64,000 nt of DNA from Comamonas aquatica NBRC 14918. GTDB taxonomy: Bacteria; Pseudomonadota; Gammaproteobacteria; Burkholderiales; Burkholderiaceae_C. Shown here piece by piece: positions 1-64,000 of the stretch (the stretch's first letter is position 1; each line of letters opens with the position of its first letter). The position numbers and the translations under genes were made by a program. Location of the stretch: the NCBI RefSeq assembly GCF_000739875.1, contig NZ_BBJR01000034.1, forward strand, positions 62,001-126,000, read 5' to 3'. Below the pieces are notes generated by a model that had not been told where the DNA came from, ran no database searches, and worked only from the letters and a program-made list of their open reading frames with translations.

Positions 1-417
1 ATCAACGGCTGGAACATCACGCTCACAGGCACACCTGGCGCCAACGGCACCGACACCGTGACCGTGGGCAATGCCAAAGACTTGGGCGACGGCTACAAGC
101 TGAACGCCGGCAACGCCTCGGCCTTCCTGGCCTTGCGCGACACCACCATCTTCGACGGCGGCACCACGCTGAGCGACGGTTTCTCCTCGGCCATGGCCGT
201 GATCGGCACGCGCACCCAAAGCGCCAAGTACGCGGCCGAGTTGTCCGAAACCGTGGCCAACAACCTCAACGCAGATCGCACAGCGGTATCGGGCGTGAAC
301 CTGGACGAGGAAGCCGCGCGCCTGCTGCAGTACCAGCAGGCCTACCAGGCCTCGGCCAAGATCATTCAAACCGCGCAATCCTTGTTCGACAGCGTGCTCA
401 ACGCGGTCGGCGGCTGA
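1..417 (+). CDS. flgK: Flagellar hook-associated protein 1 FlgK, C-terminal end (5' truncated by window)
   Basis: The frame is open from base 1 and ends at a TGA at 415-417, giving about 138 residues of a C-terminus. The end carries the family signature: a helical stretch with GVNLDEEAARLLQYQQAYQA followed by SAKIIQTAQSLFDSVL, the D0 coiled-coil segment shared by FlgK, FlgL and flagellin-type axial proteins. FlgK forms the first hook-filament junction ring outside the cell. flgL follows 24 bases downstream, the usual flgKL order, so this is the tail of a flagellar hook operon entering from the left. The missing N-terminus is only a window effect. Confidence 0.96.
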   Translation: MNGWNITLTGTPGANGTDTVTVGNAKDLGDGYKLNAGNASAFLALRDTTIFDGGTTLSDGFSSAMAVIGTRTQSAKYAAELSETVANNLNADRTAVSGVNLDEEAARLLQYQQAYQASAKIIQTAQSLFDSVLNAVGG

Positions 418-441
418 TTCATCAAGGTTTAGGAGTTCTCC

Positions 442-1647
442 ATGAGCATTACACGCCTGGGTACGGCCAACATGTATGACCGCACCATCAGCAACATCAG
501 CAAGCAGCAAGCGGAACTGGCCAGCCAGATGGAACACACCACGGCCGGCAAGCGCGTGCTGCGCGCCAGTGACGACCCCGTGGCGGCCGCCCTGGCCGAA
601 CGCGCCCGCACCCGCCTGGACCGCATCGAGACCGACAAGCGCATGCTGGATGCGCAGACCGCCACCGTCGAGTACGCCGAAGGCACGCTGGGCGAAATCA
701 ACAGCGCCGTGCAGGAGCTGCGCACGCTGCTGGTGCAGGCCGGCAACGGCACCTACAACCAGACCCAGCGCGACACCCTGGTCGAGCAGCTGACCAGCCT
801 GCGCGACCAGATCCTCAAGTACAGCAACCGCACGGACAGCAACGGCCTGCCCCTGTTCCGCGGTCTGGACACCCAGGCCAACACGCCGTTCCCCAATGGC
901 GGCAACGGCATCCAGTCCGGCCAGCCCAACAGCAGCGAATACACCATCACCAACTCGCTGGATGGTGCCCTGGCCTTCTTCAGCGGCAAGACCGGCAACG
1001 GCGTGCTGGCCGTGGACGCCAACCCGGCCAACCAGGGCAAGGCCCACACCGACGCCGGCGTGATCAAGGACCCGGCCACCGCCACCGCGCTGACCGTGCA
1101 GGTGACCATCAGCTTCCACGACGACAACGGCGTGCTGTCGTACAGCCTGGATGGCGGCACCACGATGCTGCCCTACAAGGCGGGCGACGCCATCGATGTC
1201 GCCGGCATGGTGCTGACCATCAGCGGCGAACCGGCCGTGGGCGACAGCTTCACCGTCAAGCCCAGCGAAACCATTTCCGTCTTCGATGCCATCGACCACG
1301 CCATCTCCACGGTGCGCAACGGCGGCAACCCCGACGGCAGCACCAACTCCGGCGCCCTGGCCCATGGCATCGCCCAGTCGCTGGCCGAGCTGGACACCGC
1401 GCTGAACCGCATCTCCACCGTGCGCGGCGTCGCCGGGGACCTGCTGAACCAGGCCCAGCGCATGAACAACACGCTGGACGCCCGCGACGAGCAGGTGCAG
1501 GCCCAGCGCGTGGCCGCGGAAGACTACGACTCCGAAGGCATGGTGAAGGCGATTGCACAGCTCAAGACCCAGGAAACCGCGGTCTCGGCGGCGCTGCAGT
1601 CCTACGCCTCCATCCAGAAGCTGTCGTTGTTCGACTACATCCGCTGA
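442..1647 (+). CDS. flgL: Flagellar hook-associated protein 3 FlgL (hook-filament junction)
   Basis: The 401-residue protein begins MSITRLGTANMYDRTISNIS, the typical FlgL N-terminal D0 helix. It continues with ASDDPVAAALAERARTRLD, a conserved flagellin-family segment, and ends with the paired C-terminal helix YASIQKLSLFDYIR. It forms the second junction ring between hook and filament. A strong ribosome-binding site (TAGGAG, about 430-435) precedes the ATG. FlgL proteins are often near 300 residues in enterobacteria; the extra length here lies in the middle (residues about 150-280), the surface-exposed D1/D2 part, and is common in betaproteobacteria. It is co-transcribed with flgK upstream. 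The following gene starts 110 bases later and may or may not be in the operon. Confidence 0.96.
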   Translation: MSITRLGTANMYDRTISNISKQQAELASQMEHTTAGKRVLRASDDPVAAALAERARTRLDRIETDKRMLDAQTATVEYAEGTLGEINSAVQELRTLLVQAGNGTYNQTQRDTLVEQLTSLRDQILKYSNRTDSNGLPLFRGLDTQANTPFPNGGNGIQSGQPNSSEYTITNSLDGALAFFSGKTGNGVLAVDANPANQGKAHTDAGVIKDPATATALTVQVTISFHDDNGVLSYSLDGGTTMLPYKAGDAIDVAGMVLTISGEPAVGDSFTVKPSETISVFDAIDHAISTVRNGGNPDGSTNSGALAHGIAQSLAELDTALNRISTVRGVAGDLLNQAQRMNNTLDARDEQVQAQRVAAEDYDSEGMVKAIAQLKTQETAVSAALQSYASIQKLSLFDYIR

Positions 1648-1757
1648 ACGCTGCCCCCACTAGCCTGGGTGCGTGGTCCCGCAACGGCGGGGCCACCCGG
1701 TCCCGGGCGGCTGGCAACGGCAGCCCTCCCTAGACCTCAACACGGAGCGCTTGCGCT

Positions 1758-2984
1758 GTGGAATTCGTTCTGAATGCTTTGGTGATGGGCTATCGCCCGC
1801 TGTGGAATGCACAGCGCCACTTGGCGGGCGTGCAACTGTTCCTGCACGACACGCCCGACAACCCGGCCGACACGGCCCACCTGCTGCGCATCCTGCAGGA
1901 GATGTGGTCGCCCCACGCCCCCCTGCTGCTGCTGTCGCCGCAATCGCCGGCGCTGCTGCAAGGCCTGCTGGCCCAGATCGGCCCCAACCCCTCCTGGGCG
2001 CTGGAAGTGCGCGCCGAGTGGCTGAACGCCAACGCCCTGCTGCGCGCCCTGACCACGCGCGCCGCCGAAAAGGGCGTGCGCCTGGTCTGGCGCGGCAGCA
2101 TGGAACGCCTGCCCACGGCCCAGGAAGCCAACAACTTCGCCTGCAGCCTGCTGCACCTGGAACCCCAGGATGCGCTGGCGCTGATGCACGCCACGGCCGA
2201 CCAGGCCGTGTCCCAGCGGCTGTCGCTGCTGGAAGGGCAGATGTACGAGGACATCCACAGCCAGGCCCTGGCACGCCGCTGCCTGGAGCACTACCATGCC
2301 AGCGCCATCGCCGGCTGGCCCGACGAGGACGTGCTGCACAAGCTGCGCGGCGCCCGCGTGCTGCACCCCTCGCACGAGCACGTGCTGCGGCTGCTCAAGG
2401 CCGTCGATGCCGACCAGTCGCTGGAAACCTTTGAAGACATCCTCAGCGAGGACCCGCTGCTGGCCTACCGCTTCATGCTGTACGCCAACTCGGCCGCCCT
2501 GGGCGCGCGCAACCCCATCAACTCGCTGCGCCGTGCGCTGGTGATGCTGGGCTACGGCACGCTCAAGGAATGGCTGGGCACCCAGCTGATCCACGCCAGC
2601 CACGAAAAGGACCTGCAGCCCATCCGCCTGTCGATGGTGATGCGCGCCGCGCTGACCTCGCACCTGCTGGATGCCGGCGTCAGCCAGGAGCTGCGCAGCG
2701 AGGTCTACCTGTGCGGCCTGTTCTCACGCCTGCACGAGGTGCTGGACGAGCCGCTGGAGACCACGCTCACGCGGCTGCCGCTGTCCGAGCGCATCCCCCA
2801 GGCCGCCGTGCAGGGCGAAGGCCCGTACGCCCCCAGCCTGCAGTTGGCCCAGGCACTGGAAAGCGAGGACGGCGCCCACGCCATCCGCGCCCTGTGCGAG
2901 GAGCACGAGATCAGCCTGGAGCACGTCAACCGCACCCTGCTGCGTCTGGTGTGCGAATGGCCCAACCAGCGGCCCAGCTGGTAA
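1758..2984 (+). CDS. EAL-like/HDOD two-domain signalling protein with degenerate EAL half
   Basis: The 408-residue protein has a C-terminal HDOD domain (about residues 195-395), seen in DILSEDPLLAYRFMLYANSA and the helix around NSLRRALVMLGYGTLKEW. The first 180 residues have the size and order of the EAL half of YuxH-type EAL-HDOD proteins, but no EAL motif or metal-binding residues are visible, so c-di-GMP hydrolysis is unlikely. HDOD domains act as non-catalytic signalling scaffolds. The chosen GTG start has GGAG about ten bases upstream; an ATG at 1785 is an alternative. It lies directly after flgL, which fits a role in motility or c-di-GMP signalling, but this is inference. A long hairpin with a T-run follows the stop. 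Confidence 0.75.
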   Translation: MEFVLNALVMGYRPLWNAQRHLAGVQLFLHDTPDNPADTAHLLRILQEMWSPHAPLLLLSPQSPALLQGLLAQIGPNPSWALEVRAEWLNANALLRALTTRAAEKGVRLVWRGSMERLPTAQEANNFACSLLHLEPQDALALMHATADQAVSQRLSLLEGQMYEDIHSQALARRCLEHYHASAIAGWPDEDVLHKLRGARVLHPSHEHVLRLLKAVDADQSLETFEDILSEDPLLAYRFMLYANSAALGARNPINSLRRALVMLGYGTLKEWLGTQLIHASHEKDLQPIRLSMVMRAALTSHLLDAGVSQELRSEVYLCGLFSRLHEVLDEPLETTLTRLPLSERIPQAAVQGEGPYAPSLQLAQALESEDGAHAIRALCEEHEISLEHVNRTLLRLVCEWPNQRPSW

Positions 2985-2999
2985 AGCCATCAAAAATCA

Positions 3000-3090
3000 A
3001 AGCAACTGGCGCTCATCTGGCAAGCTTTTCGGATCGAAAATCCCTCAAACACCAGACAAGACCAGCGCCAGCAGCTTCGGTTTTTGACAA
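3000..3090 (+). terminator. Nested-hairpin intergenic element after the HDOD gene
   Basis: Two outer arms about 60 bases apart pair with each other: AAGCAACTGGCGCTCATCT near 3000-3018 and AAGACCAGCGCCAGCAGCTT near 3058-3077, which pairs with mismatches. Between them is an inner inverted repeat around TTTTCGGATCGAAAA. A T-run (GGTTTTT) follows the right arm. The layout is that of a rho-independent terminator and recurs elsewhere in this window with different inner hairpins. Confidence 0.6.
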
Positions 3091-3171
3091 GCTCCCCATG
3101 CCGTCGGTGAAAACGCGCTGGCGCGGCACCCCGCAGCGGCCTACAGTGCGCCCCTGTTGACCCCGCCCGCC

Positions 3172-3771
3172 ATGCCCCTGCACGAATTCACCGCCCTGCT
3201 CATTCTGGCCACGGCCATGAGCTTCACCCCCGGCCCCAACACCACCTTGTCGACCGCCATGGCGGCCAACCACGGCCTGCGCCACAGCCTGCGCTTCGTG
3301 CTGGCCGTGCCCGTCGGCTGGACCCTGCTGCTGGGGCTGTGCGCCCTGGGCGTGGGCGCGCTGATCACCGGCCTGCCCCCCCTGCGCGCGGGCATCAAGG
3401 CCGTGGGCATCGGCTACCTGCTGTGGCTGGCCTGGAAGCTGTCGGGCAGCGGCCAGTTGGCCCAGGCGCGGCCCGCGCAGCTGCAAATCAGTTTTGCCCA
3501 AGGGGTTTTGCTGCAATTCATCAACATCAAGGCATGGTTTTTGGCGTTGACCATCGTCGCAGGATGGGTCGCTGGCCAGGCCAACTTTGCCGAGCGCATG
3601 CTCGTCGTGCTCCCCGTCATGGCGAGCTACGCCTTCTGCAGCAACCTGTGCTACGCCTGCATCGGCGCTGCCTTGCGCCAGTGGCTGGCCCACGGCCGGC
3701 GCCTGCTGTGGTTCAACCGCCTGATGGCCGCCCTGCTGGTGGGCACCGCAGCCTGGATGTTGCGCGCCTGA
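3172..3771 (+). CDS. LysE/RhtB-family amino-acid exporter
   Basis: The 199-residue membrane protein is of the usual LysE/RhtB length (about 200-210). The N-terminal signature ATAMSFTPGPNTTL is the conserved first segment of this family. About six hydrophobic segments are visible, for example LRFVLAVPVGWTLLLGLCALG and AVGIGYLLWLAWKL. The family exports amino acids or related metabolites across the inner membrane using the proton gradient; the substrate cannot be told here. I chose the ATG at 3172; an in-frame TTG at 3157 would add five residues. No partner LysR-type regulator is adjacent. Confidence 0.88.
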   Translation: MPLHEFTALLILATAMSFTPGPNTTLSTAMAANHGLRHSLRFVLAVPVGWTLLLGLCALGVGALITGLPPLRAGIKAVGIGYLLWLAWKLSGSGQLAQARPAQLQISFAQGVLLQFINIKAWFLALTIVAGWVAGQANFAERMLVVLPVMASYAFCSNLCYACIGAALRQWLAHGRRLLWFNRLMAALLVGTAAWMLRA

Positions 3772-3997
3772 AGCGGCGGTGATTTTTTCGGCCCGGCCCC
3801 TGCAAGCCGCGGCGCTTCGCCCCACAATAGCTGCACCGGCGCCGCCGCCCATCCCGTGCCCGACGCCCATTGCCGCAGCGCCCGGCTATGCGTAGTTTCC
3901 GGGTGACACGGCCATGCCCCACAACGGTATGCTCTTTGCACCACGCCTTGTCCGGCACGCGCACAGTGCGCGCGCCGCTTCTAGAGATTGAGTAGTT

Positions 3998-5182
3998 ATG
4001 ACGAATTGGACCCTGGCTGCACGTGCCGCCAAGATGAACTCCTCCGCGATCCGCGAGATTCTGAAACTCACCGACCGTCCCGGCATCATCAGCATGGCCG
4101 GTGGCCTGCCCTCCCCCGCGGGCTTCCCGATCACGGCCTTCACCGCCGCCTGCAACGCGGTGATGGAGCGTGACGGCGCCGCGGCGCTGCAGTACTCCAC
4201 CACCGAAGGCTTCCCTGCGCTGCGCCAGGCCATCGCCGACTTCCTGCCCTGGGACGTCAACCCCGACCAGGTGCTGATCACCACCGGCAGCCAGCAGGCG
4301 CTGGACCTGATCGCCAAGATCTTCATGGACAAGGGCAGCCGCATCCTGGTGGAAAAACCCACCTACCTGGGCGCCCTGCAGGCCTTCACCCCCATGGAGC
4401 CCGTGGCTGTCGGTGTGGACAGCGACGACGAAGGCATGCTGGTCGAGGACTTCGCCGCCAAGGTCGGCAACGGTGCCGACAAGGCCCGCATCGCCTACGT
4501 GCTGCCCAACTTCCAGAACCCCACCGGCCGCACCATGAGCGAGGCGCGCCGCCAGGCCCTGGTGGAAAAGGCCAAGGAACTGGACATCCCCCTGATCGAG
4601 GACAACCCCTACGGCGACCTGTGGTACGAGGGCGAGCCGCCCCTGCCGCTGGCGGCGCGCAACCCCGAGGGCGTGATCTACATGGGCTCCTTCTCCAAGG
4701 TGCTGGCCCCCGGTCTGCGCGTGGGCTTCATCGTGGCCCCCAAGTCGGTCTACGGCAAGCTGACCCAGGCCAAGCAGGCCGCCGACCTGCACAGCCCCAG
4801 CTTCAACCAGCGCGTGGTGGCAGAGGTGATGAAGGACGGCTTCCTTCAGCAGCACATCCCCACCATCCGTGCGATGTACAAGGCCCAGCGCGATGTGATG
4901 CTGGTGGCCCTGGAGCGCGAAATGGAAGGCCTGGACGTGAGCTGGACACGCCCCGTGGGTGGCATGTTCCTGTGGGTGCGCCTGCCCAAGGGCATGAACG
5001 CCCAGGAGCTGCTGCCCGAAGCGGTCGAGCGCGGCATGGCCTTTGTGCCTGGCGCGCCCTTCTTTGCCGATGAGGCCGAACACAACACCCTGCGCCTGTC
5101 GTACGTGACCGTCTCGCCCGCGCAGATCAACCAGGGTATTGCCGCCCTGGCCGCCGCCATCCGCGCGCTCCAGGCCAAATAA
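3998..5182 (+). CDS. PLP-dependent aminotransferase, class I/II (2-aminoadipate/aromatic type)
   Basis: The 394-residue protein matches the fold-type I family of stand-alone aminotransferases related to LysN and to the catalytic domain of MocR regulators. Visible markers are ISMAGGLPSPAGFP at the N-terminus, ITTGSQQALDLIAK, the NFQNPTG motif, IEDNPYGDL, and GSFSKVLAPGLRVGF, where the lysine binds pyridoxal phosphate. There is no N-terminal GntR DNA-binding domain, so this is an enzyme only. It probably transfers amino groups between a hydrophobic, aromatic or 2-aminoadipate-type amino acid and 2-oxoglutarate; the exact substrate is not decidable. A strong terminator follows at 5220-5252, so it is transcribed apart from the next gene. 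Confidence 0.9.
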   Translation: MTNWTLAARAAKMNSSAIREILKLTDRPGIISMAGGLPSPAGFPITAFTAACNAVMERDGAAALQYSTTEGFPALRQAIADFLPWDVNPDQVLITTGSQQALDLIAKIFMDKGSRILVEKPTYLGALQAFTPMEPVAVGVDSDDEGMLVEDFAAKVGNGADKARIAYVLPNFQNPTGRTMSEARRQALVEKAKELDIPLIEDNPYGDLWYEGEPPLPLAARNPEGVIYMGSFSKVLAPGLRVGFIVAPKSVYGKLTQAKQAADLHSPSFNQRVVAEVMKDGFLQQHIPTIRAMYKAQRDVMLVALEREMEGLDVSWTRPVGGMFLWVRLPKGMNAQELLPEAVERGMAFVPGAPFFADEAEHNTLRLSYVTVSPAQINQGIAALAAAIRALQAK

Positions 5183-5190
5183 TCGCCTGG

Positions 5191-5252
5191 ACGCCACCCC
5201 GGGTGGCGTATCGTGCACAGCGCATAGCTTCTCGCAAGCTATGCGCTTTTTT
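5191..5252 (+). terminator. Rho-independent terminator after the aminotransferase gene
   Basis: A perfect 11-bp stem GCGCATAGCTT (5220-5230) / AAGCTATGCGC (5236-5246) with a CTCGC loop is followed by six T residues (5247-5252). Just upstream there is a second palindrome, ACGCCACCC-C-GGGTGGCGT at 5191-5209. The pair separates the aminotransferase from the PhzF gene, whose ATG lies 26 bases after the T-run. Confidence 0.93.
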
Positions 5253-5277
5253 GTTCGCTCTGATTGGGAACCCCGCC

Positions 5278-6222
5278 ATGTCCGCCCATTGCCCACCCCT
5301 GACCACCCGCCCGTTCATGACCGTGGACGTCTTCACCGCCGAGCCCTACCGGGGCAACCCGGTGGCCGTGGTGCTGGATGGCCAGGGCCTGGACGAGGGC
5401 CAGATGCAAAGCTTTGCGCGCTGGACCAACCTGTCCGAGACCACCTTCGTTTTGCCGCCGACGGAGGCCGGCCGCGCCCAGGGCGCCGACTACCGCGTGC
5501 GCATCTTCACCCCGGCCGCCGAAATGCCGTTCGCCGGCCACCCCACGCTGGGCACCTGCCATGCCTGGCTGACCCAGGGCGGCACGCCCCAGGACCCCAC
5601 ACGCATCGTGCAGGAGTGCGCCAAGGGCCTGATCCCCATCCAGCCCTCGGCCGCCGGGCTGGCATTTGCCACCCCGGCCACCCGCGCCCTGCCGCTGCCT
5701 GCCCACCTGCACCTGATCTACGAGGCCCTGGGCATCACCAACGAGCAGGTGCTGGACGCCGCCTACCTGGACAACGGCCCGCACTGGCTGTGCCTGCTGC
5801 TGGACAGCCCGGACACCGTGCTCGGCCTGGAGCCGGACCTGGCGCGCATCAAGGCCCTGGGCCACAAGGTGGGCGTAGCGGCACGCTACCAGGCCGACGA
5901 CGCCACGCCGCTGATCGGCCGCGCCTGCCGCGAGGCCGAAGCCTTTGCCACCGGCCTGCGCGCCGCACCGGCCACAGCCCAGGCCCAGCTGGAAGTGCGG
6001 GCCTTTTCCACCACGGGTGTCGAAGACCCGGTCACCGGCAGCCTGAACGGCAGCCTGGCCGACTGGCTGATCGCACAAGGCCACCTGCAGGCGCCCTACA
6101 TGGCCAACCAGGGCGCCTGCGTGGGGCGCGACGGCTGGGTGTCCGTGCAGCAGGACGCGCAGCAGCAGCTGTGGATCGGCGGGCAGACCGTGACCTGCGT
6201 GCGGGGCACGGTGCTGCTCTGA
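5278..6222 (+). CDS. PhzF-family isomerase/epimerase-like protein
   Basis: The 314-residue protein belongs to the PhzF phenazine-biosynthesis-like family, which shares the diaminopimelate-epimerase fold. Motifs visible are VDVFTAEPYRGNPVAVV at the N-terminus, the conserved FTPAAEMPFAGHPTLGT (positions about 78-94) holding the catalytic-region glutamate, and EDPVTGSLNGSLADWL in the second half. Most family members outside phenazine operons are of unknown substrate, and no phenazine genes are nearby, so the name should not be read as phenazine synthesis. The ATG at 5278 lies just after a terminator, so a promoter must sit within or right next to that hairpin, or initiation may be at the internal ATG at 5317. 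Confidence 0.88.
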   Translation: MSAHCPPLTTRPFMTVDVFTAEPYRGNPVAVVLDGQGLDEGQMQSFARWTNLSETTFVLPPTEAGRAQGADYRVRIFTPAAEMPFAGHPTLGTCHAWLTQGGTPQDPTRIVQECAKGLIPIQPSAAGLAFATPATRALPLPAHLHLIYEALGITNEQVLDAAYLDNGPHWLCLLLDSPDTVLGLEPDLARIKALGHKVGVAARYQADDATPLIGRACREAEAFATGLRAAPATAQAQLEVRAFSTTGVEDPVTGSLNGSLADWLIAQGHLQAPYMANQGACVGRDGWVSVQQDAQQQLWIGGQTVTCVRGTVLL

Positions 6223-6269
6223 GCGAAGGGCCCTCAGGCCACGGCCCGGCCGCGTTGCGACAAAGCAAA

Positions 6270-6284
6270 TAAAAATAATTATCA
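6270..6284 (+). promoter_or_regulatory. Fur box upstream of the imelysin operon
   Basis: TAAAAATAATTATCA matches 12 of the 14 defined positions of the Fur core TGATAATNATTATCA. It lies in a short AT-rich patch within otherwise GC-rich sequence, 53 bases before the ATG of the first imelysin gene. This is the expected promoter-proximal position for iron-dependent repression by Fur. Confidence 0.8.
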
Positions 6285-6336
6285 ATCGCGTAGAATCCGC
6301 GCACCTTTGATTCTGCCTTGTGCCACTGCCTGCCTT

Positions 6337-7524
6337 ATGTATCGCTATCTGATTGCCAGTGCCCTGACCCTTGGTACCCTCGCGGCCACACCGGCCTCCG
6401 CCGCCCAACCCGCTGCGACCAGCGCCCGCCCCAGCGCGCTCCAGGCCTCGGCCGTGGTGCAGCACTACAGCACCCTGGTGTATGCCAACTACAGCGACAC
6501 CATCGCAGCCGCGCAGCAGATGCAAAAGGCGATCCATGCCTTCCTGGCCAAGCCCAGCCCCGCCACCCAGAACGCGGCGCGCAAGGCCTGGCTGGATGCC
6601 CGCGAGTTCTACGGCCAGACCGAGGCCTTCCGCTTCTACGACGGCCCCATCGACAACGCCGACGGCCCCGAGGGCCAGATCAACGCCTGGCCCATGGACG
6701 AGTCCTATGTGGACTACGTGGTGGGCGATGACAACGCCGGCCTGATCAACAACCGCAAGCTGCCCATCACCAAGGAACGCCTGGCCGCGCTGAACGAGCA
6801 CGACGGCGAGGAGAACATCTCCACCGGCTGGCATGCCATCGAATTCATGCTGTGGGGCCAGGACCTGGACGACCACGGCCCCGGCGCGCGCCCCTACACC
6901 GACTTCGTGGACGGCAAGAAGCCGAATGCCGACCGCCGCCGCGCCTACCTCAAGGTGGTGACCGAGTTGCTGCTGGACGACCTGCAATCCGTGGCCGACC
7001 AGTGGAAGCCCGGCGTGAAGAACAACTTCCGCGCGGCCTTCGACCAGGGCGGCGACGAATCCCTGCGCAAGGTGTTCATCGGCCTGGGCTCGCTGTCGCG
7101 CGGCGAACTGGCGGGCGAGCGCCTGGAGGTGGCCATGGCCAGCCGTGACCAGGAAGACGAGCACTCCTGCTTCTCGGACAACACCCACCGCGACGCGGTC
7201 ACCAACGCCCAGGGCATCCAGAATGTCTGGCTGGGCCACTACCAGCGCCGCAACGGCACGGTGCTGCAAGGCCCCGGCCTGCGCGACTGGGTGGCAGCGC
7301 AGGACCCGGTGATCGCCGAAAAGACCTCGCTGCAGATTGCCAAGTCCGTGGCCTCGGCACAAGCCATTCCGGCACCGTTCGACCAGGCCATCCAGGGCGC
7401 ACGCGACAGCGCCGCACGCGCCAAGATCCAGGCCACGATCGACTCTCTGACCCAGCAAAGCAAAGACCTGGTGGACGCGGCCAAGGCCGTCGGCTTCGAA
7501 CAGCTGAACCTGGTCGAGCCCTGA
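6337..7524 (+). CDS. Imelysin-family iron-regulated periplasmic protein (IrpA-like)
   Basis: The 395-residue protein starts with a signal peptide (YLIASALTLGTLAATPASA). It carries the imelysin signature GWHAIEFMLWGQDL at residues about 164-177, the GxHxxE motif of the peptidase M75/EfeO-like fold. Imelysins are iron-regulated periplasmic or surface proteins thought to bind iron or haem; proteolytic activity is not generally supported. It is the first gene after a Fur box, and three further genes of the same locus follow on the same strand. This order of imelysin, DUF1111, imelysin and DUF1513 is a recurrent iron-regulated set in proteobacteria. The start was chosen at the ATG giving the signal peptide; an upstream TTG at 6307 is unlikely. 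Confidence 0.9.
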   Translation: MYRYLIASALTLGTLAATPASAAQPAATSARPSALQASAVVQHYSTLVYANYSDTIAAAQQMQKAIHAFLAKPSPATQNAARKAWLDAREFYGQTEAFRFYDGPIDNADGPEGQINAWPMDESYVDYVVGDDNAGLINNRKLPITKERLAALNEHDGEENISTGWHAIEFMLWGQDLDDHGPGARPYTDFVDGKKPNADRRRAYLKVVTELLLDDLQSVADQWKPGVKNNFRAAFDQGGDESLRKVFIGLGSLSRGELAGERLEVAMASRDQEDEHSCFSDNTHRDAVTNAQGIQNVWLGHYQRRNGTVLQGPGLRDWVAAQDPVIAEKTSLQIAKSVASAQAIPAPFDQAIQGARDSAARAKIQATIDSLTQQSKDLVDAAKAVGFEQLNLVEP

Positions 7525-7552
7525 GCGGCAGCCACGGCTGCCTGTCCTCCTG

Positions 7553-7573
7553 CACCGCGGCCTGGCCGCGGTG
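7553..7573 (+). repeat. GC-rich hairpin in the gap between imelysin and the di-haem gene
   Basis: A perfect inverted repeat CACCGCGGCC-T-GGCCGCGGTG lies in the 77-base gap between the stop of the imelysin gene and the ATG at 7602. It has no T-run, so it is more likely an mRNA-stabilising or attenuating stem within the operon than a complete terminator. Confidence 0.6.
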
Positions 7574-7601
7574 GCTGTTTCCGGGCCTTCGGCCCCTGCC
7601 T

Positions 7602-9080
7602 ATGACCTCCTTGCTCCGCACCAGCAGCGTGCTGGCCACCGCCCTGGCCTTGGCCGCCTGCACCGCCAGCCCGGCCCCTGGCGACACAGCCGCCAGCGCC
7701 GCAGATGCCGCGCAGGCCCTGTTTGCGCGCCCTGCCGCCGATGCCCAGCCCGGTGGCAAGACCACCGTGTTCTCCAACGGCCGTAACGCCTTCTCGCTGC
7801 CCGCCGCCAACCTTAGCGACGCCGAACGCACGCGCTTCGTGGTGGGCAACTCCTTTTTCAAGCGCAACTGGGTCCAGGCCCCGGCCTCCACCACCGCGCG
7901 CGACGGACTGGGTCCGCATTTCCTGGCCCGCTCCTGCGGCGGCTGCCACGTGCAGGACGGGCGCGCCCAGCCGCCCGACTTCCACAACCCGCTGGCGCCC
8001 CAGCCGTTTGCCGGCCTGCTGCTGCGCCTGTCGGTGCCCGGCACCGATGCCCACGGCGGCCCCAAGCACGAGCCCGTGTACGGCGATCAGTTCAACACCA
8101 TGGGCATCCATGGCGTCCAGGGCGAGGGCGAAGTACACCTGAGCTACGAGCGCATTGAGGGGCAGTACGCCGACGGCACGCCCTACACCCTGGAAAAGCC
8201 CCGCTACCACCTGCGCAACCTGGCCTATGGCCCCATGGCCCCCGACGTCATGGTCAGCCCGCGGATTGCCCCGCAGGTGATCGGTCTGGGTCTGCTGGAA
8301 GCCATCCCCGAGGCCGAGATCCTGGCCAACGCCCAGGCCCAGGCGGCCAGCACCGGCCCCATCAAGGGGCAGCCCAACTACGTCTGGGATGCCTACGCCG
8401 AGCAGATGATCCTGGGCCGCTTTGGCTGGAAGGCCAACGTCGGCAGCCTGGCACACCAGACCGCCGGCGCCTTCCTGGGCGACATCGGCATCACCTCCCG
8501 CCGCTTCCCGCAACAGACCTGTACCACCACGCAGAAAGACTGCCTGGCCGCACCGAATGGCAATGCCAAGGGCCGGCAGGGGGTCGAGATCGAGGACTAT
8601 GCGCTGGACGATGTCATCTTCTACCAGTCGACCCTGGCCCCGGCCGCGCGCCGCAACGCCCAGGACGAGGGCGTGCTGCGCGGCGAAGCCCTGTTCCATG
8701 CCGCCCAGTGCGCGCAGTGCCACCGCCCCAGCTACCGCACCGGCACCGCACTGTTCCCGCGCCTGAGCAGCCCGGCCCTGTCCGGCCAGGACATCACCCC
8801 CTACACCGACTTGCTGCTGCACGACATGGGCGAGGCGCTGGCCGATGGCCGCCCGGACTTTGCCGCCAACGGCCGCCAGTGGCGCACGCCCCCGCTGTGG
8901 GGCATCGGCCTGCTGCCGGCGGTGAACGACCACCAGCGCCTGCTGCACGACGGCCGTGCCCGCGGCGTCGCCGAGGCCATCCTCTGGCACGGTGGCGAAG
9001 CCGAGGCGGCGCGGGAACAATTCCGCCACCTGCCGGCACCCGACCGGGCAGCCCTGATTCAATTTGTGGAATCTCTGTGA
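7602..9080 (+). CDS. Di-haem oxidoreductase-like lipoprotein (DUF1111, cytochrome c)
   Basis: The 492-residue protein has a lipoprotein signal (ALALAACTAS, lipobox cysteine near residue 21), placing it in the periplasm on a lipid anchor. Two haem-c attachment motifs are visible, SCGGCH at about 111-116 and CAQCH at about 370-374, typical of the DUF1111 'di-haem oxidoreductase' family related to MauG and cytochrome c peroxidases. The family's physiological role with imelysins is unproven; oxidising ferrous iron, or releasing it from a chelate before uptake, is a reasonable inference. The stop codon overlaps the ATG of the next gene by one base, so the two are translationally coupled. Confidence 0.88.
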   Translation: MTSLLRTSSVLATALALAACTASPAPGDTAASAADAAQALFARPAADAQPGGKTTVFSNGRNAFSLPAANLSDAERTRFVVGNSFFKRNWVQAPASTTARDGLGPHFLARSCGGCHVQDGRAQPPDFHNPLAPQPFAGLLLRLSVPGTDAHGGPKHEPVYGDQFNTMGIHGVQGEGEVHLSYERIEGQYADGTPYTLEKPRYHLRNLAYGPMAPDVMVSPRIAPQVIGLGLLEAIPEAEILANAQAQAASTGPIKGQPNYVWDAYAEQMILGRFGWKANVGSLAHQTAGAFLGDIGITSRRFPQQTCTTTQKDCLAAPNGNAKGRQGVEIEDYALDDVIFYQSTLAPAARRNAQDEGVLRGEALFHAAQCAQCHRPSYRTGTALFPRLSSPALSGQDITPYTDLLLHDMGEALADGRPDFAANGRQWRTPPLWGIGLLPAVNDHQRLLHDGRARGVAEAILWHGGEAEAAREQFRHLPAPDRAALIQFVESL

Positions 9081-10084
9081 TGCGTTGCTCTTTCTTCTCC
9101 CTGGGCCTGATCGGGCTGCTGACCGCTGGCCATGCCCTGGCCGCCGCACCACCGGCCACGCCCCTGACCTCCGGGGCCGCTGCCCAGGCGCTGTACGCAC
9201 AATGGTTTGTGCCGCAATCGGCGCAGGCCAGTGCCTCCGCACAGCAGTTGCACACCCAGGTGCAGCAGTACTGCGCCGGCCAGGCCAGCCTGGCGGCGGC
9301 GCGCGCCCAGTTCACCCAGGCCAGCCAGGACTGGGAGCGCCTGTCGGCGCTGGCCATGGGTCCGCAGATCGAACGCCGCACCGCGCGCATGGTCGACTTC
9401 CAGCCGCTGCGCCTGCCCCTGCTCAAGACCGCGCTGCGCAAGGCCCCCCAGGATCTGGCCGCGATGGAGACGATTGGCGCACCGGCCAAGGGCTTCCCGG
9501 CGGCCGAGCATTTGCTGTGGGTCGACGTGGCCCAGCCGCACACCCCGGCCTGCCACTACGTCGGCCTGGTCGCTGCCGAGCTGGCCCAGGAAATGCACGA
9601 CCTGCACCAGGCCAACCTGGCTGCCAGCGCCAGCACCACGCTGGATTTCCACAGCACCGCAGAATTCCTGAACCAGTGGATCGGCGGCCTGGAACGGCTG
9701 CGCTGGCAGTCCATGGACAAGCCGCTGCGCAGCGCCAGCCCGGGCAAGCCGGCCGCCGTCACGCGCGCACCCAGCCAGGGCACGCTGGCCAGCTGGCAGG
9801 CGCAATGGGGCTCGCTGCGCCACCTGGCCGTGGGCGACGCCCGCCAGCCGGAACACGTGAGCATGGCCCGCCTGGTCGAAGCCCAGGGCTGGACACGCCT
9901 GGCCGACGAGCTGCGCGCCGCCGTGCAGCAGGCCGATGCCGCCATGCAGGCCGTGGACCGTGTCGAGCTGGCACGCACCACCCCAGCCAGCCGGGCGCTG
10001 AGCCAGCTCAAGCACCTGGTGGAAAACGACGTCGCCCTGGCCCTGGATGTCACCATCGGCTTCTCGGATGCCGACGGTGACTGA
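9080..10084 (+). CDS. Second imelysin-family protein (IrpB-like)
   Basis: The 334-residue protein has a signal peptide (CSFFSLGLIGLLTAGHALA) and a weaker imelysin pattern. The GxxxxE/LLW region reads GFPAAEHLLWVDV near residues 137-149 instead of the canonical GxHAIEFLLW, so the histidine position differs from the first imelysin. This is the usual divergence between the two imelysins of such loci. The ATG overlaps the preceding stop by one base (TGATG), and the DUF1513 gene starts within its last codons, so translation of the three is coupled. The likely role is periplasmic iron handling alongside the di-haem protein. Confidence 0.85.
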   Translation: MRCSFFSLGLIGLLTAGHALAAAPPATPLTSGAAAQALYAQWFVPQSAQASASAQQLHTQVQQYCAGQASLAAARAQFTQASQDWERLSALAMGPQIERRTARMVDFQPLRLPLLKTALRKAPQDLAAMETIGAPAKGFPAAEHLLWVDVAQPHTPACHYVGLVAAELAQEMHDLHQANLAASASTTLDFHSTAEFLNQWIGGLERLRWQSMDKPLRSASPGKPAAVTRAPSQGTLASWQAQWGSLRHLAVGDARQPEHVSMARLVEAQGWTRLADELRAAVQQADAAMQAVDRVELARTTPASRALSQLKHLVENDVALALDVTIGFSDADGD

Positions 10085-11234
10085 GCCCGCCTCGCGCACG
10101 CGCCGGCAGTGGCTGCAGGGCATGGCGCTGCTGGCAGCCTGGCCCACGCGGCCCTGGGCGCAGGCCGCCCAGCCTCCCCGCTGGGCCGCGGCCTGGGCCG
10201 TCGGGCCCGACCTGTTTGTCGGCGTGCTGCAGGCCCCGGCCACCGCCACAGACCGCCTGCAGGTGGTCCAGGCCCACGCCATCCCCACGCGGGCCCACGG
10301 CATGACCCAACTGGCCGATGGCCGCCTGCTGTTTGCCAGCCGCCGCCCCGGCGACTGGCTGCTGCAGCTGCACCCGGATGGTCGCGCGCACTGGCACTGG
10401 ATCGAGCCCGACCGCGCCTTCAACGGCCACGTGATCGCCAGTGCCGACGGCCGGCAGCTCTACACCACCGAAACCGACCTGGCCGACAGCCAGGGCCTGA
10501 TCGGCGTGCGCGACGCGCAGACCCTGGAGAAGATCGCCGAATGGCGCACCGGCGGCATGGACCCGCACCAGCTGCTGCTGGACCGCGATGGCAGCCTGGT
10601 GGTGGCCAACGGCGGCATTCCCACGCAGCCCGAGACCGGGCGCCGCAAGCTGCGCCTGGACCACATGGACTCGTCCATCGTCCGCCTGCGGCCCCAGGAC
10701 CGGGGCGCCCTCGCCGGCCAATGGCAGTTGCCCGATCCGCGGCTGAGCCTGCGCCACCTGGCGTGGGGACCGGCCGTGGCCTGGGACCCGGGCCAGCGCT
10801 GGCTGGGCATTGCCCTGCAGGCCGAGCACGACCTGGCCGAGGACAAGCTCCACGCCCCGGTGCTGGCCCTGTTCGACGGCCAACGGCTGCACACCGCCCC
10901 CCGCCCCACCGGCGCGCCCTGGCAGGGCTATGGCGGCGACATCAGCAGCGACGGCCACCTGTTTGCCGTCAGCTGCCCGCGCGCCGACGTGCTGAGCTGG
11001 TGGCAGCCCCCGGCCACGCCGAACGCCCTGGCGCGCTGCCTGCGCCAGGATGCCCAGGCCGGCGTGTACAGCCTCAGCAACCCCAGCGTGATCCAGCCGC
11101 TGCAGCCGCCGCGCGCGCCCGTGTGGTCTGGAGGCTCGCAGCAGGTGCTGCAGTGGCCTGGCCAGACGGCCATCGGCCGCAGCGACCACCTGGCCCTGGA
11201 CAACCACTGGGTGCAGCTGCCACCACAGCTGTGA
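10068..11234 (+). CDS. DUF1513 domain protein with Tat-type signal
   Basis: The protein has about 388 residues with a twin-arginine style N-terminus (RTRRQWLQG, then a hydrophobic stretch ending AWAQA-like), suggesting folded export by Tat. The body fits DUF1513, predicted to be a beta-propeller, with repeated patterns such as LPDPRLSLRHLAWGP and GYGGDISSDGHLFAVSCPRAD. The start is uncertain: ATG 10068, ATG 10047 or GTG 10077 (GTGACTGA overlap with the imelysin stop) all read in frame. It closes the imelysin locus; an intergenic hairpin follows. The biochemical role of DUF1513 is not known. Confidence 0.84.
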   Translation: MPTVTEPASRTRRQWLQGMALLAAWPTRPWAQAAQPPRWAAAWAVGPDLFVGVLQAPATATDRLQVVQAHAIPTRAHGMTQLADGRLLFASRRPGDWLLQLHPDGRAHWHWIEPDRAFNGHVIASADGRQLYTTETDLADSQGLIGVRDAQTLEKIAEWRTGGMDPHQLLLDRDGSLVVANGGIPTQPETGRRKLRLDHMDSSIVRLRPQDRGALAGQWQLPDPRLSLRHLAWGPAVAWDPGQRWLGIALQAEHDLAEDKLHAPVLALFDGQRLHTAPRPTGAPWQGYGGDISSDGHLFAVSCPRADVLSWWQPPATPNALARCLRQDAQAGVYSLSNPSVIQPLQPPRAPVWSGGSQQVLQWPGQTAIGRSDHLALDNHWVQLPPQL

Positions 11235-11236
11235 AT

Positions 11237-11285
11237 GAAAAGTGGCTGCAGCGCTCATCCCATCAGCGCTGACAGCTATCAAAAC
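11237..11285 (+). terminator. Intergenic inverted repeat after the imelysin locus
   Basis: The repeat GGCTGCAGCGCT (about 11242-11253) pairs with AGCGCTGACAGCTA (about 11263-11276), flanked by AAAA on the left and TCAAAA on the right. It is the shorter type of AGCGCT hairpin that I recall from Comamonadaceae intergenic regions and probably marks the end of the iron operon. Confidence 0.6.
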
Positions 11286-11433
11286 CTTCTCTCCATCCCG
11301 TCCACGGCGCCCCAGCCTGCCGGCGCATACACCTGCGGGCCGGCCTGACCCCCTCCGGGACTGCGGCCCGGCCGCCACCATCGTCTCCGATAGGACAGGC
11401 ATTCCGCATCGACCGCTTCCACAATCTGCGGCC

Positions 11434-12105
11434 ATGGGAACCCTCTACCTTGTACGCCATGGCCAGGCTTCATTTGGCGCCGATGACTACGACCAGCTCA
11501 GCCCCCTGGGGCTGCAGCAGTCCCAGCAACTGGGCCGCTACTGGCACGAGCGCGGCCAGCGTTTCGACGCGGTCTGCACCGGCACGCTGCGCCGCCATGT
11601 ACAGACGCTGGAAGGCATCCAGGCCACCTTGCCCGGCCTGCCCGCGGCCCAGGCCCTGCCGGCACTCAACGAGTACGACAGCCACGCGCTGATCCGCTGC
11701 ATCCACCCCGACCCGCTGCCGCCGGCAGACACCCCGGAGCGCTACCGGGCGCACTTTCGCCTGCTGTGCGATGCCATCGCGCAATGGATGTCCGGCGTGA
11801 TCAGCCCCGCCGGCATGCCCACCTGGGAAGGCTTTGCCGACGGCATCCGCCAGACCCTGGACCAGCTACGCCGCCAGCACCCGGACGGGGACGTGCTGGT
11901 CGTCAGCAGCGGGGGCCCTATCTCCACCGCCGCGGGCCTGGTGCTGGGCGCACCGGCCGAGGTGTCGATCGCCCTGAACATGCGCATCCGCAACACGGCC
12001 GTGACCGAGCTCAGCACCAGCCCCAAGCGCCTGATGCTGCAGACCTTCAACACCCTGGGCCACCTGGATACGCCCGCCACCCGCGACTGGGTCACCTTCG
12101 CCTGA
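11434..12105 (+). CDS. Histidine phosphatase family protein (phosphoglycerate mutase-like)
   Basis: The 223-residue protein begins MGTLYLVRHGQASFGADDYD. The RHG motif at residues 9-11 gives the phosphorylated histidine of the branch-1 superfamily. A second conserved histidine region is LVVSSGGPISTAAGLV, where the usual 'HGG' reads SGG; this replaces the second catalytic histidine and may lower or alter activity. The length fits small acid phosphatases of the family rather than true phosphoglycerate mutases. Substrate unknown. The neighbouring genes do not suggest a pathway. Confidence 0.85.
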   Translation: MGTLYLVRHGQASFGADDYDQLSPLGLQQSQQLGRYWHERGQRFDAVCTGTLRRHVQTLEGIQATLPGLPAAQALPALNEYDSHALIRCIHPDPLPPADTPERYRAHFRLLCDAIAQWMSGVISPAGMPTWEGFADGIRQTLDQLRRQHPDGDVLVVSSGGPISTAAGLVLGAPAEVSIALNMRIRNTAVTELSTSPKRLMLQTFNTLGHLDTPATRDWVTFA

Positions 12106-12256
12106 GGCCCTCTGCCACGGCCCTGCGGCGGCAGTACCGCCGGTGGCCGGCCCCCGCAACGGACCGCCACCGCGCACCGGCCACGCTGCGTACGCTGCAG
12201 GGGCATTGGAATGGGCTTACAACCAAGGCTTTGTACCCCCACGGCAGCAGACCACC

Positions 12257-12865
12257 ATGTCCGGAATCCCCCGCTCCCCGGCGCCCGGCGACCGCCCCGC
12301 GCACCCCCCCAGCCTCGCCACCCTGCAACAGCTGCGCACGCAGCTGGGCACGGCCTTGTCCCCCCACCAGGCCCTGGCGCTGTTCGCGGTGGAGGGCCCC
12401 GTCTGCACCCTGCTGGTCAGCGACAGCGACACCAGCCCGCCCGTGCTGCACCATCTGCCGCTGGGCCTGCAGTCGCTGACCCAGCGCAGCTTCCAGCAGC
12501 GCATGCCCACGCCCGCCCAGCTGGAGACCGGCATCATGGAGGTGGAGGACGCCGTCATGCCGCAGGCACGCCTGCTGCCCGCGCACACCCTGCTGGCGAC
12601 GCGCGATCCCCTGTTGCGCCACCTGGCACTGCAGGCCGTCGGTGGCCATGCCCCGGGCGAGGTGCCCGCCATCACGCGCGAGGCCATCGAGGCGCTGTTC
12701 GAGCGCCTGGTGGCCCAGTCCAGCCGCCACTACAGCCACCAGGACCCCGACCTGCCCCAGGATCCGCGCGCGGCCGCCGCACTGCTGGTCCTGCGCGAAA
12801 TCCTGCACCACTGGCAGTGCACCCACCTGTGGCTGCTGCCGGACAGCGTGGATGCCGCCCCTTGA
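12257..12865 (+). CDS. Conserved hypothetical protein, about 202 residues
   Basis: I do not recognise this family. The ATG at 12257 gives a soluble-looking protein with no signal peptide and no membrane segment. The middle contains MEVEDAVMPQARLLPAHTLL, an alternation of acidic and hydrophobic residues, and the end is helical (AAALLVLREILHHWQCTHLWLLPD). Codon use matches the surrounding high-GC genes, which supports it as real coding sequence. It sits between a histidine phosphatase gene and phoD on the same strand, with gaps of 151 and 108 bases, so co-transcription is possible but not shown. Confidence 0.6.
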   Translation: MSGIPRSPAPGDRPAHPPSLATLQQLRTQLGTALSPHQALALFAVEGPVCTLLVSDSDTSPPVLHHLPLGLQSLTQRSFQQRMPTPAQLETGIMEVEDAVMPQARLLPAHTLLATRDPLLRHLALQAVGGHAPGEVPAITREAIEALFERLVAQSSRHYSHQDPDLPQDPRAAAALLVLREILHHWQCTHLWLLPDSVDAAP

Positions 12866-12973
12866 GCACACCTCGGTGACCGACCTCGTGGCCGCAATGC
12901 CGCATCACCAGGTCGCCCGTGCGGCACGGACGAACTTTCAGACCAAACCACCTCCAGCGCGCACCACACCTGC

Positions 12974-14617
12974 ATGAATAGCTCACTTTTCCATCGCTCG
13001 CTCACCGGTCGCCGTGGGTTGCTGCTGGGCGCCGGCCTGGGGGCGGTCCTGGCCCAGGTGCCCGCCTGGGCCCGCAGCGGCAGCGCCCAGCCCGAGCACG
13101 ACCCGTTCACCCTGGGCGTGGCCAGTGGCGACCCGCAGCCGGACAACGCCCTGATCTGGACGCGCCTGACCCCGCCCGCCCACTGGCTGGGCCAGGCCGA
13201 GGCCCCGCCGTTGCCCGCGCTGACCGTGCGCTGGGAACTGGCGCACGACCCGGCGTTCCGCCACATCGCCGCCAGCGGCCAGACCCAGGCCCTGCCGGAA
13301 TGGGGGCACGCCGTCCATGTGCAGGTCAACGGGCTGGCGCCGGGGCGCCACTATTTCTACCGTTTCATGCAGGGCGACGCCATCAGCCCCACCGGCCGCT
13401 GCGGCACCGCCCCCGCGCCCGGGGCAGCGGTGCCACGGCTGCGCCTGGCTTTCGCCGCCTGCCAGCGCTGGGAGCACGGCCACTACGCCGCCTGGCGCTC
13501 CGTGGTGCAGGACCAGCCGGACCTGGTGCTGTTCCTGGGCGACTACATCTACGAGTACGCCCAGCCCGCGAACGCCGAAGGCCTGGCCCGCCCGCAACCG
13601 CTGCGCACCGCCCGCACGCTACAGGACTACCGCGACCGCTACGCACTGCACAAAAGCGATCCGCTGCTGCAGGCCGCACACGCGGTCTGCAACTGGAGCG
13701 TGATCTGGGACGACCACGAGGTGGAAAACGACTATGCCGCCGACCAGGGCGTGGGCGATCCCAGCGCCTTTCTGGCCCGGCGCATGGCCGCCTGGCAGGC
13801 GTTCTACGAAAACATGCCGCTGCGCGCCGGGGCCCTGCAGCGCAGCCAGCAAGGGCTGCAGCTGTACCGCAGCCTGCGCTGGGGATCGCTGGCCCAGCTG
13901 CACCTGCTGGATGGCCGCCAGTACCGCAGCCTGCAGGCCTGTCGCACGCCCGGCAAGGCCGACAGCGGCAGCGTGCACACGGACCGCTGCCCGGAGCTGT
14001 TCGACCCCGCCCGCAGCTTTCTGGGCCGCGAACAGGAAGCCTGGCTGGGCCGCCAGCTGCAGGCCGACAGCCGCCACCACCCCGAAGCCGCACGCTGGAG
14101 CGTGGTGGCCCAGACCACCTTGTTCACCGCCCGCCGCCGGCCCAGCGGCCACCAGTCCACCGACAGCTGGGACGGTTACCCCGCAGCCCGCCAGCGCCTG
14201 AGCCAGCAGATCGCCGAGGCCGCCCCGCGCAACAGCGTGCTGCTGGGCGGCGACATCCACCAGAACTACGTCTGCGCCGTGCCCACGCTGGCCGACCGCC
14301 CCCCGGGCGCCGGCAACCCGGTGCTGGCCAGCGAGTTCTGCACCACCTCCATCAGCTCGCGCAGCGGCACCACCCAGGACAAGGTCGACGCCCTGCGTGC
14401 CCACAACCCGCAGGTGCTGCTGGCCCGCTGCGAGGAACGTGGCTACAGCCTGGTGGACATCACCCCCACCACCTGGCGCACCCAGCTGCGCACCGTGGCC
14501 AACCCCTTGCGCGCGGACAGCCCGGTCACGACGCTGGCGCAATTTGCCGTTGAGGATGGAAAAGCCGGCCCGGTGGAAATTGGATGCAAACCGGCGATGG
14601 ATGCAGTCCGTCAGTGA
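12974..14617 (+). CDS. phoD: Alkaline phosphatase D family protein (PhoD-like phosphodiesterase)
   Basis: The 547-residue protein starts with a Tat signal (SLTGRRGLLLGAGLGAVLAQVPAWA), as expected for PhoD, a Tat-exported metalloenzyme using iron and calcium. An N-terminal beta-sandwich (FTLGVASGDPQPDNALIWTR) is followed by the metallophosphatase core with FLGDYIYEYA at about residues 188-197 and VIWDDHEVENDYA at about 244-256, both typical of PhoD. Histidines near the end (GGDIHQNYVCA) complete the metal site. It would hydrolyse phosphodiesters or phosphomonoesters in the periplasm, releasing phosphate. No Pho box was identified in the short upstream gap. Confidence 0.9.
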   Translation: MNSSLFHRSLTGRRGLLLGAGLGAVLAQVPAWARSGSAQPEHDPFTLGVASGDPQPDNALIWTRLTPPAHWLGQAEAPPLPALTVRWELAHDPAFRHIAASGQTQALPEWGHAVHVQVNGLAPGRHYFYRFMQGDAISPTGRCGTAPAPGAAVPRLRLAFAACQRWEHGHYAAWRSVVQDQPDLVLFLGDYIYEYAQPANAEGLARPQPLRTARTLQDYRDRYALHKSDPLLQAAHAVCNWSVIWDDHEVENDYAADQGVGDPSAFLARRMAAWQAFYENMPLRAGALQRSQQGLQLYRSLRWGSLAQLHLLDGRQYRSLQACRTPGKADSGSVHTDRCPELFDPARSFLGREQEAWLGRQLQADSRHHPEAARWSVVAQTTLFTARRRPSGHQSTDSWDGYPAARQRLSQQIAEAAPRNSVLLGGDIHQNYVCAVPTLADRPPGAGNPVLASEFCTTSISSRSGTTQDKVDALRAHNPQVLLARCEERGYSLVDITPTTWRTQLRTVANPLRADSPVTTLAQFAVEDGKAGPVEIGCKPAMDAVRQ

Positions 14618-14801
14618 GCACATGGGCTTTGGAATCACGAATCGTGCGCTTGCGCTGAATGCCCATCGCGGGTGCGGGCATGGCAACGGCCTGCATCGCG
14701 GTACGGACTCTCCGCTGGGGATCAGGGAAACATTTCAGCAGCACCGCACGCCCCAAGGCGAGGTGACGCTAGCGGCACCATCCCGCCAGACCGGAGGCCG
14801 A

Positions 14802-16757
14802 TCAGTCTGCGGTTTGCACGCACACCTGGTTGCGCCCAGCGCTCTTGGCTTGGTACAGCGCGGCATCCGCCATGGCCATCAAAGAGCGGCCTCCCAGACA
14901 GTCGCCCGTTCTCGGTGTCACGCTGGCAACGCCGACGCTGATCGTGACCACCTGCACCTCCGGAGCTGCGGCGTTCTCGAGGCCTTGCATTTGAACGTCC
15001 TGGCAAAGATGGCAGGCTATCTGCTCGGCCTGAGCAAGCGTGGTGTTGGGCAGTAACACCACAAACTCTTCCCCACCAAAGCGGAATGCAGACCCATCCC
15101 CCCCTTGCACCTGCTGCTCAAGGACGTGGGCCACTTGCTGCAGGCACACATCCCCCTGCAAATGGCCATAGTGGTCGTTGTAGCTTTTGAAATGGTCGAT
15201 ATCGATCACCAACACCGCCAAAGGCTGGCTGTCACGCATGGCATGTTCCCATGCCTGATCCAATGCCTCATCCAGGGCGCGGCGGTTGGACAGCCCGGTT
15301 AAGCTGTCTTTGCGTACCTGGTGCTCCAGCAAAGTGCGGTATTCCTCCAGGGCCTGGTCCGTCACCTTGCGCTGTGTGATGTCCTGGATGGTTCCAATAA
15401 TTTTGGCCGTTTGATCGTATGCGGCGGCATCTTGCATTTCGCACCAGCACTCTATCGTATGCGTATGCGTATGCGACTGCGGGAGCTGGGGACGCAGATC
15501 GAACTCAATTTTCTGCACCGTCCCGAAACGCCGTACCTTCAACAGCTTTCGCAGCGTGCGTTTGATTTGTTCTGCGGGTATGTAGCGAGCCAAGTCGGAG
15601 AAAGTCAGTTGCCGCTGGCCTTGCGTTCCCAATATCTCGACCGCCATCGGGGACAGCTCGATCTTCCGGTTTGAAAAATCGATCGAGAAAAAGCCCAGCA
15701 ATGCCGTTTTCTGCGCTCGCTCCAGCCACTTCATGTGGTTTTCGAGTTCGATTTTGAGCACATGTTCGCGCTGACCCGTGCGCCAGATCCAGTACAGCAC
15801 CGTGGACAACATGAGCAAGGCGGAAATTCCGATCAGCAGGCCCAAGAAAACCCCTTCCTTGCGCTGATCGTGGGCAAACGCTTCGGTCACATCGATTTTG
15901 CTCACCAGCAACCAGGGTGAATCGGGCACCACACCACTGGCTGCCAACACCTGTTGCCTTCGATAGTCAGGACCGTAAAGAACGCCACGAATACCCGCGA
16001 ACGCCTGCACCGCCACCAGGTCATCATCCTGTTCAACAGAAGCCAGCCTTTCGAATGGCTGGGAAATGCGATGCCGCAACGGATTGATGTGTACAACGTC
16101 CAAGCCTTCACGCTGCAACAACATCGATTCTGCGGTAGCGCTGCCTTGCTGAATCGCATTCAAAAGTGGGAAAAGGTTAGCGCGCAAGTCCACCACCATC
16201 CACAGCGCCCCCAAAGGCTGCAAACCATCGTACAAAGGGGTGAGCACAGAGAAAGTGGGGTACGCAAACTGGGCTTGTCGGTAAGGCTCCACCACCACCG
16301 CTTGCGCTTGCAGCAAGGCTTGTTGCAACGCCGCTTGTTCACGCTCCGGGAGCGTGCGCTCCTCCGCACCCGCCGTTGCTAGCAGGATGCGCCCTTCGGC
16401 ATCAAGTAACAACACCTTGGCAAATTCATTGCGCTCCGTCAGGCTACGCAGACGGTTTTCCAAATCATCGCGTACCAGTGCATCGTGCTGAACCAGCCAA
16501 CGCGATAAGGCGTGAGCAAACAGCATGTCGTCCATCAGCGACTCAGCTGCAGCCAGCGTGCTGGACCGCCACTTGGCCAAACTCTGGAGCACCCGGTCGT
16601 TGTTGCTCTTGAGCCCACTCTCTATTTGGTGGCGATAACGCAGCTCACGCTCTGTATAGACGTGCATGCCTGCCCAAGCAAGTACAACTTGCACGATGAC
16701 CACGACTGCGATCACATGCCAGAGATGTTTGTCTTTGTACTGTTGAAGCTTGTGCAT
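14802..16757 (-). CDS. Membrane diguanylate cyclase with periplasmic Cache-like sensor, PAS-like and GGDEF domains
   Basis: The 651-residue protein has a first membrane helix (about 13-33), a periplasmic sensor of about 260 residues with Cache-type features (FAYPTFSVLTPLYDG), a second membrane helix (about 298-322), a PAS-like region (about 345-460) and a GGDEF domain near the C-terminus. The active motif is FRFGGEEFVVLLP, so it should make c-di-GMP from GTP. The feedback I-site RxxD, expected five residues before GGEEF, is absent (the sequence there reads GGDG), so product inhibition of that type is not expected. The gene is visibly less GC-rich than its neighbours. It is divergent from an orphan solute-binding protein gene with a 203-base shared gap. 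Confidence 0.9.
   Translation of the reverse strand: MHKLQQYKDKHLWHVIAVVVIVQVVLAWAGMHVYTERELRYRHQIESGLKSNNDRVLQSLAKWRSSTLAAAESLMDDMLFAHALSRWLVQHDALVRDDLENRLRSLTERNEFAKVLLLDAEGRILLATAGAEERTLPEREQAALQQALLQAQAVVVEPYRQAQFAYPTFSVLTPLYDGLQPLGALWMVVDLRANLFPLLNAIQQGSATAESMLLQREGLDVVHINPLRHRISQPFERLASVEQDDDLVAVQAFAGIRGVLYGPDYRRQQVLAASGVVPDSPWLLVSKIDVTEAFAHDQRKEGVFLGLLIGISALLMLSTVLYWIWRTGQREHVLKIELENHMKWLERAQKTALLGFFSIDFSNRKIELSPMAVEILGTQGQRQLTFSDLARYIPAEQIKRTLRKLLKVRRFGTVQKIEFDLRPQLPQSHTHTHTIECWCEMQDAAAYDQTAKIIGTIQDITQRKVTDQALEEYRTLLEHQVRKDSLTGLSNRRALDEALDQAWEHAMRDSQPLAVLVIDIDHFKSYNDHYGHLQGDVCLQQVAHVLEQQVQGGDGSAFRFGGEEFVVLLPNTTLAQAEQIACHLCQDVQMQGLENAAAPEVQVVTISVGVASVTPRTGDCLGGRSLMAMADAALYQAKSAGRNQVCVQTAD
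15456..15473 (+). repeat. Three tandem CGTATG hexamers inside the diguanylate cyclase gene
   Basis: CGTATG is repeated exactly three times, encoding an alternating His-Thr run (HTHTHT) in the PAS-like part of the cyclase. Because the unit is six bases, copy-number change would add or remove two residues without a frameshift. Confidence 0.85.
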
Positions 16758-16960
16758 GCCGATTCAGCGATCTGCCGGCGCCCCATAGGCTATGCCGGTT
16801 CGCCAGTTCCCTGAGCTTATCCGCGCGTTACAAAGATGAAAGCCAACCTCGCAACATTACTCGTAGCATCAAATAACTGCTTACAAAGCCGCGTGCGCTT
16901 GGTCAATTATCGGATACTGATTGATACATACGGACATCGCAGCCAATAACCAAGCACGCC

Positions 16961-18481
16961 ATGTTCCCTCTCATGCCTGTACCGAACATTCCTCGTCGCC
17001 GCTGCCTCCAGCAATTGGGCGCAACCGGCTTGGCGGCTTGTCTGCCACTCTCCGCTATTGCCCAACCCCGGCGTGACAGCGTAACGCTGAATATTGCACT
17101 GGAGCCTGATGGCCTGGACCCCACACGATTTGCAGCAGCCGCCTGCGGCCAGGTGGTGCTCTACAACATTTTTGAGGGCTTGGTCAAAATCAGCGAAAAC
17201 GGAGCCGTCGAACCGTTGCTGGCATCCCGCTGGCAGATCGACGCCAGTCAACGCATCTACACCTTTGAGTTGGTGCCGAATGTGCGCTTTCACGATGGCG
17301 CTGCGCTGGATGTGGAGTGTGTGCTCTTCAGCTTTCGCCAAGCACAGGCTCCGAACTCTCCAAACAAGGCCAAGAAAAGCGTCTTTGACAACATTCAGCG
17401 CATGACCGCTAAAGGCGCTCTTCGCTTCGAGCTAGAACTGCGCAATCCTGATCCACATTTTCTTTTTCACTTGGGAGAAGCCAGCGCAGTCATCCTTCAC
17501 CCTAATTCAGCCGCCTCTGCTGCCACGCATCCGATTGGTACAGGTCCGTATGCATTTGTCAGGTGGCGCAAGGGACACAGTGTGCAAATGCGCAAGTCTG
17601 CGACCTTTCGAGCACCAGAAAAAGCAGCGATTGAGCACGCCACGTTCCGTTTTATCAATAATTTGGAAGAGCAGGCTCGAGCCTTGGAGCAAGGCGAGGT
17701 GGATGTCTTCATCAATTTCATCACACACGATCTGCACCGCTTCCACGGCGATCCGCGCTACCAAGTGCTACTGGGCTCTTCCAGTGGCAAAGGCATGCTG
17801 GCCGTCAACCACCGCCACCCTGTCTTGAAAGATGTACGGGTACGCCGTGCAATCACCTATGCAATCGATCGCCAAGCTTTCGTCAGCAGCATTTTGCAGG
17901 GCAAAGGCAATGTCATCGGCAGCCACTTTGCCCCTACGGACCCTGGCTTCCTGAATCTTGCGCACCTGCATGCTTACAGCCCGGAGCGTGCCAAAGAGCT
18001 GCTCCAACAAGCTGGCGTGAAGACGCCCCTGGAACTCACGCTGACCCTGCTTCCCGTTCCGTACGCCCGCGAAGGAGGCCCCTTCATCGCCGCGTACTTG
18101 GAGAAAGTTGGCATTCGGGTGCACCTCCAGCCAGTGACCTGGCAGGAGTGGCTGAGCAATACCTTCCAGGGGGACTTCGATCTGACGCTGATCAACCATG
18201 TCGAGCCGCTGGATCACATGATCTATGCCGATCCCGGGTATTACTTTGGCTATGACAGCGCAGATTTCCGCGACCTGACGCATCGCCACGCAGCATCCCG
18301 CAACCCGCGTGAGCGCCAGTTGTTGTACGCGGCCATGCAACGGTATTTAGCCCAGGATGCAGCCAACGTCTGGTTGTTTAATTCACAGGTCAGTGCCGTG
18401 GCACGCAAGGGCTTGCAGGGCCTTTGGATGAACTACCCCATTTATACGCACGATATTGCGTCCTTGCGCTGGGCCAGCTAG
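16961..18481 (+). CDS. Orphan ABC-type solute-binding protein, SBP_bac_5 family
   Basis: The 506-residue protein has an export signal with an arginine-rich start (IPRRRCLQQLGATGLAACLP). The mature part is a family 5 (peptide/nickel/opine-type) binding protein: ALEPDGLDPTRFAAAACGQV at the N-terminus, YNIFEGLVKI, HPIGTGPYAFVRWRKG and VRRAITYAIDRQAFV in the second lobe. These proteins bind oligopeptides or other small solutes in the periplasm for an ABC importer. No permease or ATPase gene is adjacent, so it either serves a transporter elsewhere or works as a sensor partner. It is divergent from the sensor diguanylate cyclase and shares its lower GC content. Confidence 0.9.
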   Translation: MFPLMPVPNIPRRRCLQQLGATGLAACLPLSAIAQPRRDSVTLNIALEPDGLDPTRFAAAACGQVVLYNIFEGLVKISENGAVEPLLASRWQIDASQRIYTFELVPNVRFHDGAALDVECVLFSFRQAQAPNSPNKAKKSVFDNIQRMTAKGALRFELELRNPDPHFLFHLGEASAVILHPNSAASAATHPIGTGPYAFVRWRKGHSVQMRKSATFRAPEKAAIEHATFRFINNLEEQARALEQGEVDVFINFITHDLHRFHGDPRYQVLLGSSSGKGMLAVNHRHPVLKDVRVRRAITYAIDRQAFVSSILQGKGNVIGSHFAPTDPGFLNLAHLHAYSPERAKELLQQAGVKTPLELTLTLLPVPYAREGGPFIAAYLEKVGIRVHLQPVTWQEWLSNTFQGDFDLTLINHVEPLDHMIYADPGYYFGYDSADFRDLTHRHAASRNPRERQLLYAAMQRYLAQDAANVWLFNSQVSAVARKGLQGLWMNYPIYTHDIASLRWAS

Positions 18482-18569
18482 GCACCGCAGGTGACGGGCG
18501 CGCGCACGGTGCCGAATCAGAGGGCACGCGGCACATTGCAGCCGCCCGCCCTGCCACGGCGCGCAGGCC

Positions 18570-19457
18570 TCAGCCCAGGGGGCTGGGCTCCGCGCCCACG
18601 GTCGTGGCCGGCAGCCGGTGCACCTCGGCCAGCAGGGCCGCCAGGCTGACCCCCACGGCCTCCACCAGAGCCTGGCCGCGCGCCGCATCGGCCGCAGCGG
18701 CATTGCCGGCCGCGCCGCAGGGGTTGTAGTCCTGCATGGCCCAGCCCAGCTTGGCACTTTTGCCGTTGCCCAGAATGGGATAGTCCCGGGCGCGTTCCTC
18801 GGAGGTGGAGGCGAAGTTCTGCGCGTGCTGCATGCGCACCAGCGCGGGCGCCAGGTGCAGCAGCATCGAGGTTTCCATTTCCCCGCCGTGCACGCCAAAA
18901 CGGTGTTCGTGGGCACTGAAGGCCGCATCGGCCCCGTGCAGCGGCAGGTTGAACCAGCTGCTGTGGTAGACCAGCAGCCCGCACTGCATGCGCAGCTGGC
19001 GCGCGACGATGTCCATGCTGCTGACGTTGCCGCCGTGGGCGTTGAAGATCAGCAGCTTGTGCACGCCGGCGCGGGCCACGCAGGCGCCGATTTCGGTCCA
19101 CAGCGCCAGCAGCGTGGCGGGCGACAGCCCCAGCGTGCCGGCGTAGCTGGCGTGTTCCAGGCTCAGCCCGATCTGCTGCGTGGGCAGGACCAGCACCGGC
19201 ACCTCGGCCGGCAGGTGCGGCAGCGCGGCGGCGACCATGCCGTCCACCAGGGTGCTGTCCACCGACAGCGGCAGGTGCGGGCCATGCTGCTCCACCGCAC
19301 CCACGGGCAGCACCGCCACGGTCTGCGCGGCCAATCCGCTGCGCTGCGCCAGGGCGAAGTCACGGGCCGACACCCCGGCCCAATGGCGCGCGGGCCAGGC
19401 CGTCAGCGGCACATCGGGGACATCGGGCGGGTTCACGGGGAGAGGGAAGGAGCACAT
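18570..19457 (-). CDS. Creatininase-family amidohydrolase
   Basis: The 295-residue protein has the metal-binding motifs of the creatininase / MftE-like family: VGAVEQHGPHLPLSVDSTL at about 50-68, IFNAHGGNVSSM at about 133-144 and VHGGEMETSMLL. Family members are zinc or manganese amidohydrolases acting on creatinine, formamidopyrimidine or peptide substrates; the substrate is not assignable here. The start ATG at 19457 follows a region with no long coding extension that looks real. The gene is divergent from dsbD, with 100 bases between the two starts. Confidence 0.88.
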   Translation of the reverse strand: MCSFPLPVNPPDVPDVPLTAWPARHWAGVSARDFALAQRSGLAAQTVAVLPVGAVEQHGPHLPLSVDSTLVDGMVAAALPHLPAEVPVLVLPTQQIGLSLEHASYAGTLGLSPATLLALWTEIGACVARAGVHKLLIFNAHGGNVSSMDIVARQLRMQCGLLVYHSSWFNLPLHGADAAFSAHEHRFGVHGGEMETSMLLHLAPALVRMQHAQNFASTSEERARDYPILGNGKSAKLGWAMQDYNPCGAAGNAAAADAARGQALVEAVGVSLAALLAEVHRLPATTVGAEPSPLG

Positions 19458-19557
19458 GCCCCTGATCTTAGAGCGTGTTGCAGCGCTACGCCGCCGCCCG
19501 GCCGAAAGCCGCCCTGCGGAAGGAACCACAATACGGTTTCCGCCTCCAAGCTTTGCC

Positions 19558-21834
19558 ATGCCGATATCTGCCCCCGCTTTTCTCCGCCGCCTGCCCCTTG
19601 TCTGGGCGCTGATCCTGTTGAGCCTGCTGCTGGTGTGCGGCGCCGCGCTGCCGACCGCGGCCCAGGCGCAACTGCAGCTCAAGCTGGGCGGTGCAGCGGC
19701 GCAGGGGCCGTCCGACACCGTGGTCACGCCACGCGTGCGCGCCCAGCTGGTGGCCCTGGCGCCCGAGGGCATCGCCCCGGGGCGGCCGCTGGCGCTGGGC
19801 CTGCGCATCGAGCACCAGCCCGACTGGCACACCTACTGGAAGAACGCGGGCGACTCCGGCCTGCCCACGCAGCTGACCTGGCAGCTGCCGGCCGGCCTGC
19901 AGGCGGGCGAGATCGCCTGGCCCGTGCCCCAGCAGATCCGCGTGGGCGACATGCTGAACTACGGCTACGAAGGCACGGTGCTGCTGCCCGTGCCGCTGCA
20001 GGTGGCGCCCGACTTTGCCCCCGGCAGCGACGGCGGGGTGGACATCCGGCTGCACGCCAGCTGGCTGGTGTGCCGCGTGGAATGCATTCCCGAGGAGGGC
20101 AACTTCCTGCTGCGCCTGCCGGCCTCCGCCCCCCAGACCCTGTGGAGCGCGGCCTTCGAGGCCGCCCACGCCCAGGCGCCACTGGCGCTGGACACGGCCC
20201 AGGCCAGCGCCAGCGCCAGCGCGTCGGACGGCGGCGAGCGCCTGCAGCTGCGCGTGGCTGGCCTGCCGCAGGCGGCCCACGGCCAGACCCTGGCGCTGTA
20301 CCCCGAGACCGCCGACACCCTGGTGCATGCCGCCGTGCTGGGCCAGGACTGGCACCAGCGCTGGGACGGTGCCGTGTGGACCGCCGACGTGCCGCTGTCG
20401 CCGATGCGCGGCGAGGCCCCGCCCCAGCTGCCCCTGGTGCTGGGCCTGCCAGCCGCCGGCACCGACGTGGCCCACGCGCCACCCGCCCAGGCCTGGCGCA
20501 TGCAGGCCACGGTGCAGCAGCCCTGGCAGGCGGCCCAGCTGGCCAGCGTGTCGCCCGCGCTGGCGGCGGCCCTGGCCGCCAACCAGCAGGCCGCGGCCAC
20601 GCTGCCGGCCCCGCCCGCGCCCAGTGCCAGCGCCGCCACCTGGCTGCTGGCGGTGCTGGGCGGCCTGGTCGGTGGTCTGCTGCTCAACCTCATGCCCTGC
20701 GTGTTCCCGGTGCTGGCGATCAAGGTCATGGGCTTTGCCCGCCATGGCACGGACACCGCGGCCCAGCGCCGCCACGGCCTGGCCTATGCCGCCGGCGTGG
20801 TCCTCAGCTTCCTGGCCCTGGGCGGCGTGCTGCTGGGCCTGCGCGCGGCGGGCGAACAGCTGGGCTGGGGCTTTCAGCTGCAGTCGCCGGCCGTGGTCGC
20901 GGCGCTGGCCGCGCTGTTCACCCTGATCGGCTTGAACCTGGCCGGCGTGTTCGAGTTCGGCCACGTCCTGCCCAGCCGGGTCGCCAACCTGCACGCCCGC
21001 CATCCGCTGGGCGATGCCTTCCTCTCCGGCGTGGTGGCGGTGGCGATTGCCTCGCCCTGCACCGCGCCGTTCATGGGCGCCTCGCTGGGCTTTGCCGTGG
21101 GCCTGCCGGCGGCGCAGGCGCTGTCGGTGTTTGCGGCCCTGGGCGTGGGCATGGCCCTGCCGTATGTGCTGGTCAGCTGGGTGCCGGCGCTGCTGCGCTG
21201 GCTGCCCCGCCCCGGCGCCTGGATGGACACCTTCCGCCGCGCCATGGCCTTCCCCATGTTCGCCACCGTGATCTGGCTGGTGTGGGTGATCGGCCAGCAG
21301 ACCGGCATCGACGGCGCGGCCACCCTGCTGGCCCTGCTGCTGTGCCTGGCGGCCCTGGCCTGGACGCTGACGCTGCGCGGCCGCACGCGCGCGGTGCTGG
21401 CCCTGCTGGTGCTGGCGCTGGCCGGGTGGCTGGCCCACAGCCTGGGGCGCAACCTGCTGGAGCCCGCGCCGGTGGCCACGGCCACCTCGGCGCGCGACAC
21501 CTGGCAGCCCTGGTCGCCCGACGCCCAGGCGGCGCTGCTGGCCGCCGGCCGCCCCGTGTTCGTGGACTACACCGCCGCCTGGTGCGTGACCTGCCAGGTC
21601 AACAAGCGCACCACCCTGGCCGATGCCGAGGTGCTGGCCGACTTCGCGCGCCGCAACGTGGCCCTGCTGCGCGCCGACTGGACGCGGCGCGACCCGGCCA
21701 TCACCCAGGCCCTGGCCGCCCTGGGCCGCAACGGCGTGCCGGTCTACGTGCTGCTGGCACCGGGCCAGCCCCCGGTGGTGCTGACCGAACTGCTGTCGCG
21801 CCAGGAAGTGCACGCGGCCCTGGCGCAGTTGTAA
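19558..21834 (+). CDS. dsbD: Protein-disulfide reductase DsbD (thiol:disulfide interchange)
   Basis: The 758-residue protein has a signal peptide, an N-terminal periplasmic DsbC/DsbD-type domain (about 40-300), a central multi-helix membrane domain and a C-terminal thioredoxin domain. Redox cysteines are visible in LMPCVFPVLAIK (about 380), ASPCTAPFMGAS (about 500) and AAWCVTCQVNKRT (about 675-678). It carries electrons from cytoplasmic thioredoxin across the inner membrane to periplasmic thiol proteins. The N-terminal domain is longer than in E. coli DsbD and resembles the ScsB-type arrangement, so involvement in copper resistance or cytochrome maturation is possible. It is followed by a nested hairpin terminator. 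Confidence 0.93.
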   Translation: MPISAPAFLRRLPLVWALILLSLLLVCGAALPTAAQAQLQLKLGGAAAQGPSDTVVTPRVRAQLVALAPEGIAPGRPLALGLRIEHQPDWHTYWKNAGDSGLPTQLTWQLPAGLQAGEIAWPVPQQIRVGDMLNYGYEGTVLLPVPLQVAPDFAPGSDGGVDIRLHASWLVCRVECIPEEGNFLLRLPASAPQTLWSAAFEAAHAQAPLALDTAQASASASASDGGERLQLRVAGLPQAAHGQTLALYPETADTLVHAAVLGQDWHQRWDGAVWTADVPLSPMRGEAPPQLPLVLGLPAAGTDVAHAPPAQAWRMQATVQQPWQAAQLASVSPALAAALAANQQAAATLPAPPAPSASAATWLLAVLGGLVGGLLLNLMPCVFPVLAIKVMGFARHGTDTAAQRRHGLAYAAGVVLSFLALGGVLLGLRAAGEQLGWGFQLQSPAVVAALAALFTLIGLNLAGVFEFGHVLPSRVANLHARHPLGDAFLSGVVAVAIASPCTAPFMGASLGFAVGLPAAQALSVFAALGVGMALPYVLVSWVPALLRWLPRPGAWMDTFRRAMAFPMFATVIWLVWVIGQQTGIDGAATLLALLLCLAALAWTLTLRGRTRAVLALLVLALAGWLAHSLGRNLLEPAPVATATSARDTWQPWSPDAQAALLAAGRPVFVDYTAAWCVTCQVNKRTTLADAEVLADFARRNVALLRADWTRRDPAITQALAALGRNGVPVYVLLAPGQPPVVLTELLSRQEVHAALAQL

Positions 21835-21924
21835 AAACCAGAGCGGTTGGCGCAGGTCTGGCCTGCATTTCAGATCAAAAACCATCTGAAACAGCCCATG
21901 GACGCGCGCCAAGCGCTCTTTTTT
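21835..21924 (+). terminator. Nested-hairpin terminator after dsbD
   Basis: Outer arms AGAGCGGTTGGCGC (21840-21853) and GCGCCAAGCGCTCT (21906-21919) pair with one mismatch and end in a six-T run (21919-21924). Inside them is a separate perfect inner hairpin TTTCAGAT (21868-21875) / ATCTGAAA (21884-21891). This two-level shape is shared with elements near 3000, 37760 and 57311. Confidence 0.85.
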
Positions 21925-21935
21925 CAGACGGCCAT

Positions 21936-21975
21936 AAAAAAACCGCTGCCGGTCCCCAGGGACGCGGCAGCGGTT
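21936..21975 (-). terminator. Rho-independent terminator for leftward transcription
   Basis: On the minus strand AACCGCTGCC (revcomp of 21966-21975) pairs perfectly with GGCAGCGGTT (revcomp of 21941-21950), with an inner GTCCC/GGGAC stem (21952-21956, 21959-21963), followed by a run of T (21936-21942 is an A-run on the plus strand). It is the first terminator met by transcripts from gltS, although about 270 bases past its stop, and could instead end a separate small RNA. Confidence 0.85.
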
Positions 21976-22247
21976 CGGTGTTGGCGTGGACCAAGGTTCG
22001 GTTGCTTGTGAAGGGGATCAACCAGCCTTCACCCAAAATTCTTCATCAGCCCACGAACGGTATTGTGCAAGCGGCAGATGACAGGCAGATGACGCATCCA
22101 GCCCCCTGGTGGCTTTGAGCACCAGGCAGGACATGCCGCAGCGGCCCTGACCACCGCACCGATCCGGCGTAGACCCAGGCGGCGGCACCTACAACCGCCC
22201 TCTGGCCTGCGCCTGCGCCGGTGCTGGCACAAGCCCCGCCCCCCCGC
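21976..22247. other. Non-coding gap between dsbD terminators and gltS stop
   Basis: These 272 bases hold no convincing gene. On the minus strand there is a 7-bp hairpin GTGAAGG/CCTTCAC (about 22007-22033) preceding the strong minus-strand terminator at 21936-21975. This would fit the body of a short RNA or a long gltS 3' untranslated region. Confidence 0.5.
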
Positions 22248-23474
22248 TCAGATCAGCAGCTGGATGATGAGCGCATTGACGATGTCCACAAAGAAGCCGC
22301 ACACCAGCGGCACGATGATGAAGGCCCGGTGCGCCGCGCCATGGCTGCGCGTGACGGCCGTCATGTTTGCCACAGCCGTCGCGGTGGAGCCCAGGGCGAT
22401 GCCGCCAAAGCCTGCGGTGATCACCGCCGCCTCGTAGTCGCGGCCCATGCAGCGGAACACCAGCCACAGCGCGAACAGCACGGTCATGCCGATCTGCAGC
22501 GCCAGCACGGTCAGCACAAAGCCCATCACCCCCTGCAGCGCCCACAGCTGCAGGCCCATCAGCGCCATGGTCAGGAACATGCCCAGGCAGATGTCCGAAA
22601 TCATGGCCAGGCCCTGGCGCATGCTGTGCCAGTGGAACTGGCCCAGCTTGCGGCGCTTGCGCGACAGCATCCACTGCCCCAGGGTGTTGCGCAGCACGAT
22701 GCCGCCGATCAGGCAGCCGACGAACATCGGCAGCTGCAGCCCGGCCTCGTAGAACAACGGGGTGATCACGCCGCCCAGCATCAACGCCATGTTCAGCCAC
22801 AGCCAGGCGCGCAGCACGCCGTAGTAGTCCAGCGTGACCGTGAGCTGCTGGTTGGGCACACCCACGTCCAGCGGGCGTGCGCCGCTGCCGTGCACGGCGT
22901 GGCGGCGCATCAGGTAGCTGGCAATCGGGCCGCCGATGGTGCAGGCCGCAATCATGCCCACCATGTTGCTGGCCATGCCCAGCTCGACCGCATTCGCGAT
23001 CCCCAGGCGCTCGACGAAGATCGGCCCCCAGGCCAGCGTGGTGCCCACGCCACCGGTCAGGGAGATGGAGCCGGTCATCAGCCCCGCGCGCGCATCCAGC
23101 CCGAACAGCTGCGCCACCCCCATGCCCAGCAGGTTCTGCAGCACGATGAACAGCGTGGCCAGCGCCAGCAGGATCAGCAGCGGCTTGCCGCCCTCCTTCA
23201 GGGTGCGCAGGTCCGAGCGCAGGCCGATGGCCGCGAAGAAGTACAGCAGAAGGGTGTCGCGCACATTCAGGTCGAACTCGATGCGCGTGCCCAGCAGCGC
23301 ATACGCCAGGCCCACCACGCAGGCGCACAGAAAACCGCCGACCACCGGCTCCGGCACGCTGTAGCGGCGCACCACGCCCCAGTGCGCGGCGATCTTCTGT
23401 CCGGCGAAGAACAGCAGGATGGCCAGGGTGAAGCTCTGGAAGGCGGGGATGTGCAGGGTCTCGGGCAGGGTCAC
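22248..23474 (-). CDS. gltS: Sodium/glutamate symporter GltS
   Basis: The protein has about 408 residues from a GTG start, close to E. coli GltS (401). It is almost entirely hydrophobic, with around ten to twelve membrane segments. Family landmarks are YSVPEPVVGGFL near residue 55, the serine/glycine-rich reentrant loop SLTGGVGTTLAWG in the first half, and a repeat of the same pattern late in the protein (VITAGFGGIALGSTATAVANM). It imports glutamate with sodium. Upstream frame is open to 23546 without an ATG giving a better family fit, so the GTG at 23474 was chosen; the ribosome-binding site is weak. Confidence 0.9.
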   Translation of the reverse strand: MTLPETLHIPAFQSFTLAILLFFAGQKIAAHWGVVRRYSVPEPVVGGFLCACVVGLAYALLGTRIEFDLNVRDTLLLYFFAAIGLRSDLRTLKEGGKPLLILLALATLFIVLQNLLGMGVAQLFGLDARAGLMTGSISLTGGVGTTLAWGPIFVERLGIANAVELGMASNMVGMIAACTIGGPIASYLMRRHAVHGSGARPLDVGVPNQQLTVTLDYYGVLRAWLWLNMALMLGGVITPLFYEAGLQLPMFVGCLIGGIVLRNTLGQWMLSRKRRKLGQFHWHSMRQGLAMISDICLGMFLTMALMGLQLWALQGVMGFVLTVLALQIGMTVLFALWLVFRCMGRDYEAAVITAGFGGIALGSTATAVANMTAVTRSHGAAHRAFIIVPLVCGFFVDIVNALIIQLLI

Positions 23475-23708
23475 GGCGGGCAAGTTGGCAGCAAGATGTA
23501 ACAAAACAAAGCCGGCGATTGTGCATGAAGCCGGCAGACGCACCAAACCACGGCTTGCGCTGTATCAGTACACCTGCAGCTTGCGTCCAGTACTGCGCGG
23601 CGGGCACCCGGCCCGCCGGAGGCATCCGCTACACTGCCCGCTCCCCAGAACCGTCTGCCAGCCCGGGCCGCGCGCCCAGGCTGCGGTCCTTTCTCCGTGC
23701 GAGCGCCC

Positions 23709-24842
23709 ATGTCTTTTGCCCCCCTTCTGAACGACACCTTCCTGCGCGCCTGCCGTCGCCAGGCCACCGACTACACCCCGCTGTGGCTGATGCGCCAGGC
23801 CGGGCGCTACCTGCCCGAGTACAAGGCCACGCGCGCCCAGGCCGGCAGCTTCATGGGCCTGGCCACCAACGTGGACTACGCCACCGAAGTCACGCTGCAG
23901 CCTTTGGCGCGCTTCCCGCTGGACGCCGCCATCCTGTTCAGCGACATCCTGACCGTGCCCGACGCCATGGGCCTGGGCCTGTCGTTCGCCGAAGGTGAAG
24001 GCCCGCGCTTTGCCAAGGTGGTGCGCGACGAGGCCGCCGTGGCCGAACTGGCCGTGCCCGACATGGACAAGCTGCGCTACGTGTTCGACGCCGTGACCAG
24101 CATCCGCAAGGCCTTGAACGGCCGCGTGCCGCTGATCGGCTTCTCGGGCAGCCCCTGGACCCTGGCCTGCTACATGGTCGAGGGCAAGGGCAGCGACGAC
24201 TACCGCCTGGTCAAGAGCCTGATGTACGCGCGCCCCGACCTGATGCACCGCATCCTGGCCGTCAACGCCGACAGCGTGGCCGCCTACCTGAACGCCCAGA
24301 TCGACGCGGGCGCCCAGGCCGTGATGATTTTCGACAGCTGGGGCGGCGTGCTGGCCGACGGTGCGTTCCAGGAATTCAGCCTGGCCTACACCAAGCGCGT
24401 GCTGGCGCAGCTCCAGCGCACCGGCGTGGATGGCACCGACGTGCCGCGCATCGTCTTCACCAAGGGCGGTGGCATCTGGCTGCCCGACATGAAGGACATC
24501 GACTGCGAAGTGCTGGGCCTGGACTGGACCGCCAACCTGGGCAAGGCCCGCGCCATCGTCGGCGGCGCAGTCGGCGGCCCCGGCAAGGCGCTGCAGGGCA
24601 ACATCGACCCGAACGTGCTGTTCGCCCCGCCCGAGCAGGTCGCCGCCCAGGCGCGCGCCGTGCTGGACAGCTTTGGCCGTCCGCACACCGACACCACGAC
24701 GAACGGTCCCACCCACATCTTCAATCTGGGGCATGGCATCAGCCAATTCACCCCGCCGGAGCATGTGGCCGCCCTGGTCGAGGCCGTGCACAGCCACTCG
24801 CGCCAGCTGCGCCAGAGTGCCGCAGCCACGCCACAGCACTGA
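23709..24842 (+). CDS. hemE: Uroporphyrinogen decarboxylase HemE
   Basis: The 377-residue protein converts uroporphyrinogen III to coproporphyrinogen III in haem synthesis, in the cytosol. The two Pfam-type signatures are present: [15 protein letters not shown] at about residues 26-40 and [19 protein letters not shown] at about 143-161, with [15 protein letters not shown] in between holding the catalytic aspartate. The C-terminus carries [16 protein letters not shown], also typical. Length matches the family (about 355-375). A 397-base AT-richer gap with two DnaA-box-like sequences separates it from priA. Confidence 0.96.
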
Positions 24843-24854
24843 GCACCCACTCAC

Positions 24855-24889
24855 ATGCAGTTTGTAGGTTTTTGGCTTACAGACTGCAT
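24855..24889. repeat. Inverted repeat just downstream of hemE
   Basis: ATGCAGTTTGTA (24855-24866) and TACAGACTGCAT (24878-24889) pair at 11 of 12 positions around an 11-base loop rich in T. No T-run follows, so it may be a terminator of the weaker kind or a protein-binding site. Confidence 0.55.
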
Positions 24890-25003
24890 GGCAGACCGGG
24901 GCGCGGCGGGGCGCCCGTTTGCAGCCAAAAAACAACAACTCCGCCCAAGCAGCGGGCATCCCCCTGAGATTTACACGCACTTGACATGTGCACGGCCTTC
25001 GAC

Positions 25004-25012
25004 TTATGCACA
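25004..25012 (+). promoter_or_regulatory. DnaA-box-like 9-mer
   Basis: TTATGCACA matches the relaxed DnaA consensus TTATNCACA at every defined position. It lies in the hemE-priA gap, 188 bases from a second match. Confidence 0.5.
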
Positions 25013-25191
25013 ACTTGGTGCATGCAGCCACCGGCCTTGCTTGCCCCCAAGGCTATAGCAAAAAACCACGCCTTATCGTAGCAAGCCATTGTTTTAAAAC
25101 ACAAAAGCTCGTCACAACTTTGTCATGCCCGATTTTTTTCCCGCGCATGCCTTTCGGGCGACGCCAGCTGTGGTAAACAATCCCCACAAAG

Positions 25192-25200
25192 TTATCCACA
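25192..25200 (+). promoter_or_regulatory. DnaA box (strict consensus)
   Basis: TTATCCACA is the strict high-affinity DnaA box. It ends 39 bases before the priA ATG, so bound DnaA could influence priA transcription. Confidence 0.6.
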
Positions 25201-25239
25201 GAAACGTCCCGTGCTTCGGGACTTCCTTCTCCGACACGC

Positions 25240-28714
<3,475 letters not shown>

Positions 28715-28740
28715 AGCCCCTCTGAGGCGCGGTGCGCCTT

Positions 28741-28768
28741 CCCCTTCCCGCGCGCTGCGGGAGAGGGG
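28741..28768. repeat. REP-like palindrome
   Basis: CCCCTTCCCGC-GCGCT-GCGGGAGAGGGG forms a stem with one mismatch. This type of short palindrome is scattered through many proteobacterial intergenic regions. It lies 26 bases after the asparaginase stop. Confidence 0.65.
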
Positions 28769-28868
28769 CGACACCGGCGCGGCGGTGCGGCCCAGGCTTG
28801 ATGGTCACGTGCGGGGCCGCGCCAGTTGCGCCGGCCACGCCCGATGGCGCACACAGGCATCTAATCAA

Positions 28869-28909
28869 CGCCCAGCGCAGTCCCTGACTGTGCTGGGCGC
28901 TCTTGTTTT
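28869..28909 (+). terminator. Probable terminator between asparaginase and the AEC permease gene
   Basis: CGCCCAGCGCAGT (28869-28881) and ACTGTGCTGGGCG (28887-28899) pair at 12 of 13 positions with a CCCTG loop, followed by CTCTTGTTTTC. It lies in the 345-base convergent gap at 28715-29059, whose remainder (28910-29059) shows no gene. Confidence 0.75.
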
Positions 28910-29059
28910 CATAAACGTCTCTCGCGCACACCGCCCGCGCAACGTGCCGCCAAGCCCGCACCGGCACCGCCAGATCGCCAAGCCGCCAGCCAGGACGCCC
29001 CCGGCACCGATACGCGTCAAATTGCCTTCCAGCCCAGTACCCACCTGCGCTGAACGCTC

Positions 29060-30013
29060 TTATTTTTTTAGCAGCAGATCCACCACCAGCGAAAAACTCA
29101 CAAAGGCCAGCGCCGTGCTCACCAGGATGATGCGCGCCACGCGCCCGCCGTGGGCGCCGAAGCGCTCGGTCAGCAGCGACACATTGCTGGCACTGGGCAG
29201 GGCCGCCACCAGCACCAGGGCCACCACCGTCTCGGGGGCCAGCGCGGCGCCGGCCGCCAGCGCCAGCTGGCAGGCCAGCCAGACCAGCAGCGGGTGCAGC
29301 AGCAGCTTGGCCAGGGCGATCGGCACGTAATGGCGCGCAGCCACCTGTTCGTGCTGGTTCATCTGCGAGCGCGCCAACACCGCCCCGATGGTGAACAGCG
29401 CCACGGGCGAGGCCGCCCCGGCCAGCATGGCCACGGTCTGGTCGATGGGCCCGGGCAACTGCAGCGCGCTGGCCGAGGCCACGGCCCCCAGCGCAATCGC
29501 CCAGGGCATGGGATTGGTCAGCATGCCGCCCAGGGCCTTGCGCAGCGCCGGCAGGGCCCCACCTTCCCCCTGGCCCAGGCGCGACAGCGCGATGCACAGC
29601 GAGGTGGTGATCAGCATGTCGATGGCCATGGTCAGGATCACCGTGCCGGCGCTGCCCGCGCCCAGCAGCGCCACCAGCAGCGGCACGCCCATGAAGCCAG
29701 AGTTGGGAAAGGCCGCCACCAGGGCGCCAAACGCGGCGTCGTTCCAGCCCCAGCGCCGGCGCGTGGCCAGCACCGTGCCAGCCACCAGCAGCAGGCCGCA
29801 GCCCAGGTAGACGGCGCCGACCACCGGGTCCAGCAGTTGGGCGATGGGCGTCTGCGCCCCAAAGCGAAACAGCATGCACGGCAGCGCGAAATACAGCACA
29901 AAGGTGTTCAGCCCCGGAATGGCAGCCAGCGGCAGCACCCCGCGGCGTGTGGCGATGAAGCCGCACAGCACCAGGGCGAAGAAGGGGAAGGTGACAGCAA
30001 GAATGGACAGCAC
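29060..30013 (-). CDS. AEC-family permease (auxin efflux carrier-like transporter)
   Basis: The 317-residue protein has about ten membrane segments in two five-helix halves, the fold of the AEC (auxin efflux carrier) family. Markers include AAFPNSGFMGVPLLVALLG near residues 99-117 and ALPSASNVSLLTERFG near the end, the conserved discontinuous-helix regions with small residues. Bacterial members export or import dicarboxylates such as malate or malonate; the substrate here is open. The start codon is a GTG. The gene is divergent from rep, 201 bases away. Confidence 0.88.
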   Translation of the reverse strand: MLSILAVTFPFFALVLCGFIATRRGVLPLAAIPGLNTFVLYFALPCMLFRFGAQTPIAQLLDPVVGAVYLGCGLLLVAGTVLATRRRWGWNDAAFGALVAAFPNSGFMGVPLLVALLGAGSAGTVILTMAIDMLITTSLCIALSRLGQGEGGALPALRKALGGMLTNPMPWAIALGAVASASALQLPGPIDQTVAMLAGAASPVALFTIGAVLARSQMNQHEQVAARHYVPIALAKLLLHPLLVWLACQLALAAGAALAPETVVALVLVAALPSASNVSLLTERFGAHGGRVARIILVSTALAFVSFSLVVDLLLKK

Positions 30014-30214
30014 GGTGGGCGATTGTGGCAGCAGCGCCCGGACGTTCGCCTACACCGCTTACGCGCAGGCGACAAGTGTTGCCGTCTGCAAACTCTTGGC
30101 CCGCGCGGGCAAGGCCGGCCCCCCTCGCGGCACCGGGTGGGCTTGCGTATGATGGGGCACGCCTGCCTGCCAGGCGTTTGTTGTTTGTCCGTCCTTGCTG
30201 CCCCTTCCTGTCCC

Positions 30215-32278
30215 ATGTCTGCTGGTCTGAACCTCGCCCAACTCCAAGCTGTCCATTACACCGAAGGCCCCTGCCTGGTGCTGGCGGGTGCGGGCTCGGG
30301 CAAGACGCGCGTGATCACGCACAAGATCGGTCGGCTGATCGACAACGGCCTGGCGCCCAAGCGCATCGCCGCCATCACCTTCACCAACAAGGCCGCCGCC
30401 GAAATGCGCGAGCGGGCCAAGGGCCTGATCGGCAAGGCCGCCAAGGACGTGATGATCTGTACCTTCCACTCGCTGGGGGTGCGCATGGTGCGCGAGGACG
30501 GCCACGTGCTGGGCCTCAAGCCCAGCTTCAGCATCCTGGACCAGGACGACGTGACCGGCATCCTCAAGGACTGCGCCGGCGGCACCACCGACGTGGCCAC
30601 GGCGCGCCAGTGGCAGTGGACCATCAGCAACTGGAAGAACGCCGGCTGGGACAGCCGCAAGGCCCTGGCCATGGCCCAGGACGACCACGAGCGCAGCATC
30701 GCCCTGATCATGCAGCGCTACGAAGAGCGCCTGACCGCCTACCAGAGCGTGGACTTCGACGACCTGATCGGCATGCCCATGCGCCTGCTGCGCGGCCATG
30801 CCGAGGTGCGCGAGAAATGGCAGCGCCTGCTGGGCCATGTGCTGGTCGACGAGTACCAGGACACCAACGCCACGCAGTACGAGCTGCTCAAGCTGCTGGT
30901 GGGCGAACGCGCGCACTTCACCGCCGTGGGCGACGACGACCAGTCCATCTACGGCTGGCGCGGCGCCACGCTGGACAACCTGAAGAAGCTGCCCATCGAC
31001 TACCCCCACCTCAAGCTCATCAAGCTGGAGCAGAACTACCGCTCCACCTCGGCCATCCTGCGCGCGGCCAACAACGTGATCGGCCCCAACCCCAAGCTGT
31101 TCCCCAAGACCCTGTTCTCGGAACTGGGCGAGGGCGAGCCGGTGCGCATCGTCGACTGCGACACCGAGGAGCACGAGGCCGAGCGCGCCGTGGCGCGCAT
31201 CCTGAGCCTGCGCGCCAACGCCAACCCGCAGCCGGCCTGGAAGGACTTCGCCATCCTCTACCGCGCCAACCACCAGGCCAAGCCCTTCGAGAAGGCGCTG
31301 CGCAAGGCCAGCATCCCGTACAAGGTCTCGGGGGGCACCAGCTTCTTTGACCGGGCCGAAATCAAGGACCTGTGCGCCTGGTTCCGCCTGTGGATCAACA
31401 ACGACGACGACCCGGCCTTCCTGCGCGCCATCGGCACGCCCAAGCGCGGCATCGGCCACACCACGCTGGGCAAGCTGGGCGAGTTCTCGGGCCAGCACAA
31501 GCTGTCCATGTTCGGCGCCCTGTTCAGCCACATGCTCGAGGCCGTGCTGCCCAAGAAGGCGCACGAGGGGCTGCTGGAATTCGGCCGCTACATCAACGAC
31601 CTGGAATACCGCGCCCGTCACACCCTGGGGGCCGAGGCCAGCCGCAGCTTCATGCTCGACTGGCTCAAAGAGATTGGCTACGAGCAGTACCTCTACGACA
31701 GCGAGGACAGCGAGACCGTGGCCGCCGCGCGCTGGAGCAATGTGCTGGAGTTCTGCGACTGGATGAGCCAGCGCGCCGGTGGCCAGATCGAGGACGCGGC
31801 CGGCACCACCACGCAGACCGAGGTCAAGAGCCTGCTGGAGATCGCACAGAACATCGCCCTGCTGTCCACCATCAGCGAACGCGAGAAGGAGCAGGACATG
31901 GTGGTCCTGTCCACCCTGCACGCCAGCAAGGGCCTGGAGTGGCCGCACACCCAGCTGGTGGGCGTGACCGAGGGCATGCTGCCCTTCAAGCTGGACGACG
32001 ACGAAGGCCGCCAGCAGAAGGTCAGCGACGACGTCGCCGCCCGCCTGCAGGAAGAGCGCCGCCTGATGTACGTGGGCATCACGCGCGCCCAGCGCACCCT
32101 GGCCGTCAGCTGGACCAAGCGCCGCAAGAAGGGCCGCGAGATGGTGCAGTGCCAGCCCAGCCGCTTCATCAAGGAGATGAACCTGGACGCCGCCACCGCG
32201 CGCGAAGACCCGCGCGAAAAGCTGCGCCAGCTGCGCGAACAACTGGCCCGCAAGGCCGAAGCCGCGCCCAAGCCCTGA
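30215..32278 (+). CDS. rep: ATP-dependent DNA helicase Rep (UvrD/Rep superfamily 1)
   Basis: The 687-residue 3'-5' helicase clears proteins ahead of the replication fork. Motifs in order: LNLAQLQAVHYTEGPCLVLA, Walker A AGAGSGKTRVITHKI at about 25-39, TFTNKAAAEMRER, LVDEYQDTNATQYELL at about 209-224, GDDDQSIYGWRGA, LEQNYRST, and YVGITRAQRTLAVSW near the end. Length and N-terminal sequence fit Rep (673 in E. coli) more than UvrD (720, with a longer C-terminus). The ATG chosen starts the conserved N-terminal motif; the open frame further upstream is antisense to the AEC gene. Confidence 0.93.
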   Translation: MSAGLNLAQLQAVHYTEGPCLVLAGAGSGKTRVITHKIGRLIDNGLAPKRIAAITFTNKAAAEMRERAKGLIGKAAKDVMICTFHSLGVRMVREDGHVLGLKPSFSILDQDDVTGILKDCAGGTTDVATARQWQWTISNWKNAGWDSRKALAMAQDDHERSIALIMQRYEERLTAYQSVDFDDLIGMPMRLLRGHAEVREKWQRLLGHVLVDEYQDTNATQYELLKLLVGERAHFTAVGDDDQSIYGWRGATLDNLKKLPIDYPHLKLIKLEQNYRSTSAILRAANNVIGPNPKLFPKTLFSELGEGEPVRIVDCDTEEHEAERAVARILSLRANANPQPAWKDFAILYRANHQAKPFEKALRKASIPYKVSGGTSFFDRAEIKDLCAWFRLWINNDDDPAFLRAIGTPKRGIGHTTLGKLGEFSGQHKLSMFGALFSHMLEAVLPKKAHEGLLEFGRYINDLEYRARHTLGAEASRSFMLDWLKEIGYEQYLYDSEDSETVAAARWSNVLEFCDWMSQRAGGQIEDAAGTTTQTEVKSLLEIAQNIALLSTISEREKEQDMVVLSTLHASKGLEWPHTQLVGVTEGMLPFKLDDDEGRQQKVSDDVAARLQEERRLMYVGITRAQRTLAVSWTKRRKKGREMVQCQPSRFIKEMNLDAATAREDPREKLRQLREQLARKAEAAPKP

Positions 32279-32330
32279 TTTTTTCATAGCTGACCACGCA
32301 AGCCCCACCTGGGCTGCATGGCCAAAAGCG
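32279..32330 (+). terminator. Degenerate AGCT/GGCC hairpin after rep
   Basis: Downstream of the rep stop, TTTTTTCATAGCTGACCACGC leads into AGCCC-CACC-TGGGCT and then CATGGCCAAAA. The frame of ATAGCT ... GGCCAAAA around a central hairpin is the same as that seen at 33672-33716, so this is probably the terminator of rep. Confidence 0.5.
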
Positions 32331-32453
32331 CAACATTTGCACACCGTGACCGCCGGCAACGTCGCCTTTGGCTGACGCCACCGGCTGGACACAGCCCGTA
32401 TGCTGCGCCAGCATTCCACCGAGGCTGCACGGCAGCACCGCCCCGACACCGCC

Positions 32454-33653
32454 ATGGCACGATCCCTGACCCCTTCCCCTCGCCTGCACTGGACTTCGCT
32501 GGCCACCGCGCTGGCCACCCTCACCGCCCTGCCCGCCGCCCAGGCCCAGGCGCCCGCCGCCGTGCGCGAGGAGGCCTGGCGCCAATGCGCCGCCACCACC
32601 GACAACCAGGCCCGCCTGGCCTGTTTTGACACCTGGGCGCAGCAACAGCAACCCCTGACCCCGCCGCCGGCCAGCACCTGGCAGGCCCCGGCGGCCAGTG
32701 CCAGCCAGCAGCCCGAGGCCATGCTGCAGCAGGCCGCCAACGCCCCCATGGTGCAGGCCGACGTGCTGCCCGGCCAGGGCCTGGTGCCCACCAACGGCGG
32801 CTGCCGCGATCCGCGCTACAGCGAGATCTCGCGCTTTTTCGAGCTGGAGCCCGGCAGCGACTGCGGCACCTTCACCTTCCGTGGCTACAAGCCACTGTCG
32901 GTGTCGGTGCTGCGCAGCGACCACATCAACCAGCAGCCCAGCAGCCCCGGCAAGGAACCCGCCCCGGTGCGCGACTACCAGCCGCAGGAAATGCGCATCC
33001 AGCTGTCGGCGCGCACCAAGATCGCCTCCGGCCTGCTGACCGACTCCAGTTCCGGCCGCAAGGACTCGGTCTGGGTCGGCTACACCCAGCAGTCGTTCTG
33101 GCAGGTGTTCAACCCCGATCTCTCGCGCCCCTTCCGCACCACGGACCACGAGCCCGAGATCTTCTACGTCTACCCCACCGACGCCGCACTGCCCGGCGGC
33201 TGGCGCTGGCGCTACAGCGGCGCCGGCATGGTGCACCACTCCAACGGCCAGAGCGATCCGCTGTCGCGCAGCTGGAACCGCTGGTACGTGATGACCGGCG
33301 CCGAGCTGGGCCACCGCTGGCAGGTCCACGCCAAGCTGTGGAAGCGCATGTCCGAAAGCACGCCCGACGACGACAACCCCGGGATCCAGAACTACTGGGG
33401 TCGCGGCGAGGTGAAGCTGCTGTGGAACGTCAACGACGCCAACACCCTGGGCCTGACGGCACGCGGCAGCCTGGGCAAGGGCTACGGCTCGGGCCGCCTG
33501 GAATGGCTGCGCACCATCGGCTCGGGCTGGAACGGCGGCAAGAGCAACCTGCGCCTGCACGTGCAGCTGTTCAGCGGCTACGGCGAAAGCCTGATCGACT
33601 ACAACAGCAAGCGCACCTCGCTGGCCGTGGGCCTGAGCCTGCTGGACTTCTGA
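32454..33653 (+). CDS. pldA: Outer membrane phospholipase A (OMPLA/PldA)
   Basis: The 399-residue protein has a signal peptide (ATALATLTALPAAQA), a Pro/Ala/Gln-rich spacer and a C-terminal 12-strand beta-barrel ending in LAVGLSLLDF with a terminal phenylalanine. The catalytic signature is intact: GAGMVHHSNGQSDPLSRSWN near residues 257-276, matching the His-Ser pair and downstream Asn of OMPLA. It hydrolyses phospholipids that reach the outer leaflet and helps keep outer-membrane asymmetry. It is longer than E. coli PldA (289) because of the N-terminal spacer, usual for betaproteobacteria. An upstream ATG at 32400 would give an unlikely N-terminal extension. Confidence 0.92.
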   Translation: MARSLTPSPRLHWTSLATALATLTALPAAQAQAPAAVREEAWRQCAATTDNQARLACFDTWAQQQQPLTPPPASTWQAPAASASQQPEAMLQQAANAPMVQADVLPGQGLVPTNGGCRDPRYSEISRFFELEPGSDCGTFTFRGYKPLSVSVLRSDHINQQPSSPGKEPAPVRDYQPQEMRIQLSARTKIASGLLTDSSSGRKDSVWVGYTQQSFWQVFNPDLSRPFRTTDHEPEIFYVYPTDAALPGGWRWRYSGAGMVHHSNGQSDPLSRSWNRWYVMTGAELGHRWQVHAKLWKRMSESTPDDDNPGIQNYWGRGEVKLLWNVNDANTLGLTARGSLGKGYGSGRLEWLRTIGSGWNGGKSNLRLHVQLFSGYGESLIDYNSKRTSLAVGLSLLDF

Positions 33654-33671
33654 ACGCGGCCACTTCGCAAA

Positions 33672-33716
33672 CGATAGCTTTCAGCGCGCACGGCGTGCGT
33701 GCTTGAGGCCATTTTT
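33672..33716 (+). terminator. Terminator after pldA
   Basis: GATAGCTTTC leads into AGCGCGCAC (33683-33691) / GTGCGTGCT (33695-33703), an eight-pair stem plus a G-T pair around a three-base loop, then TGAGGCC and five T residues. It is one of the AGCGC-arm hairpins recurring in this window. Confidence 0.78.
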
Positions 33717-33904
33717 ATTAACAATCATCACCGCCGGCGCTTCCGCCCATCGCCGGCGCTTGTGGCCGCCGCGGGCTTGGCGCAGAATCGGCGGCACGTG
33801 GGACGCGGGGAGCCAGTGCTCCCACAAACAGGCGGTGCCCGCACCGCCATTTCCTTTGTTTGCATGCATGGACGTTCGCAGACAATGCGGCACCAAGGAT
33901 GACC

Positions 33905-34333
33905 ATGAATCTGCAATACCAGCTCAAAGCCGGCAGCTACTACCTGTACGACATGCGCGACCAGCCCAGCGCAGTCACAGGCGAGCGCCGCTTCAAGCTG
34001 AAGACAGATCTGCTGGCCATCGCGTTCGACCTGTACACCGGCGAGGTGCACCAGCACGGCACGCCCTCGCGCATCCAGTCCTGGGCCACCACCGCCCGCC
34101 GCCGCCTGCGCGCGGCCGGCCAGTGGCAGGCCGCCGAGGACATCATCGTCATCAGCGGCCCCTTCCCGGTCGAGGAAATCAACAAGTGCCTGTGGATCCG
34201 CGGCTACTGCCGCCGCATGTTCCAGCGACTGGCCTCCTTGCCACACGGCAAGCTGCAGCCGCGCGCCGGCACGCGCCAGCAGGCCCACGGCAGCCAGACG
34301 CACAGCAAAGGCTGGCAGCGCCGCGCCGCCTGA
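33905..34333 (+). CDS. Hypothetical basic protein, about 142 residues
   Basis: I do not recognise this family. AAGGA at about 33894-33898 lies five bases before the ATG at 33905, which therefore beats the adjacent ATG at 33899. The protein begins MNLQYQLKAGSYYLYDMRD, has a region rich in arginine (TTARRRLRAAGQW), a segment IIVISGPFPVEEINKCLWIR, and a basic, Gln/His-rich tail that looks disordered. No signal peptide or membrane segment is seen. Codon use matches the chromosome. It stands alone between pldA and a convergent universal stress gene. Confidence 0.6.
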   Translation: MNLQYQLKAGSYYLYDMRDQPSAVTGERRFKLKTDLLAIAFDLYTGEVHQHGTPSRIQSWATTARRRLRAAGQWQAAEDIIVISGPFPVEEINKCLWIRGYCRRMFQRLASLPHGKLQPRAGTRQQAHGSQTHSKGWQRRAA

Positions 34334-34384
34334 AGGCGTGCCCCACTCCGGTCAGGCCGCCTGTGGGGCGGCGCCGTCACGATC

Positions 34385-34873
34385 CTAGGATTCGACCTCT
34401 TCGACTTCCGGCTCATCCCCCAGCACGGACTGTGCTGGGTCTTCGGGCAGCTTGACCACCAGCACCGGGCGGGTGCAGCGGCTGATCACGGCCTTGGAGA
34501 CCGAGCCCACCAGCACGCTTTCGATGGCGCCCATGCCGCGGGCGCCCAGCAGCACCAGGTCGGCATCGATTTCTTCGGCCATGTCGACCAGCACGGTGGC
34601 GGGTTCGCCCAGCACCACCTCCATGGAATAGCCCACGCCCGCGGCGTCCAGCAGCGCGGCGCCTTCGGCCATCAGGTGTTCGCCCGCTTCCACAGCGGCG
34701 GCGGCTATCGCGTCTGAGTCCTGCGTGGCCAGTTGCAGCAGCGAGGCCGGCTCCTGCACGTTCACCAGGGCGATTTCGGCACGCAGCCCCCGGCCCACCA
34801 GGGACAGGGCCTGGTGCACGGCCTGCAGCGATTCGTTGGAGCCGTCGATGGCGATCATGATGTTGGCGTACAT
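34385..34873 (-). CDS. Universal stress protein (UspA family)
   Basis: The 162-residue cytoplasmic protein starts MYANIMIAIDGSNESLQAV and has the ATP-binding pattern of ATP-type Usp domains: LVLLGARGMGAIESVLVGSV matches the G-2x-G-9x-G(S/T) motif at about residues 107-126. Such proteins bind ATP and help survival under stress; the detailed function is unknown. AAGGAG lies about seven bases before the ATG. The acidic tail (DEPEVEEVES) is unusual for the family. The gene is divergent from tgt, with 90 bases between the starts. Confidence 0.93.
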   Translation of the reverse strand: MYANIMIAIDGSNESLQAVHQALSLVGRGLRAEIALVNVQEPASLLQLATQDSDAIAAAAVEAGEHLMAEGAALLDAAGVGYSMEVVLGEPATVLVDMAEEIDADLVLLGARGMGAIESVLVGSVSKAVISRCTRPVLVVKLPEDPAQSVLGDEPEVEEVES

Positions 34874-34915
34874 GGCGTTCTCCTTGTCGTAGTAGCGGGC
34901 TGGGTTCCACTATAG

Positions 34916-36136
<1,221 letters not shown>

Positions 36137-36158
36137 GACCGCGGCACGCCCACCAGCC

Positions 36159-36181
36159 AGCCTCCTGCGGGAGGCTTTTTT
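36159..36181 (+). terminator. Rho-independent terminator after tgt
   Basis: AGCCTCC (36159-36165) and GGAGGCT (36170-36176) pair perfectly around a TGCG loop and run into six T residues (36176-36181). Confidence 0.93.
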
Positions 36182-36274
36182 GCGCCCGCTGGGCGGGCCT
36201 GCCGCCGACCCAAGTCGACGAACGGCAGCAGGCCGGTCCTGTGTCCTACTTGGGCGCCGCAGGAAATATCGAGA

Positions 36275-37750
36275 ATGGGTGGGCCCCCACTCCTGCAGCC
36301 CCTGCGCCCACCCGTGTCCCTGGATGCCTCCGCCCCTTCTGTCCAGCCCCCGTCCGTCTGGCGCGGGCAAGCCGCACTGACCGCTGGCATCCTGTTGGCC
36401 TGCCTGCTGGGCGTCTACAGCCGCCCACTGGGGTCCATGGCGGCCTTCTGGCCGGCCAACGCCATCCTGCTGGGCCTGCTGCTGCGCCACCCCGAGCTGG
36501 CGCGCCACCCGGGCACCTGGCTGTCTGCCCTGCTGGCCTACATCGCCGCCGACCTGCTGACCGGTGCCACGCCATTCATGGCCCTCACGCTGAACCTGGC
36601 GAACCTGATCGGCGTGCTGGCCGGCTGGCTGTTCCTGGCGCGCGTGCGCAACCAGGTGCTGGGCTTCCAGAACCAGCGCTCCGTGATGACCGTCTTCCTG
36701 GGGTGCCTGCTGGCGGCCACGGTCAGCACGCTGGCGGGGGCCTGGCCCAGCGCGGTCGCCTTCCACATGCCCTTGTGGCAGTCGGCGCTGCTGTGGCTGT
36801 CGGCCGAGTTCTACAACTACGTGCTGATCCTGCCGGTGTTCCTGGCTGCCCCCGGCGGCTGGCCCTGGACCTGGCCGTTGACCAAACAGCAACGCTCCTG
36901 GAACGATGCCCTGCCGCTGCTGGCCCTGGTTCTCAGCGAGGCCCTCAGCCAGCTGATCGGCGGCAACGGCGCGATGGCCTTCAGCCTCCCCGCCATGGTC
37001 TGGTGCGCGATGAGCTATGGCGTCTTCCCGGTCACCGTACTGAGCCTGCTGGTCTGCCTGTGGAAAACCGGGTTGCTGGCCTTCAGTGCCTTCGATTTTG
37101 TCCCGGCGCACCTGGACGATGTGCTGTCCTACCGCACCGGGCTGGCCATGCTGTCGCTGGCGCCCCTGGCCGTGGCCAGTGCCTACACGCTGCGCATGCA
37201 GGCCTTGCAGAAGCTGCACCACGCGGTGCACCATGATTACCTGACCGGGGTCCTGGCGCGCCGGGCGCTGATGGAGCGCGGCCAGAAGCTGCTCTCGCGC
37301 CTGGAGGAAGAAGGTCAGTCCGTCGCCGTGCTGATGCTGGACCTTGACCATTTCAAACAGGTCAACGACCACTACGGCCATGCCCAGGGCGATGTGGTGC
37401 TGCAGACCTTTGCCCAGCTGGCCAGCGAGGCACTGCGCCCCGACGATCTGCTGGGCCGCCTGGGCGGTGAGGAGTTCGCCATCCTGCTGCCGCGCATCCA
37501 GCGCGAACAGGCCCTGGCCGTGGGCCAGCGCATCTGCGAGCGCCTGCGCGACCACCGCTTTGCACTGGAAGACGGCGCCCCCTTCCAGGTCACGCTGAGC
37601 ATCGGCCTGCACGCCGTGGTGTCGATCGGCGCGCAGGACAGCATCGAGCAGCTGCTGTCCAAGGCCGACGCGGCGCTCTACATGGCCAAGCGCAGCGGCC
37701 GCAACCAGGTGCGCCAGTACGGGCCGGCGCTGGCCCCGTCATCCATGTAA
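36275..37750 (+). CDS. MASE1-type membrane sensor diguanylate cyclase (GGDEF)
   Basis: The 491-residue protein has about eight membrane helices over residues 30-305, arranged like the MASE1 integral membrane sensor (AAFWPANAILLGLLL is a typical MASE1 stretch). A cytoplasmic GGDEF domain follows at about 320-485, with DYLTGVLARRALMERG, DLDHFKQVNDHYGHAQGD and RLGGEEFAILLP. An intact inhibitory site RxxD (RPDD) lies exactly five residues before GGEEF, so product feedback is expected. It should synthesise c-di-GMP in response to an unknown membrane signal. It follows a terminator, so it is its own transcription unit. Confidence 0.9.
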   Translation: MGGPPLLQPLRPPVSLDASAPSVQPPSVWRGQAALTAGILLACLLGVYSRPLGSMAAFWPANAILLGLLLRHPELARHPGTWLSALLAYIAADLLTGATPFMALTLNLANLIGVLAGWLFLARVRNQVLGFQNQRSVMTVFLGCLLAATVSTLAGAWPSAVAFHMPLWQSALLWLSAEFYNYVLILPVFLAAPGGWPWTWPLTKQQRSWNDALPLLALVLSEALSQLIGGNGAMAFSLPAMVWCAMSYGVFPVTVLSLLVCLWKTGLLAFSAFDFVPAHLDDVLSYRTGLAMLSLAPLAVASAYTLRMQALQKLHHAVHHDYLTGVLARRALMERGQKLLSRLEEEGQSVAVLMLDLDHFKQVNDHYGHAQGDVVLQTFAQLASEALRPDDLLGRLGGEEFAILLPRIQREQALAVGQRICERLRDHRFALEDGAPFQVTLSIGLHAVVSIGAQDSIEQLLSKADAALYMAKRSGRNQVRQYGPALAPSSM

Positions 37751-37842
37751 AACCATAGCTGCTGGCGCACGCTGTGTGCTGGTTTCAAGCACCAAAGCAT
37801 TGGAAACCCAGACACAGCGCGCGCCATGCGCTCTCTTTTTTA
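37750..37842. terminator. Nested-hairpin element between the GGDEF gene and the zinc-ribbon gene
   Basis: Outer arms TGGCGCACGCTGTGT (37763-37777) and ACACAGCGCGCGCCA (37812-37826) pair at 14 of 15 positions. An inner GGTTTC (37781-37786) / GAAACC pair sits between them, and TCTCTTTTTT follows. It lies between convergent genes and could serve the rightward GGDEF transcript. Confidence 0.75.
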
Positions 37843-38916
37843 CCGATCTTTGGAAGATGGCGGTGTGCCCGGTGCGTCCGGCGTGGCGGCGGCCGCCCCG
37901 CAGTGGAAGCAGAACTTGGCAAAGCTGCTCTTGCGCGCCTGGCAGGCGGTGCAGGGTTCGAACAGGCCGATGCCGCAATGTGGGCAGAAATCGGTCACGC
38001 CATCCTTGAGGTCCACGGCACGCTCGCAGCCCGGGCACACGCCCTTGCTGAGGTGGCCCCAGGCCTTGTCGTAGGTCATCTGCGTGCGCCGCTGGGTGGC
38101 CGGCAGGGCCTCGGCCTGGCGCTGGCGCTCCAGGTAGCGCTGCAGTGCCACGATGGCCCAGCGCCCGATCAGCACCGTCAGCACGATGCCCACGGCCGAG
38201 CGCACATAGCCGCCATAGCTGGGCAGGTAGGGCACCAGCTCGACAAAGAAGGCGAACAGCGCGAAAAAGATGAAGCCCCAGACAAAGGGCCACCAGGGGC
38301 TCTTGCGCTTTTTCACGAACAGCCAACCGGCCAGCACCAGCAGGGGCAGCGTGAGGGCCAGGCGGTAGAGGAACACCCGCAGCTCCTGCGCGCGCTGGGC
38401 ACGCTGCAACGCTTCGTGCGCCGTGTCTTCCAGCGCCTGCAGACGGTCACCCACGCGCGTGGCCTGCTGGCGCGCATTCAGCAGGGCCTGCTCCTGGTCC
38501 TGCAACTGCTGCTGGGCCTGGCGCTCGGTCTGGCGCAACTGCTCCAACGCCTGGGTGCGGCGGATCACCTCGGGGTCCTGCTCGCTGCGCTGGGTGGCGG
38601 AGCGCGTGGCGATCCAGTTGCTGAAGGTGTCGCGCGCCGCCTGCGTGTCACTGCGCGCCTGCTGCCAGCGCAACTGGGCCTGGTCGCGCGCCTCCAGCGC
38701 CTGGCGCTGCGCCGCGCGCAGCGATTCCTGCTCATTGCGCAGGGGCTGGGCCTGGCGCAGGTCCAGGAAGTCGTCCAGCTCCAGGCGCTGCTCGACCTGG
38801 GGCAGATCGTCCACCACCGCCGAGCCCAGACCGATCAGGAAGCTGGCAAAGACCACCGCCACCAGCCACAGTCCCCGGCGAAACCAGGTTTCCGACCAAC
38901 GCAAAGATTTACCCAC
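37840..38916 (-). CDS. Membrane protein with coiled coil and C-terminal zinc ribbon
   Basis: The 358-residue protein has an N-terminal membrane helix (GLWLVAVVFASFLIGLGSAVV, about 15-35), a Gln/Arg-rich coiled coil (about 55-165), three more membrane helices (about 175-260), and a C-terminal double zinc ribbon with CxxC pairs (CPGCERA, CPHCGIG, CTACQ, CFHCG). The function is unknown; it is probably an inner-membrane protein with cytosolic zinc fingers. The GTG start is supported by a strong GAGGAGGT site six bases upstream. It lies 27 bases after the LplT-like gene in a leftward operon. Confidence 0.75.
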   Translation of the reverse strand: MGKSLRWSETWFRRGLWLVAVVFASFLIGLGSAVVDDLPQVEQRLELDDFLDLRQAQPLRNEQESLRAAQRQALEARDQAQLRWQQARSDTQAARDTFSNWIATRSATQRSEQDPEVIRRTQALEQLRQTERQAQQQLQDQEQALLNARQQATRVGDRLQALEDTAHEALQRAQRAQELRVFLYRLALTLPLLVLAGWLFVKKRKSPWWPFVWGFIFFALFAFFVELVPYLPSYGGYVRSAVGIVLTVLIGRWAIVALQRYLERQRQAEALPATQRRTQMTYDKAWGHLSKGVCPGCERAVDLKDGVTDFCPHCGIGLFEPCTACQARKSSFAKFCFHCGAAAATPDAPGTPPSSKDR

Positions 38917-38943
38917 GGCCTACCTCCTCATGTACTGCGCGCA

Positions 38944-40290
38944 TTATGCGGATGGCGGCTGCATGCGCCCCGCCAGGCGCAACAGCCAGTGCTTGCTGCG
39001 CCGCAGGTACTGCGGGTCGCGCCAGCACATCAGGGCCACGAACACGGCATTCGCGGCCCCCATGCACAAGAACAGCTGCGGCACCGTCAGCCCGGCCGCC
39101 AGCAGCGCCCCGGCCAGCACGGCCGACGACACCATGAACAGCGCATTCAGGATGTTGTTGGCCGCGATGATGCGCGCCCGGTGCGTGACCGGGCTGCGTT
39201 GCTGGATCAGGGCATACAGCGGCACGCTGTAGACCCCGGCGGCCAGCGACAGACCGAACAGGTCCAGCAGCACGCGCCAGCGCCCCGGGGCGTGCCAGAA
39301 ATCCGCCAGCCCCAGCATGCCGGCCGTGGGTGGCAGGCCTTGCAGCGTCCACCACAGGTCGACCGAGCACACGCTCATGCCCAGCGCGCCCAGGGGCACC
39401 AGCCCGGGCTCGACGCGCCCGCGGGACAGGGACTCGCACAGCAGCGCCCCGGTGCCCACGCCCAGCGAGAACACCACCAACAGCAAGGCGGCCACCTGTT
39501 CGCTGCCGTGCAGCACCTCCTTGGCCAGCACCGGGAATTCCGCCAGAAACACGGCCCCGAAGAACCACATCCAGCTGATGCCCAGCACGGCCCGGAACAC
39601 CAGGCCATCGGTGCGCGCCAGCCGCAGGTTGGCCAGGGTTTCGGACCAGGGGTTCCAGTTCATGCGGTGCACCACCGCCGGCGTGCCCTGGTGCGGAATG
39701 GCACCAGCGGCCCAGCGCCCCAGCAGGGCCAGCGCCAGGCAGCTGGCGGCCACGTGGATGCGCCCGACCTCGGGCGTGGCGATCAGCACCCCGCCGACCA
39801 TGTTGCCCAGCAGGATGGCGACGAAGGTGCCCATCTCCACCATGCCGTTGCCCCCGGTCAGCTCCGAGGGCCGGAGCACCTGCGGCAGGTAGGCGAACTT
39901 GGCCGGACCGAAGAAGGTGGAATGCACGCCCATGCCCACCAGGCACAGCAGCAGCAGGGCCGGCCACTGCAAGACAAAGCCCAGCAGGGCCACGGTCATG
40001 ATGGCGATCTCGCAGTCCTTAACGCGCCGCATCAGCACCGCCTTGTCCATGCGATCGGCCAGTTGCCCTGCCGTGGCCGACAGCAGCACGAAGGGCAGGA
40101 TGAACAACGCCCCAATCACCAGCCCCGCCACCGAGGGCGGCAGCCAGGCCACCTGCAGCTGGTAGGTCACCAGCACGGTCAGCGCGAACTTGAACAGGTT
40201 GTCGTTGGCAGCCCCCAGGAACTGGGTGGCAAAGAAAGGACCGAACCGCCGCTGGCGCAGCAGTCCGAACTGAGGGGTGTGGTCGCTCAT
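38944..40290 (-). CDS. MFS transporter, LplT-like (lysophospholipid flippase type)
   Basis: The 448-residue protein has about twelve membrane segments and the MFS loop GQLADRMDKAVLMRR near residues 75-90. Its start, FGPFFATQFLGAANDNLFKFAL, is the hallmark of the LplT/AAS group that moves lysophospholipids across the inner membrane for re-acylation. No fused acyltransferase is present. The start ATG overlaps the stop of the FIST gene by four bases (ATGA), so their translation is coupled. pldA, the enzyme that makes lysophospholipids, is about 6 kb away, consistent with but not proof of a link. Confidence 0.85.
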   Translation of the reverse strand: MSDHTPQFGLLRQRRFGPFFATQFLGAANDNLFKFALTVLVTYQLQVAWLPPSVAGLVIGALFILPFVLLSATAGQLADRMDKAVLMRRVKDCEIAIMTVALLGFVLQWPALLLLCLVGMGVHSTFFGPAKFAYLPQVLRPSELTGGNGMVEMGTFVAILLGNMVGGVLIATPEVGRIHVAASCLALALLGRWAAGAIPHQGTPAVVHRMNWNPWSETLANLRLARTDGLVFRAVLGISWMWFFGAVFLAEFPVLAKEVLHGSEQVAALLLVVFSLGVGTGALLCESLSRGRVEPGLVPLGALGMSVCSVDLWWTLQGLPPTAGMLGLADFWHAPGRWRVLLDLFGLSLAAGVYSVPLYALIQQRSPVTHRARIIAANNILNALFMVSSAVLAGALLAAGLTVPQLFLCMGAANAVFVALMCWRDPQYLRRSKHWLLRLAGRMQPPSA

Positions 40291-41561
40291 GTCAAAGCCT
40301 GCAGCGGCTGGGTGAAAACCAGCAACTGTGCACTCATTTGCTGCAGCGCGGTGCCATCGACTTCATAGGTGCTGGTAAAACCCAGCAGCGGCACGGGCCC
40401 CAGGGCATGGCGGATCAGCTGCAACTCCGCATCCACCTGAGCGCTGCGGGGCACCGGGTGGCGCAATGCGCTGCGGATGTAGATGGCCCCGCAGATGCTG
40501 CGCCCAATCGCGGCGGCCTGGCCGTCCTGGGCCGGTGTGGGCTCCGGCGCCAGCCAGTCGCCGATCTCGGCGCAGGCCCGGCGCACCTCGGCGCGCGCCA
40601 CCTGCTCGTCCGCCTGGCACAGGGTCACGGTCTGCCCCGGCTGCGGCAGGCCCTCGACAAACACCGCCTGCCGCAGGGGGTCGATCCCCACCACCGACAG
40701 CACGTGGGCCGCCAGGGCCACGCTGGCGCCGTAGACCCAGGGGTGGGGTGGCGACAGCGCCAGCAGCGTCTGCTGCAATTCCCCCGGCAGCCGGTGGGGC
40801 GCCGCACCCGGCGCGGCCAGGGCCTCCTGCCAGTTCAGGTGGCCAAACAACACCTCCAGAGCCGGCCGGCCATCCAGCGCCAGCAGGGCCGCGCCCTCGG
40901 CGTGGGTCACAGTGTGGGACGGTCCCATGGGCCGGCAGCCCTGAATGCCCACGCTCAGCAGCTCCACCCCAGGCCCGAACAGCACCCCCGACAGCCCGCC
41001 TTTTTGCACCCCGCCACCACCCACCGTGGCCGGCAGGCGGCCCGATGGCGTGCTGCCCCAGGCCCACTGGGCATGGTCCTGGCCCATATGGCCCAGCCCC
41101 CCCAGCAGATCCGGGCATTCGAGCTGGCGCGCCAGCTCGATCAGTTGCGGCACCAGTGCGGGGGCCGCAGCATCGCCATGCACCAGCGCCGCCTGGGCGG
41201 TCATGCCCGGCTGCGCCGGCTTGTGCGTGGCGATGTCGGAAAACAATTGGTAGTCGCCCGGCGCCAGCACGGGCAGCATCACGGCCACCGCGCCGGTGTG
41301 GCCATAGTCCATGTCCCCGGCCAGCACCGAGTGCGCGGCACAGCCGGCCCAATGCTGCACCTGGGGCAGGGCCTGCGCCAGCGTGCCCACGATCTCGGCC
41401 GCGTGCGCCGCCAGCGAGGCCGAGACATAGACCAGGCCCAGGCCATGCCGGACTGTCGGTGGCTGCATGCTGATCTGCGCCTGCAACTGCACGATCACCT
41501 GCCGGGTCGCGTGCTGCCACAACGGATGACCGGCATGGGCGCAAGGGAAAAACGGCATCAC
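40287..41561 (-). CDS. FIST-domain signal protein (FIST N and C)
   Basis: The 424-residue soluble protein fits the FIST sensory family, which is predicted to bind small ligands such as amino acids. The N-terminal half contains WAGCAAHSVLAGDMDYGHTG near residues 70-90, and the C-terminal FIST_C half ends with LLGFTSTYEVDGTALQQMSA, where family members have GFxxxGEI-like text. FIST proteins are usually next to histidine kinases or GGDEF proteins; here the coupled partner is an LplT-like transporter, overlapping by four bases. The start is GTG at 41561 (AAGGAG seven bases upstream) or the adjoining ATG at 41558. Confidence 0.8.
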   Translation of the reverse strand: MMPFFPCAHAGHPLWQHATRQVIVQLQAQISMQPPTVRHGLGLVYVSASLAAHAAEIVGTLAQALPQVQHWAGCAAHSVLAGDMDYGHTGAVAVMLPVLAPGDYQLFSDIATHKPAQPGMTAQAALVHGDAAAPALVPQLIELARQLECPDLLGGLGHMGQDHAQWAWGSTPSGRLPATVGGGGVQKGGLSGVLFGPGVELLSVGIQGCRPMGPSHTVTHAEGAALLALDGRPALEVLFGHLNWQEALAAPGAAPHRLPGELQQTLLALSPPHPWVYGASVALAAHVLSVVGIDPLRQAVFVEGLPQPGQTVTLCQADEQVARAEVRRACAEIGDWLAPEPTPAQDGQAAAIGRSICGAIYIRSALRHPVPRSAQVDAELQLIRHALGPVPLLGFTSTYEVDGTALQQMSAQLLVFTQPLQALT

Positions 41562-41610
41562 ACGATCGCTCCTTGCGCAGCCACCGCCGCGCCGTGGTCA
41601 GCCCAGGGAC

Positions 41611-42486
41611 TCAGCGCGCGCCCGGTTTGCGTGCGGCAGCGGACTTGGTTTTTGCCGCCGGTTGGGCCGCGGCGGACTTGCGCGGCGCAGGCTTGGCCGC
41701 CTTGCTCGCCGTGGCCGTTTTGCCAGCAGCCGGTGCACGCTGGCGCGCAGCGGCAGCGGGCGCCGGCTGGCGAGTGGTTTTCTTCGCCGCCGGCGTTTTG
41801 GCGGCCGGCGCGGCCTCCGCCTTGGCGGGCATGGCCTGCGACACCGCCTGGCGCACCATGTCGCTGGCAGTCTGGACGGCCACCTTGGCGAAGTCGGAGC
41901 CCATCTGCGTGGCCTGCTTCACGGCCTGCTGCTGGGCCGGGTCCTGCAGGGCCTGCTGTGCGATCTGCTGGAACTGCTGGGTCAGCGCCCCCCACCATTG
42001 CATGGCCGTGGCCATCCCGGCGGCCGGGGCGGCCTCTGCAGCCGAAGGGGCCGCAGGTTCGTCCGCGGCCGGCGGTACTGGTGCAGCGGGGGCCGGATCG
42101 GCGGCCGCTTGGTCCGGCAGGGGCCAGTTGGACAGCGGCTGGCCCGTGGCCGCATCCGCCGCCGCCTTGGCTGCGCCCGCGAAAGGGAAACCCTGGGCCA
42201 GGTCCGCCTGGTTCACATTCATGCCCTGCAAGGTGGACAGCGTCATGCGCTGCACCTGCAAGGCCTGGACCGTGGCGCTGAGGGCGCGGTTGTTCTGTTC
42301 CAGCCAGAACTGCACCGCCTTGAGTTCTTCGATGCGTTTGTCGATCTCTTCCACGCTGACCGTGGGGGCGACCCAGTGGGCAAATGGCGGTACCGCCGAT
42401 GCGCCCTGGCCGGCCTTGCCCAGGTTCTGCAAGAAATCGAAACCGGGGATGAATTTGCCGAAACCGAAAGCCGAGGTGTCACTCAT
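41611..42486 (-). CDS. phaM: PhaM-family polyhydroxyalkanoate granule regulatory protein
   Basis: The 291-residue protein begins MSDTSAFGFGKFIPGFDFLQ, the PhaM N-terminal signature, followed by the conserved helix VEEIDKRIEELKAVQFWLEQ. The C-terminal 90 residues are Ala/Lys/Pro-rich (PAAKKTTRQPAPAAAARQR), a histone-like tail. In Ralstonia, PhaM activates PHA synthase PhaC and tethers granules to DNA, helping their partition to daughter cells. It is the first gene of the leftward group with FIST (49-base gap), transporter and zinc-ribbon genes, an uncommon association. No phaC is in the window. Confidence 0.88.
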   Translation of the reverse strand: MSDTSAFGFGKFIPGFDFLQNLGKAGQGASAVPPFAHWVAPTVSVEEIDKRIEELKAVQFWLEQNNRALSATVQALQVQRMTLSTLQGMNVNQADLAQGFPFAGAAKAAADAATGQPLSNWPLPDQAAADPAPAAPVPPAADEPAAPSAAEAAPAAGMATAMQWWGALTQQFQQIAQQALQDPAQQQAVKQATQMGSDFAKVAVQTASDMVRQAVSQAMPAKAEAAPAAKTPAAKKTTRQPAPAAAARQRAPAAGKTATASKAAKPAPRKSAAAQPAAKTKSAAARKPGAR

Positions 42487-42664
42487 AGCAAGCCTGCAAG
42501 CAAGAGCCGATGAAAACCCAGGCGCATCCAGCGCTCCGGGCCGCGTGACACAAGCTTACTGCACAAGGACGCGCCTGGCTTGTCATCTGCAACGCACACC
42601 GCACCCCGGCCGATGCGGACGCGGAAGCACGCTTTATTCCACATAAGCATATAAAAGCCCGTAA

Positions 42665-42684
42665 TTATTTTGCAATCAAAATAA
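42665..42684. promoter_or_regulatory. Perfect palindrome upstream of the Bug-receptor operon
   Basis: TTATTTTG and CAAAATAA form a perfect 8-bp inverted repeat with a CAAT spacer, 32 bases before the ATG. It stands in a short AT-rich patch within the 230-base phaM-Bug gap and looks like an operator for an unidentified regulator. Confidence 0.5.
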
Positions 42685-42716
42685 GTAGATCCCTGATTTT
42701 TTGAACGCTTTGCACC

Positions 42717-43742
42717 ATGCGCCTGCTGTCCCGTCCCCTGTCCCGGTCCTTGCGGGCCGCCCCGTCCTCCCTGGCCGCGATGGCGGCACTGGCGCTGCTG
42801 CCCTGGGCCGCCCAGGCGGCCGAACCTGCGGCATGGCCCCAGCACCCCGTGACCCTGATCATGGGCTTCAATGCCGGCTCCGGCGTGGACATGGTCGGCC
42901 GCTCGATCCAGGAACCCGTGTCGCAGCGCCTGGGCCAGCCCATCATCATTGACTACAAGAGCGGCGCAGCCGGCAACATCGGCAGCGAATACGTGGCGCG
43001 CGCCAAGCCCGATGGCTACACGCTGTACTTCGGCACCGCCGCCACGCACGGCAGCAACGCCGCGCTGTACAAGAACCTGCCCTTCGATGTGGAAGCCGAC
43101 TTCATCCCCGTCGCGCCCATCATCGACGTAGCGAACGTGCTGACCGTCAACCCCAACGTGCTGGACGTCAAGAACCTGCAGGAGTTCGTGGCGGCCGTCA
43201 AAGCCAACCCCGGCAAGTACAACTACGCCTCCACCGGCAACGGCGCAGGCACCCACATGGCCTTCGCCGAACTGAATGCCCGCCTGGGCCTGGACATGGT
43301 GCACGTGCCCTACAAGGGCGGCCCCGAAGCCATTGGCTCGGTGCTGCGCGGCGAGACCTGCTGCATCATGAACCAGGTGCAAAGCGTGCTGCCCCACTAC
43401 AAGGCCGGCAAGGTGCGCCTGCTGGGCGTAACCACGGCCAAGGCCGTGGAAGCCGTCAAGGAAGTTCCGACCATCGCCTCCAGCGGCATTCCCGGCACCG
43501 AGAGCTTCAACAGCTCGATCTGGTTCGGCGTGTTCGCCCCCAAGGGCACGCCCGCACCGGTCATCCGCAAGCTCAGCCAGGCCATCCATGAGGCGCAGCA
43601 ACTGCCCGAGGTGCGCGATCGCTTCACCGCCCAGGGCAACACCCTGCGCATCGAATCGCCCGAGCAGTTCAAGCGCACCGTGCACCAGGACCGCCTGAAG
43701 TGGGCCAAGGTGGTCAAGGACGCCAAGATCAGCATCGACTGA
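42717..43742 (+). CDS. Bug-family tripartite tricarboxylate transporter receptor (TctC-like)
   Basis: The 341-residue protein has a signal peptide ending in a run such as LPWAAQAAEPAAWP. The mature protein shows Bug-family marks: VTLIMGFNAGSGVDMVGRS at the start, IIIDYKSGAAGNIGSEYVAR, YNYASTGNGAGTHMAFAEL and VPYKGGPEAIGSVL. These periplasmic receptors bind carboxylates or other small molecules, and many are orphans without TctAB membrane parts, as here. It is expanded greatly in Comamonadaceae and Bordetella. The following flavoprotein gene lies 81 bases downstream, so the receptor may bring in that enzyme's substrate. Confidence 0.9.
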   Translation: MRLLSRPLSRSLRAAPSSLAAMAALALLPWAAQAAEPAAWPQHPVTLIMGFNAGSGVDMVGRSIQEPVSQRLGQPIIIDYKSGAAGNIGSEYVARAKPDGYTLYFGTAATHGSNAALYKNLPFDVEADFIPVAPIIDVANVLTVNPNVLDVKNLQEFVAAVKANPGKYNYASTGNGAGTHMAFAELNARLGLDMVHVPYKGGPEAIGSVLRGETCCIMNQVQSVLPHYKAGKVRLLGVTTAKAVEAVKEVPTIASSGIPGTESFNSSIWFGVFAPKGTPAPVIRKLSQAIHEAQQLPEVRDRFTAQGNTLRIESPEQFKRTVHQDRLKWAKVVKDAKISID

Positions 43743-43823
43743 TTCCACGTTTAGGATCGCAGCACTGCCTGCTGCTCTGCGCCTGCCGCTCTCGCGAGCT
43801 TCAGGCGCTTTTTGGATTTTGTT

Positions 43824-45314
43824 ATGTCTCTTTCCGCTGCTTCACACCCCCAGCCGGCTGGTCTGCCGGCCCTGGAAGAACGCCTGCGCGACGATTTCAC
43901 CACCCTGGGCTGGCCAGCCAAGAGCTGGCTGCCCGCCCGCACCCACCACAGCGAGGCCGTGCACGACGTGCTGGTGATCGGCGCTGGCCAGGCCGGCCTG
44001 GCGCTGAACGTGGCCTTGCGCCAGGTTGGTATCCGCCCGGTGCTGCTGGACCGTTCGCCGCGCGATTTCGAGGGCCCCTGGGCCACCACGGCGCGCATGG
44101 AGACCCTGCGCTCGCCCAAGGAGCTGACCGGGCCGGCGCTGGGCATTCCTGCGCTGAGCTTCCGTGCCTGGTTCATTGCGCAGTTCGGCCTGGAGGCCTG
44201 GACCGCCCTCGACAAGATTCCGCGCCTGCAATGGATGGACTACCTGCGCTGGTACCGCCGCGTCACCGGCGCCGATGTGCGCAACGCGCACGAGGTGCTC
44301 GCCGTGCGCCCCCAGGCCGATGGCCTGGTGGCCCTGGACGTGCGCGCCGACGGCCACACACGCACCTGGTTCACGCGCCGCCTGGTGCTGGCCACAGGCC
44401 GCGACGGCCTGGGTGGCGCGCAGGTGCCGGCCTTCATGCACGGCATCAACCGCCGCTTTTGGGCCCACTCGTCCGATGCCCTGGACTACACCACGCTGGC
44501 CGGCCGGCATGTGGGCGTGGTGGGCGCGGGCGCCTCGGCCATGGACAGCGCCGGCACGGCCCTGGAGCTGGGCGCCGCCAGCGTGGACCTGCTGGTGCGC
44601 CGCAGCGACCTGCCGCGCATCAACAAATCCAAGGGCTCGGGCGTGCCCGGCCTGACCCACGGCCAGTACCTGCTGTCCGATGACTGGAAATGGCGCATCC
44701 GCCACTACATCAACGCCCAGCAGGTGCCCCCCCCGCAGGGCAGCACCCTGCGCGTGGCGCGCCATGCCAACGCCCACTTCCACCTGGGTTGTGCGGTGCA
44801 GCGCGTGGAACCCGTGGGCGACAAGCTGCACGTGCACACCACCCAGGGCGTGTTCGTGCTGGACTTCCTGATCGTCTCCACCGGCTTTGCCATCGACTGG
44901 CGCCTGCGCCCGGAGTTTGCCGACATCGCCCCCCACGTGCGCCTGTGGAACCAGCGCTACCAACCCGCCACCGGGCAGGAGGATGCGGAGCTGTCCGCCT
45001 CCCCCGACCTGGGTGCGCTGTTTGAATTTCAGGAGCACACACCCGGCGCCCAGCCTGGGCTGGAGCGCATTCACTGCTTCTGCTATCCGGCCGCGCTGTC
45101 CCACGGCACGATCTCGGGCGACATCCCCGCCATCAGCGACGGCGCCCGCAAGCTGGCCCAGGGGCTGGCCGCGCTGTTCTACCGCGAGGACATCGAGCAC
45201 CACTTCGCCCAGCTGCAAGCCTATGCCGAACCCGAACTGGACGGCACGGAGTGGACCGCCGCGGACAGCGCAGCACGCATTCGCCAACTGCACGACGGAA
45301 ACGTTTTTTCATGA
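43824..45314 (+). CDS. Flavin-dependent monooxygenase-like NAD(P)/FAD oxidoreductase
   Basis: The 496-residue protein has a Rossmann FAD site VLVIGAGQAGLALNVALRQ at about 49-67 and a second, NADPH-type nucleotide site VGVVGAGASAMDSAGTAL at about 231-248. Between them, LLDRSPRDFEGPWATTARM fits the FAD-contacting region of class B / FMO-like monooxygenases. Terminal text such as FLIVSTGFAIDWRLRPEF matches the ATG-like motif of this class. It probably hydroxylates or oxidises a small substrate. Its TGA overlaps the ATG of the next gene by four bases, so it is coupled to the CMD-domain protein. The start at 43824 is supported only weakly by its ribosome-binding site. Confidence 0.82.
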   Translation: MSLSAASHPQPAGLPALEERLRDDFTTLGWPAKSWLPARTHHSEAVHDVLVIGAGQAGLALNVALRQVGIRPVLLDRSPRDFEGPWATTARMETLRSPKELTGPALGIPALSFRAWFIAQFGLEAWTALDKIPRLQWMDYLRWYRRVTGADVRNAHEVLAVRPQADGLVALDVRADGHTRTWFTRRLVLATGRDGLGGAQVPAFMHGINRRFWAHSSDALDYTTLAGRHVGVVGAGASAMDSAGTALELGAASVDLLVRRSDLPRINKSKGSGVPGLTHGQYLLSDDWKWRIRHYINAQQVPPPQGSTLRVARHANAHFHLGCAVQRVEPVGDKLHVHTTQGVFVLDFLIVSTGFAIDWRLRPEFADIAPHVRLWNQRYQPATGQEDAELSASPDLGALFEFQEHTPGAQPGLERIHCFCYPAALSHGTISGDIPAISDGARKLAQGLAALFYREDIEHHFAQLQAYAEPELDGTEWTAADSAARIRQLHDGNVFS

Positions 45315-46468
45315 CCGACACCATTGACCGCCTGGCCGGCCTCGCCGCCGGCAACCCCGTATTCGCCACCCGCCACGAGCGCAGCAAGGTCGCCGTGGCC
45401 ACCCAGGCCTGCGAAGACCTGCTGCTGGGCGACGCCCTGACGGCGGGCCTGTCGCAGATCGAACGCCTGGTGCTGGCCGCCGAGCAGGCCCGCGTCAGCG
45501 GCGTGGACGCCCTGGCGGCCGAGTACCGCGCCCGCGCGCTGGCCCTGGGCGACGCGCTCACCCCCGCGCTGCGCAGCGTCCTGGACCAGGCCGGCGCGCA
45601 GACCGACGATACGCGCCTGGATGCCATGCTGCACTTTGTGCGCACCCTGGCCCTGAAGCCTGCGCACAGCGACCAGGCCACGCTGCTGGCCATCCCGGCG
45701 GCGGGCCTGTCCGTGGACGACACCGTGCTGCTGGCCCAGCTGGTCGGTTTTGTGGCCTACCAGGCCCGCCTGCTGGTCGGCGTGCAGGCCATGGCAGCGC
45801 TGGGTGGCATCGCCCCGAGTGCGGCCCCCGACACCGCGGCGGCCGCACCGTTTGTGCACCCCGCCAACCTGCCCGCGCCGGGCGAGCCGCTGCGCCGCAA
45901 CGGCTTCACCAGCGAGACGCTGGACTGGAAGTCCTGGCTGCCGGTGCTGGACCCGGCCACGGCCACGCCCGAACAGCAGAAGGTGCTGGAGATCAGCCAC
46001 CCCAAGGCCAAGACCATGGACTTCTACCTGTTGCTCGGCCGCCAGCCCGCCGTGCTGCTGGAGCGTTCACAGGCCTTCAACGCCATCATGTATGCGCCCG
46101 GCGGCCTGTCGCGCGCGGAGCGTGAAGTGGCGGCCACGGCCGTGTCGCGCAGCAACGGCTGTGTGTACTGTGCCTCCGTGCATGCCCAGCGTTTCGAGCA
46201 ACTGGCCAAGCGCAACGACGTGATGGCCCAGCTGTTCGATGACCCCGACACCGCCGGCACCAATGCGCGCGAGCGCGCCATCATCCAGGCCTCGCTGGTG
46301 CTGACGCGCGCACCGGGCGCGTTCGCCGCCCGCGACGTACTGGCCCTGCGCGAGGCCGGCCTGTCCGACCTGGAAATCCTCGACATGCTGCACTCGGCCG
46401 CGCTGTTCGGCTGGGCCAACCGCCTGATGCTGAACCTGGGCGTGGAAATCTGGCCCCAGGCCGCCTGA
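45311..46468 (+). CDS. Fused CMD-domain / alkylhydroperoxidase-domain protein (Avi_7170 + Avi_7169 types)
   Basis: The 385-residue protein looks like two alkylhydroperoxidase/carboxymuconolactone-decarboxylase proteins in one chain. The first half (about 1-190, TIDRLAGLAAGNPVFATRHE onward) resembles the 'CMD domain protein, Avi_7170 family', which lacks the catalytic CxxC. The second half (about 195-385) has the AhpD-type SRSNGCVYCASVHAQRF with the redox CxxC and nearby histidine near residues 281-297, as in the Avi_7169 family. These two families usually are separate, adjacent genes. The ATG overlaps the monooxygenase stop (ATGA). It may remove peroxide products of that enzyme; this is inference. 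Confidence 0.82.
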   Translation: MTDTIDRLAGLAAGNPVFATRHERSKVAVATQACEDLLLGDALTAGLSQIERLVLAAEQARVSGVDALAAEYRARALALGDALTPALRSVLDQAGAQTDDTRLDAMLHFVRTLALKPAHSDQATLLAIPAAGLSVDDTVLLAQLVGFVAYQARLLVGVQAMAALGGIAPSAAPDTAAAAPFVHPANLPAPGEPLRRNGFTSETLDWKSWLPVLDPATATPEQQKVLEISHPKAKTMDFYLLLGRQPAVLLERSQAFNAIMYAPGGLSRAEREVAATAVSRSNGCVYCASVHAQRFEQLAKRNDVMAQLFDDPDTAGTNARERAIIQASLVLTRAPGAFAARDVLALREAGLSDLEILDMLHSAALFGWANRLMLNLGVEIWPQAA

Positions 46469-46495
46469 GCCCAGACGCCCCGAGGACCGGATACA

Positions 46496-46533
46496 CACCG
46501 CCCCCACCTGGCGCACGCCGGCTGGGGGCGGTG
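46496..46533. terminator. Perfect 11-bp hairpin between convergent genes
   Basis: CACCGCCCCCA (46496-46506) and TGGGGGCGGTG (46523-46533) pair perfectly, enclosing GGCG...CGCC. It lies in the 70-base convergent gap between the CMD-fusion stop and the copper-chaperone stop and could slow transcription from both sides. No T-run is present. Confidence 0.6.
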
Positions 46534-46538
46534 GTCCC

Positions 46539-47057
46539 TCAGTGCTGGTGGCCGCCCGCGGGCATGGCATGGCCGCCATGCCCGGTGGCCTCACCGCCCT
46601 TGGGGGCCATGCGCTGCACCGGCACCTGCAGGTGCAGGCGCGACTCCGCACCCTGGGCATCCTGGAACACCAGGGTCACGGGCACCTGCGTGCCTTCCTG
46701 CAACGGGGCCTTGAGCTGCTGGAACATCAGGTGCAGGCCTCCGGGCTTGAGTTCGACGGTCTGGCCCGCAGGCAGGTCCAGGCCATCCAGGGCGCGCATG
46801 CGCATCACATCGCCCTCCATCTTCATTTCGTGGATTTCGCCCACGGCCGCGGCCGGCGTGCGCACGCCCACCAGGCGCAGCGGCTCCTTGGCCGTCAGGC
46901 GCACAAAGGCGCCCGTGGCCTGCTGGCCGGCCACGCTGGCACGTGCCCAGGCGCCTTCGGCGGCGACATGGGCCGCATCGGAGTGGGCCATGGCAGGGGT
47001 TGTCAAGACAGCGCTCAGCAGCGCAGCGGCGATCCACATGGGGTTCTTTAACATCAC
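46539..47057 (-). CDS. Periplasmic copper chaperone PCu(A)C
   Basis: The 172-residue protein has a signal peptide (IAAALLSAVLTTPAMA) and the complete copper motif H-x10-M-x21-H-x-M, at His76, Met87, His109 and Met111. The C-terminal tail is rich in His, Gly and Met (GHGGHAMPAGGHQH), giving additional copper or silver binding. PCu(A)C delivers Cu(I) to the CuA or CuB site of cytochrome oxidases. It lies downstream of a DUF2946 gene on the same strand with a 236-base gap, which contains a GC-rich hairpin at about 47091-47118 and no gene. Confidence 0.93.
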   Translation of the reverse strand: MMLKNPMWIAAALLSAVLTTPAMAHSDAAHVAAEGAWARASVAGQQATGAFVRLTAKEPLRLVGVRTPAAAVGEIHEMKMEGDVMRMRALDGLDLPAGQTVELKPGGLHLMFQQLKAPLQEGTQVPVTLVFQDAQGAESRLHLQVPVQRMAPKGGEATGHGGHAMPAGGHQH

Positions 47058-47293
47058 AGATTGCTTTCAAAAATTCAGGACCCGACGCAAGCAGGTCGCC
47101 ACGGCGGCGACCGCCTGCGTGTTCTGTGCACGTGCCACCGACCTCAACGCGGCGGGACCGGGGTGACGGCCTGGGAGGTTCGGCGCACACCGCCGATCTC
47201 AGCGTGGCGCGCGCGGCCAACGCCGCTACACACCCAGGCCCCCACCCACACCGGCGTGCACCGGCTGTGAACACGTGCAGAAAAGACAGTGCC

Positions 47294-47683
47294 TCAACCC
47301 GGAGGACCGCGCGCCAACGGCCCATAGGTCCAGCGCGCCGCCACCGGCACCCAGGCCCAGTCCACCGGGCGATCCGGCGCTGCGGCCTGGACGCTGGCGG
47401 CCTGCAGAGCAGGCGGCGGCGCCAGCACCGGCATGCACAGCGGGCAATCAATCAGATGGTGCAGCGCCGCCGACGCATCGGCACCGGCCGTGCTGGCCGG
47501 GCTGGGCACCCAGTGCGGCGCGCTGTCGCCGGAGCACAGGCGCTCCAGGCTCCCAAGGGCCAGATGGGCCCGCGCCAGCGGCGCCCCGACGCCGGCCGCC
47601 ACCACGCACAGCCACGCCGCCAACACCCAGACGGTGTAGCGACGCCAACGAAGCGATGGGGCCAGCAGCAACATGTCGGCCAT
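47294..47683 (-). CDS. DUF2946 family protein
   Basis: The 129-residue protein has an N-terminal membrane helix (YTVWVLAAWLCVVAAGVGAP) and an LIDCPLCMP motif near residue 90, the CxxC text with preceding histidines typical of DUF2946. Such small proteins are often next to copper-handling or TonB-receptor genes and are of unknown function. The pairing with PCu(A)C downstream fits a copper role. The start ATG at 47683 is chosen because DUF2946 proteins are around 110-130 residues; the open frame continues upstream to 47881 antisense to nothing conserved. The ribosome-binding site is weak. Confidence 0.68.
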   Translation of the reverse strand: MADMLLLAPSLRWRRYTVWVLAAWLCVVAAGVGAPLARAHLALGSLERLCSGDSAPHWVPSPASTAGADASAALHHLIDCPLCMPVLAPPPALQAASVQAAAPDRPVDWAWVPVAARWTYGPLARGPPG

Positions 47684-47781
47684 TCTAGGGGGAGCGGATA
47701 TGCCCCAGTGCAGCCCCCCCACGGTGCTATGGCCCAAATCGGCTTTTAGCGCTGACTGGATCTGCGCCAACCGCTCCGTTT

Positions 47782-49869
47782 TCAGGAATGGGCACTGGCA
47801 TTCAGCCAGCGCAGCAAGCCACTGCTGCGCCGGGTCGGGCTGGCGATGGCCGAGGCCAGCAGCCCCGGCGCCTCGGACCACAGCGAAAACGCCTGGCGTG
47901 CCCGCGTGATGCCGGTGTAGACCAGCTCGCGGCTGAGCACATTGCCGCCCTGCGCGGCCAGCACCAGGGCCGTGTGCTCGAACTCCGAGCCCTGGCTCTT
48001 ATGCACCGTCATGGCGAAGGCGGTCTCCACATGGGCCAGGCGCGCCGTACTGACGTGGTGCAAGTGCTCGCCCTGCAGGAAGTACACGCGCAGCCGCGCC
48101 GGGTCGGCAAAGCCGGGCAAGGCCATGCCGATGTCGCCATTGAACACGCCCAGTTGCGCATCGTTGCGCGTGACCATCACCGGGCGGCCTCGGTACCACT
48201 CGCCCTCCTTGCGGATGGCACCCTGGGCCTGCAAGGCCTGCTCCACCGCGCGGTTCAGGCCCGCCACGCCCCAGGCGCCCTCGCGCACGGCGCACAGCAG
48301 GCGGTAGCGGTCGAAGGCGGCCAGCACGTCCCGCACCCATTGCTGGTGCTCGGCCTCGGTGGCAAAGCCGCCCTGGCCACGCTGCGCCAGCCGCTCGGCA
48401 TAGGCCGCATAGCTGGCCCTGCCGCCACGGCCTTGCACGGCGCTGCGCACCACGGCCTCAACCTCACCGCCTTCGCGCGCCCAGAGCTCGGCCTGCGGGC
48501 CGGCCTGGGTTTGCGTGCGCAGCAGCACCATGGCCCCCGGCGCATCACCGGCATTCACAGCCAGGGCCAACTGGCCAATCGGGCCGCTGAAACGGCGGCT
48601 TTTGCGCAACATGACCGTGTGCTGGGCCAGCGGCAGCACAGGGCCACTCGCCCGATAGGCTGCCGGCAGCGACTGGCCCGTCACGCGCTCGGCATAGGCC
48701 ACGGTGTCGGGTGCGTAGTGGCCCTGCTGCGCATCGCGGCACAGGTCGCCCAGCACGGCCCCGGCCTCCACCGAAGCCAGCTGGTCCTTGTCGCCCAGCA
48801 GAATCAGGCGTGCCGTGGGCGGCAGGGCCTGCAGCAGCGCGGCCATCATCTCGAGGTGGATCATGGAGGCCTCATCGACGATGAGCACGTCGACATCCAG
48901 CGGATGGCCGGCATGGTGGGCCAAACGCCGCGTGTCGGGCCTGGCGCCCAGCAGCGCATGCAGGGTGCGCGCCGCGCCCATGCGCTGGACCAGCGCTTCC
49001 AGATCCAGATCGCGGCCCACGGCCCCCTGCAGCTCCCGCAGCGAACTGTCAATCGATTGCTTGAGCCGCGCCGCCGCCTTGCCCGTGGGCGCGGCCAGCG
49101 CCACGCGCAGCTGCGCGGCATCCGGCGCAGTGGCAAACAGCAGCGCCAGCAGGCGCGCCGCCGTATAGGTCTTGCCCGTGCCCGGGCCACCGGTGATGAC
49201 GGACATACGCCCGCGCAGCGCCAGCGCGCAAGCCAGCTGTTGCCAGTCCACCGCCTCCGCGGCCACGGTGGACGCGCTGAACAGCCGCCCCAGCCAGTCG
49301 CGCACCCGGGGCTCATCCAGCGCCACCGCATCGGCCGCCGTGCGCTGGGCAATGTGCGTGGCCACGCTGCGCTCGTAGTCCCAGTAGCGGCGCAGGTACA
49401 GCAGGGGCGCGGGGCCATCCCACAGCACCAGTGGCTGCCCGCGGTCGGCCACGACCGCCCCGGGCGGTACGACGCGCACCACGGGACTGCGGCGCAGGGC
49501 ATGCAGCCAGTCGCTGGTCTGGCGCGGCAACTGCTCCCACAGCGATAGCTGCAAGCGCAGAGCCTCCTTGGGCCAGGCCAGGATTTCATTCGGATGACTG
49601 GCCAGCGCCTGCAAGGGCAGGCAGCTGTGGCCACGCCCCTCCATCTGCGCCAGCACGGCCGTGGCCACCAGCAGCGCGGGCGCGGCCTCGGCGTCCTGTT
49701 CGGCCACAAAGGCGGCCAGGGCGCTGTCCAGGCGGCGCAGCAGGCCGGCATCGGCCAGACGCTCCAGGGCGGCCAGCCAGTCGATGGTGCTCAACACCAC
49801 GGTGTCGCCCTCATCGGCGGCGGCAAACAGGTCCAGCGTTTGCAAATCGGCTTTGCGGCGGCCCTTCAT
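47782..49869 (-). CDS. recD: Exodeoxyribonuclease V alpha subunit RecD
   Basis: The 695-residue 5'-3' helicase subunit of RecBCD carries Walker A SVITGGPGTGKTYTAAR at about 222-238, VDVLIVDEASMIHLEMM (Walker B) and the C-terminal motif FAMTVHKSQGSEFEHTALVL with VYTGITRARQAFSLW. Length is above E. coli RecD (608). Its ATG overlaps the recB stop by four bases. It is the last gene of the leftward recC-recB-recD operon; the DUF2946 gene starts 98 bases further on. Confidence 0.94.
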   Translation of the reverse strand: MKGRRKADLQTLDLFAAADEGDTVVLSTIDWLAALERLADAGLLRRLDSALAAFVAEQDAEAAPALLVATAVLAQMEGRGHSCLPLQALASHPNEILAWPKEALRLQLSLWEQLPRQTSDWLHALRRSPVVRVVPPGAVVADRGQPLVLWDGPAPLLYLRRYWDYERSVATHIAQRTAADAVALDEPRVRDWLGRLFSASTVAAEAVDWQQLACALALRGRMSVITGGPGTGKTYTAARLLALLFATAPDAAQLRVALAAPTGKAAARLKQSIDSSLRELQGAVGRDLDLEALVQRMGAARTLHALLGARPDTRRLAHHAGHPLDVDVLIVDEASMIHLEMMAALLQALPPTARLILLGDKDQLASVEAGAVLGDLCRDAQQGHYAPDTVAYAERVTGQSLPAAYRASGPVLPLAQHTVMLRKSRRFSGPIGQLALAVNAGDAPGAMVLLRTQTQAGPQAELWAREGGEVEAVVRSAVQGRGGRASYAAYAERLAQRGQGGFATEAEHQQWVRDVLAAFDRYRLLCAVREGAWGVAGLNRAVEQALQAQGAIRKEGEWYRGRPVMVTRNDAQLGVFNGDIGMALPGFADPARLRVYFLQGEHLHHVSTARLAHVETAFAMTVHKSQGSEFEHTALVLAAQGGNVLSRELVYTGITRARQAFSLWSEAPGLLASAIASPTRRSSGLLRWLNASAHS

Positions 49870-52800
49870 GGCTGCACCTCCTGGGGTTCTTCGGCGCGGT
49901 CGTCGAGCAATGCTTCCAGCCCTTGGAGCAAATCCAGCGATGGCTGCAGCACCTGCATGCCGGCGGCCTCGCCATCGAGACCGCGCAGGAAGAAGTAGAG
50001 CGCACCGCCCAGTTGCTCCCGGGGGTCGTAGGCCGCACCCAGCCGGCTGTGCAGCAGGCGGTGCAGCGCCAGCAGATACAGCGCGGCCTGCACGTCATAG
50101 CGGTGCTCCAGCATGGCCTGCGCCAGCGCCCCGGCGCCGTAGGCCACCGCATCCTGGCCCAGGTGGTTGGTCTTGTAGTCCAGCACCCAATAACGCCCGC
50201 CATGCTGGAACACCAGATCGGCAAAGCCCATCAGCATGCCGTGCAGCTCGCGCTCGGGCAGCGCCGGGCGCGGCCGACCGGGCAGGATGTGCTGGCGGCA
50301 CAGCGCGTCGATGCGCGGGGCCGACAGGCGCTGCGCCGGCAGCCAGAACTCCATCTCGGGCAAGAGCGCATCGCCTTCGCCCAGCTGGGCCAGCGAGACA
50401 CCGAGCGGCGCCAGCGGCTGGTGCACCACGGCGCGCAGCCACTGCAGCGCATCGGCGGCCTGCGCCTGGCGGCCCGCGCGCTCGCAGCGGCGCAGCAGAC
50501 GGGCCGCCAGGGGTTCGCTGGCCTCGGGGTCGTCTTCGGGCTGCAGCGCAAAGTGCTCGGCGGCCAGCCATTCCAGCTGGTCGTGCAGGAAGTTGCCCAC
50601 CACCGGGCCGCGCATGAAGCGGTGCCAGACCGCCGCATCGCTGCGTGCGCCGGCGCGGGCTGGGGCCACGCTGGGCAAGGCGGTCATGGCGTCGTGGATG
50701 GCACCCAGGTCCAGCGCGGCATCACCGGCCTCCTGGGCCTGCAGCGCGCGCTCGTCCTCGGCAGGGCTTTGCGCGGCCACCGGCAGGACCGGCAGGCTGG
50801 GGGCGGCCATGGCGCGGGTCAGCGACGAAAAGCTGCCGATGCCCCAGCGGCGGTCGAACTGCGCCGCATACACGGGCGCTGCGGCCAGGGCGGGCAAGGC
50901 CTGCGCCGGCACATAGCGCGTGGGCACGGGCAGTTCGGCCGGCAGGTCCACCACGGCGATCCGCGTGCAACGCTCGGCCAGGGCCTGGATGCTGGCGCGC
51001 CAGCCCGCTACGGATTGAGAAGCCCCCCCCGCAAGCAGGTAGCCGGCAGCGCCCTGTTCGTTCACACAATGTTTGCTGCTGCCGCGCTTCATCGGCGCCA
51101 GCCCCATCCACAGCGCATGGCGCGGGCGGGTCAGCGCCACATAGAGCAGGCGCAGGTCCTCGCGCAGGCGCTCCTTGTCGGCCTGCGCCAGCTGCGCCTC
51201 GTTGTAGTCCAGCACCAACTCGCGCGCCGGCGCACCATCAATCTGCACGGGCAGCGACAGATAGGCCGCCTTGCCATCCACTGGCCGAAAGCTCCCCGCA
51301 AACGGCAGACAGACCACCGGGTATTCCAGCCCCTTGCTCTTGTGCACGGTGACGACCTTGACCAGATCGGCATCGGACTCCAGCCGCACGATCTGGGCAT
51401 CGCCGGCCGCGCCCGGGTTCTCAATCTGGGTGGCCAGCCAGCGGATCAGCGCCTGCTCGCCCTCCAGTTGGGCACTCGCGCCTTGCAGCAGCTCGGCCAG
51501 GTGCAGGTAGTTGGTCAAGCGGCGCTCGCCCCCCAGGTCCTGCAGCCAGCGCGCCGGCAATGCAAAGCGGTACAGGGTCTGGCGCAGCATGGCCAGCACG
51601 CCCAGGCGCAGCCAGAGGCTGTGCAGCTCCTTGAGCTGCTCGCTGCGCGCATCAAAAGCTTCATCGTCGCTGGCCAGCCAGGCCAGCTCGTCAAACGACA
51701 GCCCCATCATGGGCGTGGCCAGACCGGCGCGCACGGCCAGTCCGTCGAGCGGCGCCGCCACGGCGCGCAGCCACAGCAGCAGATCCTGGGCCTCGGCGCT
51801 GGCGAAGACCGAGTCCTGATCGGAGAGATAGACCGAGGCCACATGGCGCCGCGCCAGCGCGCGGCGCACGGCAGCGGCCTCCTTGCCCGTGCGCACCAGC
51901 ACCGCGATGTCGGCCGGGCGCAGGCGCTGCAGCGGCTGGCCTGCTTCGGCAAAGCCCGTGGCACCGTCCATCAGCCATTGCACGATCTGGCTGGCGCAGA
52001 ACTCCGCGCCGCGGCGGCGGATGTCGTCGTTGCTCAGCGGCGCATCGCTGCTGCCATCCCAGGCCATGGTCAGCGCAGCCATGCGCTGGCTGCCCTGCAT
52101 CAGCAGTTCTTTGCGGCCGTTGGCTTTGACGGGTTCGAACGGCAGCGGATTGCGCTGCCCGGCGCGGAACAGGAAGGCCCCTTCTCCATCGCGCGCCTCG
52201 GCCTGCACAAACCACTGGTTGACCGCATCGACCAGCGCCTGCGTGGAGCGGAAGTTGGTGTCCAGCACATAGTGGCGGCCCTCGGTCGCCTGCCTGGCCT
52301 GCAGGTAGCTGTAGATGTCCGCCCCCCGAAAGCCGTAGATGGATTGCTTGGGGTCGCCAATCAGCAGCAATGCGCTGTCCGCGCGGTTGTCGGCCGTGCG
52401 GTAGATCTGGTCGAACAGCCGGTATTGCAGCGGCGAGGTGTCCTGGAACTCGTCAATCAGCGCCACCGGGTACTGGGCCAGCATGCTTGCGCGCAGCGCG
52501 GGGCCGTTGTCACCGGCCAAGGCGGCATCCAGGCGCTGCAGCATGTCGGCAAACCCGAACGTACCCGCCTGGCGCTTGAGCCACAGCAGGCGCTGCTGCA
52601 CATGCACGGCCGCATGCAGGCGCAGCGCCACATGCAAGGACGGTAGTTGCGCCAGGGCCTGCAGCAGCTGCTCCAGCTCGGAAAATTCAGTGGGCAGCAG
52701 CAAGTCCATGGTCGAGCCCTTGAAGGCCTCGGCCATGCCCTCGGGGCTGAGGCGCTTGCGGGCGGAGTCGCTGAGCTCCAGCGGCCGGTGCAACGGGTCT

Positions 52801-53666
52801 TGCGCCCAGGCGGTGAGGCTCTCGAACCAGCCCTGGTAGTAGCGGGCCTGCAGCTTGCGCTTGTCCCACAGCGCGGCGCGGCCGTCGAGCTCACCCTCAA
52901 TCCAGCGCAACATGCGTTCGGCCTTGGTGTCCCAGCCCGCGGCCAGCGCCTGCAGTCGCTGGGCACGCTCCGCCTGCGTCTGCGCAATGCACGCCCCCAA
53001 GGTCCCGGCACCCGCTGCAGCGGGCACGTGCTCGCGCAGCAGCGACTGCATGTCGTGGACCAGCGCATGCACATCGGGCCAGACCTGCAGCGCCGTCTCC
53101 AGCAGCTCGCCCGACAGCGGGTAGCACTGCTGGCGCCAGTAATCCTGGGCCGCCTCGGTCTGGCGCTGGCTTTCATCGGCCTCCAGCGTTTCATCGAACA
53201 GATTGCCGCTGTCGAAGGCATGTTCGCGCAGCATGCGCTGGCACCAGGCGTCGATGGTGTGGATGGCGGCATCGTCCATGCACTGCGCAGCCATGTCCAG
53301 CCGCCAGGCAGCGGTGTCACGTTCCACTCCTTCAGCATAGGCATCGCGCAGATCGCGCAAGAAGCTGTCGTGCGCCGCCGGCTCGGCCTCGCCGCGAAAG
53401 CATTGCACGGCCTCGATCAAGCGGGCACGGATGCGGTCCGACAGCTCGCGCGTGGCGGCCCGTGTGAAGGTCATGACCAGGATGTCGGGCGGCATCAAGG
53501 GCCGAGCAAAACCGTTGTCGGCGCCATGGCCCAGCACCAGCCGCAGATAGAGGGCGGCAATCGTCCAGGTCTTGCCCGTGCCCGCGCTGGCTTCGATCAG
53601 GCGCGAGCCCCAGAGCGGGAAATGCAGGGGCTGCAGCGCCTGGCTGGTGGTTGGATGCGCGCTCAT
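49866..53666 (-). CDS. recB: Exodeoxyribonuclease V beta subunit RecB
   Basis: The 1266-residue protein joins a superfamily 1 helicase with a C-terminal nuclease. Walker A is LIEASAGTGKTWTIAALYLR near residues 23-42; further motifs are VALIDEFQDTSPLQYRLFDQ, LIGDPKQSIYGFRGADI and VHKSKGLEYPVVCLPFAG. The nuclease active site is seen in YWVLDYKTNHLGQD near residues 1155-1168 and the upstream FADLVFQHGG. RecB degrades or resects double-strand ends and loads RecA after Chi. Its ATG overlaps the recC stop by four bases, and its stop overlaps recD by four. Confidence 0.95.
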   Translation of the reverse strand: MSAHPTTSQALQPLHFPLWGSRLIEASAGTGKTWTIAALYLRLVLGHGADNGFARPLMPPDILVMTFTRAATRELSDRIRARLIEAVQCFRGEAEPAAHDSFLRDLRDAYAEGVERDTAAWRLDMAAQCMDDAAIHTIDAWCQRMLREHAFDSGNLFDETLEADESQRQTEAAQDYWRQQCYPLSGELLETALQVWPDVHALVHDMQSLLREHVPAAAGAGTLGACIAQTQAERAQRLQALAAGWDTKAERMLRWIEGELDGRAALWDKRKLQARYYQGWFESLTAWAQDPLHRPLELSDSARKRLSPEGMAEAFKGSTMDLLLPTEFSELEQLLQALAQLPSLHVALRLHAAVHVQQRLLWLKRQAGTFGFADMLQRLDAALAGDNGPALRASMLAQYPVALIDEFQDTSPLQYRLFDQIYRTADNRADSALLLIGDPKQSIYGFRGADIYSYLQARQATEGRHYVLDTNFRSTQALVDAVNQWFVQAEARDGEGAFLFRAGQRNPLPFEPVKANGRKELLMQGSQRMAALTMAWDGSSDAPLSNDDIRRRGAEFCASQIVQWLMDGATGFAEAGQPLQRLRPADIAVLVRTGKEAAAVRRALARRHVASVYLSDQDSVFASAEAQDLLLWLRAVAAPLDGLAVRAGLATPMMGLSFDELAWLASDDEAFDARSEQLKELHSLWLRLGVLAMLRQTLYRFALPARWLQDLGGERRLTNYLHLAELLQGASAQLEGEQALIRWLATQIENPGAAGDAQIVRLESDADLVKVVTVHKSKGLEYPVVCLPFAGSFRPVDGKAAYLSLPVQIDGAPARELVLDYNEAQLAQADKERLREDLRLLYVALTRPRHALWMGLAPMKRGSSKHCVNEQGAAGYLLAGGASQSVAGWRASIQALAERCTRIAVVDLPAELPVPTRYVPAQALPALAAAPVYAAQFDRRWGIGSFSSLTRAMAAPSLPVLPVAAQSPAEDERALQAQEAGDAALDLGAIHDAMTALPSVAPARAGARSDAAVWHRFMRGPVVGNFLHDQLEWLAAEHFALQPEDDPEASEPLAARLLRRCERAGRQAQAADALQWLRAVVHQPLAPLGVSLAQLGEGDALLPEMEFWLPAQRLSAPRIDALCRQHILPGRPRPALPERELHGMLMGFADLVFQHGGRYWVLDYKTNHLGQDAVAYGAGALAQAMLEHRYDVQAALYLLALHRLLHSRLGAAYDPREQLGGALYFFLRGLDGEAAGMQVLQPSLDLLQGLEALLDDRAEEPQEVQP

Positions 53667-56600
53667 GCCGGCTCTCCCGCTGGTGCTTCTTGGTTGGTCG
53701 TCCCTGGCAGGCCTTCGGTCTGCACCTGCGCAGCCAGCCAGTCATGCAGCGGGCCATAGACCTCCTTGGCCAGAGCGTGAAAGCGCAGATCGGCCGTCAG
53801 CGCCTCCCAGTCGGGGTAGCAGCGCGCCCAGCTGGGGTCTTCGCATTCGCCGCCCAACAGGTAGCCGCCCTCGTAGGCCTGTGCCGCGGCGTTCAGGTCG
53901 TCCTGGCCGGCAGCGATGGCGGTTTTGAGCGGCAACGGCAACGGCTCGTTCTGGCCCGCCAGCCACAGCTGCATCAAGGCTTGCAAGCGCTGCGTGGCAG
54001 CTTGCGGCTCCAGCGGCTGCACCCAGACCAGGGTGTCGCGTGCGATCACGCCCATCAGCGTGTCGGTGCCCGTGCTGGACAGCGCCAGACTGCGCACATA
54101 CATCGGCAACAGCTTGTGGGCCTGCAACTCACCCTTTTTGTTCCGCAGCGTGCGCGGCTCCAGCGCGAACCAGCAGCGGCGGTAGCCCGCCTCCGAGGAC
54201 GGTGCGGCGCGCTCCTGCAAGCCATCCATCCAGTCGTCCAGCGTGACCGCGCCGGCGTGCAGCAACAGCCGCTCGCGCGGCGCCGCATGGGGCCATAGCC
54301 GCATCTGCTGCTGCCAGGCCAGCAACGACGGCGTGGCCTGGGCCTGCAGGGCCTCGGCCTCGCGCATTCCAAGGCCTGCCAGCGGCAGCACGCCGGCACG
54401 CCCCAGGCGCTGCACCAGGCGCTGCACCTGCAGGCCCACGTCCAGCGCCACATCGTGCGCCAGCTGCGTGCGCACGCCTTGCTGCAGCTGCTGAATCAGG
54501 CCGTAGGCGGTCAGGCCATCGACGCTGAACCGCTCGTCGTCCTCCAGCAGTTCCTCGTCCTGTTCAAAGCGCACCTGCAGGCGGTTGCGCAAAAAGCTGC
54601 GTGCGGGATGGCGCAGAAATTCCGTCAGGCGCGCCAGCGTCAGCGGCACCTCGGGATCGGGCTCGAAGGCGGCCACGACCGGCAGCGTCTGCGCCGCCTG
54701 CGCTTCATGCGCGCCATACCATTCGCGCGCGAAAGTCGACAGGCCCGAAGCCTGTTCGAAATAGCGGCGGCTGAAGGGCTGCAGAGGGTGCTGGCGGGTG
54801 CGTTGGGCCAGCAGCAGATCTCCGCGCTCGCTGGCGGAGAAGTCTGCGCTGCCTTCGCCCTGCCAACCCTGGCGCAGATAGTCGCGCAGTTGCGAAACCA
54901 GCACCGAGGGGGGTTGCTCGCTGTTGTCGCGCACATGGCGGCCGGCCCAGCTGATGTAGAGCTTGCTTCGGGCCGACAGCAAGGCATCCAGCATCAGCTG
55001 ACGGTCATCGTCGCGGCGCGCGCGATCGCCGGGGCGCTGCTGGCCAGGCAAGGCCATCAGATCGAAGTCCACGCGCGTAGCGCGGCGCGGGTAGTCGCCA
55101 TCGTTCATGCCCAGCAGGCACACCACCTCGAAGGGGATGGCGCGCATGGGCATCAGCGTGCAAAAAGTCACGCCGCCGGCGCGAAAACGCTGGTTGAGCG
55201 CGGGCTCGGACAGGGCCTGCAGCCAGGCCTCCTGCGCCACCTCCAGCGGAATCAGGGCCTCGAACCCGGCTTGCTCACAGGCGGCCTGCCAGCCGACCAG
55301 GGCCGTATCGAGTGCGGCGCACAGGGCCTGATCCTCATCGCCCTGCGCGACAAAGAAGTCGTCCATCAGGCGGCGAAAACGCTGGGCCCAGGCCTCGGGG
55401 GCGGCCGCTTCACCCGCCGTGTGCCACCACTGCAGCATGCGCCCCAGCAAGCTGGCCAGCGATCCGGCCAGCTCGGCCGTCAGGCCGCCCACCTCGTCAT
55501 AGGGCTCCAGGCCGGCAAAAGCCTGTGCATCGTCGAAGGCGGCCTCCAGCGCCGGCCCGCTGGCATAGCCCAGCAGCATGCGGCGCAGGCCGAACCAGGC
55601 GCTGTTGGGATCCCCACAGGCCGCCAGCCCCAGCTGGGCGCGCTGCGCATGGTTGAGCCCCCAGCGAATGCCTGCACCGGCCATCCAGTGGGTCAGCTGG
55701 GGCAGATCGTCAGCCGCCAGCCCCACGCGCGCCGCCACGGCGGGCACATCGAGCAGATCGCACAACTCGCTCAGGCGGCAGCGCTGCTGCGGCAGCTTGA
55801 GCAGCCATTGCAGCGCCGTCACCAGCGGGCTGCTGGCCCGCGCGCCCACGTCGGCGATATCAAAGGGAATATGGCGCGCATCGTGGCGGCCGTACTGGCC
55901 GAACACGGCGCGGATGGCGGGTGCCGCCTCTTCGATCGACGGCAGCATGACCACCACCTCCCGCGGCGCCAGCGCTGGGCGGCCCGCCGCGGCCGGCTCG
56001 GCCAGCCATTGCAGCAGCTGGTCGTGCAGCACTTCCAGCTCGCGCACCAAGCCGTGGGCCTTGTGAAAGACGATGGACTGGTCGGCCGCCGCGATCTCGA
56101 CCGCCGGGTGCTCCGACAGGGGCACCAGATCGCGGATGCGCTGCTGCACCTGGGCCAGCAGCGGTGCGCCGATCAGCGCGCCCGCATCCGCCTCGTCGTA
56201 CACATCCACACGCGGCCAGCCCCATTGCACGGCGGTGTCGCCCGTGGTGTCGAAGGCGTCGAGCTGGCGCACATAGTCGCGGCTCTGCCGCCCCCAGGCC
56301 GCCAGCAGCGGGTGGGCATGGGCGTGCATGGCGGCCAGGGGAATCTGCGCCAGGTCCTTGCCGCCCTTGTCGGCATGGCGGCGGCGCTGCTGGCGCAGCA
56401 GCTCGCGCCCGTCGATGGCATCGGCCCAGTGAAAGCGGCAGGGGTTGGGCACGGCAATCAGCACCTGGCTGTGCTGGGCAATGCCGCTGAGGAACTGCAT
56501 CAGCGACAGCGGCATCTGGCTCATGCCGAACACCACCACGCGGCGCGCCAGCGGCGTGACCGGCGGCTGACCGCTGTGCAGCGCGTCCAGAACCCGCGCC

Positions 56601-57229
56601 AGCAGGGCCGGGCGCGTGGCGGCGCGCTCCTGTTCATCGAGTTCGGCCAGCAGCTTGCGCCACAGCTGGGGCTGCCAGCGCTGCCCTTCGGGCACGGGCA
56701 CATCGGGGCGGCCCGCGGTGCGCAGCACGTCCTCGCCCTGCTCCCAGGCGGCCAGCCAGTCGGCGCGGTAGATCTGGTACTGGTCGAACAGGTCGGCCAG
56801 CTTTTCGGCCAGCTGCAGCAGGCGCTGCGGCTCTCCGGGGCGCAGAAAGTTGGCAATCGGGGCAAACGCCGGCTCGCCCAGGCACTGCGGCAGCAGGCGC
56901 ATCAGGCGCCAGATCATGGGCGTCTTGTCCAGCGGCGATTCACGCGGCACGGCGTGCTGGCCCAGAATCTGCCGGTAGCTGCGCCAGACAAAGCGCGCCG
57001 GCAGCTCGACCTGCGCTGCGGCGCACACGCCCTGCTGCTCGGCCATGCGCATCTTGAACCACTCGGCCATGCCGTTGCTTTGCACCAGCACGATCTCGGG
57101 CTCCAGCGGGCCCAGCGGGTGGGCCTGCATCCAGGCCAGCAGCGTGTCGGCCAAGGTCTCAGTGCGGTTGCCATGCAGGGCCATCAGGCCCGGTGCCACA
57201 GAAGAAGCCACAGGCCCTTCTCCCCTCAT
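53663..57229 (-). CDS. recC: Exodeoxyribonuclease V gamma subunit RecC
   Basis: The protein has about 1188 residues; it is an inactive helicase-like subunit that recognises Chi and splits the DNA strands. Landmarks are VQSNGMAEWFKMRMAEQQGV near the start, WRLMRLLPQCL, VFGMSQMPLSLMQFLSGIAQ, and a middle region with FCTLMPMRAIPFEVVCLLGM. The start is uncertain: an ATG at 57229, one at 57184 just before the conserved domain, and an upstream in-frame one at 57307 inside the terminator hairpin, which is unlikely. It opens the coupled recC-recB-recD operon. Confidence 0.93.
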   Translation of the reverse strand: MRGEGPVASSVAPGLMALHGNRTETLADTLLAWMQAHPLGPLEPEIVLVQSNGMAEWFKMRMAEQQGVCAAAQVELPARFVWRSYRQILGQHAVPRESPLDKTPMIWRLMRLLPQCLGEPAFAPIANFLRPGEPQRLLQLAEKLADLFDQYQIYRADWLAAWEQGEDVLRTAGRPDVPVPEGQRWQPQLWRKLLAELDEQERAATRPALLARVLDALHSGQPPVTPLARRVVVFGMSQMPLSLMQFLSGIAQHSQVLIAVPNPCRFHWADAIDGRELLRQQRRRHADKGGKDLAQIPLAAMHAHAHPLLAAWGRQSRDYVRQLDAFDTTGDTAVQWGWPRVDVYDEADAGALIGAPLLAQVQQRIRDLVPLSEHPAVEIAAADQSIVFHKAHGLVRELEVLHDQLLQWLAEPAAAGRPALAPREVVVMLPSIEEAAPAIRAVFGQYGRHDARHIPFDIADVGARASSPLVTALQWLLKLPQQRCRLSELCDLLDVPAVAARVGLAADDLPQLTHWMAGAGIRWGLNHAQRAQLGLAACGDPNSAWFGLRRMLLGYASGPALEAAFDDAQAFAGLEPYDEVGGLTAELAGSLASLLGRMLQWWHTAGEAAAPEAWAQRFRRLMDDFFVAQGDEDQALCAALDTALVGWQAACEQAGFEALIPLEVAQEAWLQALSEPALNQRFRAGGVTFCTLMPMRAIPFEVVCLLGMNDGDYPRRATRVDFDLMALPGQQRPGDRARRDDDRQLMLDALLSARSKLYISWAGRHVRDNSEQPPSVLVSQLRDYLRQGWQGEGSADFSASERGDLLLAQRTRQHPLQPFSRRYFEQASGLSTFAREWYGAHEAQAAQTLPVVAAFEPDPEVPLTLARLTEFLRHPARSFLRNRLQVRFEQDEELLEDDERFSVDGLTAYGLIQQLQQGVRTQLAHDVALDVGLQVQRLVQRLGRAGVLPLAGLGMREAEALQAQATPSLLAWQQQMRLWPHAAPRERLLLHAGAVTLDDWMDGLQERAAPSSEAGYRRCWFALEPRTLRNKKGELQAHKLLPMYVRSLALSSTGTDTLMGVIARDTLVWVQPLEPQAATQRLQALMQLWLAGQNEPLPLPLKTAIAAGQDDLNAAAQAYEGGYLLGGECEDPSWARCYPDWEALTADLRFHALAKEVYGPLHDWLAAQVQTEGLPGTTNQEAPAGEPA

Positions 57230-57304
57230 CGTTGTTGTGTGCTGGAAAGCCGCAAGCCTGCCATGGCCGCCGCCTGGGGGCAAGGCTTGCGCCAGCAGCT
57301 TCAA

Positions 57305-57394
57305 CAAAAAGAGCGGTCAGCGCTTGCCCATCCTAGGTTTTCGATCATTTCCATGATCAAACCCAGATTAGACCAGCGCAGACCGCTCCTTTTT
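57305..57394. terminator. Bidirectional nested-hairpin terminator between the DUF3325 gene and recC
   Basis: GAGCGGTCAGCGC (57311-57323) and GCGCAGACCGCTC (57376-57388) form the outer stem, flanked by AAAAA on the left and TTTTT on the right, so it can work in both directions. Inside is a GATCAT (57343-57348) / ATGATC (57353-57358) hairpin. It separates the leftward iron-uptake trio from the leftward recC operon. Confidence 0.85.
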
Positions 57395-57398
57395 CCGA

Positions 57399-57731
57399 TC
57401 AGGCAAAGATCCGGACGCCCAGCCCCAGGGCGCCGGCCGCACTGCAGGCGGCCAGCACCCGCACCTGCCGCGGCGCATAGGTCAGCACCAGGGCGACGGC
57501 CAGGGCCGCGGGTGTCAGCACCCCCAGCCAGGCGGCCACGGCCACCGAGGTGCCCCAGCGCTGCAAACACACCCACAACGCGGCCAGCAGCAGCGCCGTG
57601 CCCAGGGCCCGCCAGCCCCAGGCAGCCCGGGCCGGCAAGGCCGCGCCCGGCTTGCTGTGGTGGCGCTCCATCGCCTGGCTCAGGGCCGCAAATGCCGGCA
57701 CCGCCAGCAGTCCTGCCATCCATGCGTTCAT
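57399..57731 (-). CDS. DUF3325 family small membrane protein
   Basis: The 110-residue protein has three hydrophobic segments (WMAGLLAVPAFAALSQAM, RALGTALLLAALWVCLQ and WLGVLTPAALAVALVLTYA) with a conserved His-containing loop ERHHSKPG. This is DUF3325, usually found with PepSY membrane proteins in iron or siderophore loci. The ATG at 57731 overlaps the PepSY gene stop by four bases. Its function is unknown; an inner-membrane accessory role in iron reduction or uptake is inferred from its neighbours. Confidence 0.8.
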   Translation of the reverse strand: MNAWMAGLLAVPAFAALSQAMERHHSKPGAALPARAAWGWRALGTALLLAALWVCLQRWGTSVAVAAWLGVLTPAALAVALVLTYAPRQVRVLAACSAAGALGLGVRIFA

Positions 57732-59371
57732 GCTTGCTGCTCCGGTGTCGCCAGGCCAGGGGCCACGCTGCGGGCCGCACGCTGCGGCACGGCCGTGCCC
57801 TGCAGGCGCAGCCACAGCCGGCGCGCCACCACGGCGTGCAGGGCGGCCAGCGCCAGCATCATCAGGTCAAAGCCTGCGATGCTCCACTGCCCCTGGGGCA
57901 GGGTGTGCCACAGCCCGGCACCGCCCGTCCAGGCGTTGAGCAAAGGCAGCAGGGCAAGACCGATGGCCGCCAGCAGCATCTGCTCCAGCCATGCCCGCGC
58001 ATGCGGGCGCACGGCGGCGTGCAGCAGGCTGGCCGCCCAGGCGATGAAAAAGCAGCGGATCTCGACACTGCTGCGCTCCAGCACGTCCACCGGCACGCAG
58101 CGGTTGGCCCAGAAATAGGTCGCCACCGCCACCGACAGGCCCGCCACGGCGGCCACGTTCAGCACCTCCACCAGCCGGTGGCCACGCGGCGTGAAGCCCA
58201 GCTTGCGGCGCTCGGGCTGGCGCTTGACCACCCACAGCACCAGCCCGGTGGCCGCCATCGCCGTGCCGACCACGCCGGACAGGAACAACAGCCAGCGCAC
58301 CGCAGGATCGGCAAAACGCCCCAGGTGCACGCTGACCATGCTGTTCATCACGGCGCTGACCGCCGACGGTGGGCGCACGGGCTGGCCCGCAGTCATGGCC
58401 CCGGTCACCCCGTCAAACACCAGGCGTTGCCCCATGCCACGGTTCAGCAGCAGGCTGTCGCCGCCTTGCGCCCGCAGCTCCACCGTGGCGCGGTCCGTCT
58501 GCGGGTGCTGCACGCTGATGCTTCCCACGACAAAGCCCGGGTATGCGGCCTGCGCGGCAGCCAGGATCGGTGCGATGGGCGCCAATGGCGCTGGCGTGCT
58601 GCGGGCCTGGCGCCCCTCGCCACGCTCGCCATTCGGAGCCCCCATGGGCATGCCACGGCGCTCGGCATTGAAGCGCTGCGGCTGACCGTCGTAGACCGCC
58701 TGGGCGCCCCAGGGCATTAGCATCGTCATCAGCAGCAGCAAGCCGCTGAAGGTAATGACAATGTGGAACGGCAAGGCCAGCACCGCCGTGGCGTTGTGCG
58801 CATCCAGCCAGGAACGCTGGCCCTTGCGTGGCCGGAAGGTGAAGAAGTCCGTGAAGATATTCTTGTGGGTGATGACGCCGCTGATGATCGCCACCAGCAT
58901 CACCATGGTGGCGATGCCCACGATCCAGCGCCCCCAGATGCGGGGCATGGCGTACAGCTCGAAGTGGAAGCGGTACAGGAAGCTGCCGCCACGGGTCTCG
59001 CGCACTGGCAGCACCTCGCCCGTGCCGGCATCCAGGTGGGCGCGGCGAATGCCTTCGCGGCCCGGCGGAGCCCCTTCGGGGCGCCAGCTCACCTCCACCG
59101 CCGTCTGCCGCGCGCTGGGCAGTTGCACGCTCCAGTTACTGGCACCGGGCGCCAGCGTCTGCAAGGTACTGAGCGCCTTCTCGGCCGCCCCCGCCTGGGG
59201 CACAGAGGCATGCAGCTCGGGCCGCATCCAGTCATCAATCTCATCGACGAAGTAGCTCAGTGTGCCGGTAAAGAACACGGCATACAGCAGCCAGCCCAGC
59301 AGCAGACCACTCCACGTATGCAGCCAGGACATGGACTGGCGCAGGCCCTCGGCCTTGCCATCCGCCCTCAT
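57728..59371 (-). CDS. PepSY-associated membrane protein of an iron-uptake trio
   Basis: The 547-residue protein has an opening helix with SWLHTWSGLLLGWLLYAVFF, the classical PepSY_TM start, where the histidine and tryptophan are conserved. PepSY-type periplasmic parts follow (AHLDAGTGEVLPVRETRGG; RLVFDGVTGAMT), with further helices at about 160-180, 215-235 and 330-520. Related proteins (FoxB, PiuB, FsrB) help reduce or release ferric siderophores at the inner membrane. Its ATG overlaps the DUF3649 stop and its stop overlaps DUF3325, so all three are coupled. Confidence 0.88.
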   Translation of the reverse strand: MRADGKAEGLRQSMSWLHTWSGLLLGWLLYAVFFTGTLSYFVDEIDDWMRPELHASVPQAGAAEKALSTLQTLAPGASNWSVQLPSARQTAVEVSWRPEGAPPGREGIRRAHLDAGTGEVLPVRETRGGSFLYRFHFELYAMPRIWGRWIVGIATMVMLVAIISGVITHKNIFTDFFTFRPRKGQRSWLDAHNATAVLALPFHIVITFSGLLLLMTMLMPWGAQAVYDGQPQRFNAERRGMPMGAPNGERGEGRQARSTPAPLAPIAPILAAAQAAYPGFVVGSISVQHPQTDRATVELRAQGGDSLLLNRGMGQRLVFDGVTGAMTAGQPVRPPSAVSAVMNSMVSVHLGRFADPAVRWLLFLSGVVGTAMAATGLVLWVVKRQPERRKLGFTPRGHRLVEVLNVAAVAGLSVAVATYFWANRCVPVDVLERSSVEIRCFFIAWAASLLHAAVRPHARAWLEQMLLAAIGLALLPLLNAWTGGAGLWHTLPQGQWSIAGFDLMMLALAALHAVVARRLWLRLQGTAVPQRAARSVAPGLATPEQQA

Positions 59372-59697
59372 GGCTGGCCTCCGTACAGCCACCACACCGT
59401 GGCAAGCAGCACCGCAGTGGGCACCGCCAACCCCAGCCAGGCCCGCGTGGCCGTGGCACAGGCAAACACCCACAACACCGCCACGGCGTAGACCACGAAG
59501 GACAGCATGGTCGACAGGGTCACGGCATCGACCCTGGTCATGCCCACACGGTGGGCCAGCAGGCCCAGAGCCGCGGCACAGGCGGCACTCACCGCATATC
59601 CCCCACCGACGGCCGCCACCGCGCGCGAAGCGATGGCCCAGCGGTAACGGGCCAACGTGGTCCCGCGGGAGGAGGAAGACGCCACATCAGCACGCAT
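59368..59697 (-). CDS. DUF3649 family membrane protein
   Basis: The 109-residue protein has about three to four hydrophobic segments (AVAAVGGGYAVSAACAAAL, LSTMLSFVVYAVAVLWVFAC and AVPTAVLLATVWWLYG). This matches DUF3649, the small partner that begins the DUF3649-PepSY-DUF3325 set, usually sitting behind a TonB-dependent siderophore receptor. The ATG at 59697 follows a purine-rich stretch and is about 100 bases downstream of a Fur box, so it is the first gene of the unit. No receptor gene is adjacent on this side. Confidence 0.8.
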   Translation of the reverse strand: MRADVASSSSRGTTLARYRWAIASRAVAAVGGGYAVSAACAAALGLLAHRVGMTRVDAVTLSTMLSFVVYAVAVLWVFACATATRAWLGLAVPTAVLLATVWWLYGGQP

Positions 59698-59798
59698 GGT
59701 GACCTCCGGCCAGCCCCGGCATCCAGAACAAGGCGCGCACGCTTGGCGCACCTGCTATCGGGTGTGATCGCATGATCGACAGCTCCCAGTGTTATTAA

Positions 59799-59813
59799 TG
59801 ATAATTATTCTTA
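59799..59813 (-). promoter_or_regulatory. Fur box upstream of the DUF3649-PepSY-DUF3325 trio
   Basis: TGATAATTATTCTTA (read on the plus strand) matches 12 of 14 defined positions of TGATAATNATTATCA, about 100 bases before the leftward DUF3649 start. It is embedded in TTATTAATGATAATTATTCT and further AT-rich sequence, fitting an iron-repressed promoter. Confidence 0.8.
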
Positions 59814-59904
59814 TTTTATTTATTTAATCTGAGGCTGCCTGTGGCGCTGGACATGAACCCTGGTTGATTTACCAAAGATTTACGCAAACGCCAGGCACAA
59901 CGAA

Positions 59905-59936
59905 AAATCCCCTGATCATTGCTGATCAGGGGATTT
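59905..59936. terminator. Perfect 14-bp hairpin at the element junction
   Basis: AAATCCCCTGATCA (59905-59918) and TGATCAGGGGATTT (59923-59936) pair perfectly around a TTGC loop, with additional A's on the left. On the minus strand it directly follows the CCA-like end at 59941, as a terminator normally follows a tRNA gene. Confidence 0.8.
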
Positions 59937-59940
59937 GAAT

Positions 59941-59962
59941 TTGGTGGCTGGGACGCTCTCGA
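59941..59962 (-). other. tRNA 3'-end-like remnant, candidate attachment site
   Basis: Read on the minus strand this is TTCGAGAGCGTCCCAGCCACC followed by A. It has the TTCGA of a T-loop and a CCA-type end with a discriminator, immediately followed by a terminator hairpin. The rest of a tRNA is not present to its right, as expected if an element integrated into the 3' end of a tRNA gene. The spacing between the T-loop and the acceptor end is not quite standard, so this is tentative. Confidence 0.4.
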
Positions 59963-60016
59963 AAATCAATTGCAAGCCATTGATTTTATTGAAAAAGCAA
60001 TTTTTTCATCTTCTGA

Positions 60017-60040
60017 GTTGCCCCCAAAGTTGCCCCCAAA
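60017..60040. repeat. Two perfect tandem 12-mers
   Basis: GTTGCCCCCAAA occurs twice in direct succession (60017-60028 and 60029-60040). It lies between the candidate attachment remnant and the first element gene; such short direct repeats are common as integrase arm-binding sites. Confidence 0.8.
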
Positions 60041-60080
60041 ATTTTGCGCTTGGGCACTGTCCAAATGGCGCCAAGGTTGC

Positions 60081-60788
60081 TTACGCAAGCCATAAATCCG
60101 CGCGTTGACTCGGCTGGATCGTGTCTGGTGCCGCCCCAGCAAGCAGGGATGCCCTCGCCTTGTGGACTTGGGCGGGCGTCCAGTTGAAGTCTTCATGCGT
60201 GAAGGGAACCACAGACAAAGGCTCAATCGGCACAGCAGGCAGCACGCCGTCCGCTTTCGCAGCGTCTGCCAGGCCACACCACACGAAGTCCAGCTCCCGG
60301 TCCTGGCTGAAGTGCTCAGTCGCCAGCAGCAGCGCATCCTTGAATTCCTGTGGCACCGCTGCGATTGCCTCCAGGATGCGCAACTTGGCATAGGCCTTCT
60401 TGATGGCGCTGTGCGTATGGCGCAGATATCGCGCTTCTGGCCCACCTTCCATCCGCAGCAAAGGGATCTGTCGTTCGACCTTCTGCATCGCCTCTGTCAG
60501 TTCTTCCACCATGCTGAGGGCGTCGTTCTTGCGGTTCAACGTCTTCTTCACAGCCGAGGTGCGCTCGTAGTTTGCGGCCTCAAACTCTGCTTTGAAATCG
60601 GCTGTGGCCCCTTCCACCTCCGCATTCAGTTCATCCAGCTTGCGGCCCAGGGCGTCCTTGCGCTCCAGCGCTGCCGTGCATGCCTGCTGCACCTTCTGGA
60701 ATTCGGGGATGCGCTGCTCAAAGGCAGCAATCAATGCATCCAGCTCCTTACGGGCAATCGCGATTTCGCTCTCAATTTGATGACTCAT
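60081..60788 (-). CDS. Coiled-coil protein of the integrated element, function unknown
   Basis: The 235-residue protein begins MSHQIESEIAIARKELDALI, and the first 120 residues are a continuous charged coiled coil (for example FQKVQQACTAALERKDALGR). The rest is mixed, ending with TPAQVHKARASLLAGAAPD. I do not recognise a named family; similar small coiled-coil proteins are frequent in phages and integrated elements. GAGGAG lies seven bases before the ATG, supporting the start. It is the gene nearest to the left junction and is transcribed towards it, following a 70-residue gene after a 28-base gap. Confidence 0.7.
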   Translation of the reverse strand: MSHQIESEIAIARKELDALIAAFEQRIPEFQKVQQACTAALERKDALGRKLDELNAEVEGATADFKAEFEAANYERTSAVKKTLNRKNDALSMVEELTEAMQKVERQIPLLRMEGGPEARYLRHTHSAIKKAYAKLRILEAIAAVPQEFKDALLLATEHFSQDRELDFVWCGLADAAKADGVLPAVPIEPLSVVPFTHEDFNWTPAQVHKARASLLAGAAPDTIQPSQRADLWLA

Positions 60789-60816
60789 TTGCCTGCTCCT
60801 CTTTCTTTTTTGCGTT

Positions 60817-61029
60817 TCAGAATTGCGCCAGTTCGTGGGCTTCGGTGCCCTGGCCCGCCGTGGTGGCCAACTGACTGAAAGAGCGAATCAACCGGTCATC
60901 AGCTCCGATGAATTGACCTGTTGCTTTAGCAAATGCAGCGCGGGCTGCTTGAAATTTCTGAAGGGCGGCCTCCAGCTCCGCTTGCGCCTCCTTGTATGCG
61001 CGCTCTGGGCTCTGTTGTGCATTCGGCAT
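60817..61029 (-). CDS. Small helical protein, about 70 residues
   Basis: The protein begins MPNAQQSPERAYKEAQAELE and is predicted helical throughout (ALQKFQAARAAFAKATGQF), ending TEAHELAQF. AAGGA lies six bases before the ATG. The frame remains open upstream for about 135 further codons, but with no good start and with Arg/Pro/Trp-rich text unlike a real protein. It is probably co-transcribed with the coiled-coil gene downstream. No family recognised. Confidence 0.6.
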   Translation of the reverse strand: MPNAQQSPERAYKEAQAELEAALQKFQAARAAFAKATGQFIGADDRLIRSFSQLATTAGQGTEAHELAQF

Positions 61030-61442
61030 GGTTTTCCTTGTGTGGCTGTGTGTGTCCATATGGTCACGGTGGACAACAGGAAAGCCAAACGGAGGCTGTT
61101 GTAGCCACAAGCAGTACAACCACGCAGGGTGCGGCCGGAGCTCAGGCCAGACCACCGGCACGCGAGGCACGCTCAAGCCAGGCGCACGGGCCTGTAGACA
61201 CTCACGATGAGGCTGTTGCGCCGCTGGCCAGACCCCGCAGCGCGCGCAGAGACCCCCGCCTCGCCCGCCCGCTTCGTGTGTCGCTTTTGACGGTGCTGAC
61301 GGCCTTAGGAAAAAATAGCAGCCACAAGCCTTTCTAGAAACTTCGGCTGTAGTGTGCAGTGACGGGAAATGACGGCGTATGTTCGATACACCGCTGCTTA
61401 GCGATGAAGCTCGTCCTTTCGAGCGTAGACGCAAAATTTTGA
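61030..61442. other. Gap between the 70-residue gene and the 523-residue gene
   Basis: These 413 bases contain no gene that I can support. The right half (about 61300-61442) is AT-richer and could hold the promoter of the two small leftward genes; the left half is GC-rich with open frames on both strands that have no ribosome-binding site and no recognisable text. Confidence 0.5.
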
Positions 61443-63014
61443 TCAGGTTATTGGGCCCAACCTATCCAGCCAGCTCTTAATAGCTGGAATGGCGATGCCA
61501 AGAGAGCATGTGGCTACTATCAGCGCAGCAATCGTGAGCAACTCCATCCTTCGCTGAGTCCGGACACTCTCTCTCACGCTCAAAATGTTGGCAAGCTGTT
61601 CAAAGTGCTCTCTTGCTGAATATTCTTCGGCAACAACTCGTGTGGCAAGCCAGTTTGTCCAATTTTTAAGTGCTTCAGCAATTTCTTGTGGCGCAGCTTC
61701 CTTCGACCAAGCAGGTGCAAGAAATTTTGAACATTCGTGCCGGTAAGAGCCTAAGTTTTCTGAACGACTGCACAGCTCTCCTGCCACAGCTGGTGTCCCA
61801 AGAGAACGATCAAAAAACCGCTGAATCTGATCCAGCACCTGAACACACTTGCGACTCCCTAATTTACTGATTTTCAGCGCAGTACGACTAGAGCGAACAT
61901 CCTTGGATACCTCCTTTAGATAAGCAAGTGCAGCGTAATTGCTCAGAACTCCATCAAGGTGTTCATGGCTGTAGCTAACGTATGCATGTCGATCATGTCC
62001 GCCGTAATATTTGACACTTTCATCTGAGACGTCGGCAGCACATAGCGCCACAACCATATGAAACGCTTCATCATCTACTCGGTGACTATCCGCCATCCAA
62101 AGCTGTAAGCCAATACAGCTCGCTGAAGTCCAAACATCGAATCGCGATGGGTTCGCGATAATACGATGCCAGCCCGACCACATGCTTGCCCCATTCCCAA
62201 CTTCTTCAGATAAAGGTCTGGTTGTTTTTGTGGTGAGGAGTTCAGCGGTTGGTAGACGATCAACCGACCGACCGCTGAAGTATCCTGGCAAATTGGTTTT
62301 GAACCAGTTACCAACTAACATCCGCATTTCAGTACGCACTGAATTTATAGCATCTGACTTCAAGTGACCAGGATCTAAATTCTCAATACTCCACCCATGC
62401 CGTGACCGTTTTCGAACTGACTGACGATCTTTATTAAGTTCACGCTCATAACTACGGGCAACCTCTTCCTTTAAAACAAATCCTATAAGAGCACAAGTTA
62501 GTGAGGGCGTTATTTGAATAAATCGAGCCTTAAGGTAGTCAACCTCATTGGGAAGCTGTGCCAGGCTTGGATGCATGAGCCATCGATCCCGATCCTGCGG
62601 CCTAACAACTGCGTCTACGTTGTACCAGCCCCCCCCGTTACCGTACGAGCGTTGATGACGAATCCAATCAAGGGCATTACCAGCACTAGACATTCCACCA
62701 ACAGATGACCACTTCAAACGCCCAAGATGCTCATAAAGGGCCTCTACCTCTGCAGGTCCAAATAGCTCAGCGCCCCATACGACGGGGATACGCAACTCCT
62801 CCTCTTCAGGAACTCGCGATTCAGCGTTAACTTCAGCATCTCGGCGTTTCTCATATTCCCGATCTCTGCTGCCGAATGGGGATGACAGCGTATTAGGAAA
62901 TACACAGTGCACTCGCCACCAAAGCTTATTTATGAAATTTTCTAGGCGACTTTTCTTTGCAAATTGACCGCTTATATCCGATTTCCCTATTTTCTCTGCC
63001 ACAAGAATCTCCAT
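61443..63014 (-). CDS. Unrecognised 523-residue protein with C-terminal membrane anchor (candidate effector)
   Basis: The 523-residue protein is visibly AT-rich compared with the chromosome, a sign of transfer. The N-terminal part is soluble and charged (VPEEEELRIPVVWGAELFGP); the middle has NWFKTNLPGYFSGRS and LEQ/HEPN-like helical text without a motif that I can name, as well as AFHMVVALCAADVSDESVKY. The end holds a single membrane segment, MELLTIAALIVATCSLGIAI at about 493-512, with a short tail. This layout, a large cytosolic part plus a C-terminal anchor, is seen in several phage-defence and toxin effectors, but no such identity is shown. No ribosome-binding site is seen before the ATG at 63014. 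Confidence 0.7.
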   Translation of the reverse strand: MEILVAEKIGKSDISGQFAKKSRLENFINKLWWRVHCVFPNTLSSPFGSRDREYEKRRDAEVNAESRVPEEEELRIPVVWGAELFGPAEVEALYEHLGRLKWSSVGGMSSAGNALDWIRHQRSYGNGGGWYNVDAVVRPQDRDRWLMHPSLAQLPNEVDYLKARFIQITPSLTCALIGFVLKEEVARSYERELNKDRQSVRKRSRHGWSIENLDPGHLKSDAINSVRTEMRMLVGNWFKTNLPGYFSGRSVDRLPTAELLTTKTTRPLSEEVGNGASMWSGWHRIIANPSRFDVWTSASCIGLQLWMADSHRVDDEAFHMVVALCAADVSDESVKYYGGHDRHAYVSYSHEHLDGVLSNYAALAYLKEVSKDVRSSRTALKISKLGSRKCVQVLDQIQRFFDRSLGTPAVAGELCSRSENLGSYRHECSKFLAPAWSKEAAPQEIAEALKNWTNWLATRVVAEEYSAREHFEQLANILSVRESVRTQRRMELLTIAALIVATCSLGIAIPAIKSWLDRLGPIT

Positions 63015-63223
63015 TAATCAATGGTGCAAGATTTATATATAAAACCATTTATTAAAAAACAAAAAATATTCCTTAAACCATTAATTTTTCGGATTTAGCA
63101 TATAAGAAGGGCTGCTCGCACTTTTATACGAGGCATCAAGCGTTGCCATATCAGAAGCTTGGTCAATCACAGGCCCACATCAATTTCCCTACCTACAAAA
63201 TCCTGCATGGGTTCGGGAAAAGC

Positions 63224-63493
63224 GTAACCTCCGTAACCAGCCCTCAAAACCGGCCGCAAACCCGCATGGATGCTAGGTTTCGCAGGTTACAGCTTTCCGT
63301 AACCCAGCGTAACCTAGGTTACGCCTGCAGTCTAAGCTATTGTTTTTATTGATCTTCTATTTTCAGCAAAGTTACTCTGTTTTTTGTACCCAGGTTACGC
63401 TTAGGTTACAGAAAAGGTTACAAAACTCATTTTATGAAAACCTTGTTGCGTAAGTCATTCCCAGTGAGTGAACACTAAGGTTACGCAGGTTAC
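63224..63493. repeat. Array of eleven GGTTAC/GTAACC hexamers, iteron- or operator-like
   Basis: GTAACC starts at 63224, 63233, 63299 and 63309; GGTTAC starts at 63285, 63317, 63393, 63404, 63416, 63479 and 63488. Neighbours within a cluster are 8-12 bases apart, about one helical turn. CGTAACCTAGGTTACG at 63308-63323 is a perfect 16-bp palindrome, and the extended unit GGTTACGCAGGTTAC occurs at 63479-63493. Chance expectation for this hexamer on both strands in 270 bases is well under one. The neighbouring AT-rich stretch makes a replication origin or a multi-site operator plausible. Confidence 0.85.
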
Positions 63494-63611
63494 ACTTTTC
63501 CCGACCCCACCCCGGCATTTTGAAAAAGTCGGTTTTGGGGCCTGAAATCACCCAGTTTGCGGGTTTTCAGGGGGATGTGGCCATGCTGCTGGGCCAAACC
63601 ATGGGGGCAGC

Positions 63612-63633
63612 AAAAAGCCCCGTTTCCGGGGCT
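63612..63633 (-). terminator. Terminator of the gene entering from the right
   Basis: AGCCCCG (63616-63622) pairs with CGGGGCT (63627-63633) around a TTTC loop, preceded on the plus strand by AAAAA (63612-63616), which is a T-run for leftward transcription. It lies 60 bases past the stop of the partial gene and isolates the hexamer array from it. Confidence 0.8.
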
Positions 63634-63693
63634 GCTTGGGCTGATGCCACGGTGCTGGCCAGGGCACCACCACAGCGTCTGCGGAGCGTGGTT

Positions 63694-64000
63694 TCAGCCT
63701 CCCACCTCAAACACCCAGCAGCGCACCGACTTGCCCGCGTCATCGCTGGCACTGCTGGTCTTGATGGCGCTTTTGACCACCCGGGCGGCATCCACAAAGC
63801 GGCGCGTCTTGCTGGTGCGCAGCACCTTCTTCAGCTCGGCCAGGGGTGGCACCTGCTGGCGGCGCTCGCTGGCCATCTCCACAAACTCGTTTAGGTTCAC
63901 CGCAATCAAGCCGTGGTCGCGGCTGTGGTTCAGCCGTGGTGCGTTGATAGGCCCGTGAGCGGTGGGCTTGGGAATGCTGTCCAGGTAGTCGAACGCCTCC
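63694..64000 (-). CDS. C-terminal part of an element protein, possibly a phage-type primase/helicase
   Basis: The frame is open from the window edge and ends at 63694, giving about 101 residues of a C-terminus. The text includes NEFVEMASERRQQVPPLAEL and LRTSKTRRFVDAARVVKSAI, ending KSVRCWVFEVGG. This end, a helix-turn-helix-like segment followed by CWVFE, reminds me of the C-terminal domains of phage or satellite primase-helicases, but I could not verify it. The real start lies beyond the window. It is followed by its own terminator. Confidence 0.65.
   Translation of the reverse strand, partial: EAFDYLDSIPKPTAHGPINAPRLNHSRDHGLIAVNLNEFVEMASERRQQVPPLAELKKVLRTSKTRRFVDAARVVKSAIKTSSASDDAGKSVRCWVFEVGG

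What the first reader, a model, noticed from the sequence alone, without database searches (positions are those of the whole stretch)
63224..63493. Dense GGTTAC/GTAACC hexamer array next to an AT-rich stretch: candidate replication origin or multi-site operator
Seen: eleven exact hexamers in 270 bases, both orientations, spaced 8-12 bases within clusters, with a perfect 16-bp palindrome at 63308-63323 and an AT-rich stretch at 63028-63110. The array is insulated by a terminator on one side and a leftward gene start on the other. Known: iterons plus an AT-rich segment are the layout of plasmid and P4-like satellite origins. Inference: this is the origin or master operator of the integrated element, recognised by a protein encoded to the right.
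Basis: partly seen in the sequence, partly recalled or inferred. Interest (0 to 1): 0.75.

Follow-up and report, generated by a model that had tools for sequence, protein, structure and literature searches.

The report
Replication origin of a phage satellite
The dense repeat array is very probably the replication start region of a small phage-satellite island, and a similar 270-base layout, with a repeat 'password' that changes between relatives, turns up beside or far from the matching primase gene in many phages.

Summary
In detail: 11 of the window's 13 GGTTAC hexamers lie in 63224-63493. The array sits 3' of a 942-aa Toprim primase/helicase (phrog_1139), inside a ~11.8-kb tRNA-Phe island with integrase, AlpA and an Ogr/Delta zinc finger; no capsid gene was found in it. 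Six of 53 genomes of the genus carry this primase; all six have the array, three with GGTTAC, three with GATTAC at aligned places. Of nine P2-like phage records with this primase family, eight have a 245-278-bp mixed-orientation array, mostly at a genome end, with other iterons; so have 16 of 26 genomes at a strict (post hoc) score. Four rolling-circle P2-like phages have none. Iteron spacing is shared by 20 of 32 arrays. The modelled initiator matches SCCmec Cch and SaPIbov1 Rep, helicases of a kind that binds iterons downstream of its own gene. Best reading: a SaPI/P4-crr-type origin. Recognition by the primase C-terminus is inferred; a covariation test in this family did not single it out. 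Nothing was tested at the bench.

The parts
63224..63493 (.). Iteron array (putative origin): 11 GGTTAC/GTAACC. Read in primase sense, iterons start at 1+ 10+ 73+ 85+ 96+ 172+ 180- 190- 204+ 256- 265-
63393..63493 (+). Primase-proximal arm: five iterons in one orientation (63393, 63404, 63416, 63479, 63488)
63224..63322 (.). Distal arm: six iterons, mixed orientation (63224, 63233, 63285, 63299, 63309, 63317)
63323..63392 (.). Low-G+C centre between the arms (34%; 63335-63380 is 28%; window 67.5%); candidate melting segment (inferred)
63307..63324 (.). 18-bp perfect palindrome made by two abutting opposite iterons
63213..63222 (+). TCGGGAAAAG boundary box, distal end
   Evidence: six islands aligned; small variations in some
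63495..63504 (-). TCGGGAAAAG boundary box, primase end (inverted copy)
63616..63633 (-). Terminator-like hairpin between primase stop and array
63694..63999 (-). C-terminal 101 aa of the phrog_1139 primase/helicase; the gene runs on outside the window to C70:128522
61443..63014 (-). orf523, gene of the variable cargo slot, no convincing family match
63028..63110 (.). AT-rich stretch (19% G+C) upstream of orf523; probably its promoter region (inference), not a general part of the origin
60016..60038 (+). Doublet AGTTGCCCCCA, repeated at C70:133623; probable integrase arm sites, as annotated in pairs in P4 (inference)
59940..59956 (+). Left attachment-like sequence TTTGGTGGCTGGGACGC, resembling by eye the tRNA-Phe 3' end at the right border

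Best explanation
The array is the cis-acting replication origin region of a small phage-satellite island. The adjacent protein is a fused DnaG-type (Zn ribbon + Toprim) primase and SaPIbov1-Rep/Cch-like initiator helicase. By analogy with SaPI Rep and P4 alpha it binds the hexamer iterons through its C-terminal domain, loads on both sides of the low-G+C centre, melts it and primes synthesis when the island is induced. Shown here: the array, its homologues, their similar length and often shared spacing, their association with this primase family, concerted iteron switching, and the fold match of the helicase. Inferred: binding, melting, initiation, induction by a helper, and which domain reads the iteron.
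For: Primase next to array: phrog_1139 at E=0, 1109 bits. Six of 53 genomes of the genus have the primase and, matching them to the named loci by coordinates, all six have the array: 11 GGTTAC in G000, L011 and L012; 11, 8 and 7 GATTAC in L415, L022 and L023 at aligned positions. A 43%-identical primase (L177, found through its GGTTAC array, so selected) has it too, as have 18 of the 21 loci found from it by protein (L394 ends at the stop, L409 and L413 have none). Of nine phage records fetched (23 match the primase), eight have a 245-278-bp mixed array; ZY1 has none. In 26 of the 48 genome loci I looked 10-45 kb upstream of the primase (downstream in G514 and G525): 16 score <= -11, one -9.3, two -8.9 and -7.8, seven none; 104 Markov sequences reached -6.3, six chunks of our own genome -5.2, but secondary clusters in the same loci -9.9, so -11 was chosen afterwards. 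P2, 186, HP1 and Fels-2: 0 of 4 below -6; P4 as positive control returned its annotated crr and ori. Spacing of the window array recurs at P<=0.05, uncorrected, in 20 of 32 other arrays, five of them close relatives, against 0 of 6 hand-picked arrays of other helicase families. G+C below the surrounding locus in 34 of 34. The full-length model of the L011 protein (pLDDT 88) matches SCCmec Cch 5dgk (E 1.9e-14) and SaPIbov1 Rep 8tch (E 5.9e-12), target-normalised TM about 0.6. In PMC7581432 (passages) SaPI Rep is said to use its C-terminal domain to recognise iterons directly downstream of its gene.
Against: No binding or replication was measured. In this primase family a partial Mantel test did not favour the C-terminus: C-terminus given core -0.11, p=0.89; core given C-terminus 0.30, p=0.001 (n=33). 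A Lys/Arg-versus-Asn code for the switched base, suggested by the islands, fails elsewhere: G512 and G516 have Asn with GTAACC, G517 has Asp with AGTAAC. Seven of 26 genomes and ZY1 gave no array; 2F_1 (6 copies) only equals its Markov maximum and ESSI2 has a second cluster nearly as strong. The spacing match failed P<=0.05 in 12 of 32 arrays. The 101-aa C-terminal model alone gave no significant fold match (best E 1.8). In seven of the eight phages with an array it is not beside the primase.
Confidence: 0.82

Rival explanations
1. Cis-required accessory region only (as P4 crr): the primase binds here but synthesis starts at a second site.
For: The layout primase - terminator - array equals P4 alpha - talpha - crr, and P4 has a separate ori with type 1 repeats about 4.5 kb away.
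Against: Only one array was found in L002, which covers the island; in the SaPI and PICI literature passages the single region 3' of rep is the origin.
Confidence: 0.15
2. Multi-site operator bound by the island's triple-HTH protein (L002 8701-9540) that controls primase or cargo.
For: A three-repeat HTH protein (phrog_4996) is encoded just upstream of the primase; L012 has related multi-HTH genes and L023 an HTH gene in the same place.
Against: L011 has the full array but no tblastn hit to that protein at E<=1e-4; seven phages with the primase have arrays far from it; recurrent 270-bp layout with low-G+C centre.
Confidence: 0.07
3. Packaging signal (cos/pac region) recognised by the helper's P2-type terminase.
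For: In several P2-like phages the array lies in the noncoding stretch on the portal side (Dobby 360-633, portal 2759-3826); the genome holds a P2-like prophage that could be helper.
Against: P2, 186, HP1 and Fels-2 have P2-type terminases but no array; phi3 has it directly 3' of the primase and the islands near it.
Confidence: 0.04

Closest known systems
SaPI/PICI replicon (rep-ori; SaPIbov1 Rep, SCCmec Cch)
   Same: Initiator helicase fold; array 3' of the gene; iteron sets flanking an AT-rich part (PMC6092414 and PMC7581432, passages).
   Different: Helicase fused to a DnaG-type Zn/Toprim primase (SaPIbov1 and SaPI5 primases are of the AEP type, passage); in seven of eight phages of this family the array is remote from the gene; recurrent spacing of 11-13 iterons.
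P4 crr / ori of satellite phage P4
   Same: Gene - terminator - ~270-300-bp array of about ten short repeats in both orientations; same domain order with weak local similarity (E 0.007 and 0.033); similar island size and paired arm-type sites.
   Different: alpha family not found in the island, iteron GGTGAA, crr built as two 120-bp direct repeats, separate ori; spacing match to our array only P=0.057.
DUF5906/D5, VapE and DUF927 phage replication modules
   Same: Arrays of short mixed-orientation iterons, mostly 10-16 copies, directly 3' of the gene in 73 of 77 usable DUF5906 loci; a few examples with VapE and DUF927, those found through the GGTTAC pattern.
   Different: Other protein families; other spacing in the five such arrays tested.

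Membership tests
SaPI/PICI-type replicon | Array immediately 3' of the initiator gene | tested here: met
   Island: stop at 63694, array ends 63493. Seven of eight phage relatives with an array differ.
SaPI/PICI-type replicon | Two oppositely oriented iteron sets flanking an AT-rich region | tested here: met
   Proximal arm 5 of 5 one way, distal arm 4 of 6 the other; centre 28-34% G+C.
SaPI/PICI-type replicon | Initiator with SaPI Rep-type helicase | tested here: met
   Foldseek with the model of the L011 relative: 5dgk E 1.9e-14, 8tch E 5.9e-12.
SaPI/PICI-type replicon | Initiator C-terminal domain reads the iteron | tested here: inconclusive
   Covariation supports it in DUF5906 (partial r 0.451, p 0.0005), not in phrog_1139; in five islands the four best group-separating (overlapping) windows are C-terminal.
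SaPI/PICI-type replicon | rep-ori segment drives autonomous replication | not testable with these tools
   Needs a plasmid maintenance test.
P4-like satellite (components int, psu, delta, sid, alpA, epsilon, alpha; PMC8628076 passages) | integrase, AlpA and delta-type zinc finger | tested here: met
   PF00589, PF05930 and PF04606 above cut-off.
P4-like satellite (components int, psu, delta, sid, alpA, epsilon, alpha; PMC8628076 passages) | alpha, psu, epsilon | tested here: not met
   None hit in the 13 island ORFs scanned against Pfam.
P4-like satellite (components int, psu, delta, sid, alpA, epsilon, alpha; PMC8628076 passages) | sid | not tested
   The paper used a custom profile, which I did not have.
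P2-like (Peduoviridae) prophage | Capsid, terminase and tail genes in the element | tested here: not met
   P2 and Dobby structural proteins hit C79 but not L002 (tblastn E<=1e-5).

The most novel reading that the evidence does not exclude
There is one unrecognised, widespread replicator: a ~270-bp scaffold of 11-13 iteron slots tied to the phrog_1139 primase/initiator and shared by P2-like phages and small satellites, in which the slots change sequence together (GGTTAC to GATTAC, TGTAAC to TGTAAG). These switches would create replication compatibility groups, letting satellite and helper avoid or exploit each other's initiator.
Probability: 0.35. Interest if true: 0.72.

Novelty: new variant of a known kind. 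Interest (0 to 1): 0.58.

Why it matters
It points to the replication origin of a group of P2-like phages and satellites (none of the nine phage records fetched annotates one) and gives a natural series of matched initiators and iteron sets. That makes two questions directly testable: how a self-loading helicase changes its DNA address while keeping eleven sites in step, and whether such changes separate satellites from helpers. [quoted passage not shown] the arrays found here suggest that it is wider.

Tried and rejected
GGTTAC as a universal motif: rejected. Array absent from relatives: first counts (2 of 128 loci with >=5 GGTTAC in 400 bp) suggested this; it was largely an artefact of a fixed hexamer and 10-kb flanks. 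A one-residue recognition code (Lys/Arg versus Asn): rejected as general. C-terminus as proven determinant in phrog_1139: not supported. Triple-HTH protein as obligatory binder: rejected, no hit in L011. AT-rich 63028-63110 as melting site: found there in one of five relatives only. The 23-bp direct repeat as att core: more likely paired integrase arm sites. Class-wide family searches gave too few loci to use. In one search, 25 further loci had clusters of >=7 copies, mostly of G+C-rich hexamers and many probably coding; I set them aside without testing each. Literature: nine full-text searches listed no paper that I recognised as describing this array; six papers were looked at as passages only and subscription papers are not held. 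The Smp131 passages do not mention it. The SaPIbov1 origin paper of 2012 in Plasmid is recalled, not read.

Full report
WHAT IS THERE. The window lies at G000:C70:62001-126000. Eleven GGTTAC/GTAACC hexamers fill 63224-63493 and are far beyond chance. To the right, on the minus strand, a 942-aa protein (C70:125694-128522) ends at 63694. It matches the DNA primase family phrog_1139 over residues 18-939 and has a Toprim domain. A hairpin with a T-run lies between the two (63633-63616; weak by itself). The island further right carries, all on the minus strand, a single-HTH protein, a triple-HTH protein, two ORFs without a convincing match, an Ogr/Delta zinc finger, an AlpA regulator, a PIN/MerR-like pair and a tyrosine integrase next to tRNA-Phe. 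The left border is near 59940, where a tRNA-end-like sequence and a doublet AGTTGCCCCCA occur; the doublet recurs beside the integrase. The island is thus about 11.8 kb (borders inferred).

IN THE GENUS. Six of 53 genomes, ours included, carry the primase. Three have 11 GGTTAC each (G000, L011, L012). The other three looked empty until a hexamer-free scan: L415 has GATTAC x11, L022 x8 and L023 x7, in aligned places, with much the same boundary box (TCGGGAAAAG, small variations) at both ends and a low-G+C centre. In L022, L023 and L415 an additional gene-sized ORF lies between primase and array. One GTAACC position stays GTAACC in all six; in L022 and L023 a terminal iteron also stays GGTTAC, and L023 keeps a further GTAACC, so the switch is not complete there. 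That the genus genomes are the named loci is read from matching coordinates. L011 sits beside tRNA-Phe like ours, L022 beside tRNA-Ser, L023 beside tRNA-Arg.

IN PHAGES. Of 23 phage records that match the primase I fetched nine. Eight have an array of similar length: Dobby GGTAAT x12, Sirocco the same, Smp131 AGGTAA x9, PfPro CTGACA x10, Halomonas 4908 AGGTAA x7, ESSI2 ATCACA x7 and 2F_1 GTTACA x6, all near a record end, and phi3 GGAACA x14 directly 3' of its primase; ZY1 has none. The weak ones are 2F_1, whose 6 copies equal its Markov maximum, and ESSI2 and Halomonas 4908, one copy above theirs; ESSI2 has a second cluster at -8.0 beside its -9.7. This suggested that prophages should hold the array at the end away from the primase. 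In 26 genomes (of the 48 loci) 16 had one at score <= -11, one at -9.3, two weaker, seven none. Second-order Markov sequences reached -6.3 at best (104), six 17.5-kb chunks of our genome -5.2, secondary clusters in the same loci -9.9; the limit of -11 was set after seeing these. Not all 45 kb could be read in each genome because some contigs end early; in G514 and G525 the downstream side was read instead. That each of the 26 is a P2-like prophage was not checked. P2, 186, HP1 and Fels-2, which have a P2 A-type replication protein, had no array; P4's annotated crr and ori were recovered.

GEOMETRY. In primase sense our iterons start at 1+ 10+ 73+ 85+ 96+ 172+ 180- 190- 204+ 256- 265-. Dobby, 48% identical in the primase and with another iteron, has 1+ 10+ 75+ 86+ 97+ 106- 172- 184- 194- 206+ 260- 269-. 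Against random placement, 20 of 32 other arrays fit our slots at P<=0.05, uncorrected (five are close relatives); 12 do not; of six hand-picked arrays of other families none does, P4 crr being closest at 0.057. Array length is 203-285 bp, median 270 (34 arrays), and G+C is below the locus in 34 of 34.

WHO READS THE ITERON. In the DUF5906 helicase family (the best 80 of 262 relatives of one array-bearing phage) 73 of 77 usable loci have an array within 500 bp of the stop, and iteron similarity follows the C-terminal domain once the core is held constant (partial r 0.451, p 0.0005), the core having none left (0.005, p 0.45; 58 distinct sequences). In phrog_1139 the same test points the other way. 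Within five islands the four windows that best separate GGTTAC from GATTAC carriers are the C-terminal ones, and residue 917 is Lys versus Asn, one of eight group-fixed residues, but that residue rule fails in G512, G516 and G517. So recognition by the C-terminus rests mainly on homology.

THE INITIATOR. The full-length model of the L011 protein (87% identical to ours; pLDDT 88) matches SCCmec Cch (5dgk, E 1.9e-14) and SaPIbov1 Rep (8tch, E 5.9e-12); PriRep1 (7pds), the SaPI5 primase-helicase (7ola) and DnaG primase domains follow. I read it as a Zn/Toprim primase fused to a SaPI-Rep-like helicase. The isolated C-terminal domain (pLDDT 79) folds as helices plus a beta hairpin but has no significant match. 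[quoted passage not shown]

HELPER. The same genome holds a P2-like set of structural genes on contig 79 (homologues of Q, P, O, N, M, J, FI, FII and D); no homologue of P2 A was hit in the 38 kb read. A helper role is inference.

CONCLUSION. The array is best read as the origin region of a small satellite, probably dependent on a P2-like phage. It works like a SaPI/PICI origin and is laid out like P4 crr. It is not filed as a P4-like satellite in the published sense because alpha, psu and epsilon were not found. What looks new is the breadth, the recurrent spacing and the concerted iteron switching in this primase family.

Noticed in passing
window 61443-63014; L011 13735-16374; L022 14353-16770: A variable gene slot between array and integrase: ours holds an unknown 523-aa protein (in our island on the far side of the array from the integrase), L011 a PDC-S06 candidate defence ATPase, L022 a DUF4238 protein.
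   Followed up: partly
L002 8701-9540: Protein with three tandem HTH repeats of phrog_4996, followed by a single-repeat gene.
   Followed up: partly
L002 11124-12268: PIN_10 protein with a partner weakly like MerR/DUF433 beside the integrase, toxin-antitoxin-like.
   Followed up: no
G000:C79 about 133-153 kb (L480, L481): P2-like prophage structural genes; possible helper.
   Followed up: partly
L311 compared with L309 and L310: DUF927 helicase 84% identical to the query L286, yet GGCTAC x13 where L309 and L310 have GGTTAC x13: another concerted one-base switch.
   Followed up: no
L322-L328: DUF5906 phages with a mixture of GCAACC and GTAACC iterons, perhaps arrays in transition.
   Followed up: no
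L022 (G441): Primase reading frame interrupted by a stop, in the island whose array keeps 8 exact GATTAC.
   Followed up: no
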